Source of the DNA: Clostridiales bacterium GWF2_38_85
GTDB lineage: Bacteria; Bacillota; Clostridia; Oscillospirales; CAG-382
Assembly: GCA_001797275.1 (NCBI GenBank)
Contig: MGOY01000028.1
Coordinates: 1-64,000 of the forward strand
Length of the DNA: 64,000 bases
Reading direction: 5' to 3'
Below the pieces are notes generated by a model. The model was not told the origin of the DNA, ran no database searches, and saw nothing but the letters and a program-made list of their open reading frames with translations. The position numbers were made by a program, and so were the translations under genes. Shown here one piece after another: positions 1 to 64,000 of this stretch (position 1 is its first letter; each line of letters starts with the position of its first letter).

Positions 1-1
1 T

Positions 2-205
2 GAAATAGAGCGCTATTTTTTACGATTAAAGCGTTTTCGTAAGATATTTACTCGCTACGATAAGCTTGACATTATCTTCAGTGGCTTCATTTTTTTCGCC
101 ATGGTGATCGATGCTATATTAGTGTCAACAGAATCTAGTTACATCAGTTTTATATCGATAATTATTAACTTCTTAACGATTTTTCGAGGCAGTGACAAGC
201 TTTAA
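2..205 (+). pseudogene. IS5-like transposase, C-terminal fragment (cut by window edge)
   Basis: Frame 2 is open from the window edge to a TAA at 203-205, giving about 67 residues. The peptide contains an ERYFLRLKRFRKIFTRYDKL segment followed by a hydrophobic tail. This matches the C-terminal catalytic Glu region of IS5/IS427-type DDE transposases (ER.F..LK.FRRI.TRYDKL). The Glu of ERYF would be the third catalytic acid. Only the 3' end is visible, so it cannot be said whether the upstream part is intact or this is a remnant. No convincing terminal inverted repeat was seen between 206 and 339. Confidence 0.65.
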
Positions 206-339
206 CTGGTTAGATAAATAAATGCTTTGGGTATGTAATTCATTTTTAGGCGAACGGGGGAAGCCATTCATTTTCTCCATTATATTGTATACAGAATAAA
301 AATAATATTGCAAAAATATTAAAAGAAAGTTGAATTTAA

Positions 340-1017
340 ATGAATATAAGTGATCAGATAAAAGAATTATTGACCAGCAATGGGGCTTGTGATGTCGGAT
401 TCACAAAAGTTGAAGATTCTACTTTAGAATTACAATATGTAATTTCGATTGTTGTGCCATTATCAGATACTATTATTGACGAAATAAACGATACTCCGAC
501 ATATTCATACTTTCATCACTACCGCACGGTAAATGCCTATATTGATCAATTACTGCTTCAAGTTGGGTTTTTGTTACAAAGTCAGGGTTACCGTTATATT
601 CCTATAGCTGCTTCCCAGTCTGTTCCATCTGATGGTGACAGAATACATATAGGGCGATACTCACATAAAAAGATTGCTGTACTTGCAGGTTTAGGCAGTA
701 TTGGTAAAAGTACACTGTTTTTGCATAGAGTACATGGACCTCGAGTGCGTCTGGGTACTCTGTTTACAGACTGTCCATTACAAGTGACAGACAGTAAAAT
801 TCATTCGATATGCAAAGATTGTAATTTGTGCGTTGACTACTGCCCTGCCAATGCAATAAAAGGTATTGAATGGCATGAAGATATACAAAGAAGCGAAATG
901 TTTGATGCCAATGCATGTAATAATTACATGAGAGAACATTTCATGAAAATAGGCAGAGGTTCGGTCTGCGGAATCTGTATAAAAGTATGTCCAATAAATC
1001 ATTTAAATAAATTGTAA
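340..1017 (+). CDS. 4Fe-4S double-cluster protein, QueG-like
   Basis: 225 residues. The C-terminal half carries two ferredoxin-type cysteine clusters: C158-x2-C161-x2-C164-x3-C168-P, then C210-x2-C213-x3-C217-P with an extra Cys at 192. An A-G-L-G-S-I-G-K-S-T segment (about 116-125) resembles the substrate/cobalamin domain of epoxyqueuosine reductases. True QueG proteins are about 330-380 residues with C-terminal HEAT repeats. This short form lacks them and is better called a QueG-like 4Fe-4S protein, probably cytosolic and redox-active, of unknown substrate. The ATG at 340 is preceded by a weak purine stretch (AAAGAAAG). The gene stands alone and is followed by a terminator-like hairpin. Confidence 0.8.
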   Translation: MNISDQIKELLTSNGACDVGFTKVEDSTLELQYVISIVVPLSDTIIDEINDTPTYSYFHHYRTVNAYIDQLLLQVGFLLQSQGYRYIPIAASQSVPSDGDRIHIGRYSHKKIAVLAGLGSIGKSTLFLHRVHGPRVRLGTLFTDCPLQVTDSKIHSICKDCNLCVDYCPANAIKGIEWHEDIQRSEMFDANACNNYMREHFMKIGRGSVCGICIKVCPINHLNKL

Positions 1018-1028
1018 TTAAAATAGAA

Positions 1029-1068
1029 AAACAAGACTTTTCGTTTCAAGAAAGACTTGTTTTTTTTC
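1029..1068 (+). terminator. Rho-independent terminator of the QueG-like gene
   Basis: AACAAG-A-CTTT pairs with AAAG-A-CTTGTT (one mismatch) around an eight-base loop and is followed by a run of eight T residues. It starts 12 bases after the stop codon at 1017. Confidence 0.8.
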
Positions 1069-1133
1069 TATCTGTATGATATAATTCCAGTCAGTTTGCA
1101 TGAATAATTTATTTATTGAAAGTAGGTTAAGCT

Positions 1134-1457
1134 TTGACCCTATATAAAATTATAACACTAATTATCGGCTTCTGCGGAACTGCATCACTTTTCATGATGT
1201 TTCAACAGAACGACCGTAAACGTATTCTTATTTTTCAAATATTCGGAACAATTTTTTTCTGTGTTCATTTTTACATGCTCGGCAAATACACAGGAGCTGC
1301 ACTTAATGCCATTGCTGCAACTCGTGCAGTAGTATATTTTAACAGAGATAGAAAATATTTTGGCAGTGTAGTATGGTTATGGTTATTCGTTGTAATCAGC
1401 GCTGTTGCTGGTATACTTACATGGGAAGGCGCGATATCGATATTACCGACAAAATGA
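1134..1457 (+). CDS. YgjV-family inner membrane protein, short C-terminus
   Basis: 107 residues from a TTG start, with a plausible purine-rich site (AAGTAGG) just upstream. There are three or four hydrophobic segments, at about 5-23, 29-48, 53-67 and 77-98, so this is an integral membrane protein. Composition and the pattern LGKYTGAALNAIAATRAVVYF match the Imp-YgjV family. Family members are usually about 170-185 residues with a second set of helices. This copy stops after the first half, directly before a strong terminator. It may be a 3'-truncated gene or a short family variant. Function is unknown. Confidence 0.65.
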   Translation: MTLYKIITLIIGFCGTASLFMMFQQNDRKRILIFQIFGTIFFCVHFYMLGKYTGAALNAIAATRAVVYFNRDRKYFGSVVWLWLFVVISAVAGILTWEGAISILPTK

Positions 1458-1490
1458 AACAAGTCATGCAAAATAGCATGACTTGTTTTT
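1458..1490. terminator. Bidirectional terminator between YgjV-like gene and tex
   Basis: A perfect 12-bp stem AACAAGTCATGC/GCATGACTTGTT (1458-1469 and 1476-1487) with a six-base loop and a short T run on the + side. It sits between two convergent genes and probably serves both. Confidence 0.85.
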
Positions 1491-1521
1491 CATATTTTTT
1501 ATAAAATAATTCGGTTCCCCA

Positions 1522-3678
1522 TCACGGTTTTCTTTTCATAGACAAAGCAATTCTTTTCTTTGTTAAGTCTACTGATAATACAAATACTTTGACTATATCA
1601 CCAACTTTTACAACTTCAGATGGATGTTTGATATATCTATCTGAGATTTCCGATATATGAACAAGCCCATCCTGATGTACTGCAATATCAACAAATACAC
1701 CAAAATCTATTACATTTCTGACTGTTCCGGTCAGTTCCATGCCGGGTGTCAGGTCTTCCATACTCATAATATCTGAGCGTAAAAGAGGTGGAGGTAATTC
1801 GTCTCTGATATCACGTCCCGGTTTCAGAAGCTCATTAATTATATCATTTAATGTCGGTATACCGATGCTACATGCTTCGGCAACAACAGCTTCGCCTTTC
1901 AATTTCACAAGACTGGGCAGCATTCCTACCTTTTCTGTATTTATATCCGAAAGCTCCATTCCAAACAATTCTAAAAGTTTTTTTGCGGCCTCATAAGATT
2001 CGGGATGAACCGAGGTATTATCAAGAATATTTTTGCCTTTAGGAATACGCAAAAATCCGGCACATTGTTCGAATGCTTTAGGTCCAAGTTTGGGAACCTT
2101 TTTCAATTCTGTGCGTGTTTTGAATGCTCCGTTTTCATTGCGCCAATTTGTTATATTTGTGGCAACAGAAGCTCCGAGTCCGGATATGTATGATAATAAT
2201 GAAGCTGAAGCTGTATTGAGGTCAACACCGACATTGTTTACACAGCTTTCAACTACACCTTTAAGCTCTGTATTAAGCTTTGCAGGTGGCATATCATGTT
2301 GATACTGTCCGACACCGATTGATTTCGGATCAATCTTGACAAGCTCTGCAAGAGGATCCTGCAATCTTCTTGCAATTGAAACAGCACTTCTGAGCGATAC
2401 ATCAAATTCGGGAAATTCGCTTGCTCCGAGTTTGGAAGCGGAATAAACTGATGCACCTGCTTCATTAACTACCATATATGAAACTTGAGTATCGAGTTCT
2501 TTAATCAGTCCGGCAACAAAAATTTCTGATTCTTTCGAAGCCGTACCATTGCCTATTGATATAACCTCAATATCATGTTTTTTGATAAGCTTTTTTAGTA
2601 CTGTCTTAGATTCTTCTATCTTATTATTTGGCGGTGTAGGATAAACTACTGTTGTATCGAGTGCCTTCCCTGTCGGATCAACTACAGCAATCTTGCATCC
2701 GGTACGATATGCGGGATCGAAACCAAGTACAGTCTTACCTTTTATCGGCGGTTGCATCAGCAAAGGCTTTAGATTGATGGCAAACATTGAAATTGCCTGG
2801 CTGTTTGCAAATTCGGTTAAATCATTTCTGATTTCTCGTTCAATTGATGGTTTAATCAATCTTGACCAGGCATCATCTGCAGCTTGTTTAACATACTCAG
2901 CACTGCTTGAGTCATTTTTTATATATGATAAATATATTCTGTTTAATGCTAATAAATCATTGAGTTCAATCGAGACCTTGAGAATATCTTCCCTTTCACC
3001 GCGGTTTATAGCAAGAATCCGGTGACTCGGTATCTTGCTGACGGCTTCGCTGTACTCGAAGTACATCTCATAAACTTTACTTTCATCAATTTCGGTTTTA
3101 TCTGATTTGGAGGTTAATAATCCTTCCTTTTTCATCAGATCACGAAGAAAACCTCTCAAATTCGGATCATCAGAAATTGTCTCTGAAATAATATCCTTTG
3201 CTCCGTCAATTACTTCTTCAACAGAATTTACACCGACCTCTGCATTGATATATTCCTGTACTGATGTTATTACATCAAAGCTTTTGTCTTGTTTTAATAT
3301 TGCAACAGCAAACGGTTCAAGTCCTTTTTCTTTTGCGATTGTTGCACGAGTACGACGTTTTGGCTTGAATGGACGATATATATCTTCAAGAGCAGACAGA
3401 GTAACAGCTTTGTCAATCACTGCTGCTATTTCATCTGTCATCTTACCCTGTTCGGTAATACTGTCCTTTATTTTCTGTTTACGATCTTCAAAATTGCGCA
3501 GATACTCAAGTCTGTCAGCAAGTTCGCGAAGCACCTGATCATCACACGAGCCAGTCATCTCTTTGCGGTAACGGGCTATGAATGGGATTGTGTTGCTTTC
3601 ATCAATTAAGCTGATTATGTTCTCAACATGCTCAAGCTTTAATTTGAATTCCGTTGTCAGAACTTTTTTTATTTCCAT
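1522..3678 (-). CDS. tex: Tex family S1 RNA-binding protein
   Basis: 718 residues, the normal length for Tex. Recognisable parts in order: the N-terminal helical Tex region with IPFIARYRKE (about 31-40), the YqgF-like RNase-H-fold domain beginning VLGFDPAYRTGCK (about 320), helix-hairpin-helix segments, and a C-terminal S1 domain starting near TGTVRNVIDFGVFVD and ending in RIALSMK. Tex proteins bind nucleic acid and are linked to transcription fidelity and ribosome-associated processes. The start is an ATG preceded by AGAGG on the minus strand. A family-A palindromic repeat (3717-3818) lies 39 bp upstream of the start, between this gene and the divergent DUF2007 gene. Confidence 0.95.
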   Translation of the reverse strand: MEIKKVLTTEFKLKLEHVENIISLIDESNTIPFIARYRKEMTGSCDDQVLRELADRLEYLRNFEDRKQKIKDSITEQGKMTDEIAAVIDKAVTLSALEDIYRPFKPKRRTRATIAKEKGLEPFAVAILKQDKSFDVITSVQEYINAEVGVNSVEEVIDGAKDIISETISDDPNLRGFLRDLMKKEGLLTSKSDKTEIDESKVYEMYFEYSEAVSKIPSHRILAINRGEREDILKVSIELNDLLALNRIYLSYIKNDSSSAEYVKQAADDAWSRLIKPSIEREIRNDLTEFANSQAISMFAINLKPLLMQPPIKGKTVLGFDPAYRTGCKIAVVDPTGKALDTTVVYPTPPNNKIEESKTVLKKLIKKHDIEVISIGNGTASKESEIFVAGLIKELDTQVSYMVVNEAGASVYSASKLGASEFPEFDVSLRSAVSIARRLQDPLAELVKIDPKSIGVGQYQHDMPPAKLNTELKGVVESCVNNVGVDLNTASASLLSYISGLGASVATNITNWRNENGAFKTRTELKKVPKLGPKAFEQCAGFLRIPKGKNILDNTSVHPESYEAAKKLLELFGMELSDINTEKVGMLPSLVKLKGEAVVAEACSIGIPTLNDIINELLKPGRDIRDELPPPLLRSDIMSMEDLTPGMELTGTVRNVIDFGVFVDIAVHQDGLVHISEISDRYIKHPSEVVKVGDIVKVFVLSVDLTKKRIALSMKRKP

Positions 3679-3716
3679 GTTTACCTCTTTATCGATTTTG
3701 TTAGATAACTTATTTT

Positions 3717-3818
3717 ATACTAATCTCGATTCAAAACATAGATAAAATTCAAGGAAAAACCTTTGCTTTATGGGTTTTCCGCAGAATTTTATCGTAATGT
3801 TTTATGAGAGATTAGTAT
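3717..3818. repeat. Palindromic repeat family A, copy 1
   Basis: 102 bp bounded by a perfect 11-bp inverted repeat, ATACTAATCTC (3717-3727) and GAGATTAGTAT (3808-3818). Internal complementary blocks (CAAAACAT/ATGTTTTA, TAAAATTC/GAATTTTA, GGAAAAACC/GGGTTTTCC) let nearly the whole element fold into one hairpin. A second copy, highly similar, lies at 7595-7695 in the same orientation. It looks like a MITE-type or REP-like element. Both copies sit just upstream of minus-strand housekeeping genes. Confidence 0.85.
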
Positions 3819-3913
3819 TATACAAATATTATAACATTATCAAAGCATTTTTTCAATATATTTAATTGTATATATCATTTTGTAATTATATTTTAAAAAG
3901 AATTCATATAGTA

Positions 3914-3942
3914 TTGAAATGTCATAATTTATATGCTATATT
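3914..3942 (+). promoter_or_regulatory. Sigma-A-type promoter for the DUF2007 gene
   Basis: TTGAAA (3914-3919), a 17-bp spacer and TATATT (3937-3942), about 30 bp upstream of the ATG at 3973. A strong AGGAGG ribosome binding site follows. Confidence 0.6.
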
Positions 3943-3972
3943 TTATATATACCAAAAGCAGGAGGAATTATT

Positions 3973-4524
3973 ATGCCATGGTGTCCAAAATGTCGTTTAG
4001 AATATCGTGAAGGCTTCGCAAAATGCTCTGACTGCGATTCTGATCTTGTAGAAAAATTAGACGATGATGTAAAAGAAGAATCTGAAGTAATTGAATACAC
4101 TGTTGACCCACCGATGGAGCCTGTGCTGCTTGTCACGGTCGGCGAACATTTTGAAGCGGAATTAATTTTAAATATGCTTAAGGAAGCCGATATACGCTGT
4201 TATTTCAAGGATAAAGGGGCCGGTTCATATATGTCAATATACATGGGCTTTTCTATATATGGAGCAGATATTTTCGTCGACAAAAAAGATTTCGATAAAG
4301 CGAATGAACTACTCATTGTAATGAATGAGCAGCCTGATATTGTTGAAGTCGATGAAGAAACAGAAAAAAGCATTCAAACGAAACAAGATTTTCAAGAAAC
4401 TGAAGAGGAAGTTCAACAAAGTCAGGATATCAGAAAAGGTATACTGAAAACTTTGATAATAACCGTTCTTGCAATTTCAGCTATTGCTTTAATTGCTGCA
4501 GTATTACATATCTTCTTAAAATAG
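3973..4524 (+). CDS. Zinc-ribbon, DUF2007 and C-terminal membrane-anchor protein
   Basis: 183 residues. The N-terminus has a zinc ribbon, C4-x2-C7 and C18-x2-C21. It is followed by an acidic linker, then a region beginning EPVLLVTVGEHFEAELILNM that fits DUF2007 (putative signal-transducing, PII-like fold) up to about residue 120. An acidic linker rich in Glu/Gln leads to one C-terminal transmembrane helix (about 159-182). It is likely a tail-anchored protein facing the cytoplasm. Role unknown. The ATG has an excellent AGGAGG site. The frameshifted DUF5131 gene starts three bases after the stop. Confidence 0.8.
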   Translation: MPWCPKCRLEYREGFAKCSDCDSDLVEKLDDDVKEESEVIEYTVDPPMEPVLLVTVGEHFEAELILNMLKEADIRCYFKDKGAGSYMSIYMGFSIYGADIFVDKKDFDKANELLIVMNEQPDIVEVDEETEKSIQTKQDFQETEEEVQQSQDIRKGILKTLIITVLAISAIALIAAVLHIFLK

Positions 4525-4527
4525 CGT

Positions 4528-5254
4528 ATGAAAACATCTCTTTGGAATCCCTGGCATGGCTGTACCAAAATCAGCGCAGGTTGTTTGAACTGTTACGTAT
4601 ATCGCACTGATGCAAAGCATGACAAAGACAGCACTGCTGTTAACAAAACCTCCACCTTTGATTTGCCTTTGAAAAAGGACCGTAAGGGTGAATATAGACT
4701 GCAACCGGGACGGGATAATGTTATTTTCACCTGCTTCACCTCAGATTTTCTTCATGAAGCGGCAGATGAGTGGCGTACGGAAGCGTGGCGGATGATAAAA
4801 ACAAGAAGTGATGCTGATTTTCTGTTTATTACTAAACGTATTCACAGGTTCGCTGATTGTATCCCCGAGGACTGGGGTGACGGTTACAATAATGTCACAG
4901 TCTGTTGTACAGTAGAAAATCAGGAGCGTGCCGATTAACAGGCTACCGTTATTTATTGACGCTCCGATAAAGCACAAGATGATTGTCTGTGAACCTCTAT
5001 TAACTGACATCGATTTGTCGAGATACCTCAAACCTTGTATCGAAAGCGTTATTGTCGGTGGTGAATCAGGACCAAATGCAAGAATTTGCGACTATGACTG
5101 GGTTCTGCACATCAGACAGCAGTGCATCGACAACAACATCCCCTTCCGCTTCAAGCAAACCGGAGCGAACTTCAGAAAAGAAAGAAAAGTAAATAAAATA
5201 CAACGCAAATATCAACATTCTCAGGCAAGAAAAGCAGGGATAGATTATAAATAA
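4528..5254 (+). pseudogene. DUF5131 (phage Gp37/Gp68-like) gene, single-base frameshift
   Basis: Two overlapping frames together encode one DUF5131 protein. The first (4528-4938) begins with the family-typical WNPWHGCTKISAGCLNCYVY cysteine motif and runs to TVENQERAD, then hits TAA at 4936-4938. The second frame resumes at once with RLPLFIDAPIKHK and continues to the usual end at 5254, including the GGESGPNAR motif. Removing one A at 4937/4938 gives GAT-TAC-AGG and the expected continuous D-Y-R-L-P. The family resembles radical-SAM-like, cysteine-containing proteins of unknown role. This is either a decaying gene or a one-base sequencing error. Confidence 0.85.
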
Positions 5255-5281
5255 CATTATCAATAATATCGGAGACAACCT

Positions 5282-5917
5282 ATGCAACTTTATATTATCA
5301 GGCACGGAGATCCGGATTATGCAAACGACACACTGACCGAATACGGGTGGGAGCAAGCAAGAGAGCTTGCAAAGCGAATGGCTGCCGTAAACCCGGACAG
5401 AATATATTCATCCCCACGCGGCAGGGCAAAAGCTACGGCGCAACCCGCCTGCGAGCTGTTGAATATGCAGTATACAGTTGAGGACTGGACAACCGAAAGC
5501 ATGGATTACATGCAATATCCTGATTTGACTGATCCCGACACGATAAAAAAGGGCTGGAATTCGAGCTTTGCCGAAGGTGTTCATGACTTTGAGTATTTTG
5601 TAACAACTGAGAGGGCTGACGCTCTCGATGAGATGATGAGTTGTTCGGATGAATTTCTCGAAAGGCATGGATATAAAAAAGAAGGCTTGTATTATCGTGC
5701 TGTGAAACCTAACGATGAGAAGATAGCTGTTTTTTGTCACGGTGGTTTCGGCGGTGCTTGGATATCATACCTGCTATCACTTCCACCGGCAATGGGTTGG
5801 ATGCACCTTGCACTCAATACGACCTCGGTTACAAAATTCGTGTTCGAAAACAGAGAGAACGGGTTCACATTTCCCCGATGTGTTTATCTCGGTGATACAT
5901 CACATTTGAAGAAATAA
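5282..5917 (+). CDS. Histidine phosphatase family protein
   Basis: 211 residues. The N-terminal YIIRHGDPDY contains the RHG signature, with the phospho-accepting His at residue 8. A second catalytic His lies in FCHGGFGG at about 153, as in phosphoglycerate-mutase-like phosphatases. Arg in YSSPRGRAK (about 46) fits the phosphate pocket. The region between the motifs is longer than in the smallest members. It is probably a cytosolic phosphatase of unknown substrate. The start at 5282 follows a GGAGA site, 27 bp after the broken DUF5131 gene. Confidence 0.85.
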   Translation: MQLYIIRHGDPDYANDTLTEYGWEQARELAKRMAAVNPDRIYSSPRGRAKATAQPACELLNMQYTVEDWTTESMDYMQYPDLTDPDTIKKGWNSSFAEGVHDFEYFVTTERADALDEMMSCSDEFLERHGYKKEGLYYRAVKPNDEKIAVFCHGGFGGAWISYLLSLPPAMGWMHLALNTTSVTKFVFENRENGFTFPRCVYLGDTSHLKK

Positions 5918-6127
5918 AATATAGTGTTATTATAAATATTTATTATGTATGCATGACAGTTTGTGTACAATTTTTTAACTCACATAGCAGGAGCCTCGCA
6001 GGATTTGCTGTAATAGGCTTAAAATATTATAACACCTTTCCTGAGTCGACATTCTTGATGTATTTTCAAATAGCAGGATTTTGCCGCAAATCAGAGGCAC
6101 TCATGATGATAAGCCACATAATTAGAA

Positions 6128-6161
6128 CATATAAAAGCAGCCGTAAAAATAACGGCTGCTT
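6128..6161 (-). terminator. pyk terminator
   Basis: A 10-bp perfect stem AAGCAGCCGT/ACGGCTGCTT (6135-6144, 6152-6161) with a seven-base loop, ending in TTTTATAT on the minus strand. It begins six bases past the pyk stop. The 5918-6127 stretch between the phosphatase and this site holds no gene I can support. Confidence 0.8.
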
Positions 6162-6166
6162 AAATT

Positions 6167-7594
6167 TTATTGAACTACCTGAACCTTTAGTAAATTGGTA
6201 TTGCCTGTTGAATCAAGAGGTATTCCGGCTGTTATTACAACCATATCACCCTCAGCGACTAAATCGACCTGCTTTGCGCAGTCAATAGCATGGCGGATAA
6301 GCTCATCAAATTCAGTTTGCCACCTTGCCAGAACGGGGAAAACACCCCAGGATAACGCAAGCTGGTAGAAGGTCTTCTCAATAGGAGTTGAAGCTACAAT
6401 CGGTTCCTGTGGTCTGAACTTCGACATTCTTCTTGCGGTGTGACCATGTCGGGTTACTGCAATTATTGCTTTAACATTTACATCCTTTGCTGTAATACAA
6501 GCAGCATCACAAATAGCGTTGGTTATATCCAATGTATCGACGTCATACTTAATATCTTTATAGCAGTCCATTTCGAAAGCATCTTTTTCAGCCTGTGCAA
6601 CAATTTTTGCCATAACCTTTATTGACTGTACGGGATATTTGCCTGCTGCGCTTTCACCCGAAAGCATTACTGCGGAAGTACCGTCAAAAACTGCATTTGC
6701 AACATCAGTGATTTCTGCACGAGTAGGTGTTGGGTTGCTAACCATAGATTCAAGCATCTGGGTTGCTGTAATGACCATCTTGCCTGATTTATAACACTTC
6801 TTGATGAATTTTTTCTGAAGTCCCGGCAGTCTTTCATACGCTACTTCGACACCCATATCACCGCGTGCAATCATAATACCATCTGAATAATTGAGAATCT
6901 CATTAAAATTGTTTACACCTTCAAGATTTTCAATTTTGGATATGATTTTAATGCTGTGTCCGCCGTTATAATCGATAAATTTACGTAGTGCGATAACATC
7001 ATCTTTACTTCTGATGAAGGATGCAGCAATGAAATCTATATCGTTCTCTATCCCGAATAGAATGTCTTTTTTGTCATTTTCGCTCAGATATTGAGCATCC
7101 ATATGTGTGCCGGGGATATTTATTCCTTTATGATTGGAAATTACTCCGCCAACAACAACCCTGCAGTATACATTCTCTGCATCCGTATTCTCAACCTTGA
7201 GCATAACTTTGCCGTCATCTATCAGAACTTCACCACCGGGTTTGATCTGATTGGGAAGGTTCATATATGTAACGGAAGCAATTTTACTATTTCCCGGAAG
7301 TTCTTTAATTGTAAGCGTAAAGCTTTCGCCTTCAATCAATTCTGTTTTACCGTTTTTAAAATCACAAAGTCTGATTTCAGGACCTTTTGTATCAAGAAGA
7401 ATAGCAATGGGCAGACCAAGCTGTTCTCTGAGTTTCTTTATTTTTTCAATTTGTAATTTCTGTGTTTCATGAGTACCATGTGAGAAATTGAGACGCGCAA
7501 CATTCATGCCTGCAAGCATCATTTCTGTTATTATCTGTTCACTGCTTGAAGCGGGACCTAAAGTACATACAATTTTTGTTTTACGCATATTCAT
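6167..7594 (-). CDS. pyk: Pyruvate kinase
   Basis: 475 residues, the standard length for a single-domain-set pyruvate kinase without the extra C-terminal PEP-utiliser domain. It starts M-N-M-R-K-T-K-I-V-C-T-L-G-P-A-S. It contains RLNFSHG (substrate and K+ site), the GVEVAYERLP segment, the active-site block ISKIENLEG (catalytic Lys), IMIARGDMGVE and MLSGESAAGKYP. It transfers phosphate from phosphoenolpyruvate to ADP in glycolysis. ATG codons at 7594 and 7588 are both possible starts. The first abuts palindromic repeat A2, which therefore supplies the ribosome-binding region (weak GAGATAAG). Confidence 0.97.
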   Translation of the reverse strand: MNMRKTKIVCTLGPASSSEQIITEMMLAGMNVARLNFSHGTHETQKLQIEKIKKLREQLGLPIAILLDTKGPEIRLCDFKNGKTELIEGESFTLTIKELPGNSKIASVTYMNLPNQIKPGGEVLIDDGKVMLKVENTDAENVYCRVVVGGVISNHKGINIPGTHMDAQYLSENDKKDILFGIENDIDFIAASFIRSKDDVIALRKFIDYNGGHSIKIISKIENLEGVNNFNEILNYSDGIMIARGDMGVEVAYERLPGLQKKFIKKCYKSGKMVITATQMLESMVSNPTPTRAEITDVANAVFDGTSAVMLSGESAAGKYPVQSIKVMAKIVAQAEKDAFEMDCYKDIKYDVDTLDITNAICDAACITAKDVNVKAIIAVTRHGHTARRMSKFRPQEPIVASTPIEKTFYQLALSWGVFPVLARWQTEFDELIRHAIDCAKQVDLVAEGDMVVITAGIPLDSTGNTNLLKVQVVQ

Positions 7595-7695
7595 ATACTT
7601 ATCTCAATTAAAAACATAGATAAAATTCAAGGAAAAACCTTTACTATTCGGGTTTCCGCAGAATTTTAACATTATGTTTTATGAGAGATTAGTAT
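7595..7695. repeat. Palindromic repeat family A, copy 2
   Basis: 101 bp, bounded by ATACTTATCTC (7595-7605) and GAGATTAGTAT (7685-7695), one mismatch in 11. The interior matches copy 1 closely (AACATAGATAAAATTCAAGG, then GGGTTTCCGCAGAATTTTA). It ends exactly at the pyk start codon, so any transcript entering pyk carries this hairpin in its leader. Confidence 0.85.
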
Positions 7696-7811
7696 TACCT
7701 CCATTATCTTAAAATAATGATCATAAAATCAACATATTAATTTTAACATATGATTGTGAAAAATTCCATCATCTTATGTAAAACAATCAAAAAACACAAC
7801 GAAAAAGCATA

Positions 7812-7839
7812 CAAAAGCTGTTGCTTTTCAGCAACAGCT
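7812..7839 (-). terminator. Terminator of the sugar isomerase operon
   Basis: A perfect 9-bp stem AGCTGTTGC/GCAACAGCT (7816-7824, 7831-7839), followed on the minus strand by TTTTGTATG. It lies nine bases past the stop at 7848. Confidence 0.8.
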
Positions 7840-7847
7840 CATATATA

Positions 7848-8816
7848 TTATGCCCAAAACATGCTTTTTGGCAGAGGTTCGGAAATTATGGATTCTTTCA
7901 GGAACTGTACAGCTTTTTCTAGTCCCTCTTCAGATGTCATTATACTGTCTTCATGCTCAATACTGAGAACATCATCATACCCTACCATACGAAGGTTGCT
8001 GATCATATCGCGCCAGTACTGCATATCATTACCGTATCCGACGCTTCTGAATACCCAGGAACGGTTGATTTCATCACCGTAATGCTTGGTGTCAAGAACA
8101 CCGTTTACAGCGGTATTGTATTTATCAACCTTAGTATCCTTTGCATGAACATGATATATTGCTTTTCCAAGCTTTCTGATAGCTGCTACGGGTTCAATTC
8201 CCTGCCAGATAAGGTGGGAAGGATCAAAGTTTGCACCCACAGTTTCACCAACTGCATTTCTAAGTTTAAGCAGGCTTTCTGTGTTATAAACACAGAAGCC
8301 GGGGTGCATTTCGAGAGCGATTTTATTAATTCCATGTGAGTTCGCATATTCAACTGTTTTCTGCCAATATGGGATCAGCACATCCTCCCACTGATACTTG
8401 AGAATTTTTGAAAAATCATCAGGCCAGAAGCAGGTTACCCAGTTGGAATATTTTGCACCTTCATGATCACCAGGGCAACCCGAAAAGGTTATGATCTTCG
8501 GAACTTCAAGTATCTCAGCAAGTTTAATTGTATTTTCAAAATCCTTCTGGAATTTCGCTGCAACTTGCTTGTCTGGATGAACGCAGTTGCCGTGGGTTGA
8601 TAATGCGTTTATTCTCATGCCATGGTCTTTTATTGTTTTGACAAATTCGTTGAGCTTTGATTTATCAGCAAGCATTTCTTCTGTTTTACAATGTTGGCTT
8701 GCAGGATAACCTCCGGCACCGATCTCAAGTTCGGTTATACCGAGCTTCTGAAGATAATCAAGTGCAACCAAAAGAGGTCTGTCGCCAAACAAAACAGTTA
8801 TAACTCCAATTTTCAT
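7848..8816 (-). CDS. Sugar phosphate isomerase/epimerase (TIM barrel)
   Basis: 322 residues with the xylose-isomerase-like TIM-barrel fold typical of IolE/IolH-type enzymes. It starts MKIGVITVLFGDRP. Likely metal ligands lie in ALEMHPGF (Glu and His, about 168), GANFDPSHLIWQG (Asp, His, about 192), YHVHAKDT (His, about 220) and SIEHED near the end. It probably isomerises or epimerises a keto-sugar or inositol derivative. It is the last gene of a four-gene leftward operon, 25 bp after the oxidoreductase, and shares its promoter at 11134-11161. Confidence 0.88.
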   Translation of the reverse strand: MKIGVITVLFGDRPLLVALDYLQKLGITELEIGAGGYPASQHCKTEEMLADKSKLNEFVKTIKDHGMRINALSTHGNCVHPDKQVAAKFQKDFENTIKLAEILEVPKIITFSGCPGDHEGAKYSNWVTCFWPDDFSKILKYQWEDVLIPYWQKTVEYANSHGINKIALEMHPGFCVYNTESLLKLRNAVGETVGANFDPSHLIWQGIEPVAAIRKLGKAIYHVHAKDTKVDKYNTAVNGVLDTKHYGDEINRSWVFRSVGYGNDMQYWRDMISNLRMVGYDDVLSIEHEDSIMTSEEGLEKAVQFLKESIISEPLPKSMFWA

Positions 8817-8841
8817 ATGGCATTACTCCTAATTTTATTAT

Positions 8842-9942
8842 TTAGTTAAAATATACGGGTTGACCTGTCTTTGCTGATTTATATATACCGTCAAGAATTA
8901 ATGATACTGTGTATGCTTGTTCAGGTGTAACGAAAGGTGTCTTATCATTGACAACAGCGTCGATCCAGAGCATAGCTTCACGATCCTCAGGCTTCATGTT
9001 ACCAACACCTTCATAGAATGCAGCACCACCGCTTGCAAGGTCAGGTTTTAGAACATAACGTCTTCCCTGTCTGATACCGTTAATACGTACTCCATCGTTC
9101 ATATCAATGCCGCCGAGGGTGCCACAGAGGGTTGTAACTGCTTCTCTTGCATCAAGTATATTAAGCGCCCAGCTTGATTCAAGTAATATTGTTGCACCGT
9201 TTTCCATAACAATAAAACCGAAGGCTGCATCTTCAACAGTAAATTGTTCTTTGTCCCATTCGCCCCATGCATTCCCGCTGGGAACGATATTACCGAGTTT
9301 TTTATATGTTGTACCAACGCAGTATTTTGGTTTGTAGTTATTCATTGTCCACAGTGTAAGGTCAAGCGCATGTGTGCCGATGTCTATAAGAGGACCGCCG
9401 CCCTGCTCATATTCGTTAAGGAATACACCCCAGGTTGGAACTTCACGGCGGCGAAGAGCAGTTGCTTTAGCATAATATATATCACCAAGTGTTCCGTTTT
9501 CGACTTCACCTTTTACAAATAACGAATCAGGTCTCTGTCTGTTCTGATATCCGATGGTAAGCTTCTTGCCGGTACGCTTTGCAGCTTCAACCATTTTTTT
9601 GGCTTCTTCAGCATTAATTGCCATAGGTTTTTCGCAGCAAACATGCTTGCCTGCTTCAAGAGCATCAACGCTGATGAAGCTGTGGCTTCTGTTGGGGGTT
9701 AAAACATGAATTACATCAATAGTCTTATCCTCAAGAAGCTTTTTGTAATCTGTATAAACCTTTGCATCTGCTGTTCCATATTCGACTTTTGCTTTCTCGG
9801 CTTTCTCAATTATAAGGTCACAAAATGCAACCATATTAACGTTGGGAAGAGTCTTAAGTGCCGGTAAATGCTTTCCGTTTGCGATACCGCCACAACCGAT
9901 TATACCAATTCTAACCTTATCTGATGCTGCTATTTTACTCAT
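8842..9942 (-). CDS. Gfo/Idh/MocA family oxidoreductase
   Basis: 366 residues. An N-terminal Rossmann fold with GIIGCGGIANGKHLPAL (about 13-29) binds NAD(P). CEKPMAINAEEAK carries the conserved EKP Lys of the family (about 95-100), and GGGPLIDIGTHALDL carries the catalytic D-x-G-x-H motif. It probably oxidises a sugar or cyclitol. It lies between two TIM-barrel isomerases, suggesting a short pathway that oxidises and isomerises one carbohydrate. The start ATG is preceded by GGAGG. Substrate cannot be read from sequence. Confidence 0.93.
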   Translation of the reverse strand: MSKIAASDKVRIGIIGCGGIANGKHLPALKTLPNVNMVAFCDLIIEKAEKAKVEYGTADAKVYTDYKKLLEDKTIDVIHVLTPNRSHSFISVDALEAGKHVCCEKPMAINAEEAKKMVEAAKRTGKKLTIGYQNRQRPDSLFVKGEVENGTLGDIYYAKATALRRREVPTWGVFLNEYEQGGGPLIDIGTHALDLTLWTMNNYKPKYCVGTTYKKLGNIVPSGNAWGEWDKEQFTVEDAAFGFIVMENGATILLESSWALNILDAREAVTTLCGTLGGIDMNDGVRINGIRQGRRYVLKPDLASGGAAFYEGVGNMKPEDREAMLWIDAVVNDKTPFVTPEQAYTVSLILDGIYKSAKTGQPVYFN

Positions 9943-9959
9943 AAAAATCCTCCAAAAAT

Positions 9960-10292
9960 TTATTTTCTATAATAACTATAATAAGCAATTACTGTACGTT
10001 CCTGTTGATGCTCTAAATCATAACCGGTTATGACAACACCGTTCAGGCTCATAAATTCCCATGCGTTAAAATTTTCAATCTTAACTCTGAATAATGTTTC
10101 ACCACTGCCTGTCAGTATAAGCTCGCCGTTACGCACATTAATAGATCCGTTTTTCCCGATGACTGATTCCACGTTGTCTTTTCGTTCGAGTGAATATTCA
10201 ACATGATGTTCGTCAAGCCTGTTTGCCATGTACTTCTTATAGGCAATGCTTGAAGTATCCTTTGGTGGCTTTCGCCTGAAACGATTAAACAT
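9960..10292 (-). CDS. Small hypothetical protein in the sugar isomerase operon
   Basis: 110 residues, no family recognised. The N-terminus is very basic (MFNRFRRKPPK). The rest is predicted beta-rich, with alternating hydrophobic residues and segments such as NGELILTGSGETLFRVKIEN and NGVVITGYDLEH. No signal peptide or membrane helix is visible. The start lies one base from the stop of the upstream isomerase (10294) and the stop is 17 bp before the oxidoreductase start. It is therefore co-transcribed and perhaps functionally tied to the sugar enzymes. Confidence 0.7.
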   Translation of the reverse strand: MFNRFRRKPPKDTSSIAYKKYMANRLDEHHVEYSLERKDNVESVIGKNGSINVRNGELILTGSGETLFRVKIENFNAWEFMSLNGVVITGYDLEHQQERTVIAYYSYYRK

Positions 10293-10293
10293 T

Positions 10294-11079
10294 TTATTCT
10301 ATAAAAAGCAGTTTTTTAAAATATTCAATTGAATATTTTATACCCTGCTCACCAAGCTCACCCTGCCATATACCTGAATGCGGCTCAAGTGATAAAACTC
10401 CTTTATATTTCTTTGCGCGTAATATTGAAATTAATTCCGGCCAGTTTGTCATATCCATTCCTGCGGGCGGGTCATCAAGATGCACACCATTGATATTTAC
10501 AGTGCCTTTCAAGTGGACATGATAAAATCTGTCTCCCCATTCCAAAGCTTCGGCTCTGTAATCTCTGCCGCCGTTAATCGAATGTGAAGAATCAAATTTT
10601 ATACCGAGCTTTGGAAGATGTCTAAGAATGATGGACCATTCTCTCGGATTGGTAACATAGTTGTTCCAGCTGCAATTTACAACACATACCTTAACTTCAT
10701 CTTTTGCATAGTCAATTAATGAAGAAATGTAATTAATAGCTGCGGTAATATTTGAATAATAGCTGATGCCGTCAACATAGTTAACAGTAAGCATATAAAC
10801 AGGGCATGATAATCTTTTACAAAGATCAATCAAATCAAACTCCTGTTTCTGTTCTTTCAGATTGATAGAACCATCATTGTTTATTCTCGGTCTCCCCCAT
10901 CTTCCGATAGCGGACATTTCAACCGAATTCTCCTGCATTGCTTTCTTAATTCCGGCTTCCTCATTAAATATGTAACTGATATCATCTGCATTGACATCCA
11001 TTTCGGCATAATCCAGTCCGTATTTACGTACTTTTTGAATTCCGGCAGCATTATGGTCTGTTATAATTCCAAGTTTCAA
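10294..11079 (-). CDS. Second sugar phosphate isomerase/epimerase (TIM barrel)
   Basis: 261 residues. The start is TTG, placed by an AGGTGA site five bases upstream. It has the xylose-isomerase-like barrel: MKLGIITDHNAAG at the start, GIKFDSSHSINGG (Asp/His, about 172), YHVHLKGT (His, about 200) and GVLSLEPHSG (Glu) near the end. It is a distant paralogue of the 7848-8816 product and the first gene of the operon. Two related barrels in one operon suggest successive steps, or an isomerase and an epimerase, on the same substrate. Confidence 0.85.
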   Translation of the reverse strand: MKLGIITDHNAAGIQKVRKYGLDYAEMDVNADDISYIFNEEAGIKKAMQENSVEMSAIGRWGRPRINNDGSINLKEQKQEFDLIDLCKRLSCPVYMLTVNYVDGISYYSNITAAINYISSLIDYAKDEVKVCVVNCSWNNYVTNPREWSIILRHLPKLGIKFDSSHSINGGRDYRAEALEWGDRFYHVHLKGTVNINGVHLDDPPAGMDMTNWPELISILRAKKYKGVLSLEPHSGIWQGELGEQGIKYSIEYFKKLLFIE

Positions 11080-11133
11080 AAAATCACCTTACCTTATTGC
11101 GAACGCTTTGTTTCGCATTTTTCATATGCAACT

Positions 11134-11161
11134 ATTATAACATTATTATTCAAAATGACAA
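11134..11161 (-). promoter_or_regulatory. Promoter of the sugar isomerase operon
   Basis: On the minus strand TTGTCA, a 16-bp spacer, then TATAAT (complement of 11134-11139). The leader contains a small inverted repeat GCGAA/TTCGC at about 11099-11117 that could be an operator or hairpin. Confidence 0.65.
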
Positions 11162-11212
11162 CCCTTTTTTCATAATTAATAATAAAAATTCTCTTTTACT
11201 TTTACAAGCAAA

Positions 11213-12697
11213 CTATTGTTTAATCATACTAAAATAAATTTTAGATTTTTTCAGATAATAATTAAATTTTTCAATTTTTGAAGCTGCTTTTACATTATTG
11301 GTTACTAATATTTTATATTTTTCAAAATCGGATGAATATAATTTTGTTTTATTCCGATATCCATTGAATTGAGTTAAGTATATTAAATTATACCAGAAAT
11401 TTATCTCCTCGTTATTGTTAATATTACCCCAAAAATTTTTATATATAGTATCGGAATTACCAAACATTATACCGTTTAATTCTTCCTCTGAATATATTTT
11501 TTTATCTATTGCAATCTGACATATATCGGTTCCGGGTAAAAATCCCAATCCATGAAGCTGCAGTGAAAATGGTGGGTATAATTTCATACAAAGCTCATAA
11601 GATTTTTTCAGGTCTTCTAAAGTTTCAAATGGATGTCTGAGCATAAAGTCATAAACAATGTTTGGAACTCCGCAGCTCTGCAATATTTTGGAAGCCTTGA
11701 GTATTTGTTGTTCGGTTTCATATCGATTGAATATATCTCGCCTGATGTATTCTGAACCGCTTTGTATGCCTACTGTAATTTCGAAAAGGCCTGCTTCAAC
11801 AAGCTTCATTATCGTATATTCTTTAATTTTCAATGGATGTCCCCATATTTCAAATGGCAGACCTATTCCGTTTTTATACCTGCTTGTAAATTCATCAATC
11901 CAACTCTTATCATCAGGAAATATTTCATCCCAGAAGTGTATAAATCTTAATTTTTTAATATGTTTTTTTGCATCGTTAAGTTCTGACATAAGATTTTCGA
12001 CACTGCGAAATTTAACATATTTTTGACCTGTATACAAGCGTCTCAGATTAACAGACGAACAATAAGAACATGAAAATGGGCAACCTCGTGTTGCTGATAT
12101 TTCATAACCATATGAATTTAAATTTTGGTCTTTATAGATAATTCTATTATTATCTATTAATATTCTGTTATTATTACATGCTTCTGGTAATCCATATTCG
12201 TCGGCAGTTTCTTTTAATGGAAGAAGTTCATTTTTTATTAATTTGTTTTCTTTATAATAAATAATATTGGGTAGATTGTCAGGGCTGTTTCCGGAAGCTA
12301 TAGAATCAGCAAACTGTACAATTGCTTCTTCACCTTCACCAGAAATGACATAATCAGCACCATTTTCAAATGCTTTTTTAGGTATAAGTGTAACCAAAAC
12401 TCCGCCCCATATGGTTAAAAATCCACATTCCTTAACTGCTTGCTGAACCTTTTTTACTGTTTCAAGATTAAAAGAGCTCATCACACTAAATCCGACAAAA
12501 ATCGGATTGATTTTTCTGATAAGCTCTTTTAATAAATTTATTTCCTTTGCAGTTATATCATTAAGATGTTTACTATTATATTTCTTAATAGCAATTATCG
12601 TTGGGTTATATCCTGATTTTTTTAAAGCTGCTTCGAGATACTTAACTCCTATTTGTTTTGGGTTATAAAATGAAATTAAAACAACATTTTTATTCAA
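11213..12697 (-). CDS. B12-binding-domain radical SAM protein
   Basis: 494 residues. The N-terminal about 150 residues resemble a cobalamin-binding Rossmann domain (VVLISFYNP, FVGFSVMSS, TIWGGVLVTLIPKKA, YVISGEGEEA). The radical SAM core follows with the cluster motif C-x3-C-x2-C in ATRGCPFSCSYCSS (about 205-218). GLPFEIWGHP and TVGIQSGSE fit later barrel strands. Such proteins modify lipids, polyketides or hopanoid-like substrates, often methylating them. The start overlaps the end of the glycosyltransferase gene by eight bases, so the two are co-translated. No terminator is visible downstream. Confidence 0.88.
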   Translation of the reverse strand: MNKNVVLISFYNPKQIGVKYLEAALKKSGYNPTIIAIKKYNSKHLNDITAKEINLLKELIRKINPIFVGFSVMSSFNLETVKKVQQAVKECGFLTIWGGVLVTLIPKKAFENGADYVISGEGEEAIVQFADSIASGNSPDNLPNIIYYKENKLIKNELLPLKETADEYGLPEACNNNRILIDNNRIIYKDQNLNSYGYEISATRGCPFSCSYCSSVNLRRLYTGQKYVKFRSVENLMSELNDAKKHIKKLRFIHFWDEIFPDDKSWIDEFTSRYKNGIGLPFEIWGHPLKIKEYTIMKLVEAGLFEITVGIQSGSEYIRRDIFNRYETEQQILKASKILQSCGVPNIVYDFMLRHPFETLEDLKKSYELCMKLYPPFSLQLHGLGFLPGTDICQIAIDKKIYSEEELNGIMFGNSDTIYKNFWGNINNNEEINFWYNLIYLTQFNGYRNKTKLYSSDFEKYKILVTNNVKAASKIEKFNYYLKKSKIYFSMIKQ

Positions 12698-13673
12698 AAC
12701 GCTCTTCCTTTTGATTTTGTTCTTCTTTTTTTATATCTTTTTCTGTTTCACGTACTAAATAAATTGGTCTCTTTTTTGTTTCAAGATAGGTTTTAGATAA
12801 ATATTGCCCAAGAACGCCAATTGAGAATATCTGTATTCCGCCGAGAAGTAAAATAACAACCATTGTTGAAGGCCAGCCTGCTGCTGAAACATGCCATACA
12901 AGCTCACGAACAATCAAAGCGATTATACTTATAAATGCTATAAAAGTGAAGAATATACCCAAAAAAGAAGCTAAAACCAACGGAGCTGTTGAAAATGCAA
13001 TTATACATTCAAGTGAATACTTAAAAAGCTTCCAGAAATTAAATTTTGTTTTCCCAGCTACTCGCTCTATATTTTTATATTCAAGCCATTTTGTTTTATA
13101 TCCTACCCAGCAGAAAATGCCTTTCGTAAACCGGTTATATTCTTGTAAAGAAAGTACGGCATCCGTCATCTTTCGATTCATAAGCCTGAAATCTCTGGCT
13201 CCTTCAATCATTTCTGTTTCCGAAATTTTATTTATCAACTTATAAAAAAGCTTTGCAAAAAATGAACGAATCAAGGGCTCGCCTTTACGTGTGTTTCTTC
13301 TTGTCGCAACAGAATCATAATCTTCAGTTTTCAACGTGTTATACATTTCGGGTAATAAAGCAGGTGGATCCTGCAAATCAGCATCCATAATTGCAACATA
13401 ATCACCTTTGCTTGTTTGAAGACCGGCAAACATAGCAGGTTCCTTACCGAAATTTCTTGAAAAGGATATAAATCTGGCACGCTCATCCTTAATTGCTAAT
13501 TCTTTTAAGAGAGCAATTGTGTTATCTTTTGAACCGTCGTTGACAAAAATAAATTCAAAGTCAACATAATTCATCTGCTCAGCGATCTTTATTATCTCAG
13601 TATAAAAAAACGGTATTGTTTCATATTCATTATAACAAGGAACAACAATTGATATCAATTCTTTTTTATTCAT
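12690..13673 (-). CDS. Glycosyltransferase family 2, GtrB/DPM-like, membrane anchored
   Basis: 327 residues. The N-terminal GT-A domain begins SIVVPCYNEYETIP, with a D-x-D-type metal motif in AIMDADLQDPP (about 96-104). Two C-terminal transmembrane helices (about 232-258 and 265-290) match bactoprenol glucosyltransferases such as GtrB/YkoT. It likely transfers a sugar from a nucleotide donor to undecaprenyl phosphate. It is followed by a radical SAM gene overlapping by eight bases, which suggests a lipid- or glycan-modifying pair. Confidence 0.92.
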   Translation of the reverse strand: MNKKELISIVVPCYNEYETIPFFYTEIIKIAEQMNYVDFEFIFVNDGSKDNTIALLKELAIKDERARFISFSRNFGKEPAMFAGLQTSKGDYVAIMDADLQDPPALLPEMYNTLKTEDYDSVATRRNTRKGEPLIRSFFAKLFYKLINKISETEMIEGARDFRLMNRKMTDAVLSLQEYNRFTKGIFCWVGYKTKWLEYKNIERVAGKTKFNFWKLFKYSLECIIAFSTAPLVLASFLGIFFTFIAFISIIALIVRELVWHVSAAGWPSTMVVILLLGGIQIFSIGVLGQYLSKTYLETKKRPIYLVRETEKDIKKEEQNQKEERFE

Positions 13674-13757
13674 GTTGAATTGCAGATATATTCTGCTACT
13701 CCCTATTTGATTATACTAATAATATCATAAATTTAAACAAAAGTAAACCTATAAAAT

Positions 13758-13786
13758 ATGCGTTCGGATAATTTTACCGAACGCAT
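13758..13786 (-). terminator. Terminator of the serine hydrolase gene
   Basis: A perfect 10-bp stem ATGCGTTCGG/CCGAACGCAT (13758-13767, 13777-13786) with a nine-base loop and ATTTTATA following on the minus strand. It lies 17 bp past the stop at 13803. Confidence 0.75.
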
Positions 13787-13802
13787 TTTATAAATATTTT
13801 GT

Positions 13803-14918
13803 TTAGTAATTTCTCATAATTTTATCTATTTCACGGACAACATTAACTATATGAGATGTATATGTATCATTAGTATATGATTTTGTTGTTAAGACAATAA
13901 GTATATATGGATCATTTGTCATTATTATACCTGCTTCATGGCAAACATTGTGAACCCACCCGCTTTTATGTGCAAATTGGACATTCATTCCTATTGCATC
14001 ATATGTAATTGGGCTGCTGACTGATAAGCACAGATTAAACAGATCCTTACCTTCCGAACATGAATCCTTAAACTCATATATTTCATTCCACCAAATCGCA
14101 GCATCTCTTGCTGAAACAAGCGGCCAATCATAATCAGAATATGAATTTTTACAACCTGCAGAAGCTAACATACTTGAAGCTCCATTCCCAAATTTATCAT
14201 AGAGCATCATATAAGCAATATTATCGCTTTTTACCATTGAATAATTAAGGAGGGTTTTTATCGAATAAGTTGAACCAATATCACTATATTTTAAAACACC
14301 CGATCCTGAAGTGTAATGATAACTCTGATATTTTATTGAATCGTTTAAAGATGCTGCTCCGTTTGCTATTTGTTGATAAATATATAACGCATATGGAGCT
14401 TTTACTGTTGAAGCACAGATGTATGTATCGTCAATATTATATGCAATATATGAACCATCCGAAATTCTGATTGCTAAAAATGATGTATCATATGCGTAAT
14501 TAGCAATAAGGCTATCTAGTTTTGTTGTATCGGTTTTCAACTTTGAACCGGATGATTGATGAAGGACAACCTTATTATCTGAAACATATAAATTACTAAC
14601 TAACTCCGAAATGCCATTTGATGTTCTTGTAACAACAGGTTTTGCAAGAACTTCCGGTAAAGTAAATGGATTAAAGACTGTTGGGTTTGTTATTATAAGC
14701 TTATTCATAGGTACAGAAGCAGGATCAAAATCATTTATATTGCTGTTTACAGTATATGCATCAGAAACTTCAATCTTTTCAGAGGGAACAAAAACAGCTG
14801 AATCAGTTACGAGTTCAGTCAGAACTTCTGTATTGATGTTATCATCGCTACTTTGTTTTGCTTGACAGCTTGAAAAAACTATTCCCACAACAAACAGCAG
14901 CAAAATAATTTTTCGCAT
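13803..14918 (-). CDS. Class-A beta-lactamase-like serine hydrolase, lipoprotein
   Basis: 371 residues. A lipoprotein signal peptide ends in the lipobox F-S-S-C18. A low-complexity linker precedes a hydrolase domain with S170-T-V-K173 (Ser-x-x-Lys nucleophile), S231-D-N233 and K318-S-G320, the three signature motifs of class A beta-lactamases in correct order. No Glu166-type omega loop was confidently identified. Function could be a beta-lactamase or a peptidoglycan/DD-peptidase-like enzyme on the outer face of the membrane. No good ribosome site precedes the ATG. A short ORF with a strong site overlaps the start (14879-14977). Confidence 0.85.
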   Translation of the reverse strand: MRKIILLLFVVGIVFSSCQAKQSSDDNINTEVLTELVTDSAVFVPSEKIEVSDAYTVNSNINDFDPASVPMNKLIITNPTVFNPFTLPEVLAKPVVTRTSNGISELVSNLYVSDNKVVLHQSSGSKLKTDTTKLDSLIANYAYDTSFLAIRISDGSYIAYNIDDTYICASTVKAPYALYIYQQIANGAASLNDSIKYQSYHYTSGSGVLKYSDIGSTYSIKTLLNYSMVKSDNIAYMMLYDKFGNGASSMLASAGCKNSYSDYDWPLVSARDAAIWWNEIYEFKDSCSEGKDLFNLCLSVSSPITYDAIGMNVQFAHKSGWVHNVCHEAGIIMTNDPYILIVLTTKSYTNDTYTSHIVNVVREIDKIMRNY

Positions 14919-14977
14919 ACTAAGCGCATAGAGAACAAATAAATAGCGCTGTTATTTACAGCAACTTTTATGTTCAA
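14879..14977 (-). CDS. Candidate leader peptide overlapping the serine hydrolase start
   Basis: A 32-codon ORF begins with TTG at 14977, six bases after a near-perfect GAGGAGG (complement of 14984-14990). It ends with TAG at 14879-14881, 37 bases inside the hydrolase gene in another frame. The hydrolase ATG at 14918 lacks its own good ribosome site, so translation may be coupled through this ORF. The peptide ends in a Cys-rich run (C-C-C-L-L-W-E). The alternative is that the GAGGAGG simply serves a longer, frameshifted N-terminus. Confidence 0.35.
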   Translation of the reverse strand: MNIKVAVNNSAIYLFSMRLVCEKLFCCCLLWE

Positions 14978-15054
14978 CTATGTCCTCCTCTACTAAGATT
15001 TTTTGCTTAAAAATAATTACCAAAGAAATTAATTTCGGTGATTTATTTTTGGAT

Positions 15055-15083
15055 ATTATAACATTAGCAGAAAGGTTTGTCAA
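15055..15083 (-). promoter_or_regulatory. Consensus promoter for the serine hydrolase gene
   Basis: On the minus strand TTGACA (complement of 15078-15083), a 17-bp spacer and TATAAT (complement of 15055-15060). It predicts a leader of about 130 bases containing the GAGGAGG site. The remaining AT-rich sequence from about 15084 to 15344 shows no gene. Confidence 0.75.
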
Positions 15084-15344
15084 AGGTTATTTGATGAACA
15101 TTATCTTTGAAGTATAGGTTAGATGTAAATAATATATTAATAAATTATATTGCGTGACATATTTTCACTAATGCTTGAATATATTATTATATTTCTTTAG
15201 GTACATTTTTGTATATATTTATAATAAGCTAGTCTATTTTCTTTGTATTTTTCCACATAAAATATGCTTCCTAAACATATTATAATTCATTTAATACAGA
15301 TTTTCATCTACTGAAATGCTTTCAATTATATTGTTATAAATAGG

Positions 15345-15370
15345 AAGTGTGCAGAGTTACCTGCACACTT
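15345..15370 (-). terminator. Terminator-like hairpin after the metallophosphoesterase
   Basis: A perfect 10-bp stem AAGTGTGCAG/CTGCACACTT around a six-base loop, 10 bp past the stop at 15381. The following T tract on the minus strand is weak. Confidence 0.65.
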
Positions 15371-15380
15371 ATTAAATAGT

Positions 15381-17399
15381 TTATTTATTACCAAGACTGA
15401 GTATTTGCTCATCTGTCAAGACCACACTGTATACTCTTGCATATGCTACATTACCATTGAAGAAGGAGTCACCGGTACCGCCTGAGTTTATATCCGAACC
15501 TACGCAAAAAGCATGAGCTCCAGCTTCTGCTGGGTATGTTATAAGGCCATTGGCATCTTTTAATGCTGCAAGTTCACCATCGACATAAAGCTTGACCGTT
15601 TTTCCGTCATATGTTCCGACAAGTGAATAATACTTACCTTTTTCAATATCAGTTGAAATTGTTGTGTAATTACCGCCTATTGAAATCCAGAATTCAATCT
15701 GTCCGTTAGCGGTTATTTCAAATCCATATCCACCGGATTGCATATTTGCGAATGCATCCATATATGAAGACCCAAATTCATTTATCTTTATTTTTGCTGC
15801 TATAGTTAATTTCTCAGTATAATTTGCATATTCATCAGCAGAAAATTTAATTCTGAGATAATCTCCCTGCCCTTTAAATTTTGCAACATAAGCATCATTA
15901 AGTTCACTGTCTTTTTCAATAACAGCATTAAAGTTTTCTACTGTTTTATTAAGATCACCGGCGTCGCTTGCACCATTCTCATCAAAGACTATATCAAGCA
16001 TATCGGCGTCCGGAACAGGTGCATTGGGATCAAGTGGTGCGGGTGGTTCACCCGTTGTCTTAAAGGTTGCTTCGATTGCAGTATCAGATTCCTTCCCATA
16101 TGAATCTATTGCTGTAACTGTAACCTTGTATTCGGTACCTGATGTTAATCCGGTTGCAGTATATGACATTGTTTCCGGCATATCAAGGAAATAGAACTCT
16201 GACCAGATTTTGAAAGAAAGTTTCTTTGTATTATCTGATGCTAAATAGAAATCAAATCTGTAGCTATGTAAATTTTCACCGTCTGTAGCTTGCTTGAAGG
16301 ATAATGTACAGCTGCTGTCCTTTATATTGGATATGTCAAGAGTTGTTCCTTCAGTAAATACAGGTTTATCTGCTGTTTGATAACGAGCATCAGTATAAAC
16401 AAATGTATCTGTACTTGTAGGGTTCTCAATTGAATATATATTCGGGAAAAATTGAGAAGTAATTAAATCATACGGTTTGAAATCGATACTATTGTCTGAA
16501 TATACTTCAACTACATAGAATTGAGCCGCTTTTTCTTTATTTGGAGGTAGTGTTCCGTAAACCATACCGCTCTCAAGTTCAAAATAGCTGAGAGTACCGG
16601 TACCGAGGGATGTGAAATCCTTCTGATTTATTGATCTCGGATCATTTACCGGATAATGTGAATGTCCGGAGAAATCTACAACCTGAGGATATTTCTTTAA
16701 AACTGCTGTAAGGTTAGTTGTTCCCCATGCATCACTACCGTATACAGTATTGGTAATGTGCGGATGCTGGGTAACAAAAATCGGCTTATCAGGTGCATCT
16801 GCTACTGCTTTTGCAAGCTCTTCATCAAGCCACGTTAACGAAGAAGCATAGTCAAGATTCTCGTTATCCATCGAAACTCCGATGAAATGATAACCGTTAA
16901 CGACGATGTGGGTGTTTGCACTTTCACCTGTAACAGTCTCCCAACGAGCTTTTGCATCAGCTTTCGAATCGTTGTTGTAATATTCATGGTTGCCCATAAT
17001 GAATAGTTTTTTTGTTGATTCTTGTAACTTGTTTGTCACAACCTCAGCAAATGAGTTCAATTGATTTTCATAGCCGTTATTGGTCATATCACCGGCAACC
17101 AATAATAAATCAAAATTTTTGTATTCCTGTTCAGCAGAATATGAATATATAAAATCCAATGCCTGTTCGAAACGTTTGTATTCAGTTTGCGTACTTGAGC
17201 CGCTCAGATGAACGTCACTCATTGCTGCAAATCTGAGTACAACTTCCTTTTCAACTGTAGATTCAGATGATGTACTATCCGAATTGTCAGTACTTGCTAC
17301 ACTATCTGCCTGCGATTCGCTGTTATCAGTATTACAAGCTGATAATAATGGTAAAAGCAGAGCAAAAACTAAAAGTAAAACCAATAATGCTTTTTTCAT
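15381..17399 (-). CDS. Secreted metallophosphoesterase lipoprotein with FN3 and LamG-like domains
   Basis: 672 residues. The lipoprotein signal ends L-L-S-A-C22, followed by a Ser/Thr/Asp-rich linker. A calcineurin-like phosphoesterase domain (about 55-310) has MSDVHLSG, VAGDMTNNG, IMGNHEYY, VTQHPH and DFSGHSHYP, covering all metal-binding motifs. A fibronectin type III-like domain (about 360-450) and a C-terminal concanavalin/LamG-like domain (about 465-670, with KTVKLYVDGEL) follow. It is likely cell-surface attached and may hydrolyse phosphoesters of nucleotides or glycans. The leader upstream has three tandem hairpins (17445-17523). Confidence 0.9.
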   Translation of the reverse strand: MKKALLVLLLVFALLLPLLSACNTDNSESQADSVASTDNSDSTSSESTVEKEVVLRFAAMSDVHLSGSSTQTEYKRFEQALDFIYSYSAEQEYKNFDLLLVAGDMTNNGYENQLNSFAEVVTNKLQESTKKLFIMGNHEYYNNDSKADAKARWETVTGESANTHIVVNGYHFIGVSMDNENLDYASSLTWLDEELAKAVADAPDKPIFVTQHPHITNTVYGSDAWGTTNLTAVLKKYPQVVDFSGHSHYPVNDPRSINQKDFTSLGTGTLSYFELESGMVYGTLPPNKEKAAQFYVVEVYSDNSIDFKPYDLITSQFFPNIYSIENPTSTDTFVYTDARYQTADKPVFTEGTTLDISNIKDSSCTLSFKQATDGENLHSYRFDFYLASDNTKKLSFKIWSEFYFLDMPETMSYTATGLTSGTEYKVTVTAIDSYGKESDTAIEATFKTTGEPPAPLDPNAPVPDADMLDIVFDENGASDAGDLNKTVENFNAVIEKDSELNDAYVAKFKGQGDYLRIKFSADEYANYTEKLTIAAKIKINEFGSSYMDAFANMQSGGYGFEITANGQIEFWISIGGNYTTISTDIEKGKYYSLVGTYDGKTVKLYVDGELAALKDANGLITYPAEAGAHAFCVGSDINSGGTGDSFFNGNVAYARVYSVVLTDEQILSLGNK

Positions 17400-17444
17400 T
17401 TATATGACCATGCCTTTCTTTATGAAGCGGAATGTTTTGGGTGG

Positions 17445-17523
17445 TTCGGCATATGCCGAATTTCGGTTATAATTTTAACCGAAAAGCACAAAACTTCCTG
17501 TTTGAAAGATTTTTCTTTCAAAC
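17445..17523 (-). other. Three tandem hairpins upstream of the metallophosphoesterase
   Basis: A 16-bp perfect palindrome TTCGGCATATGCCGAA (17445-17460) is directly followed by TTTCGGTTA/TAACCGAAA (17461-17469, 17476-17484), then GTTTGAAAG/CTTTCAAAC (17500-17508, 17515-17523). The first two share the TTCGG core. They lie 46-124 bp upstream of the start and could be a structured leader, operators or a terminator for plus-strand transcription. Confidence 0.5.
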
Positions 17524-17626
17524 TTTTCTCCTGATGTTAAATTTCTTTTGTTTATTATATACTATTTTTTCAATATATACAAGCTGATATTTTGAAAATA
17601 TATACAGTAAGATGTTAATTCAAAAC

Positions 17627-17655
17627 TTGACTTTTTCAGTAAAATATGATATAAT
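17627..17655 (+). promoter_or_regulatory. murQ promoter
   Basis: TTGACT (17627-17632), 17-bp spacer, TATAAT (17650-17655). Transcription would start near 17662, which rules out any start codon upstream of that and supports the TTG at 17693. Confidence 0.75.
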
Positions 17656-17692
17656 TTTAATAAAATTATTAAATTTATTAGGAGAATTGATT

Positions 17693-18523
17693 TTGAACTT
17701 TTATTCGAAGTTAAAAACCGAAGCACAGAATGAGAAAAGTAAAAATCTTGATAAACTCAGTGCTTTAGAAATTGTTAAAATAATAAATGATGAAGACAAG
17801 ACTGTTGCGTACGCTGTTGAGAAAGTACTACCTCAGATTGCTGTTGCCTCTGAAATGATTGCAATACAGATAAAGAATGGTGGCAGACTGTTTTATACAG
17901 GAGCCGGAACATCAGGAAGGCTTGGAGTGCTTGATGCATCGGAATGTCCTCCTACATACGGAGTACCATTCGAAACAATTCAAGGATTGATTGCCGGCGG
18001 GTATAATGCAACATATAAATCTATAGAAGATGCTGAAGATGATCCTGATTCTATTGTCAAGCAGATGAAAGAACGTAATTTTTCTGTAAACGATGTTTGT
18101 TTTGGACTGTCAGCAAGCGGAACCGCGCCTTGTGTAATTGCTACCCTTGAATATGCGAAATCACTTGGAGCAAAAACTGTTGCTTTATCCTGCAATGAAA
18201 GCATCTTAATTGCTAAAATTGCTGACATTGCTATAACACCGATTGTAGGTCCCGAGGTTGTAAGCGGTTCGACGCGAATGAAGGCCGGCTCAGCACAAAA
18301 AATGGTTCTGAATATGGTTTCCACTACTATGATGGTGCTTCTGGGAAAAGTCAAAGGAAACTTGATGGTATGCATGAAACCATCAAATAAAAAGTTAGTT
18401 GACCGTGCTGCAAGAACAATCGTCTCAGAAACGGGTTGTAGTTATGCTGAAGCATTGCAAGAATTAGAAAAAGCGAATTATAATATAGTAGATGCTATTG
18501 AGCTGATAATTTCGAATAAATAA
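17693..18523 (+). CDS. murQ: N-acetylmuramic acid 6-phosphate etherase
   Basis: 276 residues from a TTG start with AGGAG eight bases upstream. A SIS domain begins near GGRLFYTGAGTSGRLGVLDASECPPT, the MurQ signature. LSASGTAPCV and GPEVVSGSTRMKAGSAQKMVLNM match the second signature with the sugar phosphate site. It cleaves the lactyl ether of MurNAc-6-phosphate to GlcNAc-6-phosphate in cell-wall recycling. It is slightly shorter than the usual about 300 residues, chiefly at the N-terminus. It is not accompanied by a MurNAc transporter here. A short GATTC/GAATC hairpin (18530-18552) follows. Confidence 0.93.
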   Translation: MNFYSKLKTEAQNEKSKNLDKLSALEIVKIINDEDKTVAYAVEKVLPQIAVASEMIAIQIKNGGRLFYTGAGTSGRLGVLDASECPPTYGVPFETIQGLIAGGYNATYKSIEDAEDDPDSIVKQMKERNFSVNDVCFGLSASGTAPCVIATLEYAKSLGAKTVALSCNESILIAKIADIAITPIVGPEVVSGSTRMKAGSAQKMVLNMVSTTMMVLLGKVKGNLMVCMKPSNKKLVDRAARTIVSETGCSYAEALQELEKANYNIVDAIELIISNK

Positions 18524-18572
18524 AAACGAGGGAGATTCATTGCGAATCACCCCGATGTTTTATAAAAGATAA

Positions 18573-19621
<1,049 letters not shown>

Positions 19622-19735
19622 CTAAATATTGCATTAACTATACTTAGTGCATGATTATTTTGGTTTGTTTAAAGTTAAATATTATCAATATAGTATTTAT
19701 TATGTATAATATATTAATTCGCTAAATTTCACAAC

Positions 19736-20887
19736 TTAACCTAAGAGCTCAATATTCTTGAGAAATAATAGCGGATCTTTCTTCTCCCCGTTAACAATAA
19801 CTTCAAAATGCAAATGTGGGCCGGTGCTCTTACCTGTACTGCCAATGTTTCCAATTATATCTCCAACCTTGACTTCCTGACCTACAACAACATTGATTTG
19901 ACTTAAGTGAGCGTATCCTGTTTGCAAACTGCCTTCATGTTGTATAATAATATAATTACCATAACCATTATATGATTCCTGAGCAAATACAACCACACCG
20001 TCTGCTGCTGCCATAACCGGATCGCCATAGCATGAAACTGTATTGTTAGAATGTACAATATCTATCCCGTTATGATAATCCCTCATTGAAGGTCTCCAAC
20101 CGAATTGAGAGGAAATGCGTCCAATATAAGGTAAATCAAACAGCTTTAATGATGCAGGTGTTTTTATTGTTGAATTTAAAATTCCTCTTTCAACAATTTG
20201 AATTTGCGGTTCAGATATAATATTCTCGCTGACTGTCTCTTGGGCAACTATATCTCCATTTATATAAGTAACAGTAATTAATTCTTCGGATGTACCGTCT
20301 GCACCGTTTTGAAGTGTTCTTGAATAACTTGAATTTTTATCGCTAAGATCAAGATAAACTATATCGTATGGAACTATTTTACTTACTGTTTTTAGAGATG
20401 TATATGTAACATCGAGCTTCAATGTATCCTTATCCACCATCAAACTGTTGCCAACAATTCCGAACACTTTTGACAATTCATCTACAGACAAGAATAAATC
20501 AGTATCAAATTCACTTTTATCTACATTGATTTCATTTGCAATTTTTACATCAACAACACTTTCATCAACTGCATAATTTGAAGATAATAAGGTTTTTACA
20601 TTTAATAAGGTATTATATATAATATCACTGTCTTCGCAAACTGCAACAAAATTTCCGTCAATAAACAACCCATATCCCTGTTTTAAATTCTGATGCTTAT
20701 TGACAGTAAAACTATCATTATTAGTTATTGAAGAAGCAACACTTTCAATATTTTTATTATGTAATGCATCAACCCTGTCAATGTTATTTATGATAATTAG
20801 AGATGATACTATTGAGATGCAAGCGATTAAATAAAATGCAAGCATATAATGTTTTGGTTTTTTTCTTGATAACAAACGAAAAAACAT
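19736..20887 (-). CDS. M23 family metallopeptidase with N-terminal anchor and G5-like region
   Basis: 383 residues. A basic N-terminus (RKKPKHY) precedes one transmembrane helix (about 15-33). The middle region includes ELITVTYINGDIV and EPQIQIVERG, which fit a G5-like module. The C-terminal LytM/M23 domain (about 265-380) has YHNGIDIVHS (His and Asp zinc ligands), GYAHLSQI and GPHLHFEVI (HxH). It is a membrane-anchored peptidoglycan endopeptidase of the DipM/SpoIIQ-like architecture. An AAGGAGC site precedes the ATG. A promoter lies at 20986-21014. Confidence 0.92.
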   Translation of the reverse strand: MFFRLLSRKKPKHYMLAFYLIACISIVSSLIIINNIDRVDALHNKNIESVASSITNNDSFTVNKHQNLKQGYGLFIDGNFVAVCEDSDIIYNTLLNVKTLLSSNYAVDESVVDVKIANEINVDKSEFDTDLFLSVDELSKVFGIVGNSLMVDKDTLKLDVTYTSLKTVSKIVPYDIVYLDLSDKNSSYSRTLQNGADGTSEELITVTYINGDIVAQETVSENIISEPQIQIVERGILNSTIKTPASLKLFDLPYIGRISSQFGWRPSMRDYHNGIDIVHSNNTVSCYGDPVMAAADGVVVFAQESYNGYGNYIIIQHEGSLQTGYAHLSQINVVVGQEVKVGDIIGNIGSTGKSTGPHLHFEVIVNGEKKDPLLFLKNIELLG

Positions 20888-20985
20888 AAAAGTGCTCCTT
20901 GCGTAAATTTTGTTCCGGAGGTATATAGCCTCATTGAATTGATTTGATAATCAAAATAGATAGCATAATAATATCGAAAAGTTCA

Positions 20986-21014
20986 ATTATATATTTATGT
21001 AAGGTAAAATGCAA
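20986..21014 (-). promoter_or_regulatory. Promoter of the M23 peptidase gene
   Basis: Minus strand TTGCAT, 17-bp spacer, TATAAT (complement of 20986-20991). It has the same hexamers and spacing as the divergent ilvE promoter about 110 bp away. Confidence 0.55.
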
Positions 21015-21123
21015 AATTTAGTATAATCAAGATGCGAAATAAATAGTAATTTTGCACACTGATATATTATACACTATTATTTTTATTGATGCAAGTATTT
21101 TTTGCAATTTTTCAAAAATAATA

Positions 21124-21152
21124 TTGCATAATTTCAGATTAAGTATTATAAT
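21124..21152 (+). promoter_or_regulatory. ilvE promoter
   Basis: TTGCAT (21124-21129), 17-bp spacer, TATAAT (21147-21152). Transcription from about 21159 gives a leader of about 145 bases that contains the hairpins at 21178-21291. Confidence 0.65.
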
Positions 21153-21177
21153 GGATAACAAACATTGGAGACATAAA

Positions 21178-21291
21178 AGGTTGAGCAAAAAGAAGCATCG
21201 CTTCCAATCTCAATTTGTTCAACCTGAGAGCTTGTACTTTACTATTATAATAAATAGTAGAAATTTTGATAAGCTGAAAACGTACAAGCTC
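21178..21291 (+). other. Structured leader upstream of ilvE, class unknown
   Basis: Two stable stems occupy nearly the whole leader. AGGTTGAGCAAA (21178-21189) pairs with TTTGTTCAACCT (21214-21225, one G-U), enclosing a GAAGC/GCTTC mini-hairpin. GAGCTTGTAC (21228-21237) pairs with GTACAAGCTC (21282-21291), enclosing ACTATT/AATAGT. No T-box signature (GGGTGGxACCGCG), no terminator T run and no leader peptide rich in branched-chain codons was seen. It could be a cis-acting RNA. An 88-codon ORF across it looks spurious. Confidence 0.4.
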
Positions 21292-21302
21292 CGAAAGAAA
21301 GT

Positions 21303-22379
21303 ATGGAAATTATTATGAGAATCAACTTTACAGAAAGTAAAGTAAAAAAAGAAAAGCCTAATTCAGAAAATTTAGGATTTGGTAAGTATTTTACTGATCA
21401 TATGTTTATTATGGATTATACTGAAGGAAAAGGCTGGCATGATGCTCGAATTGTACCGTTTGAAAATATTTCTCTTTCTCCGGCTGCAATGGTATTTCAT
21501 TATGGTCAGGAAATGTTTGAAGGTTTAAAGGCATATCGTACAAAAAATAACGATATTCTTTTATTCCGCCCAGATAAAAATATTGAAAGAATGAATAATA
21601 CCAACGAACGTTTATGCATTCCTAAGATAAATCCCGATGATGTTCTTGAAGCAATCAAAGAACTTGTCAAGGCGGAACAGGATTGGGTTCCGTCACTTCC
21701 CGGAACATCTCTTTATATTCGTCCCTTTATTTTTGCAACCGATCCGTTCCTTGGTGTAAAACCTGCTCAAAATTATATATTCTGTATTATTTTATCACCT
21801 GTCGGTGCATATTATAAGGAAGGTATAAACCCGGTAAAAATTTTTGTTGAAACAGAATATGTACGCGCTGTTAAGGGTGGTATCGGATTTGCAAAAGCCG
21901 GCGGTAATTATGCTGCTTCTCTGTGCGGTCAGAAAAAAGCTTATGATCTCGGTTATTCACAGGTTTTATGGCTTGATGGTGTACACAGAAAATATATTGA
22001 CGAAGTTGGTACAATGAATGTTTTCTTTGTTATAGACAACGAAGTAATAACACCTATGCTTGAAGGCAGCATTCTACCGGGTGTTACAAGAGCTTCAGCG
22101 CTTGATATAGTAAAATCATGGGGTTACAAAGTCAGCGAACGCAGAATTTCTGTCGACGAGGTTTTTGAAGCTCAAAAAACCGGAAAGCTTAATGAAGCTT
22201 TCGGAACCGGTACTGCAGCTGTAATATCACCTATCGGTTTACTTGACAGAGAAACAGAAAAAATTATTATCAATGACGGTAAAATCGGCAACATATCTCA
22301 GAGGCTGTACGACACACTTACCGGCATTCAATGGGGACTGTTACCCGATACATTTGGCTGGACAGTTAAGGTAAAATAA
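21303..22379 (+). CDS. ilvE: Branched-chain amino acid aminotransferase
   Basis: 358 residues, the longer BCAT2-type class IV aminotransferase. Visible features are HYGQEMFEGLKAYR, FRPDKNIERMNNTNERLCIP (phosphate and substrate pocket), the PLP-binding Lys in GFAKAGGNYAAS (about 200), DEVGTMNVFFV and EAFGTGTAAVISPIG. It transfers the amino group between glutamate and the keto acids of Val, Leu and Ile. ATG codons at 21303 and 21315 are both possible and neither has a strong ribosome site. A structured leader lies immediately upstream. The DUF3810 gene follows 37 bp downstream. Confidence 0.95.
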   Translation: MEIIMRINFTESKVKKEKPNSENLGFGKYFTDHMFIMDYTEGKGWHDARIVPFENISLSPAAMVFHYGQEMFEGLKAYRTKNNDILLFRPDKNIERMNNTNERLCIPKINPDDVLEAIKELVKAEQDWVPSLPGTSLYIRPFIFATDPFLGVKPAQNYIFCIILSPVGAYYKEGINPVKIFVETEYVRAVKGGIGFAKAGGNYAASLCGQKKAYDLGYSQVLWLDGVHRKYIDEVGTMNVFFVIDNEVITPMLEGSILPGVTRASALDIVKSWGYKVSERRISVDEVFEAQKTGKLNEAFGTGTAAVISPIGLLDRETEKIIINDGKIGNISQRLYDTLTGIQWGLLPDTFGWTVKVK

Positions 22380-22416
22380 GTCGTTAAATAAATTTTAATT
22401 AATGGAGGGTTGTAAT

Positions 22417-23643
22417 ATGATTAGAGACAAAAGCTCCGCAAATGAAGTTTTTGTTAAAGAAAAAAATCAATCACAACCCTTTGTTGATGAATTGATAAAT
22501 GAGAATATTATTGCAAAAGAAGAAAAATCTTTAATTAAGGATAAACTGAGGGAATATGGATTCTTTAACGAATTTTTCTTGTTTACAATTATTATAACAT
22601 TAATAAGTATAGTTATATATATAGTTGCACGTTATAACAGTAATTTTGCAGAATTCTTTACTCGATATCCCGGTTCTTACCTGAGAGCTTTTCTGGGATA
22701 TATAACTTCATTTATTCCCTTTTCGATTGCTGAAGCTATATTGATATTATTACCTGTATTTGCTATAGCTTATATTGTACATTCAATTACGGTTATGAAA
22801 AAAGATGCAAGAACAAGTGCTTTTACTAAAAAGCTGATACCCCTTATCTGCGTTATAATGATTATGTTCTCAACTTTTGTAATTACCTTTTCAACAGGCT
22901 ATTTCAGGTATCCGCTTGAAAAAAATCTAAATCTCGTGAAAAATGATGTCAGTGTCGAGGATCTTCGTCTTGTTGCTATAGAAATCAACAGTGAATTAAC
23001 CGAGCTTGAAAAAGATATTAACTTTAATTTTGAAAGCTCATCCTATATGAATTATTCTTTTGATTCGCTTGTAGAAAAAATAAATATTGCTTTTGATGAC
23101 TTTGCATCTGATTATGACTTTATCTCACATTTTAACAGCAAACCCAAACAAGTTGTTTTATCAGTTCCGATGACATACACTCAGATTTCAGGTGTTTTTT
23201 CTTTCTTTACGGGTGAAGCTAACATCAACATTAATTTCCCTGATTATATTCAACCGTTTACGGTTGCACATGAAATGGCTCATCAGAGGGGTATTTCACG
23301 TGAAGATGAAGCAAATCTGGTTGCTTTTCTGGTTTGTATGAGAAGTGATGATTCATATATACGATACAGCGGTCTTTTAAATATCAATGAATATGTTTTA
23401 TCCGCTTTACGCAAAGCATCTTCAAATGATTATTCTCAGATGTACTACAGCATACCCGGAAGCATCAGGCATGAATTAAAAGCTTATTCGGATTTTTATA
23501 ACAGTTATAAAAATAAAACTGTTTCTACGGTAACTAAAACAATAAACAATACATTCCTGCAATCACAAGGTCAGACCGAGGGATTGAAAAGTTATGGAAT
23601 GGTTGTAGATTTGATAGTTGCATATTACAAATCCATCGATTGA
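22417..23643 (+). CDS. DUF3810 integral-membrane zinc metallopeptidase-like protein
   Basis: 408 residues from the ATG at 22417. An earlier in-frame ATG at 22402 lies inside the GGAGG ribosome site and is rejected. Three membrane segments fall within roughly the first 165 residues. The long extracytoplasmic C-terminal part has TVAHEMAHQRGISREDEAN, an HExxH-like H-E-M-A-H motif with a downstream Glu, typical of DUF3810. It is likely a membrane-bound zinc protease of unknown target. It follows ilvE and precedes the DUF4434 gene in the same direction. Confidence 0.88.
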   Translation: MIRDKSSANEVFVKEKNQSQPFVDELINENIIAKEEKSLIKDKLREYGFFNEFFLFTIIITLISIVIYIVARYNSNFAEFFTRYPGSYLRAFLGYITSFIPFSIAEAILILLPVFAIAYIVHSITVMKKDARTSAFTKKLIPLICVIMIMFSTFVITFSTGYFRYPLEKNLNLVKNDVSVEDLRLVAIEINSELTELEKDINFNFESSSYMNYSFDSLVEKINIAFDDFASDYDFISHFNSKPKQVVLSVPMTYTQISGVFSFFTGEANININFPDYIQPFTVAHEMAHQRGISREDEANLVAFLVCMRSDDSYIRYSGLLNINEYVLSALRKASSNDYSQMYYSIPGSIRHELKAYSDFYNSYKNKTVSTVTKTINNTFLQSQGQTEGLKSYGMVVDLIVAYYKSID

Positions 23644-23670
23644 AAAATTATTGACTTAAGGAGAAAATTT

Positions 23671-24657
23671 ATGAAAAAAAATTATCCTGTTATATCCGGG
23701 ACATTTCTGCAACCTGGTTTTTTTAATGATTATGATGATAAAAAATGGGATACTCATTTGAAATATCTAAAGGAAGTCGGAATTGATAAAGTAATAATTC
23801 AATGGTCTGCTAACACACCTAATTTAAAATTTACTTACACCGCTTATCCTTCTATTCTTGCAAGCGAAAACAAATTAGCAGAATTCCAATATGGTGGCGA
23901 GTATGTTGTTGAAGGATGTCTTAAAGCTGCTCAAACTAACGGAATGAAGGTTTTTGTCGGTTTGAACGAAGCTCCCGAATGGTGGTCGAAATATGCTTAT
24001 GACGAAAAATGGAACACTTCACAAGCACTTCTCGGCAATAAAATAGCGAAAGAAATTTATGACTTATACAAATCAAAATACCCTGAAGCGTTTTATGGCT
24101 GGTATTATGTCTGGGAGATGTTCAACAGTATGAACGGCTGTGAAAAAGCTTGTGCTGACATGATGAATGTCAATCTCGACTTTCTGACTGAGCTTGATCC
24201 ATCAATGCCTTTGATGTTATCACCTTTTGTCAGAGCTGCCGAAGGTGATGCTGTAAGTGCAGGTCTGGAATGGGACAGGCTCTTTTCTATGACTAACTTC
24301 AGAAAAGGCGATATCTACTGTTCACAGGATGCTGTCGGTGCCGGTTGGATGAAGATCGATCTGCTTGATGATTATTTCAGAGAAATAACGAAAGCAATAG
24401 ATAAAAAAGACGGGCTTCTATTCTGGGCAAACAATGAAAACTTTACCGATACAGATATTGTTCCGGATTCACCAAAAACCGGGACACGTTTCATTCCCGC
24501 ACCGCTTGACAGGTTTGTTAGACAGATGGAGATTTCCGATAAATATGTAAGCGATCATGTTACTTTTGCATATTCACATTATTATTCCCCTGACCGGTGT
24601 GATCCAAAGCTGCATGAAGCTTACAAGCAATATTTTGAAACAGGAAAAACAGAATAA
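23671..24657 (+). CDS. DUF4434 family glycosidase-like protein
   Basis: 328 residues, no signal peptide visible. The N-terminus, SGTFLQPGFFNDYDDKKWDTHLKYLKEVGID, is characteristic of DUF4434 TIM-barrel proteins related to glycoside hydrolases. A Trp-rich YGWYYVWEMFN segment (about 145-155, acidic residue) could hold a catalytic acid. It is probably a cytosolic carbohydrate-active enzyme, but activity is not established for the family. AAGGAG precedes the ATG. A strong 14-bp-stem terminator follows. Confidence 0.82.
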   Translation: MKKNYPVISGTFLQPGFFNDYDDKKWDTHLKYLKEVGIDKVIIQWSANTPNLKFTYTAYPSILASENKLAEFQYGGEYVVEGCLKAAQTNGMKVFVGLNEAPEWWSKYAYDEKWNTSQALLGNKIAKEIYDLYKSKYPEAFYGWYYVWEMFNSMNGCEKACADMMNVNLDFLTELDPSMPLMLSPFVRAAEGDAVSAGLEWDRLFSMTNFRKGDIYCSQDAVGAGWMKIDLLDDYFREITKAIDKKDGLLFWANNENFTDTDIVPDSPKTGTRFIPAPLDRFVRQMEISDKYVSDHVTFAYSHYYSPDRCDPKLHEAYKQYFETGKTE

Positions 24658-24665
24658 AATAGCTA

Positions 24666-24702
24666 TCCCTGATAATCAGAGTATAATACTGATTATCAGG
24701 GA
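24666..24702. terminator. Bidirectional terminator between DUF4434 and LysM/GH18 genes
   Basis: A perfect 14-bp stem TCCCTGATAATCAG/CTGATTATCAGGGA (24666-24679, 24689-24702) with a nine-base loop. TTTACC follows on plus and ATAGCTATTTTATT on minus. It ends three bases before the stop of the convergent gene. Confidence 0.88.
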
Positions 24703-24705
24703 TCT

Positions 24706-25983
24706 TTACCATCTTCGAATATTGACCTGAGCATTGAGAACGAGTAAGTTCTGTGGATTTGGCCGCATAAGATTCCAATATAATGCACCTCGAAACTTGT
24801 ATTCATTAACAAGCCCAAGCTTAGCATTGATACTACGTGCATCTTCAAACCATACTATATGATTTACACCATATTCAGTGTATTTGAAATAAGGCGCTTC
24901 CGCGTCGTTGTCATATTGTATTACAGCATTATTCTTTGCAGCAATTTCGATTGCTTCATTTGTCGATATTGATTCGGCTTTTGACTTGCCTTGAATAAAA
25001 GGGAGAGACCAATTATACCCATAATTTGATATACCCATATATATTTTGAGAGGTGATATTCTGCTGACTGCGTAATCCAGTACTTTTCTTATAGACGGTA
25101 ACGGTGACACCGGCATGGGAGGCCCGTATGTATATCCCCATTCATAGGTCATTAAAAGAACATAATTTGATACAGCTCCTATTCCTGCATACTCATGACC
25201 TTCATATAAAATACCCGGTTGAGCATCTGAAATTTTAGGAGCAAGCGCAGTTATTACAGGATATCCGTTTGTATTCATTATTTTTGTCATTTTGTTTATA
25301 AAAACTATATATTCCTGCGCATTTCTTGCGTCAATAAATTCAAAATCGATATCCAGTCCTATATACTTTTTTTCTTTCATCGCATTCAGAATATTGTTAA
25401 TCAACACATCCTGTGCTTTTATGTCATTTAAAATAATTGCAGCAAGTTCACTGCTGAATGTACCAAGTTCTGTTAATGTAGATAGATGCATATACGGTGA
25501 AGTCCCATATCTGTAAGCTGCTTCAATCAAAGCTGTATCATCGAGCATAACCAGCTCGCCATTTGGTTTAAAACCATATGTAAAAGGCATCAAATGACTC
25601 ATGAATGGTAATGATTGATTAAGCAGTTGTTTATCAATAAAAGGATATGCATAACCACCGGCGTAGAATGAATATGGTGGTGTTCCTTCATATGTTATAA
25701 CAAGAGTCTGCCCGACAGTAATTTCGGGGTTACCGTAAAGAGTTATATTGTTTCTGTATAACATATTCATCGAAGTTCCGTATTGACGGGCTATCGAAAA
25801 CAACGTATCACCAACCTGAACAACATGTGTTGTTGCAGGAAATAAAACTACAATTGACTGACCGACAACCAGATTCCCCGGATTCGGAAGCATATTATTT
25901 GCAATCAGAATTTCAGGCGATACTCCATATTGAGCTGCAATAGAAATTAATGTATCACCAAGTTTTACTATATGTATTACCAT
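24706..25983 (-). CDS. LysM and GH18 protein, spore cortex-lytic YaaH/SleL type
   Basis: 425 residues with no classical signal peptide, as in spore YaaH proteins. Two LysM repeats occupy about 2-47 and 51-98 (VKLGDTLISIAAQYGV, VQVGDTLFSIARQYGT). A GH18 domain follows, with the catalytic-type motif GLDIDFEFID (about 213-222), YVLLMTYEWGY and a C-terminal RGALYWNLMRPNPQN. The family contains N-acetylglucosaminidases that digest cortex peptidoglycan during spore germination. This is the best hint of sporulation in the window. It is a single gene with its own terminator. Confidence 0.92.
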   Translation of the reverse strand: MVIHIVKLGDTLISIAAQYGVSPEILIANNMLPNPGNLVVGQSIVVLFPATTHVVQVGDTLFSIARQYGTSMNMLYRNNITLYGNPEITVGQTLVITYEGTPPYSFYAGGYAYPFIDKQLLNQSLPFMSHLMPFTYGFKPNGELVMLDDTALIEAAYRYGTSPYMHLSTLTELGTFSSELAAIILNDIKAQDVLINNILNAMKEKKYIGLDIDFEFIDARNAQEYIVFINKMTKIMNTNGYPVITALAPKISDAQPGILYEGHEYAGIGAVSNYVLLMTYEWGYTYGPPMPVSPLPSIRKVLDYAVSRISPLKIYMGISNYGYNWSLPFIQGKSKAESISTNEAIEIAAKNNAVIQYDNDAEAPYFKYTEYGVNHIVWFEDARSINAKLGLVNEYKFRGALYWNLMRPNPQNLLVLNAQVNIRRW

Positions 25984-26063
25984 TATAGCTATAGCCTCCT
26001 CAAATCCGCTGTATATTTTACTATTATTATATGAGTTTATTATTTTATTAGTACATAAAACAA

Positions 26064-26166
26064 TATTAAACTAACAAATGAATTGTGATTTTATTAATTT
26101 GAAAATAGCCAAAGAGCATAGGCATTTTTCAAATTGCTGAGGTATTTCATTTATTAGTTTTATATA
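26064..26166. repeat. Palindromic repeat family B, copy 1
   Basis: About 103 bp, from TATTAAACTAACAAATGAATT to TATTTCATTTATTAGTTTTATA, imperfectly complementary ends. The interior hairpin AATTTGAAAA...TTTTTCAAATT is centred on AGCC...GGC. It is nearly identical to copy 2 at 39230-39332. It lies in the 222-bp gap between two minus-strand genes. Confidence 0.85.
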
Positions 26167-26171
26167 GTAAA

Positions 26172-26202
26172 AAAGCTGATGCACATAATATGCACCAGCT
26201 TT
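26172..26202 (-). terminator. Terminator of the 26206-27706 gene pair
   Basis: AAAGCTG/CAGCTTT with an inner TGCA/TGCA continuation, followed by TTTT on the minus strand, four bases past the stop at 26206. Confidence 0.7.
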
Positions 26203-26205
26203 GCA

Positions 26206-26853
26206 TTATTCAGTTATGATTGTTCTTATAGGGTAAATTTCGTCGATCATGACTTGATCGGTATAAACTAATAATTCAAAAATTATGGGCTTGATCGTAT
26301 CGCTTTCGACATCACTCCGTAATGTACCGTTATTATGCCTGATACGATATCTCACCTCATAGGTATCTCTGTAAACCATGGGTGCTTCATTCTCTATTTC
26401 CCTGCTGTAGAGCTTGATTTCGATATCGTAAATTTTCTGCATTGTGAACTTTGATGGCAGTGTATTATATTTTTTAAAATTATCAGAAAAAAATGAAGGA
26501 TAATCTACATAATTCCCCTCTATAACCGTGCTGAAGTATTGTTGAAAGAATTTTGCTACAATATCGCAGTCATCAATAGTCTTTTCTGTTAATGTAACGC
26601 CATAACCGTTTGTTATATACATTATACCTCTATTCTGGTCCATATATATTGGATCATCATATATATTAGCTTTATAATCAGGTACATAAAAACATATATT
26701 CTCAGCTATTGATTCTGTGTTATTGTTCATCAAGGATTTTTCTTTAATGAAATCCATAACAACCGTAACAACATAAAGCACTATTATTACTGCAAAAATT
26801 ATAGAGATAATTACGATTATTCTTTTTCTGACTTTAGATTTATCTTCCTGCAT
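26206..26853 (-). CDS. Hypothetical protein with N-terminal membrane anchor
   Basis: 215 residues, family not recognised. A basic start (KSKVRKR) is followed by one transmembrane helix (about 12-34) and an extracytoplasmic domain of mixed alpha/beta character, with aromatic-rich segments such as YDIEIKLYSRE and TYEVRYRIRHN. The N-terminal topology suggests a single-pass membrane protein with its bulk outside. It overlaps the upstream TIM-barrel gene by 14 bases, so it is co-translated with it. Function cannot be assigned. Confidence 0.7.
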   Translation of the reverse strand: MQEDKSKVRKRIIVIISIIFAVIIVLYVVTVVMDFIKEKSLMNNNTESIAENICFYVPDYKANIYDDPIYMDQNRGIMYITNGYGVTLTEKTIDDCDIVAKFFQQYFSTVIEGNYVDYPSFFSDNFKKYNTLPSKFTMQKIYDIEIKLYSREIENEAPMVYRDTYEVRYRIRHNNGTLRSDVESDTIKPIIFELLVYTDQVMIDEIYPIRTIITE

Positions 26854-27706
26854 ATCTTTTAAGGTTATTAAAACCTACACTGATACCACGAAGCGGATCT
26901 TCCATTCCTTCAAATTCTATTGCAAGATATCCATTATATCCACTACGCTTTAATACATCAATACACTGGCGAACAGCAACATTGCCGTGTCCAATTATAG
27001 AGCCACGGAGATAATTTCCTGCTCTGGAGTTAAACCAGCCTTCGCCGGGTGAATCAAGGCTGCCGCTCTTTATGTGGAAGTCCTTAGCATGAGCATGACG
27101 TGCATACGGTGCCATTAAACCGACTGATTTTGTTGAATCCTCGTCAGCACAAGTAAAGTTACCCATATCGACAAGAGCACCAAAGTTCTTTTCGTTAACT
27201 GCATTTATAAGTTTTTCAACTCGAGCTGCATCCTGAGAGAAGAAACCATGGTTTTCTACACATGTTACAACACCTTTTTCTTCAGCGTATCTTGTTACTT
27301 CTCTGATTGCGGGAACCATTATCTCAATAGCATTATCATAGCCTCTGCCAACCTTTATGCTGCTATTGAAACCTCCGGTTACATCATGACGCATTACTTT
27401 GCAGCCATATACTGCAGCAATGTCTACATTACGTTTTACTTTTGCGATTTCTGATTTAATATCTCCTGAAGGAGTATTGACAAAGTCAGCTCCTGTGCAG
27501 AAACACACAGGTTCGATTCCTGCACTTACGCAGTGCTTTTTAATATCTGCTGCATATACAAGGTAATCCTCGTATCCAAGACCGACTTCAATGAAGTCAA
27601 GACCTTCTATTCCCCACTCAGCTGCTTTATCAATACAGCCTTTTACACCAAGGCTGTTATCCTGAGCATATCCGTAGAAGCTGTAAAGACTAACACCTAT
27701 TTTCAT
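26840..27706 (-). CDS. Sugar phosphate isomerase/epimerase (TIM barrel), third copy
   Basis: 288 residues from the ATG at 27706, chosen because AAGGAA lies eight to nine bases upstream and the sequence then starts MKIGVSLYSFYGYAQ like its relatives. Earlier in-frame ATG codons lack a ribosome site. Barrel features: CVENHGFFS (Glu, His), GALVDMGNF (Asp), ARHAHAKDF (His) and YLAIEFEGMED (Glu), consistent with a metal-dependent xylose-isomerase-like enzyme. Substrate unknown. It is separate from the 7.8-11 kb operon. Confidence 0.87.
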   Translation of the reverse strand: MKIGVSLYSFYGYAQDNSLGVKGCIDKAAEWGIEGLDFIEVGLGYEDYLVYAADIKKHCVSAGIEPVCFCTGADFVNTPSGDIKSEIAKVKRNVDIAAVYGCKVMRHDVTGGFNSSIKVGRGYDNAIEIMVPAIREVTRYAEEKGVVTCVENHGFFSQDAARVEKLINAVNEKNFGALVDMGNFTCADEDSTKSVGLMAPYARHAHAKDFHIKSGSLDSPGEGWFNSRAGNYLRGSIIGHGNVAVRQCIDVLKRSGYNGYLAIEFEGMEDPLRGISVGFNNLKRYAGR

Positions 27707-27932
27707 AAAAATAATTCCTTTCGAGTTGTAGTTGTTTAGCATAATATTATTAAACCACATTACACACTATTTTTCAAGTATTAATCAACAATTTTCTTAT
27801 ATAATACTATTTTTCATAAGAAACAGTAAGAAATAATTCAAAACTAATTGTAATACAATTAGTTAAAAAGACCAAACAGCAAAGACTTTTCCTCGAATTT
27901 ATCACGGTTTCTAAATCGAATTAATATAAATA

Positions 27933-27972
27933 CGAAAACGCATATACTTGCTGCTAAGTATATACGTTTTCG
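27933..27972 (-). terminator. Terminator of the fatty-acid operon
   Basis: An extended stem CGAAAACG-c-ATATACTT/AAGTATAT-a-CGTTTTCG (one mismatch) with a six-base loop, 49 bp past the accA stop. A separate AACTAATTGTA/TACAATTAGTT palindrome lies at about 27841-27863. The remaining 27707-28021 sequence holds no gene. Confidence 0.7.
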
Positions 27973-28021
27973 TTTTCGCTGGAGATTGTGAAGGAGTATA
28001 TAATTTTTATGTGTTTTCTGA

Positions 28022-28795
28022 TTAAGTGTTACCGAACTTTCTAAATCTCTGATATCTTTTTTCTAACAAATCGTTTTCATCTATATTCATTGATGCATTT
28101 ATCGTTTCCAATAGTAATCGCTTTATGGTTTCGTATGATTGTTTTTGTCCGAGTTTTTCTGATATAACCTTGTCTATTATATTCAACTTATATAATTCTT
28201 TTGATGTTAATTTAAGACACTCAGCTGCTTCTGCTGCTTTACTCGAATCTTTCCAAAGTATGCTTGCGCAGCCTTCGGGTGAAATTACAGAATAAATTGA
28301 ATTTTCAAGCATCCATACTTCATCTGCAACAGCAAGCGCAAGCGCTCCGCCTGAACCGCCTTCGCCGATTATTATTGAAATTACCGGTACTTTCAGTGTC
28401 ATAAGATTATATAGACATTCTGCTATTGCTTGCCCCTGCCCTCTTTCTTCTGCACCTATACCGCAATATGCGCCGGAGGTGTCAACAAAACAGATCACAG
28501 GACGGTTAAATTTTTCGGCTAACTGCATTTGTCTTAATGCTTTTCTGTACCCTTCAGGCTGTGCCGAACCGAAATTTCTCGATATTTTATCTTTTGTATC
28601 CTGACCTTTTTCAAGACCTATGACTGTAACAGGAGTTGTATCAAGAAATGCAATTCCGGAAATAACAGCATTATCATCTGAAAACCTTCTGTCACCGTGA
28701 AGTTCAATAAAGTCGGTGAATATGTTTTCAATATAATTTTTTGTAGTTGCGCGTCCGTTTGCTCGAGCTTTTGTCACTATATCATATGCTGCCAT
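28022..28795 (-). CDS. accA: Acetyl-CoA carboxylase carboxyltransferase subunit alpha
   Basis: 257 residues, shorter than the about 315 of proteobacterial AccA because the N-terminal helical extension is absent. Crotonase-fold motifs are visible: [61 protein letters not shown] and [15 protein letters not shown]. With AccD it transfers the carboxyl group from biotin to acetyl-CoA, giving malonyl-CoA. It is the last gene of the operon, 22 bp after accD. Confidence 0.95.
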
Positions 28796-28817
28796 CTGAT
28801 TATCCTCCTCCCATTTA

Positions 28818-29678
28818 TTATTTATAGTTATGAAGCTGAAGTAATTTTGTCAGATACTCTTTCAGCTTTTTTCTTTCTACAATATCATTTATAAATCCGG
28901 TTTTTAAGAGATATTCAGCTTTCTGAAATCCGTCAGGCAGCTTTTGTCTTATTGTCTGTTCAATAACACGAGGTCCGGCAAAACCGACAAGTGCATTTGG
29001 TTCTGCAATTATTATATCACCCTGCATAGCAAAGCTGGCAGTTACACCACCCATAGTCGGATCGGTTAAAACTGTGATATATAACAAGCGGTTATCTGAA
29101 TGTTTTTTTACTGCACCGCTGACCTTTGCCATTTGCATGAGAGATAAAATACCCTCCTGCATTCTGGCTCCACCTGAAACACAAAAACCAATAACCGGAA
29201 GTCTGTTTTCTGATGCGAATTCAAATATTCTCGTTATCTTTTCACCGACAACTGTTCCCATAGAACCCATCATAAAGTACGGTTCCATAACGAATATAGC
29301 TGAATTTATACTATTTATTTTGCATACTCCTGTAATTACAGCTTCATTTTCGCTACTTTCGAGTTGCGAATTTTTTAGTTTTTTATCATAATTCGGGAAG
29401 TCGAGTATGTTTTCGGATTTTAAATCAGTATTATGTTCTATAAAACTGTCTTCATCTGCTATCATATTAAGCCGTTGGCGTGAATTCATCCTGAAATGAT
29501 GATTGCAATAACTGCATACAACTAAATTTTCGTTAAGCTCATCATTGAACAACATTTTATTGCATGATGGACAGCAAACACACATTTCGTTCGGAATGTT
29601 AGCTGATGGTGTTTTACTTTGTTTTATATTACCTTCAAGTGCAATTTTTGGTTTTTTAAATATACCTTTTCTGATCAT
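28818..29678 (-). CDS. accD: Acetyl-CoA carboxylase carboxyltransferase subunit beta
   Basis: 286 residues. An N-terminal zinc ribbon, C-x2-C (CPSCNKML, about 35-38) and C-x2-C (CSYCNHHF, about 52-55), precedes the carboxyltransferase domain with [27 protein letters not shown] and [16 protein letters not shown]. It partners with AccA. The start overlaps the accC stop by four bases (ATGA-type), a sign of translational coupling. Confidence 0.96.
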
Positions 29679-31021
29679 ACAATATCAATACCTCCGTTTT
29701 TCAGGACATCGGTTGAATAATCTCCGTTAGTAAAAGTTTCACTTGAAACTATCTCAAGCAGGTAATCTATGTTTGTATCTATGCCTTCAATGACAAGTTC
29801 ACATAGCGCTGCTTTCATTTTACGTAATGCTTCTTCGCGTGTCGGAGCATATACAATCAATTTTCCAAGCAATGAATCATAGAACGGTGGAACGATATAA
29901 TCCTGATAAATAGCTGTATCAAATCTAATCCAAGGACCTCCGGGAATATGAAGGAAGGTTATCTTACCTGCGCATGGTTTGAATTTATTTTTCGGATCTT
30001 CTGCATTAATGCGGCATTCGATTGCATGACCGTAAAATTTAACTGGAGCTTGCGTGAAATCGATTGCTATACCTGCAGCAACTCTTATCTGCCACTTTAC
30101 AAGATCGATACCTGTTACCATTTCGGTTACAGGATGTTCAACTTGAAGTCTTGTATTCATCTCACAAAAATAGTAATTGTTTCTTTTATCAAGCAAGAAT
30201 TCAATTGTTCCAACCCCTGTATATCCGACTGTTTGTACTGTCTTTGTAGCTGTATCAATCAGTTTTTTACGCAATTCGACAGTTACCACCGTTGAAGGAC
30301 TTTCCTCAATCATCTTCTGATTGTTACGCTGTACAGAGCAGTCTCTTTCGCCTAAACAAACTATGTTGCCGTAATTGTCGCAAATTATCTGCATTTCTAT
30401 ATGTTTAATCGAAGTCAGATATTTTTCCATATAAACACTGCCATCACCGAATGCTGCTTTTGCTTCGGTTGTTGCAATTGTGAAAGCATTTGCAAGCTCA
30501 GCTTGTTTTTCGACGACCCTTATTCCTTTACCACCGCCGCCTGCACTTGCTTTTATCATTATCGGATAACCGATTTTTTCAGCTTCAACTTTTGCCTTTG
30601 TCATATCATCAATTATTTCACTGCCGTTTATAACAGGAACTCCTGCATTTCTCATTGTTATACGTGCTGCATTTTTATCGCCCATTTTTTTTATTACTTC
30701 ACTTTTTGCACCTATAAAAACGATTCCGCATTGTTCACACATAGCAGAAAATTTTGCGTTTTCGGATAACAAGCCGTATCCCGGGTGAATCGCTTCAACC
30801 TTACATGAAACTGCAATAGTGAGTATTGCACTTATATTCAAATAGCTGTCCTTAACCTGTGCAGCACCGACACAATAGCTCTCGTCGGCAAGACTGACAT
30901 GCATAGCATTTCTGTCAGCTTCCGAAAATACTGCTACTGTTGATATACCCATTTCTTTGCAGGCTCTGATTATTCTGACTGCTATTTCGCCACGGTTGGC
31001 TATTAATATTTTTGAAAACAA
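29675..31021 (-). CDS. accC: Acetyl-CoA carboxylase biotin carboxylase subunit
   Basis: 448 residues, the normal length. ATP-grasp enzyme with FSKILIANRGEIAVRIIRA at the start, KASAGGGGKGIRVV (glycine-rich loop), the ERDCSVQRNNQK segment, EMNTRLQVEHPVTE (catalytic region) and a C-terminal biotin carboxylase domain. It carboxylates biotin on AccB using ATP and bicarbonate. It lies 21 bp after fabZ and overlaps accD by four bases. Confidence 0.97.
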   Translation of the reverse strand: MFSKILIANRGEIAVRIIRACKEMGISTVAVFSEADRNAMHVSLADESYCVGAAQVKDSYLNISAILTIAVSCKVEAIHPGYGLLSENAKFSAMCEQCGIVFIGAKSEVIKKMGDKNAARITMRNAGVPVINGSEIIDDMTKAKVEAEKIGYPIMIKASAGGGGKGIRVVEKQAELANAFTIATTEAKAAFGDGSVYMEKYLTSIKHIEMQIICDNYGNIVCLGERDCSVQRNNQKMIEESPSTVVTVELRKKLIDTATKTVQTVGYTGVGTIEFLLDKRNNYYFCEMNTRLQVEHPVTEMVTGIDLVKWQIRVAAGIAIDFTQAPVKFYGHAIECRINAEDPKNKFKPCAGKITFLHIPGGPWIRFDTAIYQDYIVPPFYDSLLGKLIVYAPTREEALRKMKAALCELVIEGIDTNIDYLLEIVSSETFTNGDYSTDVLKNGGIDIV

Positions 31022-31042
31022 TTGCCAACTCTCCTTATTGAA

Positions 31043-31459
31043 TCAGTTTTTAATTAAAGCGAATGAAAATTCGCCGCTGACACATATTTTACCGTTCACA
31101 ATCCCTTTGCATTCAGCAAAATAGAAAGGCGGCATTTCTCTTATTAATGAACACTCAAAATTGATTGTATCTCCAGGTTTAACGACTGTTTTGAACTTGA
31201 CTTTATTCATTCCGCTGAACAACGGTGTACAGCCCGATATTTTCTCACCAAGCAGCACACAGCAGGTTTGCGCTGCCATTTCACATTGAATTACTCCCGG
31301 TACAATCGGATTATTGGGGAAATGACCTTGCAGAAAGTATTCATCACCCTTTACAATATAGCTGCCATGAGCTATATTATCATCACTGACATATGCCTCA
31401 TCAACCAAAAGCATTGGTTCACGATGCGGTAATATGTTCTTCAGTTCATTTCTGTCCAA
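31043..31459 (-). CDS. fabZ: 3-hydroxyacyl-ACP dehydratase
   Basis: 138 residues. The hotdog-fold motifs LPHREPMLLVDEA and GHFPNNPIVPGVIQCEMAAQ carry the catalytic His and Glu. FSGMNKVKFKTVVKPGDT completes the family pattern. It dehydrates 3-hydroxyacyl-ACP in each elongation cycle. It lies between accB and accC, the order seen in many Firmicutes. Confidence 0.96.
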   Translation of the reverse strand: MDRNELKNILPHREPMLLVDEAYVSDDNIAHGSYIVKGDEYFLQGHFPNNPIVPGVIQCEMAAQTCCVLLGEKISGCTPLFSGMNKVKFKTVVKPGDTINFECSLIREMPPFYFAECKGIVNGKICVSGEFSFALIKN

Positions 31460-31472
31460 AACAATACCTCCG

Positions 31473-31889
31473 TTATTTCAATCTTAACAGTGTTTGACCA
31501 TACTCAACAATACTTTCATTCTGAGCACAAATCTCAATGATTGTTCCGCTGATTTCTGTAGTAATTTCATTCATAAGCTTCATAGCTTCTATAATACATA
31601 CAACATCACCTTTGCTTATATTCTGACCTATTTTAACAAACGGTTGACTTTTGGGTGAGGAAGATGCATAGAATACACCTGCAAACGGTGCTTTTATGAT
31701 TATGCCTTCGTCTTTTAACATAGTTACTTCCTGTTTTTGTGATGAAGCTTCAACTGTTGCAGGAGCTACTGGGACAGCTGAAATCTGGCGTTTCATAACT
31801 ATCTTTTTATCGCCTTCGCAAACTTCAAGCTCGGACAAATTCATCTTGTTCAAGACATCAGCTAAAGCCTTTATTTCTTTTATATCCAT
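31473..31889 (-). CDS. accB: Biotin carboxyl carrier protein of acetyl-CoA carboxylase
   Basis: 138 residues. An N-terminal DIKEIKALADVLNKMNLSELEV region, a flexible Ala/Pro/Val/Thr linker (about 36-55), then the biotinyl domain with IIEAMKLMNEI. The biotin acceptor is Lys104. It shuttles carboxybiotin between AccC and AccA/AccD. It lies 20 bp after fabF. Confidence 0.96.
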   Translation of the reverse strand: MDIKEIKALADVLNKMNLSELEVCEGDKKIVMKRQISAVPVAPATVEASSQKQEVTMLKDEGIIIKAPFAGVFYASSSPKSQPFVKIGQNISKGDVVCIIEAMKLMNEITTEISGTIIEICAQNESIVEYGQTLLRLK

Positions 31890-31908
31890 AAAATTATACC
31901 TCTACAAT

Positions 31909-33141
31909 TCAAGTTATTAATGGTTTAAAGACCAAACATACATTATGTCCGCCGAACCCGAGAGAAGTCGATAATACAAAATCAACCTTTACTTTTCTTG
32001 CCTGATTCGGAACATAATCAAGATCACATTCTTCATCCGGAACTTGATAACCTATTGTCGGTGGAAGAATGCCATTATTCAAAGCAAGCACAGATGCGAT
32101 TGCCTCAACTGCACCGGCTGCTCCGAGCATATGACCTGTCATGGATTTTGTAGAACTGATCATTATTTCATATGCTTTCTTCCCAAACACATTCTTTATC
32201 GCAAGTGTTTCCGCTTTATCGTTTAAATGTGTGCTTGTTCCATGAGCGTTTATATATATTTTATCGTTTTCCGTTATATTAGCTTCTTTTTTCGCGAGAT
32301 CTATAGCATTTGTTGCGCCAAGTGCATCCGGATGCGGTGCTGTTACATGGTAAGCATCACTCGTATTACCGTAGCCGCAAACCTCTGCATAAATTTTTGC
32401 ACCTCTTGCTACTGCATGATTATATTCTTCGAGTATAAGTATTCCGGCACCTTCACCCATAACAAAGCCGTTTCTTTCTTTATCAAAAGGGATTGAGCTT
32501 CTTTTCGGATCAGTACTTTCTGACAAAGCAAAGCAATTTGCAAAGCCTGCGATTGCGAGAGGGTTTATTGCAGCTTCAGAACCACCGGCGATAATTGCAT
32601 CCGCTCTACCGTATTTTATTGCAAGATATGCCTCACCAATTGTATTTGAAGATGTTGCACAAGCAGTTACAACCGGAAGAGTCGGTCCCATTGCTTTAAA
32701 TTTAATCGAAATCATTCCTGTTGCCATATTACCAATCATCATAGGGATGAAATGAGGAGAGACTCTTGAGGCGCCCTTTGTATACAGTTTGATTGATTCA
32801 TCATAGAATGTTGCCATTCCACCGATGCCAGAACCAACATAAACACCAAGTCTTGTGTTTTCATAATCTATCAAATTGCTGTCAGCCATTGCCTGAACCG
32901 CAGCTGCATACGCATACTGTGTGTAAAGGTCTGATTTTCTTATTTCACTTTTATCGGCAAAATATATTTTTGGATCAAAATCTTTTACTTCTGCATCAGT
33001 TTTGATTTTTATATCAGTTGTATCAAAACGTGTTATAAAATCAATTCCGCTTATACCGTTTGATAAGCTATTCCAGAATGAATTTATATCATTCCCGACA
33101 GGTGATATTACACCTATTCCTGTTATAACTACTCTTTGCAT
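31909..33141 (-). CDS. fabF: Beta-ketoacyl-ACP synthase II
   Basis: 410 residues from the ATG at 33141, preferred over an in-frame ATG at 33159 because AGGGTGA lies just upstream and the protein then starts MQRVVITGIGVISP as usual. The catalytic triad is visible: Cys in TACATSSNTIGEAY, His in NAHGTSTHLNDKAE and His in STKSMTGHMLGAAG. It condenses malonyl-ACP with acyl-ACP. It directly follows fabG. Confidence 0.97.
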   Translation of the reverse strand: MQRVVITGIGVISPVGNDINSFWNSLSNGISGIDFITRFDTTDIKIKTDAEVKDFDPKIYFADKSEIRKSDLYTQYAYAAAVQAMADSNLIDYENTRLGVYVGSGIGGMATFYDESIKLYTKGASRVSPHFIPMMIGNMATGMISIKFKAMGPTLPVVTACATSSNTIGEAYLAIKYGRADAIIAGGSEAAINPLAIAGFANCFALSESTDPKRSSIPFDKERNGFVMGEGAGILILEEYNHAVARGAKIYAEVCGYGNTSDAYHVTAPHPDALGATNAIDLAKKEANITENDKIYINAHGTSTHLNDKAETLAIKNVFGKKAYEIMISSTKSMTGHMLGAAGAVEAIASVLALNNGILPPTIGYQVPDEECDLDYVPNQARKVKVDFVLSTSLGFGGHNVCLVFKPLIT

Positions 33142-33159
33142 ATTCACCCTGCTTTCCAC

Positions 33160-33900
33160 TTAAATATATAATCCGCCATCGACCTTTATAACTTCACCTG
33201 TAATATAACTTGCCATATCTGAAGCTAGAAAAACTGCCAATGACGCAATATCTTTCGAATTGCCAAGTCTTTTCATCGGTATCTGAGCTTTAGCTGATTC
33301 AAGCATTTCAATAGGTAAAGCACCGGTCATATCAGTTTCAATAAAACCGGGTGCTATTGCATTGCAGGTTATATTTCTTGCTCCGAATTCTTTTGCAACT
33401 GTCTTTGTTAATCCGATAATTCCTGCTTTTGAAGCTGCATAATTTGCTTGACCGGGGTTCCCCATCATGCCTGAGACAGATGATATATTAATGATTCGTC
33501 CGCTTCTCTTTTTTATGAAATGCTTGCAGGTATTCCGAATCATATTGAAAGTACCTTTTAGATTTGTATCGATAACCGAATCAAAATCTTCCTCTGACAT
33601 CTGCATCAATAATTTATCTTTTGTAATACCTGCATTGTTGACAAGAATGTCAATCCCACCGAAATCATTGATTATTAGATTACAAACATTCTGACATGAA
33701 TTAAAATCAGCTACATTGCATTGATAGGCAGCTGCTCTTACACCATATGTAATCGCTTCTTTACAAGCTTCTTCTGCTTTTACAACATTCCCGTTGTAAA
33801 GAATTGCAACATCAGCTCCGGCTTCTGCCATTGCAAACGATATTGCTTTTCCTATACCTCTTGAAGCTCCTGTAATAACGGCAACCTTGTTCTTCAGCAC
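33160..33900 (-). CDS. fabG: 3-oxoacyl-ACP reductase
   Basis: 246 residues. Classical short-chain dehydrogenase: VITGASRGIGKAIS (cofactor loop), NNAGIT, ISSVSGMMGNPGQANYAASKAG (catalytic Ser, Tyr, Lys) and IAPGFIETDMT. It reduces 3-oxoacyl-ACP with NADPH. The start overlaps the fabD stop by seven bases. Confidence 0.97.
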   Translation of the reverse strand: MLKNKVAVITGASRGIGKAISFAMAEAGADVAILYNGNVVKAEEACKEAITYGVRAAAYQCNVADFNSCQNVCNLIINDFGGIDILVNNAGITKDKLLMQMSEEDFDSVIDTNLKGTFNMIRNTCKHFIKKRSGRIINISSVSGMMGNPGQANYAASKAGIIGLTKTVAKEFGARNITCNAIAPGFIETDMTGALPIEMLESAKAQIPMKRLGNSKDIASLAVFLASDMASYITGEVIKVDGGLYI

Positions 33901-34808
33901 TGGAGTAACTCCTTTACTTTTATAATATCATCGGTATTTTCAACATTTATTGTTTTAATTTTACTTGATATTTTCTGAATCAAACCGCAAAGCACCTTAC
34001 CTGCTCCGACTTCAATAAATGTATCAACTCTGTCGGCTATCATGTTATTGATTGTATCTTCCCATCTCACCGGATGGTTGACCTGGTCTGCTAAAGTATC
34101 AGCAATATCTGATGGGTACGGTTTTGCGGATATATTTGCATAAACAGGTATTTTTGCTTTATTGAATTTTACTGTTTTTAAATATTCTCTCAGCTTTTCT
34201 GATGCTTCATTCATAAACGGTGAATGAAAAGCTCCGCTTACAGTAAGCTTAATTGTTCTGCCGCCTTCTTTTTTTATTGCTCCAATTAAATCATCACATG
34301 ATTCAACAGCACATGCCACTACAATCTGTCCGGGCGAGTTGTAGTTTACCGGATATGAATTATCGACTATTCTACATATTTCTTCAACCTTTTCGTTATC
34401 AAGCTTTAGGACGACAATCATTGCACCTTTATTTTTTTCGGAGCATTCCTGCATGAATTGACCTCTCATGCAGACGAATCGGAATGCATCTTCAACAGTC
34501 AGCATTTCTGAGAATGCTACTGCTGCTGTTTCGCCAAGCGAAAATCCTGCAACACAATCAGGTGTTATACCTTCGGCTTTCAATGCTTCCGCACAAGCTA
34601 AATCCATTGTAAATAGAGCCGGTTGTGTATTTGAGGTTATAGACAATTGCTCAGTATTACCATTGAAACACAAATCTTTAATGCCGGGTTTTATAGATTC
34701 TGCAATATCAAATATTTTCTTAGCTGCAGAGTTGTTTTCATACATTTTATTACCCATTCCGGAATATTGCGCTCCCTGACCGGCAAATACAAAGGCTATT
34801 TTACCCAT
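33894..34808 (-). CDS. fabD: Malonyl-CoA:ACP transacylase
   Basis: 304 residues. FVFAGQGAQYSGMG at the N-terminus, nucleophile Ser in AGFSLGETAAV (GxSxG), conserved Arg in CMRGQFMQE, and His in VSGAFHSPFM. It loads malonyl groups onto ACP. It overlaps fabK by 13 bases and fabG by seven, so these three are tightly coupled. Confidence 0.97.
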   Translation of the reverse strand: MGKIAFVFAGQGAQYSGMGNKMYENNSAAKKIFDIAESIKPGIKDLCFNGNTEQLSITSNTQPALFTMDLACAEALKAEGITPDCVAGFSLGETAAVAFSEMLTVEDAFRFVCMRGQFMQECSEKNKGAMIVVLKLDNEKVEEICRIVDNSYPVNYNSPGQIVVACAVESCDDLIGAIKKEGGRTIKLTVSGAFHSPFMNEASEKLREYLKTVKFNKAKIPVYANISAKPYPSDIADTLADQVNHPVRWEDTINNMIADRVDTFIEVGAGKVLCGLIQKISSKIKTINVENTDDIIKVKELLQC

Positions 34809-35743
34809 TGTAAATTACCTCTCATCACCTTTTCAGCTTCCTCAAACAGCTCAACAATAATTTCTCTGCATGTCTGTTCTTTCTTTACCATCGAAGCAAT
34901 TTGTCCGGCTATAACACAGCCCTCGACAATATCACCTTCGATAGCTGCTCTGCGTAATACTCCAAGTCCAAGCTTTTCAAGTTCTTCGTTTGAAATACTG
35001 CTATCATACTCTTTTTCAAGATAGTTTCTTGTAAATCTGTTTTTTAATGATCTTACCGGATGACCTAACCTTTTTCCTGTTAAAACAGTATCTATATCTC
35101 TTGCATTCAAAACTCTGTCTTTATAATTACGATGAACATTACATTCTTTTGCAGTTATAAAGCGAGTGCCGAGTTGGACACCGACTGCGCCGAGCGAAAA
35201 TGCTGCTGCAACACCTCTGCCGTCTGCAATACCACCTGCTGCGATGACCGGAATATTTACAACATCACAAACCTGTGGGACAAGAGCCATTGTTGTCAGC
35301 TCTCCGACATGACCTCCGGATTCACCACCTTCGGCAACAACTGCAAAAGCACCGTCGCGTTCCATCTTTCTTGCAATTGCTGTTGAAGGTACAACAGGTA
35401 TTATTTTAATTCCTGCAGCCAGCCATGTCGGCATATACTTTGAGGGACTTCCCGCTCCGGTTGTCAGGACTTTTACCCCCTCTTCGATTACGGTTCTTGC
35501 AACTTCATCGGCAAAAGGGCTCATCAGCATTACATTGACACCAAACGGTTTTGAGGTCATTTCCTTTGTTTTTCTGATTTCTGCTTTCAGTTGCTCAGCA
35601 TTGGAATTCATACCCGCAATTATACCAAGACCACCTGCATTTGAAACTGCAGCAGCAAGCTCAGCATTTGCAATCCAAGCCATACCGCCTTGAAAAATCG
35701 GATATTCAATCTCCAATCCTTCACAAATTATTGTTTTAATCAT
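34796..35743 (-). CDS. fabK: FMN-dependent enoyl-ACP reductase II
   Basis: 315 residues from the ATG at 35743. An in-frame ATG at 35755 touches the AAAAGGA site and is less likely. Nitronate-monooxygenase-like TIM barrel with YPIFQGGMAWIA, AEGGESGGHVGELTTMALVPQ and IAAGGIADGRGVAAAFSLGAVGVQLGTRF, the FabK pattern. It reduces trans-2-enoyl-ACP with NAD(P)H and FMN. No FabI is present, so this is the enoyl reductase of the operon and would be expected to be triclosan-tolerant. Confidence 0.95.
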   Translation of the reverse strand: MIKTIICEGLEIEYPIFQGGMAWIANAELAAAVSNAGGLGIIAGMNSNAEQLKAEIRKTKEMTSKPFGVNVMLMSPFADEVARTVIEEGVKVLTTGAGSPSKYMPTWLAAGIKIIPVVPSTAIARKMERDGAFAVVAEGGESGGHVGELTTMALVPQVCDVVNIPVIAAGGIADGRGVAAAFSLGAVGVQLGTRFITAKECNVHRNYKDRVLNARDIDTVLTGKRLGHPVRSLKNRFTRNYLEKEYDSSISNEELEKLGLGVLRRAAIEGDIVEGCVIAGQIASMVKKEQTCREIIVELFEEAEKVMRGNLQWVK

Positions 35744-35820
35744 TGCATTTACCATTCCTTTTGAAAAGCAAGTATAACATTATGATTGCCTTGCTGATCG
35801 AAGTGTTTTAAATTTTAATT

Positions 35821-36042
35821 CTAATTTATCTTTGATTCAATAAAATTAACAACATCGCCGACGGTTTTGATTGATTCACGATCATCAACATTGATACTGT
35901 ACTCATCTTCTATATTCATTATAAGTTCAGCAATATCAAGTGAATCGAGATTTAAATCCAATAGTGCTGTTTCCGATGTTATTGTATCATCTTCCTCGCC
36001 CTTCAATTCTGCAATCATTCCCATTACTTTTTTAAATACCAT
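35821..36042 (-). CDS. acpP: Acyl carrier protein
   Basis: 73 residues from the ATG at 36042, chosen because GGAGG lies nine bases upstream. An in-frame upstream ATG at 36081 would lie inside fabH. The phosphopantetheine site is Ser34 in LNLDSLDIAEL. The protein is acidic (GEEDDTITSE, EDEYSINVDD) as expected. It carries growing acyl chains for the whole operon. It lies between fabH and fabK. Confidence 0.95.
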   Translation of the reverse strand: MVFKKVMGMIAELKGEEDDTITSETALLDLNLDSLDIAELIMNIEDEYSINVDDRESIKTVGDVVNFIESKIN

Positions 36043-36062
36043 AATTATCTTCCTCCAAAAAT

Positions 36063-37031
36063 TTATTTTTTCTTTTTCCATTCAATTATGCATGTACCAG
36101 TTGTAAGACCTGCACCGAAGGCGCAAAAAATCAATTTATCGTTCAATTTTAATTTGCCTTCTTTATTCAACTCATCAAGAAGTATGGGAATACTTGCAGA
36201 TGAGGTGTTGCCGTATTTTTCAATATTGTGTGGGAATTTTATTTCGGGTTGCTTCAACTTTTTTCGTGCTGTATTTATTATACGTATATTTGCTTGATGT
36301 AATATGAAAAGAGATATATCTTCAGATGAAAGAGCATTATTTTCAAGTATACTATTTATCTCATCGATAATAGATGAAACCGCAAACATAAATACTTCCT
36401 GCCCGTCCATTGTAAGTTGACTTTTATAATCATCAGCTTTTGAAAATGGGTTATTACCTCTAACACCAGGAACATTGAGAATTTCGGCATTTGCTTGACT
36501 TTTATTACACACTGCAATAAGACCGTTTCCCTTTTCGAGAACAACAGCACCTGCTCCGTCACCAAATAATACACAAGATGCTCTGTCTTGCCAATCAACA
36601 AGCCTTGAAAGTGATTCCGCACAAATTATCAAAACTTTACTTACCCGTCCAGAATCGAAATATACGGATGCAAGATCCATTGCATATATAAATCCCGAGC
36701 AAGCCATGTTTATATCAAAAACAAACTTACTCTTTGAACCGATTTTATCACGAATGAGGCAGCTCATTGCAGGTGAAATATAGTCGCCTACCAATGAAGA
36801 GCATATAATCATGTCGATTTCATCGGCTTTTATATGAGCATCGAAAATTGCATTTTGAGCAGCTTCACAAGCTAAATCAAGCAATTTTTCATCAGTCAAA
36901 ACCCGTCTTTCTCTAATACCTGTTCTTGATGAAATCCATTCGTCATCAGTTTCAAGAAAGTTCATTAAATCGAAATTTGTAATTACTTTTTTAGGAACAC
37001 TGCTCCCAGTACCGGATATATAAAAACTCAT
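36063..37031 (-). CDS. fabH: Beta-ketoacyl-ACP synthase III
   Basis: 322 residues, first gene of the operon. Active-site Cys in DINMACSGFIYAMD, His in FILHQANIRI and Asn in YGNTSSASIPI; SRTGIRERR near the N-terminus binds CoA. It starts fatty acid synthesis by condensing acetyl- or branched acyl-CoA with malonyl-ACP. It is preceded by a consensus promoter with two FabT-like operators, facing a MarR-family gene. Confidence 0.97.
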   Translation of the reverse strand: MSFYISGTGSSVPKKVITNFDLMNFLETDDEWISSRTGIRERRVLTDEKLLDLACEAAQNAIFDAHIKADEIDMIICSSLVGDYISPAMSCLIRDKIGSKSKFVFDINMACSGFIYAMDLASVYFDSGRVSKVLIICAESLSRLVDWQDRASCVLFGDGAGAVVLEKGNGLIAVCNKSQANAEILNVPGVRGNNPFSKADDYKSQLTMDGQEVFMFAVSSIIDEINSILENNALSSEDISLFILHQANIRIINTARKKLKQPEIKFPHNIEKYGNTSSASIPILLDELNKEGKLKLNDKLIFCAFGAGLTTGTCIIEWKKKK

Positions 37032-37088
37032 ATTTGTTTCCTTGTTAAATTATTTTTTATAGTATATAAATAAATTAAAATGTTATTA

Positions 37089-37103
37089 CTTTGAATATCA
37101 AAG
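37089..37103. promoter_or_regulatory. FabT-like operator O1 at the fab transcription start
   Basis: A perfect 15-bp palindrome CTTTGA-ATA-TCAAAG, located just downstream of the -10 box of the minus-strand fab promoter. It resembles the AGTTTGAxxxTCAAAxT sites bound by FabT in streptococci. Confidence 0.7.
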
Positions 37104-37113
37104 CTTTTCTACT

Positions 37114-37141
37114 ATTATACACATTTTACGATGTTTGTCAA
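37114..37141 (-). promoter_or_regulatory. Promoter of the fab/acc operon
   Basis: Minus strand TTGACA (complement of 37136-37141), 16-bp spacer, TATAAT (complement of 37114-37119), both hexamers perfect. Transcription should start near 37107, about 75 bases before fabH. Confidence 0.85.
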
Positions 37142-37147
37142 TAGTAT

Positions 37148-37160
37148 TTTGAGAATCAAA
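37148..37160. promoter_or_regulatory. FabT-like operator O2 upstream of the -35 box
   Basis: TTTGA-GAA-TCAAA, a second copy of the operator palindrome, seven bases upstream of the fab -35 hexamer. Together with O1 it brackets the promoter. Confidence 0.65.
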
Positions 37161-37253
37161 GTAATATTTTTTTTGAACGATAGAGTAATTTTACTTTCTG
37201 GTTTATCAAAAATACAACAAAATAATGTTTTCCGTATTTAAATTGATAAAATG

Positions 37254-37282
37254 TTGACAAAAAAAATTATTAAATATATAAT
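37254..37282 (+). promoter_or_regulatory. Perfect consensus promoter of the MarR/FabT-like gene
   Basis: TTGACA (37254-37259), 17-bp spacer beginning with seven A, TATAAT (37277-37282). It is divergent from the fab promoter, with 112 bp between the two -35 boxes. Confidence 0.85.
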
Positions 37283-37358
37283 AAGATAATGATAAATTAG
37301 AGGCAATTTTGAAATTACAGTTTTGTATCGATAAAAAAATAAATCAAAGAGGGAGATT

Positions 37359-37865
37359 ATGATGAGTAATAAGAATACTGCAATCAGTCACTTTTTAGCA
37401 AATTCATTTAATGAAATTGTAAAAACCGAAGAACTTGCTATTACAAATCGATTTCCTGAGTTGTCATTCAAGGAAATGTCATTAATTGAGATAGTACATC
37501 TTGCCGAGCTACGCAAGACTGACAACAGCGCAACCACTATAGCCAATAAGCTTCATGTTACGGCCGGAACCTTAACCACTTCAACTTCTATTCTTGAGAA
37601 AAAAGGATATTTATTCAGAAAAAGATGGGACAAAGATAAACGTGTAGTCCGTATTTTTACAACTGAAAAAGGGCGTGAAGCTTACGAATTTCATAGATTG
37701 TTTCACCTTGAGATGGTCGATGCAATGGTTGAAACTCTTTCTGCTGAAGAAGTCGAAGCATTGATTCGTGCTTTAAGCGGTATTAGCAACTTTTTCAGAT
37801 CAAAATACAAGAAGCTCAGATTAATTGATAAAGTTCTGGCATATGTTGATCACATTGATAAATAA
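37359..37865 (+). CDS. fabT: MarR-family regulator, FabT-like
   Basis: 168 residues with a winged-helix DNA-binding core. SATTIANKLHVTAGTLTTSTSILEKKGYLFRKRWDKDKRVVRI shows the recognition helix and the wing with D-x-D-K-R. Two adjacent ATG codons (37359, 37362) follow AGGGAG. The divergent position next to the fab/acc operon, which has two TTTGA-n3-TCAAA palindromes around its promoter, supports a role as the FabT-type repressor, which in streptococci uses acyl-ACP as co-repressor. The assignment rests on context and family, not on a test. Confidence 0.8.
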   Translation: MMSNKNTAISHFLANSFNEIVKTEELAITNRFPELSFKEMSLIEIVHLAELRKTDNSATTIANKLHVTAGTLTTSTSILEKKGYLFRKRWDKDKRVVRIFTTEKGREAYEFHRLFHLEMVDAMVETLSAEEVEALIRALSGISNFFRSKYKKLRLIDKVLAYVDHIDK

Positions 37866-37870
37866 AAAAT

Positions 37871-37895
37871 ACTCTGCAGCTTTGAACTGCAGAGT
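37871..37895. terminator. Terminator after the FabT-like gene
   Basis: A perfect 9-bp stem ACTCTGCAG/CTGCAGAGT with a seven-base loop and a following T-rich tract on plus (TATATTTTT); TATTTTTTATT follows on minus. It is shared with the convergent glycosyltransferase gene. Confidence 0.82.
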
Positions 37896-37911
37896 TATAT
37901 TTTTCATAATA

Positions 37912-39171
37912 TTAAATATGTTCTTTCAATACTTCTTCAATGGTTAATGAACGACAATGTTTTATTGGCTTCCATTCAACTTTCGCAAAAACTGCGATAA
38001 CTGATATAGGAACATATGAAAACATAAAAATCGGGAAAGTAAATAGATACTTTATTTTTTTATATGTAGATGCATGGATTCGATTCCACTCTGTAATTTC
38101 AGTAATAAGGCCTGCTGCAAACATTACAATATAAGCATTTACAAATGATTCTACATTTGATTGAAGTAAAGTTAGAATTCCTTTATCGAGTGTTAGAATG
38201 CAGAACAATCCCATTAGCGTATTAACAACAAACCCAATTAATGCAAAAACAATTGCTGGGATTATCGCCATAGTCATATCAAAGCAGGCAAAACTGTTCT
38301 TTTTAAATAATCCTTTTAACAAGTTTTTCCCATATTTATAAAATACTTGAAGAAATCCTTTTGACCATCGCATGCGTTGAGACCATGATTGTGTGAATAG
38401 TGTTGGTTGTTCATCATATAAGATTGCATTTTCGCAATATGTAATTTTTTCACCATTTATAATACAATCTATTGAAAATTCAATATCCTCACTTAATAAA
38501 TAGTGATGCCACCCATTGTTCTTTTTAATAATGTCTTTATGAATTAAAAAACCTGTTCCTGAAACTGCGCAGCTTGTATTTAATATCATTCTTGGCTTAT
38601 TTAAAAAATTTATTTCTCTTAAAAACCAAAGAGAATATCCTGCTGAAACCCAATTGTCACCAAAATTTTTTGAATTTCTATAACTGGAAATAACCCTTTG
38701 TCCTGATCCATATGCTTTATTCATTTCAGATATATAGTTTTGATCAAGCAAATTATCTGCATCAAAAATAAAGTATCCATCATAATTTTTATATGAGTAC
38801 TGTTCCATTACCATCTTAAAAAGATATTTTAATGCATATCCTTTTCCACGCTGTATAGAATTAAATCTTTCAAAAACGATTGCCCCATTGTTTTCAGCTA
38901 CTTCTTTTGTATTATCATTACAATTATCTGCAACCAGATATATATCTACTAACTCCTGAGGATAATTTTGATTCTTAATACTTTTAATTAGATTTCCAAT
39001 TACAGTTTCTTCATTTCGCGCTGAAATCATTACTGCAAAACGATGTTTTTTACATTCGTTAAGTTTTTTTGGTTTAAAAAGTAGAGCAACTACAAGGTAG
39101 ATTATCTGATAAAAGTAACATATAGCAAACATAAATGCTATAAAATAATTAATGAGTTTTAGCAATTCCAT
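37912..39171 (-). CDS. Membrane glycosyltransferase family 2, processive type
   Basis: 419 residues. One N-terminal helix (about 8-34) precedes the GT-A domain with FAVMISARNEE, IFDADNLLDQN (D-x-D), LLSEDIEFSID (E-D) and QSWSQRMRWSKGFLQ (Q-x-x-R-W). Three C-terminal helices (about 290-390) follow. This is the pattern of polysaccharide synthases such as poly-GlcNAc, hyaluronan or cellulose synthase. It is a single gene. The product and acceptor are unknown. Family-B repeats lie in the upstream gap. Confidence 0.9.
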   Translation of the reverse strand: MELLKLINYFIAFMFAICYFYQIIYLVVALLFKPKKLNECKKHRFAVMISARNEETVIGNLIKSIKNQNYPQELVDIYLVADNCNDNTKEVAENNGAIVFERFNSIQRGKGYALKYLFKMVMEQYSYKNYDGYFIFDADNLLDQNYISEMNKAYGSGQRVISSYRNSKNFGDNWVSAGYSLWFLREINFLNKPRMILNTSCAVSGTGFLIHKDIIKKNNGWHHYLLSEDIEFSIDCIINGEKITYCENAILYDEQPTLFTQSWSQRMRWSKGFLQVFYKYGKNLLKGLFKKNSFACFDMTMAIIPAIVFALIGFVVNTLMGLFCILTLDKGILTLLQSNVESFVNAYIVMFAAGLITEITEWNRIHASTYKKIKYLFTFPIFMFSYVPISVIAVFAKVEWKPIKHCRSLTIEEVLKEHI

Positions 39172-39229
39172 ATTATTACTTTCTTTTATATTATGTATTT
39201 ATATATTTCTAATTTCGATGATATTACTG

Positions 39230-39332
39230 TATTAAACTAACAAATGAATTGTGATTTTATTAATTTGAAAAAAGCCAAAAAGTATAGGCATTTTTCAAAT
39301 TGCTGTAGTAATTCATTTATTAGTTTTATATA
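39230..39332. repeat. Palindromic repeat family B, copy 2
   Basis: About 103 bp, nearly identical to copy 1 (26064-26166), same orientation. Ends TATTAAACTAACAAATGAATT and GTAATTCATTTATTAGTTTTA are complementary apart from two or three positions. The internal hairpin is TTTGAAAAA...TTTTTCAAA. Confidence 0.85.
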
Positions 39333-39480
39333 ATAACGAATAATTATAGTTTTCTAAATCAATATTATTATACATTATTTAATGCTAAATTTCAATATAA
39401 ATATAAAACAAAAAAATATTGTCATATATTATACTCTGTAACATACTCATTGAAATAACTATTTAAATCAATATAATATG

Positions 39481-39547
39481 TATTAAGCTAACAAATGAAT
39501 TTTAATTTCTTTCAAATTACTGGTTTATTTCATTTGTTATTAATATA
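39481..39547. repeat. Palindromic repeat family B, short internally deleted copy 3
   Basis: 67 bp. The left end TTAAGCTAACAAATGAATTTT and right end TATTTCATTTGTTATTAATA match family B, but the AGCC...GGC core is gone. Here the two ends are more complementary than in the long copies (CAAATGAA/TTTCATTTG). It lies 149 bp after copy 2. The rest of the 39172-39576 gap is AT-rich without a gene. Confidence 0.75.
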
Positions 39548-39576
39548 TACCTTAATTAAATAAGGAAGTGGTTTAT

Positions 39577-40049
39577 ATGATATTTATTAAAAAATTATCT
39601 TTATTTTATCTATTATAATTTTACTTATATTAATTTCGGGATGTTTCGAAATTTATAATACTTCATCAAATCAATCAAATGATAATTCTTTGGCTGAGTC
39701 ATTTATTTATGAATCAATTACTGAATCTATGATATCAAGTATTGAAGAGTCTGTTCATGTTGATTATATTAAAATTACTCCGGAACAAGCAAAAGAAATT
39801 ATAAACAACGAAAGCAATACAATTATTCTTGATGTTCGCACACAAAGCGAATATGATACCGGTCATATTAAAAATGCTGTATTGCTTCCAGATTATGATG
39901 TTACTGAAAAAGCTGATGATGTCCTTCCGGACAAGAATGCAAAAATACTTGTTTACTGCAGAAGCGGCCGCAGAAGTGAAATCGCAGCACAAGCATTGAT
40001 TGAGCTTGGTTATACTAATGTACTGGATTTCGGTGGAATTATTGACTGA
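39577..40049 (+). pseudogene. Rhodanese-domain lipoprotein, frame broken in the signal peptide
   Basis: From ATG at 39577 with AGGAAG upstream, the frame reads M-I-F-I-K-K and then shifts in a run of six A (39589-39594) and stops. Adding one A restores a classical lipoprotein signal: M-I-F-I-K-K-I-I-F-I-L-S followed by LLILISGC. The mature protein continues in frame through a Ser/Glu linker to a rhodanese domain (about 119 residues uninterrupted from 39690) with IILDVRTQSEYDTGHI and the active-site loop VYCRSGRRSE. It likely moves sulfur or senses redox outside the membrane. The shift may be real, slippage-corrected, or a homopolymer sequencing error. Confidence 0.7.
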
Positions 40050-40163
40050 CCGTATGAAGAATATATTATTACCGAATAATTCTGATAAAATCATTGATTA
40101 TTCTTGACATATCGCTGTAATAATGTATAATAAATATATCAATGAAACAAGGGGTAAATCAAT

Positions 40164-40463
40164 ATGGTTTATGTTGTAGCCAAAAACTTCGTGAAGGAAG
40201 GAAAAGTCCGTGAATTCTATGCTCTTGCAAAATTATTGGAGAAAGAAACTAACGAGAAGGATACCGGCTGCATTAAATATGTTCTTGTAAGAGACAAAAA
40301 TAATCCGAATACATTTGCATATATAGAAGAATGGGAGTCACAGGAAACACTTGATAACCACACGAAAGCAAAGCATTGTACTGAAATCGGTTCAAAACTT
40401 TATCAATATCTCGAAAAGCCCGGTGAAGTTTCTTTCTTCACAGATTCAGACAATATCACATAA
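40164..40463 (+). CDS. Antibiotic biosynthesis monooxygenase (ABM) domain protein
   Basis: 99 residues, a single ferredoxin-like ABM domain of the YgiN type: VYVVAKNFVKEGKVREF, GCIKYVLVRDKNNPNTFAYIEEWES and LDNHTKAKHC. Such proteins act as small quinol or aromatic monooxygenases or as ligand-binding dimers. AAGGGG precedes the ATG. It is a single gene ending at a terminator shared with the histidine kinase. Confidence 0.85.
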   Translation: MVYVVAKNFVKEGKVREFYALAKLLEKETNEKDTGCIKYVLVRDKNNPNTFAYIEEWESQETLDNHTKAKHCTEIGSKLYQYLEKPGEVSFFTDSDNIT

Positions 40464-40469
40464 AAATTT

Positions 40470-40490
40470 GCTGCAGCTTATCGCTGCAGC
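40470..40490. terminator. Shared terminator of ABM gene and histidine kinase
   Basis: GCTGCAGC/GCTGCAGC (each arm self-complementary) with a five-base loop, A-rich before and T-rich after (ATTTCTTATTTT), lying between two convergent genes. Confidence 0.75.
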
Positions 40491-40495
40491 ATTTC

Positions 40496-41944
40496 TTATT
40501 TTATAGGAATAATTATTTTGAATTCTGTTTTCACGCCCGGAATACTGTCGACACTGATGCTTGCATTATGCTTTTCCGCAATTTGCTTTGCTATAGCAAG
40601 TCCGAGACCTGTTCCCTCTCTGTTCTTCTCGGTATTGTTCTTATAAAATCTTTCAAAAATATTTTGAAGTTCTTCTTTCTCGATTCCGATACCATTATTA
40701 ATAATCAATATTTCAACATATCCGGTAAATGCATTAAGACTGATATTTACCATACCGTTTTCATGTGAGAATTTCACAGCATTATCAAGTATGATTGTAA
40801 GCATCTGTTTCAATCTCGAATAATCACCTTCTACAGTTATGTTGTTTTTATTTGAAGCAAATGAAATTGTGACCTTCTTTTTATCTGATATGTTTCGCAT
40901 TCCATATACAGCATCAGTTGCAACATCATATAGATTTAGTTCACTTTTTTCGATAGCAAAATCTGTACTTTGCAACTTAGATAACTCAAGTAAATCATTA
41001 ACCAGTCTTTGAAGATGAATGCTCTCGTTCAGCATTTGCTTATGGAAGCTATCTATATCTGCTTTTTCTGTTATAACACCATCGCAGATTGTTTCAAGAG
41101 AGCCTCTTATTACTGTAACAGGAGTTCTCAGCTCATGAGAAATGTTAGTTATAAAATCATTACGCAGCTTCTCAAGTTTATGACTTTCTTCGGAAGATAA
41201 TTTGAGTTTTTCAGAAAGAATGTCAACTGCAATTGCCAGATCGCCTATCTCATCCTTTTGTTTTACACTGGTCTTTACTGTGTAATCTCCCTGTGACAGT
41301 ATAACTGTTGTATTCTTAATATCATTTATAGGTTTCACAAATCGATATGAAAGATATATTGATATCGCCAACGACAGTATAATAGCAATTGATAAACTTA
41401 ATATCAACAACTTACCGCTTTCATTTACAGCTGCATTTACTCCACTTATTGATGTATGCATTAATACCACCGCAACAGTATTATTATTCAAATCAAAAAC
41501 AGGTGTTGCGACTGTTACTGAACGTTCACCGAGAAAGCTGCTGAATGCCTCACTCATTACTGTTTCACCGTCAAAAGCAGTCTGGACTAATGATTTGCCG
41601 TCTTCCGGTATTTCGTAATACGAAACACTATTCATCATCATTCCGAATTTAATCAGATTCATATCCTGATCAACAACCCATATATCACTTTCGGCAACGT
41701 TATTTAACACTCTGAGATAATTTCGAAATCCACTGTTTACAGAACGCCCCATCATACTTGAATTATTCTCTAAAAAATCTGATATTGAATCAGCAATTGT
41801 TATTGCTTTGCTCTGTAATTGATTTTTTTGTATATCGTAAGTATGATTTCTGAAAACAATAAGAAAAATAAAACTTAGTATCAAAGATATTACTAATAAA
41901 GATATCAGAAAATTAAAGAACAATCGTTTTGCTATTCTGTTCAT
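40496..41944 (-). CDS. Sensor histidine kinase
   Basis: 482 residues. Transmembrane helix (about 9-31), extracytoplasmic sensor region (about 32-175), second helix (about 176-198), HAMP linker (about 199-250), HisKA with the phospho-acceptor His in FITNISHELRTPVTVIRG (about 270), and HATPase_c with N-box-like DNAVKFS, IGIEKE and GTGLGLAIAKQ. It phosphorylates the response regulator encoded just upstream in the same operon (overlap four bases). The signal is unknown. Confidence 0.95.
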   Translation of the reverse strand: MNRIAKRLFFNFLISLLVISLILSFIFLIVFRNHTYDIQKNQLQSKAITIADSISDFLENNSSMMGRSVNSGFRNYLRVLNNVAESDIWVVDQDMNLIKFGMMMNSVSYYEIPEDGKSLVQTAFDGETVMSEAFSSFLGERSVTVATPVFDLNNNTVAVVLMHTSISGVNAAVNESGKLLILSLSIAIILSLAISIYLSYRFVKPINDIKNTTVILSQGDYTVKTSVKQKDEIGDLAIAVDILSEKLKLSSEESHKLEKLRNDFITNISHELRTPVTVIRGSLETICDGVITEKADIDSFHKQMLNESIHLQRLVNDLLELSKLQSTDFAIEKSELNLYDVATDAVYGMRNISDKKKVTISFASNKNNITVEGDYSRLKQMLTIILDNAVKFSHENGMVNISLNAFTGYVEILIINNGIGIEKEELQNIFERFYKNNTEKNREGTGLGLAIAKQIAEKHNASISVDSIPGVKTEFKIIIPIK

Positions 41945-42621
41945 TCCGTCACCTCAAATTTGTATCCCATACCCCAGACGGTTTTTATCTCCCATTTCGG
42001 GTGTTCAAACTCGTCAAGTTTCGCTCTTAATCTTTTTATATGAGAATCGACAGTACGATTATCACCGAAATAGTCATATCCCCATAAGCTACTCAATAAA
42101 TTTTCCCTTGTAAAGACTTTGTTTTTATTTGTTGCAAATATCCATAATAGCTCCGTTTCTTTTTTTGTCAACGAAACAGGCTGGCTCTCTACTTTTACTA
42201 CAAAATCGTCAAGGTTGATTTCAAGATTCTCATATTTTAAATATTGAACATCATTTGTTCTTTCAATTCGTCTTAATACTGCTTTTACTCGTGCAAATAC
42301 TTCACCCGGTGAAAAAGGTTTGACAATGTAATCATCAGCGCCTATCTCAAGCCCCATGATTTTTTCGAAGTCTTCGCTGCGTGCAGTAATCATTATAATT
42401 GGTATATTTGAAATTTTTCTGATTTCCCTACAAACTTCAAACCCATCTTTTTTGGGCATCATTACATCAAGAAGAATCATATCTATTTTTTCTTTATTAA
42501 AAATTTGTACAGCTTCATCACCATCATATGCAATAAAAACATTATATCCTTCTTTTTTTGCATATTCGGATAAAATCATTACAATTTGCTTATTATCATC
42601 GGCTATGAGGATATTTTGCAT
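41941..42621 (-). CDS. OmpR/PhoB-type response regulator
   Basis: 226 residues. The receiver domain has DD at 8-9, phospho-acceptor Asp52 in LLDVMMPKKDG, Thr in MITARSE and Lys in YIVKPFSPGE. The C-terminal winged helix includes FTRENLLSSLWGYDYFGDNRTVDSHIKRLRAKL. It overlaps the kinase gene by four bases. The divergent secreted protein at 42805 is a plausible target because of its position. Confidence 0.95.
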   Translation of the reverse strand: MQNILIADDNKQIVMILSEYAKKEGYNVFIAYDGDEAVQIFNKEKIDMILLDVMMPKKDGFEVCREIRKISNIPIIMITARSEDFEKIMGLEIGADDYIVKPFSPGEVFARVKAVLRRIERTNDVQYLKYENLEINLDDFVVKVESQPVSLTKKETELLWIFATNKNKVFTRENLLSSLWGYDYFGDNRTVDSHIKRLRAKLDEFEHPKWEIKTVWGMGYKFEVTE

Positions 42622-42804
42622 ATGTGTACATCTCCATTCAGTTTTTGTTTTTCTTACAATTTTATATTATCATAAGAATACAATTGATACAAGTACATTT
42701 TAAATATACTTTAAAACAAAATAGTAAAAACATACTTTTGCCATAAACGATTGTTATTATATAGACACAGCAGAAAGCTGAACAAATTATAGGGGGAATT
42801 AAAG

Positions 42805-43464
42805 ATGAAAAAATTCAGAAAACCATTAATCGTATTAGCAGCGGTTGCTGTTCTTGGTGCTATATCAATTACTTCAATTGCTGCCGGTGTATTCGGAAAT
42901 CCTGCTCAAATATTAGCTGATCTTACAAGCCAGAGTGCTGACAGCGTTGAGCAAGCAAAACTCGAAACCGGTGAAACCTATGGTCAGATGGCTATAGATG
43001 CAGGAGTATTTGAGGAATTCAAATCAGCATTACTTGAGGAAAGAAAAGCTGATATTGCAGAAAGAGTTGCTGAGGGCACGCTTACCCAAGAACAGGCTGA
43101 TGCAATAATCGCAAGAATTGAAGACAGAGTCGCTAATTGCGATGGAACTATTCTTGGTAGAATGGGTAACAGAAATGCTTTGGGATTAGGTCAGATTTTA
43201 GGACTTGACACTGAAGCTCTCACCGAATTCAGAGCTGCAACTATTGAAGAAAAAGAAGTAATTCTTGCTGAAAAGGTTGCTGACGGTACAATCACAGAAG
43301 AACAGGCTGACGCTACAATTTCGAGACTTGAAACAAGGAATTGTGATGGAACAGGACTTGGTGGCACACAAAGCGGCATGCGTAGTGGCAGAGGCAACAG
43401 TGGCCAAGGCCAAGGTAGCGGAAGTGGAATGCGTCTTCAGGACGGAATCTGCCCGAATAATTAA
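42805..43464 (+). CDS. Secreted DUF2680-like repeat protein
   Basis: 219 residues. A signal peptide (about 1-27, ends SIAAG) is followed by two related repeats of about 60 residues, each ending in EGTLTQEQADAIIARIEDR or DGTITEEQADATISRLETR, then N/C-D-G-T. The C-terminus is Gly/Ser/Gln rich. The helical EQAD repeats fit DUF2680-type proteins, whose role is unclear. GGGGG precedes the ATG. It is divergent from the two-component system, 183 bp away. Confidence 0.78.
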   Translation: MKKFRKPLIVLAAVAVLGAISITSIAAGVFGNPAQILADLTSQSADSVEQAKLETGETYGQMAIDAGVFEEFKSALLEERKADIAERVAEGTLTQEQADAIIARIEDRVANCDGTILGRMGNRNALGLGQILGLDTEALTEFRAATIEEKEVILAEKVADGTITEEQADATISRLETRNCDGTGLGGTQSGMRSGRGNSGQGQGSGSGMRLQDGICPNN

Positions 43465-43475
43465 CTCTGCATTAC

Positions 43476-43504
43476 AAAAAAGAGTTGCGAAAGCGACTCT
43501 TTTT
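43476..43504 (+). terminator. Terminator of the DUF2680-like gene
   Basis: AAAAAAGAGTTGC-GAAA-GCGACTCTTTTT: a stem with one G-U pair and a GAAA tetraloop followed by T residues. Confidence 0.88.
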
Positions 43505-43626
43505 CTATTTGTTCAAAATATTTTATTATTTTAGAAGCATATTAGTTTTATACTATATTGCATTAAGAATAAACTTAACTATTTGATGTAAATTATATAA
43601 TTTATACATAGTCGATTGGAGCTCAT

Positions 43627-44199
43627 ATGGAAAGCAATAAGCATATATATTTAAAATTATTTACCTCAACATTTTTAATCAGCGCATTCACTTTCGGCGG
43701 CGGATATGTAATTGTCCCTCTCTTAAAGAAAAAGTTTGTAAACGATTTTAAATGGATTGATGAAAAAGAAATGCTTGATATGGTCGCAATTGCTCAGTCA
43801 TCACCTGGTGTAATTGCTGTTAATACCTCAATTATCATCGGATATAAAATTTCCGGTTTTGTGGGAGCTTTATTTACGATATTCGGTACTATACTTCCGC
43901 CATTGATAATTATGTCGATTGTTTCTCTTTTCTATATAGCTTTTAAGGAGAATATTGTAGTAAATGCTATTATGAAAGCTATGAGAGCCGGGGTTGCAGC
44001 AGTTATAGTAGATGTTACTATCACAATGATAAAAGGAGTTACAAAGGATAAAAGTATCGCTTCTATAATTATTATGATTCTTGCTTTTATCGCTGCTTTC
44101 TTTCTTAATATTGATGTAATGCTGATTATTCTTTTCAGCGGTATAATTGGCGGAATTCTGTTATATCATAATATTTACAAAAAAGGAAAACAATTCTGA
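43627..44199 (+). CDS. Chromate transporter family protein, half-size, first copy
   Basis: 190 residues with about five or six membrane helices. Family motifs are FTFGGGYVIVPLLKKKFV near the N-terminus and AQSSPGVIAVNTSIIIGYKISG in the first half. Half-size CHR proteins typically work as pairs encoded by adjacent genes. The second half-size gene follows at 44369. The family exports chromate or related oxyanions, but the true substrate in this organism is unknown. GGAG lies upstream of the ATG. Confidence 0.9.
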   Translation: MESNKHIYLKLFTSTFLISAFTFGGGYVIVPLLKKKFVNDFKWIDEKEMLDMVAIAQSSPGVIAVNTSIIIGYKISGFVGALFTIFGTILPPLIIMSIVSLFYIAFKENIVVNAIMKAMRAGVAAVIVDVTITMIKGVTKDKSIASIIIMILAFIAAFFLNIDVMLIILFSGIIGGILLYHNIYKKGKQF

Positions 44200-44218
44200 A
44201 AGTAAACTTTCAGACACA

Positions 44219-44338
44219 GAGTTTTATGCCCTTGACACCAGCATTTCAAGTTATACGGTGGACAGTATGACATAAGTTTTACTTCTGTTCAATTGTAACT
44301 ATATTAATTAAAAAGTAATTAAATCAAGCATAAAACTC
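44219..44338. repeat. 120-bp spacer bounded by an 11-bp inverted repeat
   Basis: GAGTTTTATGC (44219-44229) and GCATAAAACTC (44328-44338) are perfectly complementary, with a possible TTGA/TCAA extension after a 2-base offset. It lies between the two chromate transporter genes. It may be a small inserted element or a structured intercistronic RNA. A CTGAAAG/CTTTCAG hairpin lies directly before it (about 44196-44213). Confidence 0.45.
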
Positions 44339-44368
44339 CACGCAAAGATGAAAGGAATGACAACAAAC

Positions 44369-44926
44369 ATGATTTATTTAGAATTGTTCTGGAGCTTTCT
44401 CAAGGTTGGGCTTTTTAGTATAGGCGGCGGTTATGCCGCATTGCCTTTAATCCAAAAGCAGATTGTTGAGTCTCACAATTGGTTAACTGCAACCGAGTTT
44501 GCTGATGTAATTACTATGTCACAGCTTACACCCGGGCCGATCGGAGTTAATGCTGCTACATTTGTCGGTACACGCATTGCCGGAGTGGGTGGCGCAATAA
44601 TCGCTACTATCGGATTCATTCTCCCGTCATGTGTTATTGTCATTATCTTAGCATATTTATATAATAAATATAAGAACCTGAAAATAGTAAGTGGAATTTT
44701 AAATGGCCTCAGACCTGCTGTTATTGCATTAATTGCTGCTGCAGGATTAGATATTTTAATAGGAACTGTATTTAATGATTTGTCAATTAATCTGAACAAT
44801 ATTAACTTTATCAGTATCGGACTATTTTCTGCAAGTCTTTTTATTTTAAGAAAATTTAAACCTAATCCCATCTATGTAATGGTTGGCATAGGTATTGTCG
44901 GCGGAACAATTTATCTATTGATATAA
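44369..44926 (+). CDS. Chromate transporter family protein, half-size, second copy
   Basis: 185 residues from the ATG at 44369. In-frame ATGs at 44348 and 44357 precede it, but the family normally begins at this IYLELFWSFLKVGLFSIGGGY. AAAGGA lies 12 bases upstream. It carries SQLTPGPIGVNAATFVGTRIAG. With the 43627 product it would form the two-subunit transporter. Confidence 0.9.
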   Translation: MIYLELFWSFLKVGLFSIGGGYAALPLIQKQIVESHNWLTATEFADVITMSQLTPGPIGVNAATFVGTRIAGVGGAIIATIGFILPSCVIVIILAYLYNKYKNLKIVSGILNGLRPAVIALIAAAGLDILIGTVFNDLSINLNNINFISIGLFSASLFILRKFKPNPIYVMVGIGIVGGTIYLLI

Positions 44927-44935
44927 TTTTTGATA

Positions 44936-44964
44936 TTGATTTTCAGCAAAATATATGCTATATT
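44936..44964 (+). promoter_or_regulatory. Promoter of the MarR-ABC operon
   Basis: TTGATT (44936-44941), 17-bp spacer, TATATT (44959-44964). The operator palindrome lies immediately downstream. Confidence 0.6.
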
Positions 44965-44968
44965 AAAA

Positions 44969-44988
44969 TTAGTTGCACACGCAACTAA
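44969..44988. promoter_or_regulatory. Candidate MarR operator
   Basis: A 20-bp perfect palindrome TTAGTTGC-ACAC-GCAACTAA just after the -10 box, at the expected transcription start, 30 bp before the marR start codon. This fits autorepression of the exporter operon. Confidence 0.7.
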
Positions 44989-45017
44989 TTTTTCTTTGCC
45001 GGAAGGAGACTGTTTCT

Positions 45018-45455
45018 ATGATCGATTCCTTGATGAAACATATCAAACGAATATCGAGATGCTTCACTTTATATCGTGAAGATAAATTAAAGGATAAAGG
45101 TATAAACGGTTATCAGCACACATACATTCTGAAAATTTACCAGAACCCGGGTATATCTCAGGAACAGCTTGCTAATATGATATTCGTTGATAAAAGCAAT
45201 GTAACAAGGCAATTATCTGCTCTCGAACAAAACGGTTTCATCGAACGAATTCCCAATACTGATGATCAAAGGCAGCTTCTTGTCTTCCCCACCGAAAAAG
45301 CTAAGGATCTATATCCTCTTGTATGCGACACAATACGGGAATGGAACAAATCTATATTATCAGGTCTATCGCCTGATGAACAGAAACAACTGATATCTCT
45401 TCTTGATAAAGTAGCCGCTCAAGCAATAAAAGCTACTGAAGTAATACAAAAATAA
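45018..45455 (+). CDS. MarR-family transcriptional regulator of the ABC exporter operon
   Basis: 145 residues from the ATG at 45018, which has GGAAGGAG upstream. An earlier in-frame ATG at 44973 lies inside the operator and lacks a site. Winged-helix motifs: ISQEQLANMIFVDKSNVTRQLSALEQNGFIERIPNTDDQRQ. It probably represses its own operon by binding the palindrome at 44969-44988 and is released by a drug or metabolite. The first ABC gene starts 10 bp after its stop. Confidence 0.9.
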   Translation: MIDSLMKHIKRISRCFTLYREDKLKDKGINGYQHTYILKIYQNPGISQEQLANMIFVDKSNVTRQLSALEQNGFIERIPNTDDQRQLLVFPTEKAKDLYPLVCDTIREWNKSILSGLSPDEQKQLISLLDKVAAQAIKATEVIQK

Positions 45456-45464
45456 AGGATTATT

Positions 45465-47180
45465 ATGAAAAAATATTTTGAATATATAAAACCGCAAATA
45501 CCAAAAATGAGCTTTGGATTATTCATTAAATTCATAGGTACTATAATGGATCTATTACTTCCCTGGATACTGGCATTTATGATCGATGATGTTGTTCCGA
45601 CAAAAAATAAAAGTAACATTATTTTCTGGGGTTGTATGATGGTTCTGTTTTCTATATTGGCAGTTACAGCAAATATTGTTGCAAACCGAATGGCATCAAG
45701 GGTTGCAATGAATACAACTCAGAAAATAAGATATGATCTTTTTAAGAAAATACTGTATTTATCATGTAAACAGATTGATGATTTTACTATCCCATCGCTT
45801 GAATCAAGACTGACCACTGATACCTACAACCTCCATCAAATGACCGGATCGATGCAAAGACTTGGCGTCAGAGCTCCGATTTTATTAATAGGAGGTATAA
45901 TAATAACGCTTTCCCTCGACCCTATTTTATCGCTCACATTAATTTCGGTTCTACCTATTATCGGATATACAGTTTATAAAATTTCAAAAAAAGGCATTCC
46001 GTTATATACTGAACAGCAAAAAGCAACCGATAATATGGTCAGAGTAGTTCGTGAAAATGCAGTTGGGGTCAGAATTATAAGAGCACTGTCAAAATCGGAT
46101 TTTGAACAACAAAGATTTGATTCGGTAAATAATGAGGTTACCGGAAAAGAAACAAAAGCATCCGTGATTATGGCTATCAGCAATCCGCTTATGAATCTGT
46201 TCTTTTACTTAGGACTGACAATGGTTATACTTGTTGGTGCATTCAGAGTAAACAGCGGCTTTACACAGGCTGGTACTATTATCGCATTTTTAACATATTT
46301 CACCATTATACTTAATGCAATGCTCTCGATTACAAGAATGTTTGTTATGCTTTCAAAAGCGATTGCTTCAGCAAAAAGAATCAACGAAGTTCTCACTGCT
46401 GAAGAAGATCTGAAAATGTATCCGATCGATCATGTTGACAACGATTATCATATTGAATTCAATAATGTTTCATTTTCATACAATAAGAAACAGAATAATG
46501 TCGATGATATATCATTTAAACTCAAAAAAGGCGAAACACTGGGTATAATAGGTGCAACCGGTTGTGGAAAAAGTACAATAATAAATCTTTTAATCAGATT
46601 TTATGATCCCGACAAAGGTCAAATACGAATTAATGGTGACAACATCAACAGTATACCCTTTAATAAACTCCACTCAAAATTCGGAATTGTATTTCAGAAT
46701 GATATTCTATTTGCCGACTCAATCGGTGAAAATATAAGCTTTGGCAGAAAGCTGCCTAATGAAGAAATCGAAAAAGCTGCCGAATTTGCACAGGCAAAAC
46801 TATTCATTGATGATTTAGAGGAAGGCTACAGCTATAACCTAACATCAAAGGGCACCAACATCAGCGGCGGGCAGAAACAAAGATTGTTAATTTCACGCGC
46901 AATTGCGTCCAATCCTGAAATTCTGATTTTAGATGACTCATCAAGTGCATTGGATTATAAAACAGATGCTGAATTCAGAAAGGTACTTCTGAATAATTAT
47001 AAAGATACAACAACTATTATAATTGCTCAACGAATCAGCTCCATACGAAATGCGGATCTTATTATCGTTATGGATGAAGGTAAAATTATTGTGATGGGTA
47101 AACACTCGGATTTAATCAAAGATTGTACACTCTACAAACAAATCTCCGATTCTCAGATGGGAGAGAAGCAATATGAATAA
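45465..47180 (+). CDS. ABC exporter half-transporter, degenerate catalytic site
   Basis: 571 residues: six-helix membrane domain (about 1-315) fused to an ATP-binding domain. Walker A GATGCGKST, Q-loop FGIVFQND, signature ISGGQKQR, and Walker B LILDDSSSALD in which Asp replaces the catalytic Glu. That substitution is typical of one partner of heterodimeric multidrug exporters such as BmrCD. The gene overlaps the next by eight bases. Likely role is drug or lipid export under control of the upstream MarR protein. Confidence 0.93.
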   Translation: MKKYFEYIKPQIPKMSFGLFIKFIGTIMDLLLPWILAFMIDDVVPTKNKSNIIFWGCMMVLFSILAVTANIVANRMASRVAMNTTQKIRYDLFKKILYLSCKQIDDFTIPSLESRLTTDTYNLHQMTGSMQRLGVRAPILLIGGIIITLSLDPILSLTLISVLPIIGYTVYKISKKGIPLYTEQQKATDNMVRVVRENAVGVRIIRALSKSDFEQQRFDSVNNEVTGKETKASVIMAISNPLMNLFFYLGLTMVILVGAFRVNSGFTQAGTIIAFLTYFTIILNAMLSITRMFVMLSKAIASAKRINEVLTAEEDLKMYPIDHVDNDYHIEFNNVSFSYNKKQNNVDDISFKLKKGETLGIIGATGCGKSTIINLLIRFYDPDKGQIRINGDNINSIPFNKLHSKFGIVFQNDILFADSIGENISFGRKLPNEEIEKAAEFAQAKLFIDDLEEGYSYNLTSKGTNISGGQKQRLLISRAIASNPEILILDDSSSALDYKTDAEFRKVLLNNYKDTTTIIIAQRISSIRNADLIIVMDEGKIIVMGKHSDLIKDCTLYKQISDSQMGEKQYE

Positions 47181-48933
47181 CAATGTAAATGTTAAACCAG
47201 ATAAAAAATATGTTTTATTAAGGCTTTGGAATTACCTTTATCATTACAAATGGAATCTGCTTCTCGTTTTCATTCTGTCATTACTTAGCAATGTACTTGC
47301 ATTAATCGGTCCAAAGCTTGCGGGAGATGCAATTGATGCAATAGGCATTGTTCCAGGTCAGGTTCAGTTTAACAAAGTATTTATATATATATTTTTTATG
47401 CTTATATTTTATATCCTTTCATCCTGTCTTTTATATATACTTTCGGTTGTAATGATAAAATTAAGCCGCAAGGTAACATATAAAATGAGAAAGGATCTTT
47501 TCGATAAGCTTACAACACTTCCTGTCGGTTTTTTTGATAAAACTCAAACAGGCGAAATAGTCAGCAGAATCTCATATGATATTGATACGGTGAACGCTTC
47601 ATTATCACATGATTTGCTTCAGGTTTCAACAAGCGCTATTACTGTCATCGGTTCATTAATTATGATGATTATTATTTCTCCGTTAATGGTGACGATATTT
47701 TTACTTACAATTCCCTGTTCGATTCTTTTTACAAAATATATGACAAAAAAAGTTAGACCTTTATACAGAAAACGTTCCGCAAATCTCGGTGAGCTGAACG
47801 GATATGCCGAGGAGGTTATTTCCGGGCAAAAAACAATTAAAGCATATCACCAGGAGGAATCCATAATTGAACGTTTTGAGAAAAGGAATAATAATGCTGT
47901 TGAAGCTTACTTTAAAGCCGATTATTATGGAAGTACAACCGGTCCCGGGGTGAATTTTATCAACAATCTTTCACTTTCTCTTGTTAGCGTTTTCGGTGCA
48001 TTATTATTTCTGTTTGGGAAAATAACACCCGGTAATCTTTCTTCCTTCGTTTTATATTCAAGAAAATTTTCCGGACCTATAAATGAAATGGCAAACATCA
48101 TCAGTGAACTTCAGTCAGCTCTTGCTGCTGCTGTGAGAATGTTCAAAATGATTGATGAAGTACCCGAACCTGCTGACAGTATTGATGCGAAAGCACTCAA
48201 TAATGTTGAAGGAAATGTTGAATTCAAGAATGTTGATTTCGGATATGTCCCAAACAAACAAATAATTAAGAATTTAAATTTGAAAGTACAACAAGGCGGC
48301 CTTATTGCTATTGTCGGGCCTACCGGCGCCGGAAAAACTACGATTATCAATCTTTTGATGCGTTTTTATGATCCGCAGAACGGTTATATTTATGTCGATG
48401 ATAATGATATAATGAAAATAACACGCAAATCCTTACGTCGAGCTTATACAATGGTATTACAGGATACATGGTTGTTCACAGGTACTATCTTCGAAAATAT
48501 TGCATATGTTAAGAAAGATGCTACCCTTGAAGAAGTTATCGGAGTCTGTAAAGTTGCTAAAATTCATTCATTTATCACTCAGCTTCCCAACGGCTACAAT
48601 ACTGTTATTAACGAAGATGGTATGAATATCTCCAAAGGTCAGAAGCAGATGCTTACAATCGCCAGAGCAATGCTTGTCGATTCCAAAATGTTGATTTTTG
48701 ATGAAGCAACTTCAAATGTTGACACTAGAACAGAACAGCAGATTCAGGAAGCTATGATACAGCTTATGCAGGGCAAAACCTGTTTTGTAATAGCACATCG
48801 TCTTTCTACAGTAAAGAATGCAGATATTATTCTTGTTGTAAAAGACGGTCATATTATTGAACAAGGAAAGCATGACGAGCTACTTCAAAAGAACGGTTTT
48901 TACACTGGATTGTTCAACTCACAATATGAATAA
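47173..48933 (+). CDS. ABC exporter half-transporter, canonical Walker B partner
   Basis: 586 residues: membrane domain plus ATPase. Walker A GPTGAGKTT, Walker B MLIFDEATSNVD with catalytic Glu, His switch FVIAHRLST, but an altered signature ISKGQKQM instead of LSGGQ. Paired with the first subunit (normal signature, missing Glu), this gives one functional and one degenerate ATP site, as in known heterodimers. The operon ends at the terminator 48942-48975. Confidence 0.94.
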   Translation: MNNNVNVKPDKKYVLLRLWNYLYHYKWNLLLVFILSLLSNVLALIGPKLAGDAIDAIGIVPGQVQFNKVFIYIFFMLIFYILSSCLLYILSVVMIKLSRKVTYKMRKDLFDKLTTLPVGFFDKTQTGEIVSRISYDIDTVNASLSHDLLQVSTSAITVIGSLIMMIIISPLMVTIFLLTIPCSILFTKYMTKKVRPLYRKRSANLGELNGYAEEVISGQKTIKAYHQEESIIERFEKRNNNAVEAYFKADYYGSTTGPGVNFINNLSLSLVSVFGALLFLFGKITPGNLSSFVLYSRKFSGPINEMANIISELQSALAAAVRMFKMIDEVPEPADSIDAKALNNVEGNVEFKNVDFGYVPNKQIIKNLNLKVQQGGLIAIVGPTGAGKTTIINLLMRFYDPQNGYIYVDDNDIMKITRKSLRRAYTMVLQDTWLFTGTIFENIAYVKKDATLEEVIGVCKVAKIHSFITQLPNGYNTVINEDGMNISKGQKQMLTIARAMLVDSKMLIFDEATSNVDTRTEQQIQEAMIQLMQGKTCFVIAHRLSTVKNADIILVVKDGHIIEQGKHDELLQKNGFYTGLFNSQYE

Positions 48934-48941
48934 TAAAACCA

Positions 48942-48975
48942 AAAACCACCGATCCTTAGCGGAATCGGTGGTTTT
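48942..48975. terminator. Terminator of the ABC exporter operon
   Basis: A 12-bp stem AAAACCACCGAT/ATCGGTGGTTTT with an inner CC/GG pair. It lies between convergent genes and so may also serve the RadC-like gene. Confidence 0.85.
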
Positions 48976-49012
48976 CAGCGTAACCTATTTATGAAGAAGT
49001 TTGAATCGGCTT

Positions 49013-49765
49013 TTACTGAGAGAATGATTTTGATATATCATAATCAAGTGATTTAAGAATTCTTGTGTAGCTGTTATGAGTGACTACAAAATGTTCCATT
49101 AAAAGTATTCTTAGTGCTTCAAGTGCATTTTTAAGGCCGTAAGTAAACAATTCATCATCTCTTGACGGTTTGAGACAACCATCGGGATGTAAATGTGCTA
49201 AAACTACAGTATGGGGTTTTGCATTAAGGCAAATACCCAATATTTCATCAAGAGCGTTTTCTTCTTTATTAAAAGTGTATTTAAGTTTATTGAGTGAAAT
49301 AATACTTTTATTTTTATTGACACATATAAGAACAGTAGTTTCAGTAGTATCAAGAGAAAAATAGTTGATTAAAAACTCACCAATTTCATTTAAATTGTTT
49401 ATTCTTGTATTCTCAATTTTTTTACAACTGAGTGATCGTCTGATTAATTCAGGTATCAGTTTAATTAAAACAGCGGTATTTTCACCGACACCCTCAACAT
49501 CCTGTAAGTGTTCAAAACGGGTGTTTAGAATCCCGTTAATTGAACCAAATGTATTTAATAGTTTATGAGCAGTAGTATTTGTGTCTGCACGAGGTATTGA
49601 ATAAAACAATAAAAGTTCTAAAAGCTGATGGTCGCTAAGATAATTATTGTTGTTAATGAATTGTCTTTTTAATCTTGCACGATGACCTGAGTGAATATTA
49701 GAAGAATCTGATTTTTCATCTTTCGACTTATCTGTATTTTCATATTTCATATATAAAATTCTCAC
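49013..49765 (-). CDS. radC: RadC-like JAB-domain protein
   Basis: 250 residues. The N-terminal helix-hairpin-helix region reads HRARLKRQF, LELLLFYSIPRADTN and DVEGVGENTAVLIKL. The C-terminal JAB/MPN-like domain has AHLHPDGCLKPSRDD, close to the usual HNHPSG-x-PS-x-x-D, but with Leu and Asp at normally conserved places. Metal-binding His and Asp remain. RadC function is not settled. GTG at 49765 and ATG at 49747 are both possible starts, neither with a strong ribosome site. Confidence 0.85.
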   Translation of the reverse strand: MRILYMKYENTDKSKDEKSDSSNIHSGHRARLKRQFINNNNYLSDHQLLELLLFYSIPRADTNTTAHKLLNTFGSINGILNTRFEHLQDVEGVGENTAVLIKLIPELIRRSLSCKKIENTRINNLNEIGEFLINYFSLDTTETTVLICVNKNKSIISLNKLKYTFNKEENALDEILGICLNAKPHTVVLAHLHPDGCLKPSRDDELFTYGLKNALEALRILLMEHFVVTHNSYTRILKSLDYDISKSFSQ

Positions 49766-49863
49766 AACTTTCCAGCTTTTTAACTATAACATATCTAAAA
49801 CTTCAAGTCAATATCAGAAAACTTATTTGCTAACACATTTCAGATGTTTCTAACATTATATCA

Positions 49864-50505
49864 TTATTTACCTTCTATGTGCTCTCTCAGATGTTTTGAT
49901 AACATTGCGAGTGAAGCTGCCATATTTTCATTCTGAACTAATATATCAGCCGGAACTGTTAAATGCACAGGCGCAAAATTCCATATTGCCATGATACCGC
50001 TGCAAACAAGAACATCGCATACTTTCTGAGCTTCATTTGCAGGTACAGTAATAATACCGATTTTTATATTATATTTGTTACTTATCTCGTTAATTTCAGT
50101 TAATGGAAATATAACTTTTCCGGAAATCTCCGTCCCTGTTAATCGACTATCGATATCAAATGCTGCAACAATATCCAATCCATATATTTCAAATCCTTTA
50201 TATGATAATAACGCTTTGCCAAGAGAACCGGCGCCAACAAGGATTGCTTCATTGGTATTATTATAACCAGCAAATGATTCCATGTTTATTATTAATTCAT
50301 TTATAATAAATCCTGTTTTTGGTTTTCCGTGTGTTGTACTCATTGCAGCAAAATCTTTTCTAACCTGAACTTCATTCAGCTTAAGCTCTGCAGCAACAGA
50401 AGGTGCTGAAATAATAGTCATATTCTTAATTTTTAAATCTTTTAGATGTTGAAGATAAATTGGGATTCTCCGAATTGTTTGCTTTGAAATATTCCGATCA
50501 GACAT
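49864..50505 (-). CDS. rex: Redox-sensing transcriptional repressor Rex
   Basis: 213 residues. The N-terminal winged helix has SKQTIRRIPIYLQHLKDL and LNEVQVRKDFAAMS (recognition helix). The C-terminal Rossmann domain has AILVGAGSLGKALLSY and VAAFDIDSRLTG for NAD(H). MAIWNFAPVHLTVP is the family C-terminal signature. It senses the NADH/NAD ratio and represses fermentation genes. The consensus promoter is at 50542-50570. No TTGTTAA-n4-TTAACAA Rex box was recognised near it. Confidence 0.96.
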   Translation of the reverse strand: MSDRNISKQTIRRIPIYLQHLKDLKIKNMTIISAPSVAAELKLNEVQVRKDFAAMSTTHGKPKTGFIINELIINMESFAGYNNTNEAILVGAGSLGKALLSYKGFEIYGLDIVAAFDIDSRLTGTEISGKVIFPLTEINEISNKYNIKIGIITVPANEAQKVCDVLVCSGIMAIWNFAPVHLTVPADILVQNENMAASLAMLSKHLREHIEGK

Positions 50506-50541
50506 TTATTCACTTCCAATATAAGTATTTTTTATATCAGT

Positions 50542-50570
50542 ATTATAATTGTTTTAAAATAAATTGTCAA
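50542..50570 (-). promoter_or_regulatory. rex promoter, perfect consensus
   Basis: Minus strand TTGACA (complement of 50565-50570), 17-bp spacer, TATAAT (complement of 50542-50547), 37 bp before the rex start. Confidence 0.82.
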
Positions 50571-50681
50571 TAGGAGTCGATAAATGATTATAAAAAAATT
50601 ATTAATTAACATATATTTAATTATATTCCATTATATATATGTTATAATATGGTATATTTTTATTTTGAAAGGATCATACAT

Positions 50682-50909
50682 ATGTCAAAATCAAATAAGG
50701 AACTAACAATTGAAGTTGTAAACAGTTTTATGCAATCATGGTCAATCAAAAATAATACATTGGCAATTCAATCTGATCAATTAATTGAGTTAATAAAAAA
50801 AGTTAATAGAACAATATGTAATCTTGATATTCCAAACGAATGTAATGAGAATGATAAAGTTGAATTTTCAGAATTTGTAAAGAAACATAAATCGGAAATC
50901 AATCGATGA
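50682..50909 (+). CDS. Small hypothetical protein
   Basis: 75 residues from the ATG at 50682, chosen because AAAGGA lies eight bases upstream and earlier in-frame codons have none. No family recognised. The sequence is polar and predicted mostly helical, with two Cys (IC in RTICNLD and EC in NECNEND). The upstream region has a TATAAT-like box (about 50643). No signal peptide. It is a single small gene between rex and the surface protein. Confidence 0.6.
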   Translation: MSKSNKELTIEVVNSFMQSWSIKNNTLAIQSDQLIELIKKVNRTICNLDIPNECNENDKVEFSEFVKKHKSEINR

Positions 50910-51073
50910 TATGCTGTAAATTTACATTATATATATACATTTAAAACATATTTAATATTATTTTATTTATTTTTATAGTATATTTATTAAATTATTATAT
51001 TGACTTTATAAATTTATATGGTATAATATAATCGTTTAGAGATTTAATCTCAGATAAGGAAAGGGTATAAATT

Positions 51074-51829
51074 ATGAAAAAGATTTTTGCATTAATTTTT
51101 GCAGTAACCTTAGTATTTTCATTAACAGGCATTTTTGTTGCTGCTGAAGATACTGCGATTACTGTAAAAACAGTAACTTTTGACGGGGATCCTGCTGAAG
51201 TTGCTGCTGTTCCGATGGCAAGCCAAACACTCGATGTTCTTATAGACGGAAATAATGTCAGCACAGCTACCGGATTCTCAACATCCGGTATAGTATTATT
51301 CCAGAATAAGAAATGTACAGAAGCAGGTGTGTATCCTGAATACAGCATTGTAATGGAACTCAATGAAGCAACTGATATTGGTGGTGTTACATTGGATTTC
51401 TACAAAGAGTATATGTCGATGATTGGTCTTCCTAAGGATAACACCATTGATGTTGAATACTCGACAGATGGTTCAGCTTTCTTTCCTGTTGATTCATTTA
51501 CATTTGTTGGTGAAGCAGTTCAAGGTGAGATCGAAGTTCAAACAGTTGAATTAGCTTTTGATTCAGCAATTACTGCAAAGTACATAAAAGTTACTATGGC
51601 ATATGGTGATAGTCCTTTTACAGGCGATGCTAAAGTAGTTTGGGAATGGCAGGGCTTAACAGAGGTTGGCGTTGTTGCCGGAACAATTTCAGATGAATCA
51701 ATAGTTGAAGAATCTACAACTGATGAATCAACATCAACTCCCGACACTGGCGATTATGGATATGTCGCATTCATCGCATTAGCAGTTGTTACTCTTGCAG
51801 GTGCCATAGTTGTTAAAAGAGTCAGATAG
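51074..51829 (+). CDS. Secreted surface protein with PDTG sortase-type tail
   Basis: 251 residues. A signal peptide (about 1-25, ends FVAAE) precedes a beta-rich domain of discoidin/galactose-binding flavour (YSIVMELNEATDIGGVTLDFY, DVEYSTDGSAFFPVDSF, KYIKVTMAYG). A Ser/Thr/Glu linker then leads to a C-terminal sorting signal TPDTGD, a hydrophobic helix and a KRVR tail. The PxTGD-type signal suggests covalent attachment to peptidoglycan by a sortase not in this window. Ligand unknown. Confidence 0.82.
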   Translation: MKKIFALIFAVTLVFSLTGIFVAAEDTAITVKTVTFDGDPAEVAAVPMASQTLDVLIDGNNVSTATGFSTSGIVLFQNKKCTEAGVYPEYSIVMELNEATDIGGVTLDFYKEYMSMIGLPKDNTIDVEYSTDGSAFFPVDSFTFVGEAVQGEIEVQTVELAFDSAITAKYIKVTMAYGDSPFTGDAKVVWEWQGLTEVGVVAGTISDESIVEESTTDESTSTPDTGDYGYVAFIALAVVTLAGAIVVKRVR

Positions 51830-51849
51830 TTTAGAATAAGTAAAACATA

Positions 51850-51932
51850 AGTGGCTGTATCAAAATAGTGCAAAATCAACAAATGGAACCCGAAGCTGTA
51901 GAAAACTACTGCGAGAGGTGACATTTGTTGAT
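51850..51932. repeat. Possible IS-end remnant / inverted repeat
   Basis: ATCAACAAATG (51875-51885) and CATTTGTTGAT (51922-51932) are perfect inverted repeats 36 bp apart. They are preceded by GTGGCTGTATCAAAATAG, which resembles ends of IS1182-type elements (GGCTGTCTCAAAA). No transposase remains nearby. Confidence 0.35.
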
Positions 51933-51955
51933 AGAACAAAACTCTGATTGAATCA

Positions 51956-51985
51956 AAGAAAGCGTGCTTTTTTGCGCGCTTTCTT
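51956..51985. terminator. Terminator-like hairpin after the surface protein
   Basis: AAGAAAGCGTGC/GCGCGCTTTCTT with one G-U pair and a six-T loop, no downstream T run. The rest of the 51830-52131 gap shows no gene. Confidence 0.5.
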
Positions 51986-52131
51986 CATCTCTAAAATATT
52001 ATTAGTGATAATTCTATTTTAATTATGATTTTAATAAACAATTGTTTTGAACGTTCTGTGCATTTTGCTGCAACCACTTTTTGCATTTTATTGATTAAAT
52101 TATCTTATACAAATTTGATTATGAAATAGCA

Positions 52132-52557
52132 TTATTCAAACATTGCTATTCGACGTTCGTGACGACCGCTTTCAAATTGAGTATTAAGGAATAGCTTTGC
52201 AAGTTCCATCGCTTTTTCGTTGCTTACTACTCTTCCACCCAGGCACAATACATTTGCATTATTGTGTTTTCTTGAGAACTCACAGGAAAATTCATCAGAT
52301 AATACTGCTGCTCTAATTCCTTTCTGTTTGTTTGCTACCATTGACATACCAATTCCAGTACCGCAGCATAAAATCCCAAGCTCCGCAGTACCGTCCTGTA
52401 TCTTTGAACATAACTTTTTTGCATAAACCGGATAGTCGACCGATTCGGTATTATACGAGCCAATATCGATATATTCGATGTTGGTCTCATCAAGGTATTT
52501 CTTTATTGCTTCCTTGATTATGAATCCACCATGGTCTGCTCCTAATACTATCATCAT
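52132..52557 (-). CDS. rpiB: Ribose-5-phosphate isomerase B
   Basis: 141 residues from the ATG at 52557 (or the adjacent one at 52554), with AAAGGATGG upstream. Longer in-frame starts lack a site. LacA/RpiB fold: LGADHGGF, CCGTGIGMSMVANK (active-site Cys and phosphate loop) and RKHNNANVLCLGGRVV. It interconverts ribose 5-phosphate and ribulose 5-phosphate. It lies 72 bp downstream of tsaB, possibly in the same transcription unit. Confidence 0.94.
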   Translation of the reverse strand: MMIVLGADHGGFIIKEAIKKYLDETNIEYIDIGSYNTESVDYPVYAKKLCSKIQDGTAELGILCCGTGIGMSMVANKQKGIRAAVLSDEFSCEFSRKHNNANVLCLGGRVVSNEKAMELAKLFLNTQFESGRHERRIAMFE

Positions 52558-52629
52558 AAATATATCCATCCTTTCTTGTTGTCCCTGATGTTTGGTACGG
52601 TTCTTTATATATCGCACATTTTTAATTAA

Positions 52630-53322
52630 TTAATTTTTATTATTATTTTCATTTCTTTCTCTCTCAGCTTGCGAAGGTCTCAGATATTTTGGCTGTAATT
52701 TTTCAGCTTCAATCGAAGGCGTATAATATCCGCATATAGCCGTTGATAATGCATTCTGATACATTGCTGTTTGCGAAGCAAGAATTATATTTGCATTACC
52801 GGTATACTGAATGTTGAACAGCCTTGCACCGTCTCCGCAGATTATTATGGGTTTATCAAAACGATTCAGCTCTTCTGAAAGATTGTCTGCAGTTATAATC
52901 CTGTCATCGCAGAGTCTTTTTCCTGTTCCATCAAATAATGCATTATAAAACTGACTGCGTCTTGCATCCATCACCGGGCAAATAATACTTCCTGCCGGAG
53001 TGATATTCGTCGCAAGTGCAGCAAGTGTTGACACCGCTGCACAGGGGATATTATATGGCATTGCAAGTCCCTTCACTGTCGATACACCGATTCGAACGCC
53101 TGTAAATGAACCCGGACCAACTGTAACAGCGATTCTGTCAATGTCCTTCATTTCACATACGTAGCGTTTGAGCATTGCTTCAGCCATAGGCATCATGTTT
53201 TCGCTGTGTGTCAGCTTATTCTTTATGGAAAAAACAGCATATTTATCAACTATACTATCGTTTATATCTGCAACTGCACAGGATGCAACTATTGCAGTTG
53301 TGTCAAATGCAAGAATCAGCAT
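52630..53322 (-). CDS. tsaB: tRNA threonylcarbamoyladenosine biosynthesis protein TsaB
   Basis: 230 residues. The ASKHA-fold N-terminus [16 protein letters not shown] and the segment [27 protein letters not shown] are the TsaB signatures. [16 protein letters not shown] and YLRPSQAE occur later. It supports TsaD in making t6A in tRNA. It overlaps tsaE by seven bases. tsaD is not in the window. Confidence 0.94.
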
Positions 53323-53750
53323 TTTTTCTCCTCTTCAACTGTAATACGGCGTTCATCATCAGAAATTCTTTCTATCTTTACAATAATGGAAGTTGGTGGG
53401 ATTGATGATTCAATGTTTTCACTCCATTCGGTGATGATAATACCGTTATTAAAGTAATCATCAAAACCGATTGAATACAAATCATCTTCACCGGTTATTC
53501 GGTACATATCGAAGTGATAAATAGTTTGATTATTGCCAATATATTCGTTTACTAATGCAAATGTCGGGCTATGCACCAGATGCTCTGCTTCAGGAATGAG
53601 CTTTTTTACAATGCCACGCACAAAAACTGTTTTTCCCGCTCCCAGCTCGCCATACAAAGCAACAAAGCTGTTTTCATCAAGAAGCAATGCAATCTGTGAA
53701 CCGATATCTTCGGTTTCTGCTTCAGATTTAGTCAAATATTCTTTAATCAT
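53316..53750 (-). CDS. tsaE: tRNA threonylcarbamoyladenosine biosynthesis ATPase TsaE
   Basis: 144 residues. Walker A in LYGELGAGKTVFVRGI (about 33-41), HSPTFALVNEY switch region, HFDMYRI Walker B-like and TEWSENIE motif typical of TsaE. It is the ATPase of the t6A complex. Its start overlaps the fhs stop by one base. Confidence 0.95.
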   Translation of the reverse strand: MIKEYLTKSEAETEDIGSQIALLLDENSFVALYGELGAGKTVFVRGIVKKLIPEAEHLVHSPTFALVNEYIGNNQTIYHFDMYRITGEDDLYSIGFDDYFNNGIIITEWSENIESSIPPTSIIVKIERISDDERRITVEEEKKC

Positions 53751-55411
53751 TAAAAAATCCCGCTTATATTTCCGTTATCATCTATATTTATTCGTTCTGC
53801 GGAAGGGCGTTTTGGCAGTCCGGGCATTGTAAGTATTTTACCCGCAAGTGCGACAATAAATCCTGCTCCTGCCGAAACATAGATATCTCTTATGTTAATT
53901 GTATGTCCTTTTGGCGCACCCAATAGCTTTGGATCATCAGACAACGAATACTGTGTCTTAGCAATACATACCGGCAGATTCGCATATCCAAGCTTTTCAA
54001 TTCCCTTTATAGCTTCTTTAGCATCCGGATTAAATTCTACTCTTCCTGCGCGATATATCTTTGTTGCGATTGTTTCGATTTTATCCTTGATGCTCAATTC
54101 ATTGTTGTATAAAAGTTTGAAGTTCGCATTGTTACTGTTACAAATTTCGCAAAGCTTTGTTGCCAATTTCTCTGCTCCTTCACCGCCTAAAGCAAATGCT
54201 TTGGAGACAACTGCCGGAACACCCATTGTTTCACAATGTTCCTTAATAAAAGCGAGCTCGCTTTCGGTGTCGGTATAAAAATGATTTATGGCAACAATTA
54301 CAGGAAGATTGTAATTCTTCAGGTTCTCGATATGTGTTGTGAGGTTACAGATGCCTTTATTAAGTGCATCAAGGTTTTCTTGTGAAAGGTCAGCTACCTG
54401 AACACCGCCATTGTATTTCAAAGCTCTGACAGTCACAACGAGTACAACTGCCGAAGGAATTAATCCTGATTTACGGCATTTAATATCAAAGAACTTCTGT
54501 GCTCCGAGATCTGCACCGAATCCGGCTTCGGTAATACAATAATCCCCAAGCTTCAACGCAGTTCTGGTTGCAATAACCGAATTACAACCATGCGCAATGT
54601 TTGCGAACGGACCACCGTGAATTATGCAGGGCGTGTTTTCAATAGTCTGAACAAGGTTTGGATCAACTGCATTTTTGAGCAGCGCAGCCATAGCTCCATC
54701 TGCTTTGAGCTGTCTTGAATAGACAGGGTAACCGTCTTTGTCGTATGCAACCAGTATGTTACCCAGTTTTTCTTTGAGGTCTGAAAGTGATTCAGAAAGG
54801 CAGAGTATTGCCATTATCTCACTCGCAACGGTTATCATGAAGCTTTCGTTTCTTGTTTCATTTTCACCGATTTCAACTGTTATGCGACGTAAAGCACGAT
54901 CATTCATATCGAGAGTTCTTTTGATTATAACTCTTGCAGGATCTATATTAAGCTCGTTGCCATGGTAAATATGATTATCAAGCATTGCGCAAAGTAGGTT
55001 ATTTGCACTGGTGATAGCATGAAAATCGCCAGTAAAATGAAGGTTTATTTCATCCATTGGCATGACCTGCGAATAACCACCGCCTGCTGCGCCGCCCTTC
55101 ATCCCGAAAACAGGACCTAATGACGGCTCACGGATAGCTATAATCGCTTTTTTGCCGATTTTCGCCATTGCCTGACCGAGACCTACGGTTGTGGTTGTCT
55201 TGCCTTCTCCGGCCGGCGTGGGGTTTATGGCTGTTACGAGAATTAATTTCCCATCCGGTTTGCTTTGCAATTTTTCCCGTGCTTTAGCAGTTATTTTTGC
55301 TTTATATTTTCCGTATTGTTCAATATCATCTTCTGTTAAGCCGATTTTGGCTGCAATTTCTTTGATATTGACCATTTTTGCTTCTGACGCTATCTGAACA
55401 TCCGACTTCAT
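53750..55411 (-). CDS. fhs: Formate-tetrahydrofolate ligase
   Basis: 553 residues, typical length. ATP site [52 protein letters not shown] and the [13 protein letters not shown]-type segment ([12 protein letters not shown]). It makes 10-formyl-tetrahydrofolate from formate and ATP, feeding purine synthesis or the Wood-Ljungdahl methyl branch. It is the first gene of fhs-tsaE-tsaB. A leader of about 110 bases with a long-range hairpin precedes it. Confidence 0.97.
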
Positions 55412-55433
55412 ATATTAACATCCATTCTGCCGC

Positions 55434-55500
55434 ATAGCGACCGCACACAATATAGCGTGAAACAAATTATCTTCTCAATGTTAACTTAATTTTCACGCTA
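55434..55500 (-). other. Candidate structured leader of fhs
   Basis: On the minus strand TAGCGTGAAA pairs with TTTCACGCTA (55491-55500 with 55453-55462, 10 bp, 28-base loop). A second CGCTA (complement of 55435-55439), 24 bases before the start codon, could pair with the same TAGCG, giving mutually exclusive structures. It does not obviously match the ZTP (pfl) or tetrahydrofolate riboswitch consensus known for fhs genes. Confidence 0.35.
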
Positions 55501-55529
55501 CCCTCCCGAATACATATAAATAATAATTT

Positions 55530-55558
55530 ATTATAAACCATGATGTTCATAAAATCAA
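55530..55558 (-). promoter_or_regulatory. fhs promoter
   Basis: Minus strand TTGATT, 17-bp spacer, TATAAT (complement of 55530-55535). It predicts a leader of about 110 bases. Confidence 0.7.
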
Positions 55559-55593
55559 GACAATATTAATCATATAGCTCAAAATGAAGCCGA

Positions 55594-57405
55594 TTACTTT
55601 CTTATTGAATTTGCGACAGCAGCCAGAGTAACACCCACATCCGCAATAACCGCAAGCCACATGCTTGTCAAACCCAATGCTCCCAGCAAAAGTATAATTG
55701 TTTTGACACCTAATGCAAAAACAATGTTCTGTTTTGCTCTGAACAGTGTTCTTCGAGACAACTTTATTGCTTCTGGTATTTTTTTGAGATCGTCATCAAG
55801 GATAACCACATCAGCTGCTTCTATTGCAGCATCCGAACCAATGGCACCCATAGCAATACCGACATCGGCTTCAATCAATACAGGTGCATCATTTATGCCA
55901 TCACCCACAAAGACTGTGATACCTTCCTTACATAGTTCCTTAACATTTTCAACTTTATCCTGCGGAAGTAATCTGCTGAACACCGAAGTAATTTTAAGCT
56001 GTCTGGCTAATTTTTCAACCGGTGTTTTATCATCGCCGCTGAGTATTGATATACTCTTTATATTAAGTGCTGAAACAGCTGTTATTGCATCTACAGCATC
56101 AGCCTTTATACTGTCAGCAACCTCAATAAAACCCTTATATACACCATCTACAATGACATAGACTCCTGTTCTATAATTATGGTGATTCAGGTTCAGCTCC
56201 GGAATAAGCTTTTTGTTACCTACAGATACAGTTTTATTGTCAACTTTTGCTATGATACCTCTACCTGCAACTTCAATCACATCAGTTACCCTCGACAAGT
56301 TGATGTGTTTGTTTGCTGCAACAATGCTTTTTGCAATAGGATGATTTGAGTTGGCTTCAGCATGAGCGGCAAGATCAAGAAGTTCGGACTCTTTTATATT
56401 ATTCGTTTCAATATTTGTTACTTCGAAAATTCCTTTTGTAAGAGTTCCTGTTTTGTCAAATGCAAAGTTGACTGCTTCGGAAAGGTTCTCGATTGTTATA
56501 CTTCCTTTAAGCAGAATGCCTTTTTGCGATGCTCTGCCTATTCCTGCGAAGAATGCCAGCGGCACAGACACAACTAAAGCACAGGGACATGAGATTACAA
56601 GGAATATCAGCGACCTTCTCAACCATTCGTTGAAGCTGTCGAATCCAAATATAAATGTTGGTATGATTGTCAACAGTACAGCAAGAAGCACTACTATCGG
56701 AGTATAGATACGTGAAAACTTTGAAATCAAGTGATCGGCTTTTGCTTTGTTCTTCTTAGAATTTTCAACAAGATCGATGATTTTCGCAGCAAAACTTTCT
56801 GTAAACAATTTTGTAGAACGCACTTTTATCACACCATCAAGGTTGATAGTTCCTGCAAGAATTTCATTTCCTGGTTCGATATACTTTGGTAATGATTCAC
56901 CTGTCAATGCTGAGGTGTCTATGGATGACATTCCATCTGTAACAATACCGTCAAGTGCAACACGTTCACCGGGTCTAACAATAAATAAATCTCCAATTTT
57001 AGCAGTCTCAGCTTTCGTTAATATTACATTGTAACCATCGAACAAATTAATTGTCTCAGGTCGGATGTTTATAAGTTGATTGATAGAAGCTTTTGATTTA
57101 TCTATTGCATAGTCTTCGAGATATTCACCTATACGGAAAAACAGCATAACTGCAACAGCTTCCGGATATTCTCCTATAAAAAATGCTCCGAGAGTTGCTA
57201 TTGTCATTAATGTATTTTCACTGAATAGATCACCACTAATTGCTTTTTTTACTCCGTCTTTAATAACTCTGAATCCAAAAATCAAGTACAGTATAAGGTA
57301 AAGAATCAACGTTTGTCTGTCAGGAAGATAAATAAAAAATAAAAATATATACAAAGCAATTGCAAGCAGAACCATAATCAATTTAAAAGTGTTTTTTGTA
57401 TTCAT
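55594..57405 (-). CDS. Heavy-metal P1B-type ATPase (Cd/Zn/Pb class)
   Basis: 603 residues from the ATG at 57405. GTG at 57423 would also be in frame. There is no N-terminal HMA domain. Features in order: paired helices, MLFFRIGEYLE, TGES phosphatase motif (ALTGESLP), the metal-binding SCPCALVVSVP, DKTGTLTKG phosphorylation site, HPIAKS and VGDGINDAPVL. CPC with the C-terminal helices fits the Zn/Cd/Pb exporters of the CadA/ZntA type. It overlaps no more than the end of the arsR gene, forming a two-gene efflux operon. Confidence 0.93.
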   Translation of the reverse strand: MNTKNTFKLIMVLLAIALYIFLFFIYLPDRQTLILYLILYLIFGFRVIKDGVKKAISGDLFSENTLMTIATLGAFFIGEYPEAVAVMLFFRIGEYLEDYAIDKSKASINQLINIRPETINLFDGYNVILTKAETAKIGDLFIVRPGERVALDGIVTDGMSSIDTSALTGESLPKYIEPGNEILAGTINLDGVIKVRSTKLFTESFAAKIIDLVENSKKNKAKADHLISKFSRIYTPIVVLLAVLLTIIPTFIFGFDSFNEWLRRSLIFLVISCPCALVVSVPLAFFAGIGRASQKGILLKGSITIENLSEAVNFAFDKTGTLTKGIFEVTNIETNNIKESELLDLAAHAEANSNHPIAKSIVAANKHINLSRVTDVIEVAGRGIIAKVDNKTVSVGNKKLIPELNLNHHNYRTGVYVIVDGVYKGFIEVADSIKADAVDAITAVSALNIKSISILSGDDKTPVEKLARQLKITSVFSRLLPQDKVENVKELCKEGITVFVGDGINDAPVLIEADVGIAMGAIGSDAAIEAADVVILDDDLKKIPEAIKLSRRTLFRAKQNIVFALGVKTIILLLGALGLTSMWLAVIADVGVTLAAVANSIRK

Positions 57406-57412
57406 AAATTGC

Positions 57413-57802
57413 CTATTTTTCACACAAATGAATTATTCCGAGCGCCATAATACTACTTACATGCTCATCTGCAAGCGAATAGATAATAGACTTGCCACTC
57501 CTGCGATAACGCACCAGCTTACTTTGCTTAAGTATTTTAAGCTGATGAGATACTGCGCTTTGCGATACCTCGATTTTTTCTGCTATATCACAGACACATC
57601 TCTCACCACCAATTAACGAATGCAGGATGCTGATTCTTGTACTGTCTGCAAAAACACTAAAGAACTCAGCCAAATTCAAAAGTTGTTCTTCTGTCAATTT
57701 TTCATCACTGTCCTGTTGTTTGTAAAAGCAGTCCTGATTTAGTTTACAGCTTTTTCTGTGTTCGATATCATATGCGCATTTTTCTATATTTCTGCAATCC
57801 AT
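57413..57802 (-). CDS. ArsR/SmtB-family metal-responsive repressor
   Basis: 129 residues. The winged helix contains the metal motif ERCVCDIAEKI (Cys69, Cys71) and VSQSAVSHQLKILKQSKLVRYRRSG. An unusual N-terminal extension has Cys3, Cys9, Cys19 and Cys25 plus His, resembling the extra Cys of CadC-type Pb/Cd sensors. It likely represses itself and the ATPase gene, released by Cd, Pb or Zn. A consensus promoter with the palindrome ATATG-AG-CATAT lies upstream. Confidence 0.92.
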   Translation of the reverse strand: MDCRNIEKCAYDIEHRKSCKLNQDCFYKQQDSDEKLTEEQLLNLAEFFSVFADSTRISILHSLIGGERCVCDIAEKIEVSQSAVSHQLKILKQSKLVRYRRSGKSIIYSLADEHVSSIMALGIIHLCEK

Positions 57803-57825
57803 TGTGTTTTCTCCTTTATATGTTT

Positions 57826-57837
57826 ATATGCTCATAT
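57826..57837. promoter_or_regulatory. Candidate ArsR operator
   Basis: ATATGCTCATAT (ATATG-AG-CATAT on the minus strand) directly downstream of the -10 box, flanked by further CATAT/TATATG half sites (57819-57824). It overlaps the expected transcription start. Confidence 0.55.
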
Positions 57838-57840
57838 GTT

Positions 57841-57868
57841 ATTATATTCATTTAAATAGTTTTGTCAA
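57841..57868 (-). promoter_or_regulatory. Promoter of the arsR-P1B ATPase operon
   Basis: Minus strand TTGACA (complement of 57863-57868), 16-bp spacer, TATAAT (complement of 57841-57846). Confidence 0.8.
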
Positions 57869-57890
57869 TAGCATTTTTAAAATTTCTCAA

Positions 57891-57926
57891 CAAAAACCCT
57901 GCAAAAGATTTTACTTTTACAGGGTT
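57891..57926 (-). terminator. Rubredoxin terminator
   Basis: A 13-bp stem (57895-57907 with 57914-57926, one G-U on the transcript) and TTTTG following on the minus strand, 18 bp past the stop at 57944. Confidence 0.82.
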
Positions 57927-57943
57927 CAAATCAAAATAACTTT

Positions 57944-58108
57944 TTAGTCTTCGACAGGCTCAAAATCTTCTTTTCCAGCCGAACAAATCGGGCACACCCA
58001 ATCCTCCGGGATATCTTCGAATGCAGTACTCGGAGCAATTCCACCATCCGGATCTCCATCTTTGGGATTATAAATGTAGCCGCATACAGTGCATCTGTAA
58101 AGTTTCAT
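57944..58108 (-). CDS. Rubredoxin
   Basis: 54 residues from the ATG at 58108, chosen because AAAGGATGG lies about nine bases upstream. Earlier in-frame ATGs do not have one. Two iron-binding pairs are [10 protein letters not shown] and [11 protein letters not shown], with the [17 protein letters not shown] core typical of rubredoxins. It carries single electrons, often to oxygen- or peroxide-detoxifying enzymes in anaerobes. It is a single gene. Confidence 0.96.
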
Positions 58109-58257
58109 ATTTACAACCATCCTTTCCACCACAATATAAAGTGTTAATTTAGTTTACCGCTTCATTGGTTACAGGTCAGCCTGATGTTGTACCTGCTTTT
58201 CTATTATATAATGTATTTATATAAAATTCAAGAGCTAAATGAACTACACAATAAAAT

Positions 58258-59832
58258 TTATTTATTATTCAACTCTGCATACTGTAGCATATTTCGGCAA
58301 AAGAACATAGCAAGCATTGAAACCAGGATATTTGTTATTGCCATTGCAAGCATGACGGTTACTTCTCCGCTGATTGTTATCAACCCAAGTAAAGTAAGAA
58401 TGCTTCCTGATATTATGCCCGGTATAGCCATAACCATTACTGCTATAATAAAAATCAGATATGTTCTGACTTTAGATGTAACTGTACCGAACAAACGTCC
58501 AATTACGATAAATGCTGCTGATAATACAATTGAAAAGGATATACGCAGAAGTATACACACCAGTATCTCTGCAGGAGTAGCACTGACAATTATACCTGCC
58601 GGAACAAAAATTATTATCGCTTCAATAACAAATCCTATAAGATTTGCTCGCAGGTTATTTATTAGCTTCATGAATGACGGTTCGGGAACAAGATAAATAT
58701 ATTGCTTGGTGAGCTCTTTTGGAAATCTGCCAAGTGAAATACTGAATAGTTGCATGTAAACCGAGAACGAAACAACCGGAATTATGCCGGAATCACGCAT
58801 AAAAAATGCGAAAATGATTGAAGCTGCAACAAATATGAATGAAATTTTACTTATAAAGAACATATTACCTCTTCGGTTCTCAATCAAATGTTTATAGTAA
58901 AATGCGTCTGCACCCCAACCTTTATCAAACCCTATTTTGCCGACTTTAATTTTCTCAGGTAATGCTTCAACTTTAGTACCTTCTTTCCTGGCTGTAATTG
59001 CAGAGTATGTTATTTCTGCAGTTTTTAATACATCCTCATAAAAATCAGGATTTGAGATTGACATAACAATAACAACAGCAATAACATAAATCAGTATTAG
59101 TCCCAGTCCTAAAAGAAAATCAACAAGTGATGAATTTACTGCACCGGAAAAGATAGAAGAGCACCATCCGCTGACCGGAAATAATTTTGCATACAAACTG
59201 TTAACTGCTTCTATTGTTCTCGAAAGCATGTTTGCCTGGTCGGTCAATACATAAATAAGAATAGCTGCCAATGGTAAAATAATAATCGAATAGAATATTA
59301 CTTTTGCGATTTTACGTCGTTTCCCATCACCGTTTATCAATGAATATATAAACATTGCTGTAAGCTGCGCCAGAAACAGACTGACACCGTAACATAAAAC
59401 TATTATTAAAAGTTCGACGAATGAGATACCGTAATTGTTGTGCATCCAGGCATACTGGAAGAAGATGAAAAGCCCCATTAAAGATGAGAGACCGAGCTGT
59501 TGTATCAGACCGTAAAAAAGCACCTGTTGAGGTTTTACAGGCATAGGGAAAATTAGATTGACATCCTGCATTCTGAATATGCTGCCACCATTAGAAAGTC
59601 CACTTTTGGCAACGAGTATAAACATCAGAGTTATAAATCCAAACACAATTGCATACAGTTCACTGATATCACGGTAATTTTGTTCTTCGCTAAGCTTTTG
59701 AGAACCTATAAGTGTCGTACTCATTAAAATTATTATAAAAATAAAATAAATAAGTTTACCGGGACTTTTAAACAGTTGTTTTATTGAGTTTCTAAGTTTT
59801 CTGCTAAATAAATAAAGAAATGCACTGTTCAT
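58258..59832 (-). CDS. ABC-2-like exporter permease (putative ABC_export family)
   Basis: 524 residues with about twelve hydrophobic segments and a loop of polar sequence (about 270-310). It resembles putative ABC exporter permeases (large DUF-type, about 520 residues). The start overlaps the ATPase stop by four bases, so the two form one transporter. Substrate unknown; lantibiotic, lipid or signal export are possible. Confidence 0.85.
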   Translation of the reverse strand: MNSAFLYLFSRKLRNSIKQLFKSPGKLIYFIFIIILMSTTLIGSQKLSEEQNYRDISELYAIVFGFITLMFILVAKSGLSNGGSIFRMQDVNLIFPMPVKPQQVLFYGLIQQLGLSSLMGLFIFFQYAWMHNNYGISFVELLIIVLCYGVSLFLAQLTAMFIYSLINGDGKRRKIAKVIFYSIIILPLAAILIYVLTDQANMLSRTIEAVNSLYAKLFPVSGWCSSIFSGAVNSSLVDFLLGLGLILIYVIAVVIVMSISNPDFYEDVLKTAEITYSAITARKEGTKVEALPEKIKVGKIGFDKGWGADAFYYKHLIENRRGNMFFISKISFIFVAASIIFAFFMRDSGIIPVVSFSVYMQLFSISLGRFPKELTKQYIYLVPEPSFMKLINNLRANLIGFVIEAIIIFVPAGIIVSATPAEILVCILLRISFSIVLSAAFIVIGRLFGTVTSKVRTYLIFIIAVMVMAIPGIISGSILTLLGLITISGEVTVMLAMAITNILVSMLAMFFCRNMLQYAELNNK

Positions 59833-60536
59833 TTTCTATTACCCTTACCTTCGGTTATTTCAAAGAACAGCTCTTCAAGTGAATGTGTATTGCTGTCATC
59901 GTGATTATTCTGCATTGTAGCTGCGAAGCTGCCATTCACCATTATATGAGCGATGTCCCAATAATCCTCGACACTGTCTATCATATGAGTGCTGATTAAC
60001 ACCGATGCACCGTTTTTCTTCAGCTCAACAAAAACTTGTTTCAATTCCTTTATTGCATGCGGATCAAGACCAACCATTGGTTCGTCGAAAATAATTATTT
60101 TTGGTCTATGAACAAGCGCACAGCAAATAGAGAGTTTTTGATTCATTCCTTTTGACAGCTCTTTACCAAGTTTGTCTTTTTTATCCCAAAGCTCAAATCG
60201 CTCCAAAAGTTTTTGACCATAACCGTCGTCATCTATGCGATATGCACGCCTGGTAAATTCCAAATGCTCTGATACCGTCAATAAATCATAAACCGCCGGT
60301 ATTTCGGGTATGTAGCCCAGCAATTTTTTTGCATCAATAGACTTGTTAGGTATTTTATCGATAAAAATCGAACCTTTGAATCTGAGCAAGCCTGCAATAC
60401 ATTTTATGATTGTTGATTTCCCTGCACCATTCGGTCCAAGCAGAACTGCTATTTGTCCGTCATCAATATTAAAGGATATATTGTAATTGGCGATCGTCTT
60501 ACCATAATTTTTCGTTACATTGTTTATTTGAAGCAT
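59829..60536 (-). CDS. ABC transporter ATP-binding protein
   Basis: 235 residues. Walker A GPNGAGKST, signature LSKGMNQKLS (variant of LSGGQ), Walker B IIIFDEPMVGLDP and His switch STHMID. The variant signature is common in ABC-2 exporters. It is transcribed from the promoter at 60567-60595 and coupled to the permease. Confidence 0.93.
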   Translation of the reverse strand: MLQINNVTKNYGKTIANYNISFNIDDGQIAVLLGPNGAGKSTIIKCIAGLLRFKGSIFIDKIPNKSIDAKKLLGYIPEIPAVYDLLTVSEHLEFTRRAYRIDDDGYGQKLLERFELWDKKDKLGKELSKGMNQKLSICCALVHRPKIIIFDEPMVGLDPHAIKELKQVFVELKKNGASVLISTHMIDSVEDYWDIAHIMVNGSFAATMQNNHDDSNTHSLEELFFEITEGKGNRK

Positions 60537-60566
60537 TTATCTTATCTCCTGAAATTTATTGAATTC

Positions 60567-60595
60567 ATATTAACATATTTAACCGTATATGTCAA
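60567..60595 (-). promoter_or_regulatory. Promoter of the ABC-2 exporter operon
   Basis: Minus strand TTGACA (complement of 60590-60595), 17-bp spacer, TAATAT (complement of 60567-60572), directly beside the preceding terminator. Confidence 0.65.
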
Positions 60596-60625
60596 GAAAA
60601 ACTGCCTTTAATCAGGCAGTTTTTC
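60596..60625 (-). terminator. Terminator of the VTC/DUF4956 locus
   Basis: A 12-bp stem GAAAAACTGCCT/AGGCAGTTTTTC with a six-base loop. The stem's own terminal TTTTT forms the start of the tract on the minus strand. It begins 19 bp past the stop at 60645. Confidence 0.82.
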
Positions 60626-60644
60626 CAATAAAGTTATATTGTAC

Positions 60645-61622
60645 TTAGGGTAAAATAGACGTAATGCTTCGAGCTTCTGAAACACTGCCATCTTCTTTTA
60701 CATAATAAACGATTGTTTTATCATTAGAATCATCTTTTTCTTTATAAAAAATCATGATACCGCTTAAAGTTAATATATTATTTTTAATGTATTGATTATT
60801 TGTAGAATATGCAAGATTTGGATCTTCAGTTATGATTATTGCTGCATTAAAGTATAGTGTATATTTTTTATTACTCTTGAAATCATCCCATTTTTGTGCA
60901 TCCATTATAGAATATTTTCCAGAGTAGATATTTGTATAGCCAATAACATTATATCCATCAGTTGTTGGGATTTCAATTCGTTTATTACTTGAAACATTTC
61001 CGGCTTCTATTTGCTTTTCAAGATAACCATTCCAGTAATCAGGAGTATATTCGGAAGCACTTACCTTCCATTTGTTTTTTGTATTTAAGAAATCAGAATA
61101 ACTTATATTACTGCTTTTAATAGATTTTATAAGCTTTTTAAATACTGAATTTTCTTCAATTGATTTTCTGTAAGCATCGATTCCTGACATTAAAGCATTT
61201 AAAAAATCCGCTCTGTCTATAACTGCATCTTTTAATTTATTGCAATAATTTATTGCTGAATCATATTCAGCGTTTTTATATGCTTCATTCATTTTATCTC
61301 TGTAGAAGGGTACGATATATCTGCTTTTATCTTTTGTAGTCCGATCACCGAAAAAAGCATTTCTTCTTTCTGTCAGATCCTTTAGAAATGACAATACATC
61401 AAGCAATTCACTTCCTGATAAATCGTTGTTAACAATTTCGCAAGCAAAATCATCAAGTGTTTTATTGTAAATTTCATATGAATCCTTATATGTATTGTGA
61501 TAGTAATCTACATAGTCATTGTATACTATCATATAATCATCACGAGATGAAGCCGCTAAAGCAAATGATCCTACTGATACTGTAATAATAACCGCGAGTA
61601 TAGCTGATAATATTTTTTTCAT
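60645..61622 (-). CDS. Secreted hypothetical protein
   Basis: 325 residues. A signal peptide (about 1-23, ends FALAA) precedes a long helical, Tyr/Asp/Lys-rich region (about 28-175, e.g. DYVDYYHNTYKDSYEIYNK). A beta-rich C-terminal part follows. No family recognised. It is the last gene of the VTC-DUF4956-DUF4832 locus, 18 bp after the DUF4832 gene, so its secretion and position suggest a partner of those surface proteins. Confidence 0.72.
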   Translation of the reverse strand: MKKILSAILAVIITVSVGSFALAASSRDDYMIVYNDYVDYYHNTYKDSYEIYNKTLDDFACEIVNNDLSGSELLDVLSFLKDLTERRNAFFGDRTTKDKSRYIVPFYRDKMNEAYKNAEYDSAINYCNKLKDAVIDRADFLNALMSGIDAYRKSIEENSVFKKLIKSIKSSNISYSDFLNTKNKWKVSASEYTPDYWNGYLEKQIEAGNVSSNKRIEIPTTDGYNVIGYTNIYSGKYSIMDAQKWDDFKSNKKYTLYFNAAIIITEDPNLAYSTNNQYIKNNILTLSGIMIFYKEKDDSNDKTIVYYVKEDGSVSEARSITSILP

Positions 61623-61640
61623 TTAAAATCACTACTTTAC

Positions 61641-63053
61641 TTAATTTGATTTATAGATAATATATAATTTGTCGACTTTCTCGTTATCTGATATCAACAT
61701 CACGGCCGGTTCTTTTGTCATGGGGTCAATTATTCCGACACAGAGCTTTATTTCTGAGTTTTCATACAGAGATAAATCAATTATGTTTTTTGTTGTCTTT
61801 TCAGTGCCAGGTAATAAAGTGGATAATTCCAGTTTTGTTTCGTATTTATCGAGAATATTGTTATCATTGTCGAGTACATACAGATATACCGGCCAATCCC
61901 AATACATTGGTGCTACACCGGTATTAGACCAGGTGATTTCAACTTTTTCCATTGATGACCATTTGGATTTTGTAACGACTGATTTCGTTACATTATATCT
62001 GTACCCCATATTGAATAGGACCTTGTCTATACCTTGCTTGAACAATTCATCACTCTCGTTTTTCAATTCAGGATATTTTGGTCCTAAGAAGGTAACATGA
62101 GATTCTGAAAGCATTTGAATTGTCTGGTCTATATTGACTTTCAACAACCAGTCCATTGATAATGAGCTGGTGAATTCACCACCGATAGGAGCTGTTTTCC
62201 ATGCATCCATCATTGGTACCAGCGCATCAAGCTCCTCAGCTTGAGTATAATCGCCGCCGTATTGCAACCATTCATTCCAACTATCAGTGCTATCGGGATC
62301 GCCTGTCATGTCATTATACAAGCCAAAACCATATTCTGCTGCTGCTTTGAAGGGTCTTCTCATAAGCAGCTTTGCATTCGGGAAAGCATCCGGATAAGGT
62401 TCTATATACTTAAGTCTTGTTGTCTCATTAGGAATTCTTATTATACCGCCTTCATAATAAACATGCCATTCTCCCCAATGTCCAAGACTACCGAGTTGCA
62501 CATAGCTGACAAAATCATCGTTGCCAAAGTATTCACCGAGTGCCTTTATTGCTTTTGCATGATATTCTATAAATATCTCATTATTGTAGTTTGGTGAATA
62601 CCCCATACCGTATTCAATATCGTAATTTGTACCGTCGCCACTTGTTTTCTCATACAGCCAATCAGGGATATCTATATGTTCTTCGTCGGTGGGATAGTCA
62701 CATTGAAAGCGCAATACTGCATGCTTACCAAGGCTGCGCCAGTATTCAATGTTATTATCTATTGCAATTTGTTCGAACGCATATAAACCTTCTTCAGGTT
62801 CAAACTCTCTGAAAGTAATATCGATATAAACAAGAGAATTATTGCCTACATCAGTTTTACTGGTAGCATCAGTTGCAAAACCCATAAGGGGATTATAATA
62901 TATATCATTTGTAACTTGAAATTCTGTTGAAATTTTATTTCCAAACAGCCACATAGCATCCTCCCTTGTAAAGAAAATAATGGCGGCACTTATCATAATA
63001 GCGATTATCAGAACAAGTGCGATAATAATAACAATGAATTTTCTATTAGCCAT
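61641..63053 (-). CDS. DUF4832-type, glycosidase-like membrane-anchored protein
   Basis: 470 residues from the ATG at 63053, which has GGAGAA upstream and overlaps the DUF4956 gene by eight bases. One N-terminal helix (about 5-28) anchors an extracytoplasmic TIM-barrel-like domain: YYNPLMGFA, RSLGKHAVLRFQCDYPTD, VQLGSLGHWGEWHV and LMRRPFKAAAEYG, the pattern of DUF4832 proteins. A C-terminal beta domain (about 355-465, VEITWSNTGVAPMYW) follows. It probably binds or processes a surface polysaccharide. Confidence 0.82.
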   Translation of the reverse strand: MANRKFIVIIIALVLIIAIMISAAIIFFTREDAMWLFGNKISTEFQVTNDIYYNPLMGFATDATSKTDVGNNSLVYIDITFREFEPEEGLYAFEQIAIDNNIEYWRSLGKHAVLRFQCDYPTDEEHIDIPDWLYEKTSGDGTNYDIEYGMGYSPNYNNEIFIEYHAKAIKALGEYFGNDDFVSYVQLGSLGHWGEWHVYYEGGIIRIPNETTRLKYIEPYPDAFPNAKLLMRRPFKAAAEYGFGLYNDMTGDPDSTDSWNEWLQYGGDYTQAEELDALVPMMDAWKTAPIGGEFTSSLSMDWLLKVNIDQTIQMLSESHVTFLGPKYPELKNESDELFKQGIDKVLFNMGYRYNVTKSVVTKSKWSSMEKVEITWSNTGVAPMYWDWPVYLYVLDNDNNILDKYETKLELSTLLPGTEKTTKNIIDLSLYENSEIKLCVGIIDPMTKEPAVMLISDNEKVDKLYIIYKSN

Positions 63054-63729
63054 AATATTCTCCGTCATACTGTATAACAGTAATATCTTCGACTCCCTGT
63101 ATTTCCTTCATTTTTTCCACAAAGCTCATGCTGTCGCCTTTAAGATATATTTCGAGTGCCAATTCATACAAATTCTTTTTTGTAGTTTTAGATTTCAGGC
63201 GATATTTTTGTCTGCCCATAGCGATTTTGATTTTATCTTCGGTAAAATCACCGGTAAAATGAATGATTGCGATGTAAACCTTACCTTTAAATGACGTCTT
63301 TGACATGATAAGTATTACTAAAAATACTATTACCCATGATATACCTGCCAATGAATACATCTTTGCTCCGGCAATAATACCTGATGTGATTGCCCAGAAC
63401 AAATAAAGTAAATCAAGAGGATCTTTTACAGCTGTTCTGAAACGAACGATACTCAACGCACCAACCATACCCAGAGAAATAACAATGTTTGTGCTGATTG
63501 CCATCGTAACCGCAGCGGTTATAACTGTCATACCGATTAACGTTATCGAAAGAGCTCTGTTGTAAACTACACCGCGATAGAATTTCGTATAAATCAGATT
63601 AATCATAAAACCAACAAACAATGCAACTAACAATACAGTTAATGCGGTCAGTGCATAATCTGTTGTAAATGTATCTACGAAATTCTGAAGTTCAAGTACC
63701 GATTGTTTTATAATATCTTTTGCACTCAT
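63046..63729 (-). CDS. DUF4956 membrane protein
   Basis: 227 residues. Three or four membrane helices (about 30-150) are separated by a conserved MVGALSIVRFRTAVKDPLDLLYLFWAI segment that identifies DUF4956. The C-terminal soluble part (about 150-227) is predicted alpha/beta. DUF4956 genes commonly accompany VTC-domain polyphosphate-polymerase-like proteins, and do so here. They may form a membrane complex. It lies 17 bp after the VTC gene. Confidence 0.9.
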   Translation of the reverse strand: MSAKDIIKQSVLELQNFVDTFTTDYALTALTVLLVALFVGFMINLIYTKFYRGVVYNRALSITLIGMTVITAAVTMAISTNIVISLGMVGALSIVRFRTAVKDPLDLLYLFWAITSGIIAGAKMYSLAGISWVIVFLVILIMSKTSFKGKVYIAIIHFTGDFTEDKIKIAMGRQKYRLKSKTTKKNLYELALEIYLKGDSMSFVEKMKEIQGVEDITVIQYDGEYYG

Positions 63730-63746
63730 AATTTGACCCTTCTTTT

Positions 63747-64000
63747 TTATATATTCTTTTTTAGCAACGGATTAAATGAAGCTGCACGCTCATAACAATA
63801 AGTAAATTTTGAAAATGCTTGAAAATCACCAGACGGAATCGGAAGCATTTCTTTTATTATCTGAGGTAAAAATGAAGTAAATTTAACTTCGAGAATCAGT
63901 TTGCCCGGTTCAAGTACATAAATTGACGGTAGTTCAGAATTGAACACATCTTTGAATAATACTGTCGATCGAACATCATGATCAAAGGTTATACGTACAT
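63747..64000 (-). CDS. VTC-domain protein (polyphosphate polymerase-like), partial
   Basis: The minus-strand frame is open from the window edge to the stop at 63747, giving about 83 C-terminal residues. The beginning at the edge reads VRITFDHDVRSTV, then LEPGKLILEVKFTSFLPQIIKEML and a FSKFTYC end. This matches the end of VTC tunnel domains, where R-x-T-F-D and E-V-K-F are conserved. The family makes polyphosphate or uses triphosphate substrates. The N-terminal part lies outside the window. Confidence 0.88.
   Translation of the reverse strand, partial: VRITFDHDVRSTVLFKDVFNSELPSIYVLEPGKLILEVKFTSFLPQIIKEMLPIPSGDFQAFSKFTYCYERAASFNPLLKKNI

Follow-up and report, generated by a model that had tools for sequence, protein, structure and literature searches.

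A FabT-like regulator and two predicted operators at the divergent fatty-acid synthesis promoter of a clostridial genus, with an SPT-like operon as a putative second target

The DNA analyzed here (the window) is a stretch of 64,000 nucleotides from Clostridiales bacterium GWF2_38_85, contig MGOY01000028.1. It carries an operon for fatty-acid synthesis with the gene order fabH, acpP, fabK, fabD, fabG, fabF, accB, fabZ, accC, accD and accA, and, divergently, a gene for a MarR-family regulator (Table 1). Pfam was run on the products of fabH to accB, and fabZ, accC, accD and accA were named from their sequence by eye. An earlier note on this DNA had placed a TTGACA-16-TATAAT promoter ahead of the fabH-accA operon and two FabT-like sites around it, and both statements were borne out: the hexamers match the consensus at every position, and the two palindromes flanking them are exact copies of TTTGA-n3-TCAAA. 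The proposed positions, one at the transcription start and the other just upstream of the -35 hexamer, also hold, as operator 1 starts 11 bp downstream of the -10 hexamer and operator 2 ends 6 bp upstream of the -35 hexamer. Operator 1 probably lies just inside the fab transcript, in the 5' leader of fabH. The motif is the one that the note had attributed to streptococcal FabT, and it agrees with the published streptococcal site ANTTTGATTATCAAATT (PMC10138225).

Table 1. Coordinates of the features discussed, in the window unless a locus is named (G000, genome of the window; G001, sister species).
Feature	Location	Strand	Evidence or remark
fab operon	28022..37031	-	ORFs; Pfam for fabH to accB; rest named by eye
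Operator 1 (predicted) CTTTGAATATCAAAG	37089-37103 (exact palindrome 37090-37102)	.	conserved in L035
fab operon promoter TTGACA-16-TATAAT	37114..37141 (TTGACA 37141..37136; TATAAT 37119..37114)	-	12/12 consensus match; conserved in L035
Operator 2 (predicted) TTTGAGAATCAAA	37148-37160	.	conserved in L035
MarR gene promoter TTGACA-17-TATAAT	37254..37282	+	12/12 consensus match
FabT-like MarR-family regulator, 168 aa	37359..37865	+	Pfam MarR; sequence and fold matches
Hairpin resembling a terminator, downstream of the MarR gene and readable in both directions	37871..37895	+	
SPT-like operon	L127 9838-13877 (G000 C37)		FabT-type site upstream
SPT-like operon	L128 4866-8908 (G001 C37)		FabT-type site upstream
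SPT-like gene	L053 2676-3851 (G000); L128 7718-8908 (G001)		

Two exact sites are unlikely to have come together in this intergenic region by chance: when 100,000 sequences with the same length (327 bp) and make-up were simulated under a first-order Markov model, 427 carried one exact site and a single one carried two or more. Over the whole window the motif is not enriched, with 7 matches at no more than one mismatch against 10.85 expected.

We then turned to the regulator itself, which passes the Pfam MarR cut-off. Its best match of solved structure by sequence is pneumococcal FabT (6jbx, E 1.5e-22; next match 1.5e-6), and its predicted fold, modelled from 12 sequences with a mean pLDDT of 88, superimposes on the same structure with Z 18.3 and an rmsd of 1.2 over 142 residues (next row Z 15.6). 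Among NCBIfam models, that of FabT (NF050133) also fits best, at 107.5 bits. Since FabT is the best match by sequence and by predicted fold, yet the score stays below the curated equivalog cut-off of 200 bits, we call the protein FabT-like without assigning it to the FabT equivalog. Residue H112 is invariant in all 12 rows of the alignment and, judging from the sequence and fold matches, would align with residue 105 of pneumococcal FabT. A FabT mutation designated H105Y occurs in S. pyogenes, where the numbering may differ from that of the pneumococcal protein (PMC10138225).

The divergent MarR gene was expected to have a perfect TTGACA-17-TATAAT promoter of its own, with no operator nearby, and this is what we found: no TTTGA-n3-TCAAA site with one mismatch or fewer lies near that promoter in the window. 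In the sister species, a site with one mismatch, TTTGTTAATCAAA, stands 12 bp before the -35 hexamer of the regulator promoter (locus L035), so that autoregulation is possible there. The suggestion that autoregulation may differ from that of known systems thus gains support insofar as the regulator gene lies outside the operon and has its own promoter with no clear site.

Among 60 relatives searched, a single further genome belonged to the genus, that of the sister species (G001). Its regulator (locus L006, the same as L035) is 77-78% identical to that of the window, and it shares the divergent layout, with an exact site on either side of the fab promoter. When the two intergenic regions were aligned, the arms of both palindromes and both hexamers of the fab promoter stood out as conserved islands, and the 16 bp spacer and most of the flanks were much less conserved. 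The two fab sites are 58 bp apart in the window (about 5.5 turns) and 61 bp apart in the sister species. The reading as a FabT-like regulator with its operators is thereby supported by sequence, predicted fold, and conserved sites and layout.

To place this arrangement among its relatives, 65 distinct loci, the window included, were compared; these are the best matches from three regulator searches, two of which contributed no more than 30 loci each, and not all matches, and four duplicates (L070, L071, L072 and L074, identical to L045, L043, L041 and L035) were dropped. In the regulator tree (65 regulators and 6jbx; partial locus L046 excluded from the tree only, and both L043 and L071 included although they are the same region), the window pairs with L035 at a support of 100/99. 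This pair stands next to L036 with a weak support of 85/65, and the order of the deeper forks is tentative. Sites were scored against promoter-like sequences in a scan that accepted promoters with up to three mismatches and sites with up to one, and that preferred flanked promoters, a choice that favours finding brackets. On that footing, 36 of the 65 best-match loci have one or two sites adjoining a promoter-like sequence (both sides in 13, upstream only in 6, downstream only in 17), and 29 have neither. In all 13 bracketed promoters the upstream site, which in L092 has one mismatch, ends 4-7 bp before the -35 hexamer, within an allowed range of 0-15 bp, and the downstream site follows the -10 hexamer by 2-19 bp. 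Outside the genus, the bracketed promoter drives the regulator gene and a degV gene behind it in 10 of 11 loci, the eleventh (L046) being cut by a contig end; in L042 and L044, fabH follows as well.

Other site layouts were seen among the relatives. In L090, L104, L109, L110, L119, L124 and L126, two palindromes lie 16 bp apart at or after the -10 hexamer of the regulator promoter, four of these seven loci having one mismatch in one site. Upstream of the FabT-like genes of L011 and L013 no TTTGA-n3-TCAAA site was found, and palindromes of a TTAG..CTAA type were seen by eye near the gene start, a hint that related fabT-fabH operons may use a different class of operator. The window itself holds another MarR-type gene, behind which lie two genes that by eye resemble ABC exporter halves (44973-48933); this MarR-type gene appeared as a weak match in the regulator search of the relatives.

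A genome search for TTTGA-n3-TCAAA upstream of other lipid genes had been proposed, and it yielded a second conserved target. There are 12 exact copies of the motif in the genome of the window and 16 in the sister genome, against 5 and 6 occurrences of a reversed control pattern. Contexts were inspected for 27 of these 28 sites (all but the one on contig C61 of G001), and besides fab they gave one target common to both genomes, an operon led by a gene resembling that of serine palmitoyltransferase (SPT). Moreover, when the inner palindrome was required to have TTGACA within 2-18 bp behind it, four places in the genome of the window and two in the sister genome qualified, with none for the reversed control; the places common to both are again fab and spt, and the two further ones are at the start of an ORF and inside an ORF. 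The reverse order, TATAAT followed by the core palindrome, stayed near the control level (7 versus 3 in G000, 4 versus 4 in G001). In eight relatives, the exact site followed by TTGAC was found at the fabT promoter in six and at two places inside ORFs, and at no fab or spt promoter.

Six of the 12 exact copies in G000 fall within ORFs. The remaining six comprise the two fab sites, the spt site and sites at a type II pantothenate kinase promoter, a SulP-like gene and an M23-peptidase-like gene. The kinase site (L047 2501-2513) falls just after a TTGACA-17-TATAAT promoter, but the promoter of its sister orthologue has neither an exact nor a near site, so the kinase is kept as no more than a possible member of the regulon. 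The site TTTGATAATCAAA at 20943-20955 of the window lies 55 bp upstream of the M23-peptidase-like ORF (19740-20887, minus strand). No exact site lies upstream of plsX in either genome of the genus; in G000, a site with one mismatch is located inside the ORF preceding it.

We then focused our attention on the spt operon. In both genomes its promoter-like sequence reads TTGACA-17-TAATAT, and an exact palindrome lies upstream of the -35 hexamer by 13 bp in the genome of the window and by 11 bp in the sister genome. Of 295 genomes from the order, 42 carry SPT-like genes (E <= 1e-110), and 30 loci from these 42, each with at least 350 bp upstream, were scanned. An exact palindrome was found within 350 bp upstream of the gene in both loci of the genus and in none of the 28 others, one of which (L136) has a site with one mismatch. 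The putative control of spt therefore coincides with the genus, and as its two genomes belong to that one genus, this evidence may amount to a single evolutionary event.

It is unlikely, although well short of negligible, that the regulator does control fab in the manner of FabT while the spt site arose by chance or the operon makes another amino-lipid. A chance origin would agree with the small sample of two genomes and with a gap to the -35 hexamer that is wider than the 4-7 bp of the bracketed promoters; against this, the site forms a conserved island beside the -35 hexamer in an upstream region that has otherwise diverged between the two species. As for the product, the SPT-like enzyme finds its best solved match in the serine palmitoyltransferase 3a2b (E 4.5e-120); among NCBIfam models, that of SPT (NF047600) scores best, with 518.7 and 516 bits in the two species. 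This is below the cut-off of 640, and the product of the gene behind it, whose best model is KdsR (3-ketodihydrosphingosine reductase), likewise scores 235.7 bits against a cut-off of 400, which leaves room for another amino-lipid. Nevertheless, the SPT model leads the next model by more than 120 bits in both species. A homologue of the KdsR-like gene follows the SPT-like gene in 27 of the 30 compared loci. The operon continues, after the SPT-like gene and the ketosphinganine-reductase-like SDR gene, with a gene that matches nothing in Pfam or NCBIfam and then with a gene for a class III aminotransferase. To our knowledge, neither of these last shared genes is a known sphingolipid gene, which also speaks for another amino-lipid.

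Based on these results, we consider it probable that the regulator works as a FabT-type repressor with two independent fab operators, an acyl-ACP co-repressor, uncoupled expression and spt as a second target, a reading that draws on sequence, on a structural model and on analogy. A regulator dimer would bind TTTGA-n3-TCAAA at each operator of the divergent fab promoter, one adjoining the upstream edge of the -35 hexamer and the other just downstream of the -10 hexamer; either could block RNA polymerase, and occupation of both would tighten repression. Long-chain acyl-ACP would be the co-repressor, by analogy with FabT, such that an acyl-ACP surplus would shut off the fab operon. Because the regulator has its own promoter with no clear operator, its level would be largely independent of that operon. 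In this genus, the same repressor would also control the SPT-like/ketosphinganine-reductase-like operon through the single site upstream of its -35 hexamer.

The earlier note had instead read the paired sites as a sign of looping or cooperative repression. In such a scheme, repressors bound on both sides of the promoter would contact one another, either cooperatively or by forming a short loop, and trap or exclude polymerase. This did not find support, and we regard it as improbable. Two sites do surround one promoter in 13 of the 65 best-match loci, and the helical phase is still compatible with a loop, but the spacings between bracketing sites range over 48-66 bp in the 13 promoters with no significant phase (Rayleigh p about 0.15, n=13; 0.22 with one close relative removed, n=12). 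Furthermore, six loci have the upstream site only and 17 the downstream site only, so one side seems enough. The near-constant distance to the -35 hexamer, combined with a variable distance between the sites, favours two independent polymerase blocks; a two-sided steric block would explain it more simply than a loop, and fits better.

There is only a slight chance that the palindromes bind another regulator and that the MarR protein encoded next to them has other targets. Binding by this protein is predicted from sequence, and the promoter of its own gene has no site, as such an alternative would have it; however, the same motif precedes FabT-like genes, site(s) adjoin a promoter-like sequence in more than half of the best-match loci, the protein is closest to FabT, and the published FabT site is identical in motif (PMC10138225). 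A role of the palindromes as RNA hairpins or terminators is very improbable: the downstream one probably lies in the fabH leader, but the upstream one is outside the fab transcript and neither is listed as terminator-like.

The proposed co-repressor raises the matter of where acyl-ACP would come from. In Lactobacillales, imported fatty acids are converted to acyl-ACP through FakAB and PlsX, which strengthens FabT binding, according to a 2026 perspective (PMC13046290). PlsX is present in both genomes of the genus. DegV (FakB, PF02645) was detected in neither of them, both being 96-97% complete, while the same search was positive in 6 of 14 control genomes. As DegV/FakB went undetected in both, the signal, if it is acyl-ACP, is more likely endogenous, that is, probably home-made and not derived from Fak-imported fatty acids. 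We also observed that DegV is undetected in these two genomes although FabT-like relatives sit next to degV.

The regulator resembles FabT of Streptococcus, Enterococcus and Lactococcus (6jbx; PMC13046290 and PMC9083066) in its MarR fold, TTTGA-n3-TCAAA operator and fab target. The 2026 perspective argues that FabT operons of Lactobacillales are perfectly coupled because fabT, first in the fab operon, is cotranscribed with its targets (PMC13046290). Here, in contrast, the gene is divergent with its own promoter-like sequence and no clear site, two predicted operators bracket the fab promoter, the score of the protein stays under the FabT cut-off of NCBIfam, DegV/FakB is undetected, and an SPT-like operon is a putative second target. 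The clostridial fabT-degV(-fabH) operons (L036, L041-L045, L075, L082, L083 and L092) share sequence, motif and two bracketing sites with it, but their bracketed promoter drives the regulator and degV, an autoregulatory arrangement, whereas the bracketed promoter of this genus drives the divergent fabH. FapR of Bacillus and Staphylococcus likewise represses fatty-acid synthesis genes, but belongs to a different protein family and has malonyl-CoA as its ligand. Bacterial serine palmitoyltransferase operons (3a2b; PMC11334938) also join an SPT-like enzyme to a ketosphinganine-reductase-like gene; the operon described here differs in belonging to Clostridia and in having a FabT-type operator upstream in this genus, its activity being predicted. 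The regulator would therefore work like FabT and differ in its uncoupling, its bracketed divergent promoter, the apparent lack of DegV and the second target.

What is new here is the exact site upstream of the -35 hexamer of the SPT-like operon in both genomes of the genus. Among the papers listed in our literature searches, judged by title and abstract opening and, for PMC11334938 and PMC10191378, by passages of the text, we found nothing on FabT in connection with sphingolipids or on FabT-type control of bacterial sphingolipid genes in Clostridia. Nothing was found there either on the divergent fabH/FabT palindrome arrangement in Clostridia, and bracketing FabT sites in Lactobacillales may already be described. 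The possible sphingolipid link, seen in two genomes, is the part that a specialist would not expect.

We give an even chance to the broader proposal that, in a genus with no detectable FakB, a FabT-type repressor was uncoupled from its operon and taken on to coordinate the synthesis of fatty acids with that of sphingolipid-type long-chain bases, in response to endogenous acyl-ACP. We know of no description of FabT as a membrane-composition switch joining these two pathways. The genus would then be a natural case of uncoupled FabT, allowing a direct comparison with the coupled FabT of Lactobacillales, and would suggest what FabT senses when FakB is missing. In addition, it would point to a specific protein as a candidate for regulating sphingolipid-like synthesis in Clostridia.

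Follow-up and report, generated by a model that had tools for sequence, protein, structure and literature searches.

A VTC-DUF4956-DUF4832 gene group of a Clostridia bacterium very probably forms the 3' end of a c-di-GMP-controlled Pel operon

Introduction

Pel is a sticky biofilm polysaccharide, which dedicated bacterial operons make, export and trim. Operons of the pelDEADAFG type were described in Gram-positive bacteria by Whitfield in 2020, together with the accessory genes cotH, a poly-phosphate polymerase gene, DUF4956 and DUF4832, which were found in streptococci and clostridia (PMC7112168). Riboswitches and Chloroflexi are both absent from the main text of that study. For relatives of the genes considered here, Pel synthesis, binding of c-di-GMP to PelD, and deacetylase and hydrolase activities have all been published, PelADA of B. 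cereus being a proven deacetylase (PMC13254593).

The accessory genes were studied in 2025 in Streptococcus intermedius, whose orthologues make a GalNAc-rich Pel (PMC12345266). In this species, loss of DUF4956 raised Pel production and loss of CotH lowered it, aggregation in artificial sputum medium fell in both mutants, and mutants of VTC and of the hydrolase displayed no aggregation phenotype. The purified DUF4832 protein, SIR_1591, dissolved Pel aggregates, as does the PelA hydrolase. The same study reported the CotH-VTC-DUF4956 arrangement as not found outside Pel (PMC12345266). Here we describe a related locus in a Clostridia bacterium that is known from a draft assembly alone, and whose operon we read from its sequence.

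Results

The four genes close a probable transcription unit of ~17 kb

The window, that is, the whole stretch of DNA that was analysed (64,000 nucleotides), comprises bases 1-64000 of contig 28 (assembly 2.83 Mb); the contig continues in L003, whose positions plus 60000 give contig positions. At the end of the window, all on the minus strand, lie the C-terminal third of a VTC gene (63747-64000; the full gene, 63747-64478 of the contig, encodes 243 aa; PF09359 E 2.2e-35), followed in the direction of transcription by genes for a DUF4956 membrane protein of 227 aa (63046-63729; PF16316 E 4.7e-10), a DUF4832 protein of 475 aa (61641-63068; PF16116 E 2.9e-21) and a secreted protein of 325 aa (60645-61622), which has a signal-like N-terminus and no family above cut-off. 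The successive spacings are 17 bp, -23 bp (an overlap) and 18 bp, which confirms the proposal of the sequence-only reading that the four genes form one tightly spaced operon; that reading covered 61641-64000, and the gene of the secreted protein, though named in it, lies outside this segment.

Behind the 325-aa gene we found an intrinsic terminator (60595-60626, minus strand) with a 13-bp hairpin, a 6-nt loop and a U-rich 3' side, folding at -19.4 kcal/mol (z -5.85, 0/200 shuffles as good). It is followed by a promoter-like site and an ABC pair, and so the operon ends with the 325-aa gene. The ABC transporter genes (58258-60536, minus strand; an exporter pair of a PF16962 permease, E 2.7e-115, and an ATPase) were considered as a part of the operon and ruled out by the terminator and promoter-like site in between; they form a separate transcription unit. 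Also on the minus strand are a small rubredoxin-like protein (57944-58132) and a heavy-metal P-type ATPase preceded by an ArsR/CadC-like regulator (55594-57802), all named from sequence.

The window edge cuts the operon inside VTC, and beyond it, on the 5' side, lie the rest of VTC and eight more operon genes. Read 5' to 3', the operon consists of a promoter, a c-di-GMP-I riboswitch, genes for a DivIVA-like protein, an HD-GYP protein, PelD, a PelE-like protein, PelADA, PelF, PelG, CotH, VTC, DUF4956, DUF4832 and the secreted 325-aa protein, and the terminator, extending over ~17 kb (contig 28, about 60.6-77.7 kb, minus strand). The spacing between the DivIVA-like and HD-GYP genes is 128 bp, which leaves room for a second promoter.

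The upstream genes encode a Pel machinery

Upstream of VTC, the genes encode CotH (589 aa), PelG (508 aa), PelF (488 aa) and a DUF2194/PelADA protein (604 aa), and further upstream a PelE-like (309 aa), a PelD-like (713 aa) and the HD-GYP protein (603 aa). PelF scored 314.6 bits against the NCBIfam equivalog NF038011 (cut-off 100) and PelG 418.4 bits against PF16933 (cut-off 29; E 4.8e-125). PelADA matched DUF2194 (PF09960) with an E of 3e-145, is 40% identical to the S. intermedius protein and carries FIDDFP and HGYNH, which, judging from the general pattern of such enzymes, would be its metal-binding Asp/His motifs. PelD has an epimerase-like N-terminal domain and bears an RxxD I-site in the form of RESD (R661/D664), followed by a degenerate GGDEF (DNGQI); in an alignment, the RxxD site was retained in Pel-locus PelDs wherever the domain was present. 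The PelE-like protein has a hydrophobic N-terminus and is 28.5% identical to S. intermedius PelE over 235 aa, with no Pfam family above cut-off. Every gene of the S. intermedius pel cluster is matched in the operon, at 25-52% identity. We therefore conclude, with a probability of roughly 90%, that a Gram-positive Pel operon of ~17 kb under c-di-GMP control ends, on its 3' side, with these four genes; its product, by analogy, is predicted to be a GalNAc-rich exopolysaccharide.

PelE and PelD are divergent from their streptococcal counterparts (25-28% identity), and so the exact polymer could differ, i.e., the operon could make a product that is related to Pel and built of another sugar or linkage. 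The epimerase-like domain of PelD would fit such a product, and the same doubt was raised for Roseburia loci (PMC7112168). Nevertheless, PelF lies threefold above its equivalog cut-off and is accompanied by PelADA, PelG and hydrolase proteins of the Pel type, and the polymer made by the S. intermedius orthologues is a GalNAc-rich Pel (PMC12345266), and so we regard a different polymer as very unlikely.

DUF4832 and CotH belong to a conserved Pel tail

The DUF4832 protein consists of an N-terminal hydrophobic segment (a membrane anchor), a TIM-barrel-like glycoside hydrolase region and a C-terminal DUF4832 domain, and its profile touches structures of the GH10, GH35 and GH42 types. Two glutamates, E200 (in GHWGEWH) and E298 (in GGE), were present in 88 of 88 DUF4832 proteins and are likely to be the acid pair of a TIM-barrel hydrolase. 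The protein is 39% identical to SIR_1591 over 458 aa, and as an apparent orthologue it is predicted to hydrolyse Pel. The S. intermedius protein being a demonstrated Pel-active glycoside hydrolase (PMC12345266), the earlier view that the roles of all the parts are uncertain is not supported.

CotH matched PF08757 (E 2.4e-67) and kept the N-x-D and W-D-x-D motifs; its D336 and D359 align with conserved Asp residues of a solved CotH, and are spaced like the B. subtilis CotH residues Asp228 and Asp251.

We then surveyed gene neighbourhoods by searching 84,980 species genomes with a profile of Pel-locus DUF4832 proteins and taking the best 80 loci. PelF or PelG was present in 67 of these, and DUF4956 lay within 100 bp of DUF4832 in 61 (in about 50 overlapping it, as here), a recurrence that argues against chance. 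PelF, PelG, CotH, VTC, DUF4956 and DUF4832 occurred together in 55/80, some of the rest being cut by contig ends, and the order D-E-A-F-G-CotH-VTC-DUF4956-DUF4832 was common to most of the 80 nearest relatives. The taxa included S. intermedius, S. anginosus, S. gordonii, S. sanguinis, Butyrivibrio, Blautia, Faecalibacterium and Chloroflexota assemblies. Thus, the linkage to DUF4832 suspected by the sequence-only reading is conserved, while the secreted protein belongs to this genome's locus only, a relative of it being found in 0 of the 80, which by that reading's own criterion speaks against this part of the association.

Variants of the locus were also seen. Three Chloroflexota loci (L108, L126, L142) carry VTC, DUF4956 and DUF4832, and in two cases PelF/PelG as well. 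In G049 (L052:5385-9064), an EAL/GGDEF protein and a GGDEF protein replace DUF4832 after DUF4956, as described for bifidobacteria. The Pel locus of G081 (L053:232-2301) has a second CotH, with a LysM domain, after DUF4956, and G111 (L054) also has two CotH genes.

The presence of CotH, a spore-coat kinase in Bacillus subtilis (PMC7821199), might along with the name VTC suggest a spore-coat system. We consider this extremely improbable, since streptococci, which form no spores, have these genes in an identical order, and since the leader carries a c-di-GMP riboswitch. The sequence-only reading had placed the system at the cell surface or the spore; the Pel genes upstream favour the former, and the occurrence of the tail in non-sporulating streptococci speaks against the latter (PMC7112168, PMC12345266). 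Its other suggestion, that a polyphosphate-polymerase-like enzyme is linked to a surface polymer, was right in outline, with Pel as the polymer system.

VTCs of Pel loci form a separate lineage

The VTC protein comprises the VTC domain alone, with no SPX domain and no hydrophobic segment, and its profile matches the crystal structure of yeast VTC4 (E 5.2e-12). The catalytic residues, whose loss would have spoken against the sequence-only reading, are retained: among 18 positions checked in 61 proteins, 14 were invariant and each of the other four was shared by 59 or 60. Arg264 and Arg266 of VTC4 correspond to R75 and R77, and the ATP-site and tunnel residues are conserved; the remaining positions are assigned to the VTC4 numbering by alignment. 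These two arginines of VTC4 are essential for polyphosphate synthesis (PMC8749416). Judging by its residues, the protein is probably a tunnel enzyme of the polyphosphate-polymerase type; with no SPX or membrane part, it is a VTC-domain protein and not a full VTC4-type subunit.

DUF4956 is predicted to have several membrane helices and a C-terminal ACT-like domain (AlphaFold2, pLDDT 77), for which Foldseek returned matches to ACT domains and to the C-terminal domain of MgtC. The idea that DUF4956 is the equivalent of the yeast VTC membrane domain is neither favoured nor disfavoured by these ACT-like matches, which concern the soluble part alone.

With or without CotH, the two proteins could instead work on their own, as a polyphosphate or surface module that shares no more than its location with the Pel genes. 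VTC-DUF4956 pairs are indeed far commoner than Pel: within the organism's own family (63 genomes), DUF4956 was present in 49 genomes and DUF4832 in 5, with PelG above its cut-off in 4. We sampled 41 DUF4956 loci that are remote from Pel genes; VTC adjoined DUF4956 in all those not truncated by a contig end, and within 5 kb there was Cthe_2159 in 22/41, CotH in 8/41 and neither in 11/41. These CotH proteins were counted by Pfam scans, as a profile trained on Pel-locus CotH proteins misses them (a false negative); L159, L162, L169, L170, L181, L182 and L186 are examples in which CotH accompanies VTC-DUF4956 with no Pel gene nearby. The eight CotH loci contradict the statement that this arrangement is not found outside Pel (PMC12345266). 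Several of the non-Pel CotH proteins beside VTC-DUF4956 bear lamin-tail or dockerin domains. The genome studied here also has a second VTC-DUF4956 pair on contig 30 (L004:8409-9853, within L004:6620-9853), adjoining a Cthe_2159 carbohydrate-binding, lipoprotein-like protein.

Against such independence, a likelihood tree of 107 VTCs grouped all 67 members of the Pel/DUF4832 locus set into a single clade (95/81; 0/500 shuffles) with the 40 others outside, so that the Pel module has a VTC lineage to itself. In addition, Clostridia, streptococci and some Chloroflexota all share one fixed gene order, and deletion of DUF4956 or CotH in S. intermedius alters Pel level and aggregation (PMC12345266). 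An independent module is thus unlikely, and we favour VTC, DUF4956 and CotH being an integral part of the Pel operon.

A predicted c-di-GMP riboswitch lies in the operon leader

The operon leader has a promoter of consensus sequence (TTGACA-17-TATAAT), and between it and the first gene lies a c-di-GMP-I riboswitch (contig 28, 77535-77644, i.e., L003:17535-17644, minus strand) that scored 64.5 bits, the gathering score being 35. A strong terminator follows, the 5' arm of which overlaps the 3' strand of the aptamer, and so binding of c-di-GMP should favour read-through; from this overlap, we infer that the riboswitch would act as an ON switch. Taken together with the PelD site and the HD-GYP enzyme, this suggests that c-di-GMP controls the operon at three levels.

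Class-I c-di-GMP riboswitches are rare in this genome, with only four copies in 2.8 Mb. One is in the Pel leader, one on contig 14 (see below), and the two remaining ones are on contig 42 (L204:3370-3458 and 5654-5751), where they precede an HD-GYP gene and a tad-pilus-like gene set (named from sequence). Among ten further Pel loci whose upstream sequence was scanned, G025, G043 (a GGC variant) and G221 have a class-I-type aptamer, and none was found in G049, G254, G111, G183, G081, G237 and G253. A literature search of incomplete coverage returned no publication tying a riboswitch to a Gram-positive pel operon.

The last gene encodes a member of a c-di-GMP-linked secreted family

The 325-aa protein has a signal peptide and a domain of ~150 aa that looks helical; AlphaFold2 run on its single sequence reached a pLDDT of 34 only. 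Three relatives, 41-42% identical over about 150 residues, were found on contig 14 of the same genome (a copy whose reading frame is interrupted near the N-terminus), in G025 (another species of the genus) and in G043 (another genus of the family), the latter two coming from a family-level search. Two of the relatives have a C-terminal match to a CBM_2 cellulose-binding domain, which exceeds the curated cut-off in one and narrowly misses it in the other; the C-terminal remainder of the 325-aa protein is unlike these CBM_2-like ends. A wider search in 391 genomes of the class returned only the organism's own two copies and matches at the level of the signal peptide, and so the family seems to be confined to this bacterial family.

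Each of the relatives is preceded by a c-di-GMP riboswitch, of class I on contig 14 (L065:8042-8142), class I in G025 (L066:6978-7074; 74 bp) and class II in G043 (L067:7494-7577; 347 bp). The 325-aa gene itself closes a riboswitch-led operon. All four members are therefore linked to c-di-GMP, through two riboswitch classes, which chance would hardly give.

It could be argued that the secreted protein is encoded next to the Pel genes by chance and plays no part in their function, given that it is absent from 80 of the 80 related loci and that its relatives lie elsewhere in their genomes. Its gene, however, belongs to the transcription unit, as it lies 18 bp after DUF4832 and the terminator comes only after it, and despite their absence from the Pel loci its relatives share c-di-GMP control: a riboswitch stands before each of the three, though the genome holds only four class-I copies, which makes a shared c-di-GMP regulon likely. 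On balance, we find an accidental association somewhat unlikely, though a serious contender, and prefer the view that c-di-GMP probably induces the 325-aa protein, as a component of the matrix or the cell surface.

Discussion

Gene content and order, catalytic residues, orthology, the riboswitch match and the terminators were observed directly in this locus; the activities in the source organism, and the roles of the accessory module and of the secreted protein, would by inference be as follows. Binding of c-di-GMP to the class-I riboswitch in the leader would prevent termination, and the operon would be transcribed; c-di-GMP would also bind the I-site of PelD, thereby switching on PelF, which would polymerise UDP-GalNAc. 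PelG would export the chain, PelADA would partly deacetylate it outside the cell, the membrane-anchored DUF4832 hydrolase may cut Pel for release or turnover, and the HD-GYP protein would lower c-di-GMP. VTC (cytosolic), DUF4956 (in the membrane) and CotH (outside, with a kinase fold) may together act as an accessory module that handles phosphate and adjusts how much Pel is made or how well it coheres. The lack of an aggregation phenotype in S. intermedius mutants of VTC or of the hydrolase (PMC12345266) counts against this scheme.

An extracellular CotH kinase has no ATP at its disposal. VTC and DUF4956 might make polyphosphate at the inner face of the membrane and pass it outside, where it would be a phosphate source for CotH or cross-link cationic Pel, and elsewhere the pair might serve Cthe_2159 surface proteins. 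This proposal is highly speculative and we give it a small chance; if true, the VTC-DUF4956 route would be a general bacterial way for phosphate to reach cell-surface polymers and proteins.

A puzzle of four genes thus becomes the end of a Pel operon, and the question is sharpened to why Pel operons contain a VTC-DUF4956-CotH module of their own lineage. The free-standing CotH-VTC-DUF4956 and Cthe_2159-VTC-DUF4956 loci allow this module to be studied apart from Pel. The operon further exposes a small secreted family, the other known members of which all lie behind c-di-GMP riboswitches.

Compared to the described Gram-positive pelDEADAFG operon (PMC7112168), the core and accessory genes and their order are alike, and clostridial species are already listed there; the Pel operon is hence of a known type, with a cotH-polyphosphate-polymerase-DUF4956-DUF4832 tail published in 2020. 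Here, in contrast, a riboswitch and DivIVA-like and HD-GYP genes precede PelD, and the secreted 325-aa gene follows DUF4832. New are the leader riboswitch, the c-di-GMP-linked secreted family, the separate VTC clade and the occurrence of CotH-VTC-DUF4956 outside Pel. Relative to SIR_1591-1594 of S. intermedius, the DUF4832, DUF4956, VTC and CotH proteins are 39%, 52%, 49% and 43% identical, respectively; streptococcal PelD is without the GGDEF domain and cannot bind c-di-GMP, whereas the PelD described here keeps the RxxD site. The VTC4-type catalytic domain and the tunnel residues are like those of yeast VTC, but the SPX and membrane parts are absent from the same protein and a separate DUF4956 membrane protein is encoded beside it. 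Finally, the contig 30 locus has the same adjacent VTC-DUF4956 pair, with Cthe_2159 instead of CotH as the third gene, and its VTC and that of the Pel operon fall in different clades.
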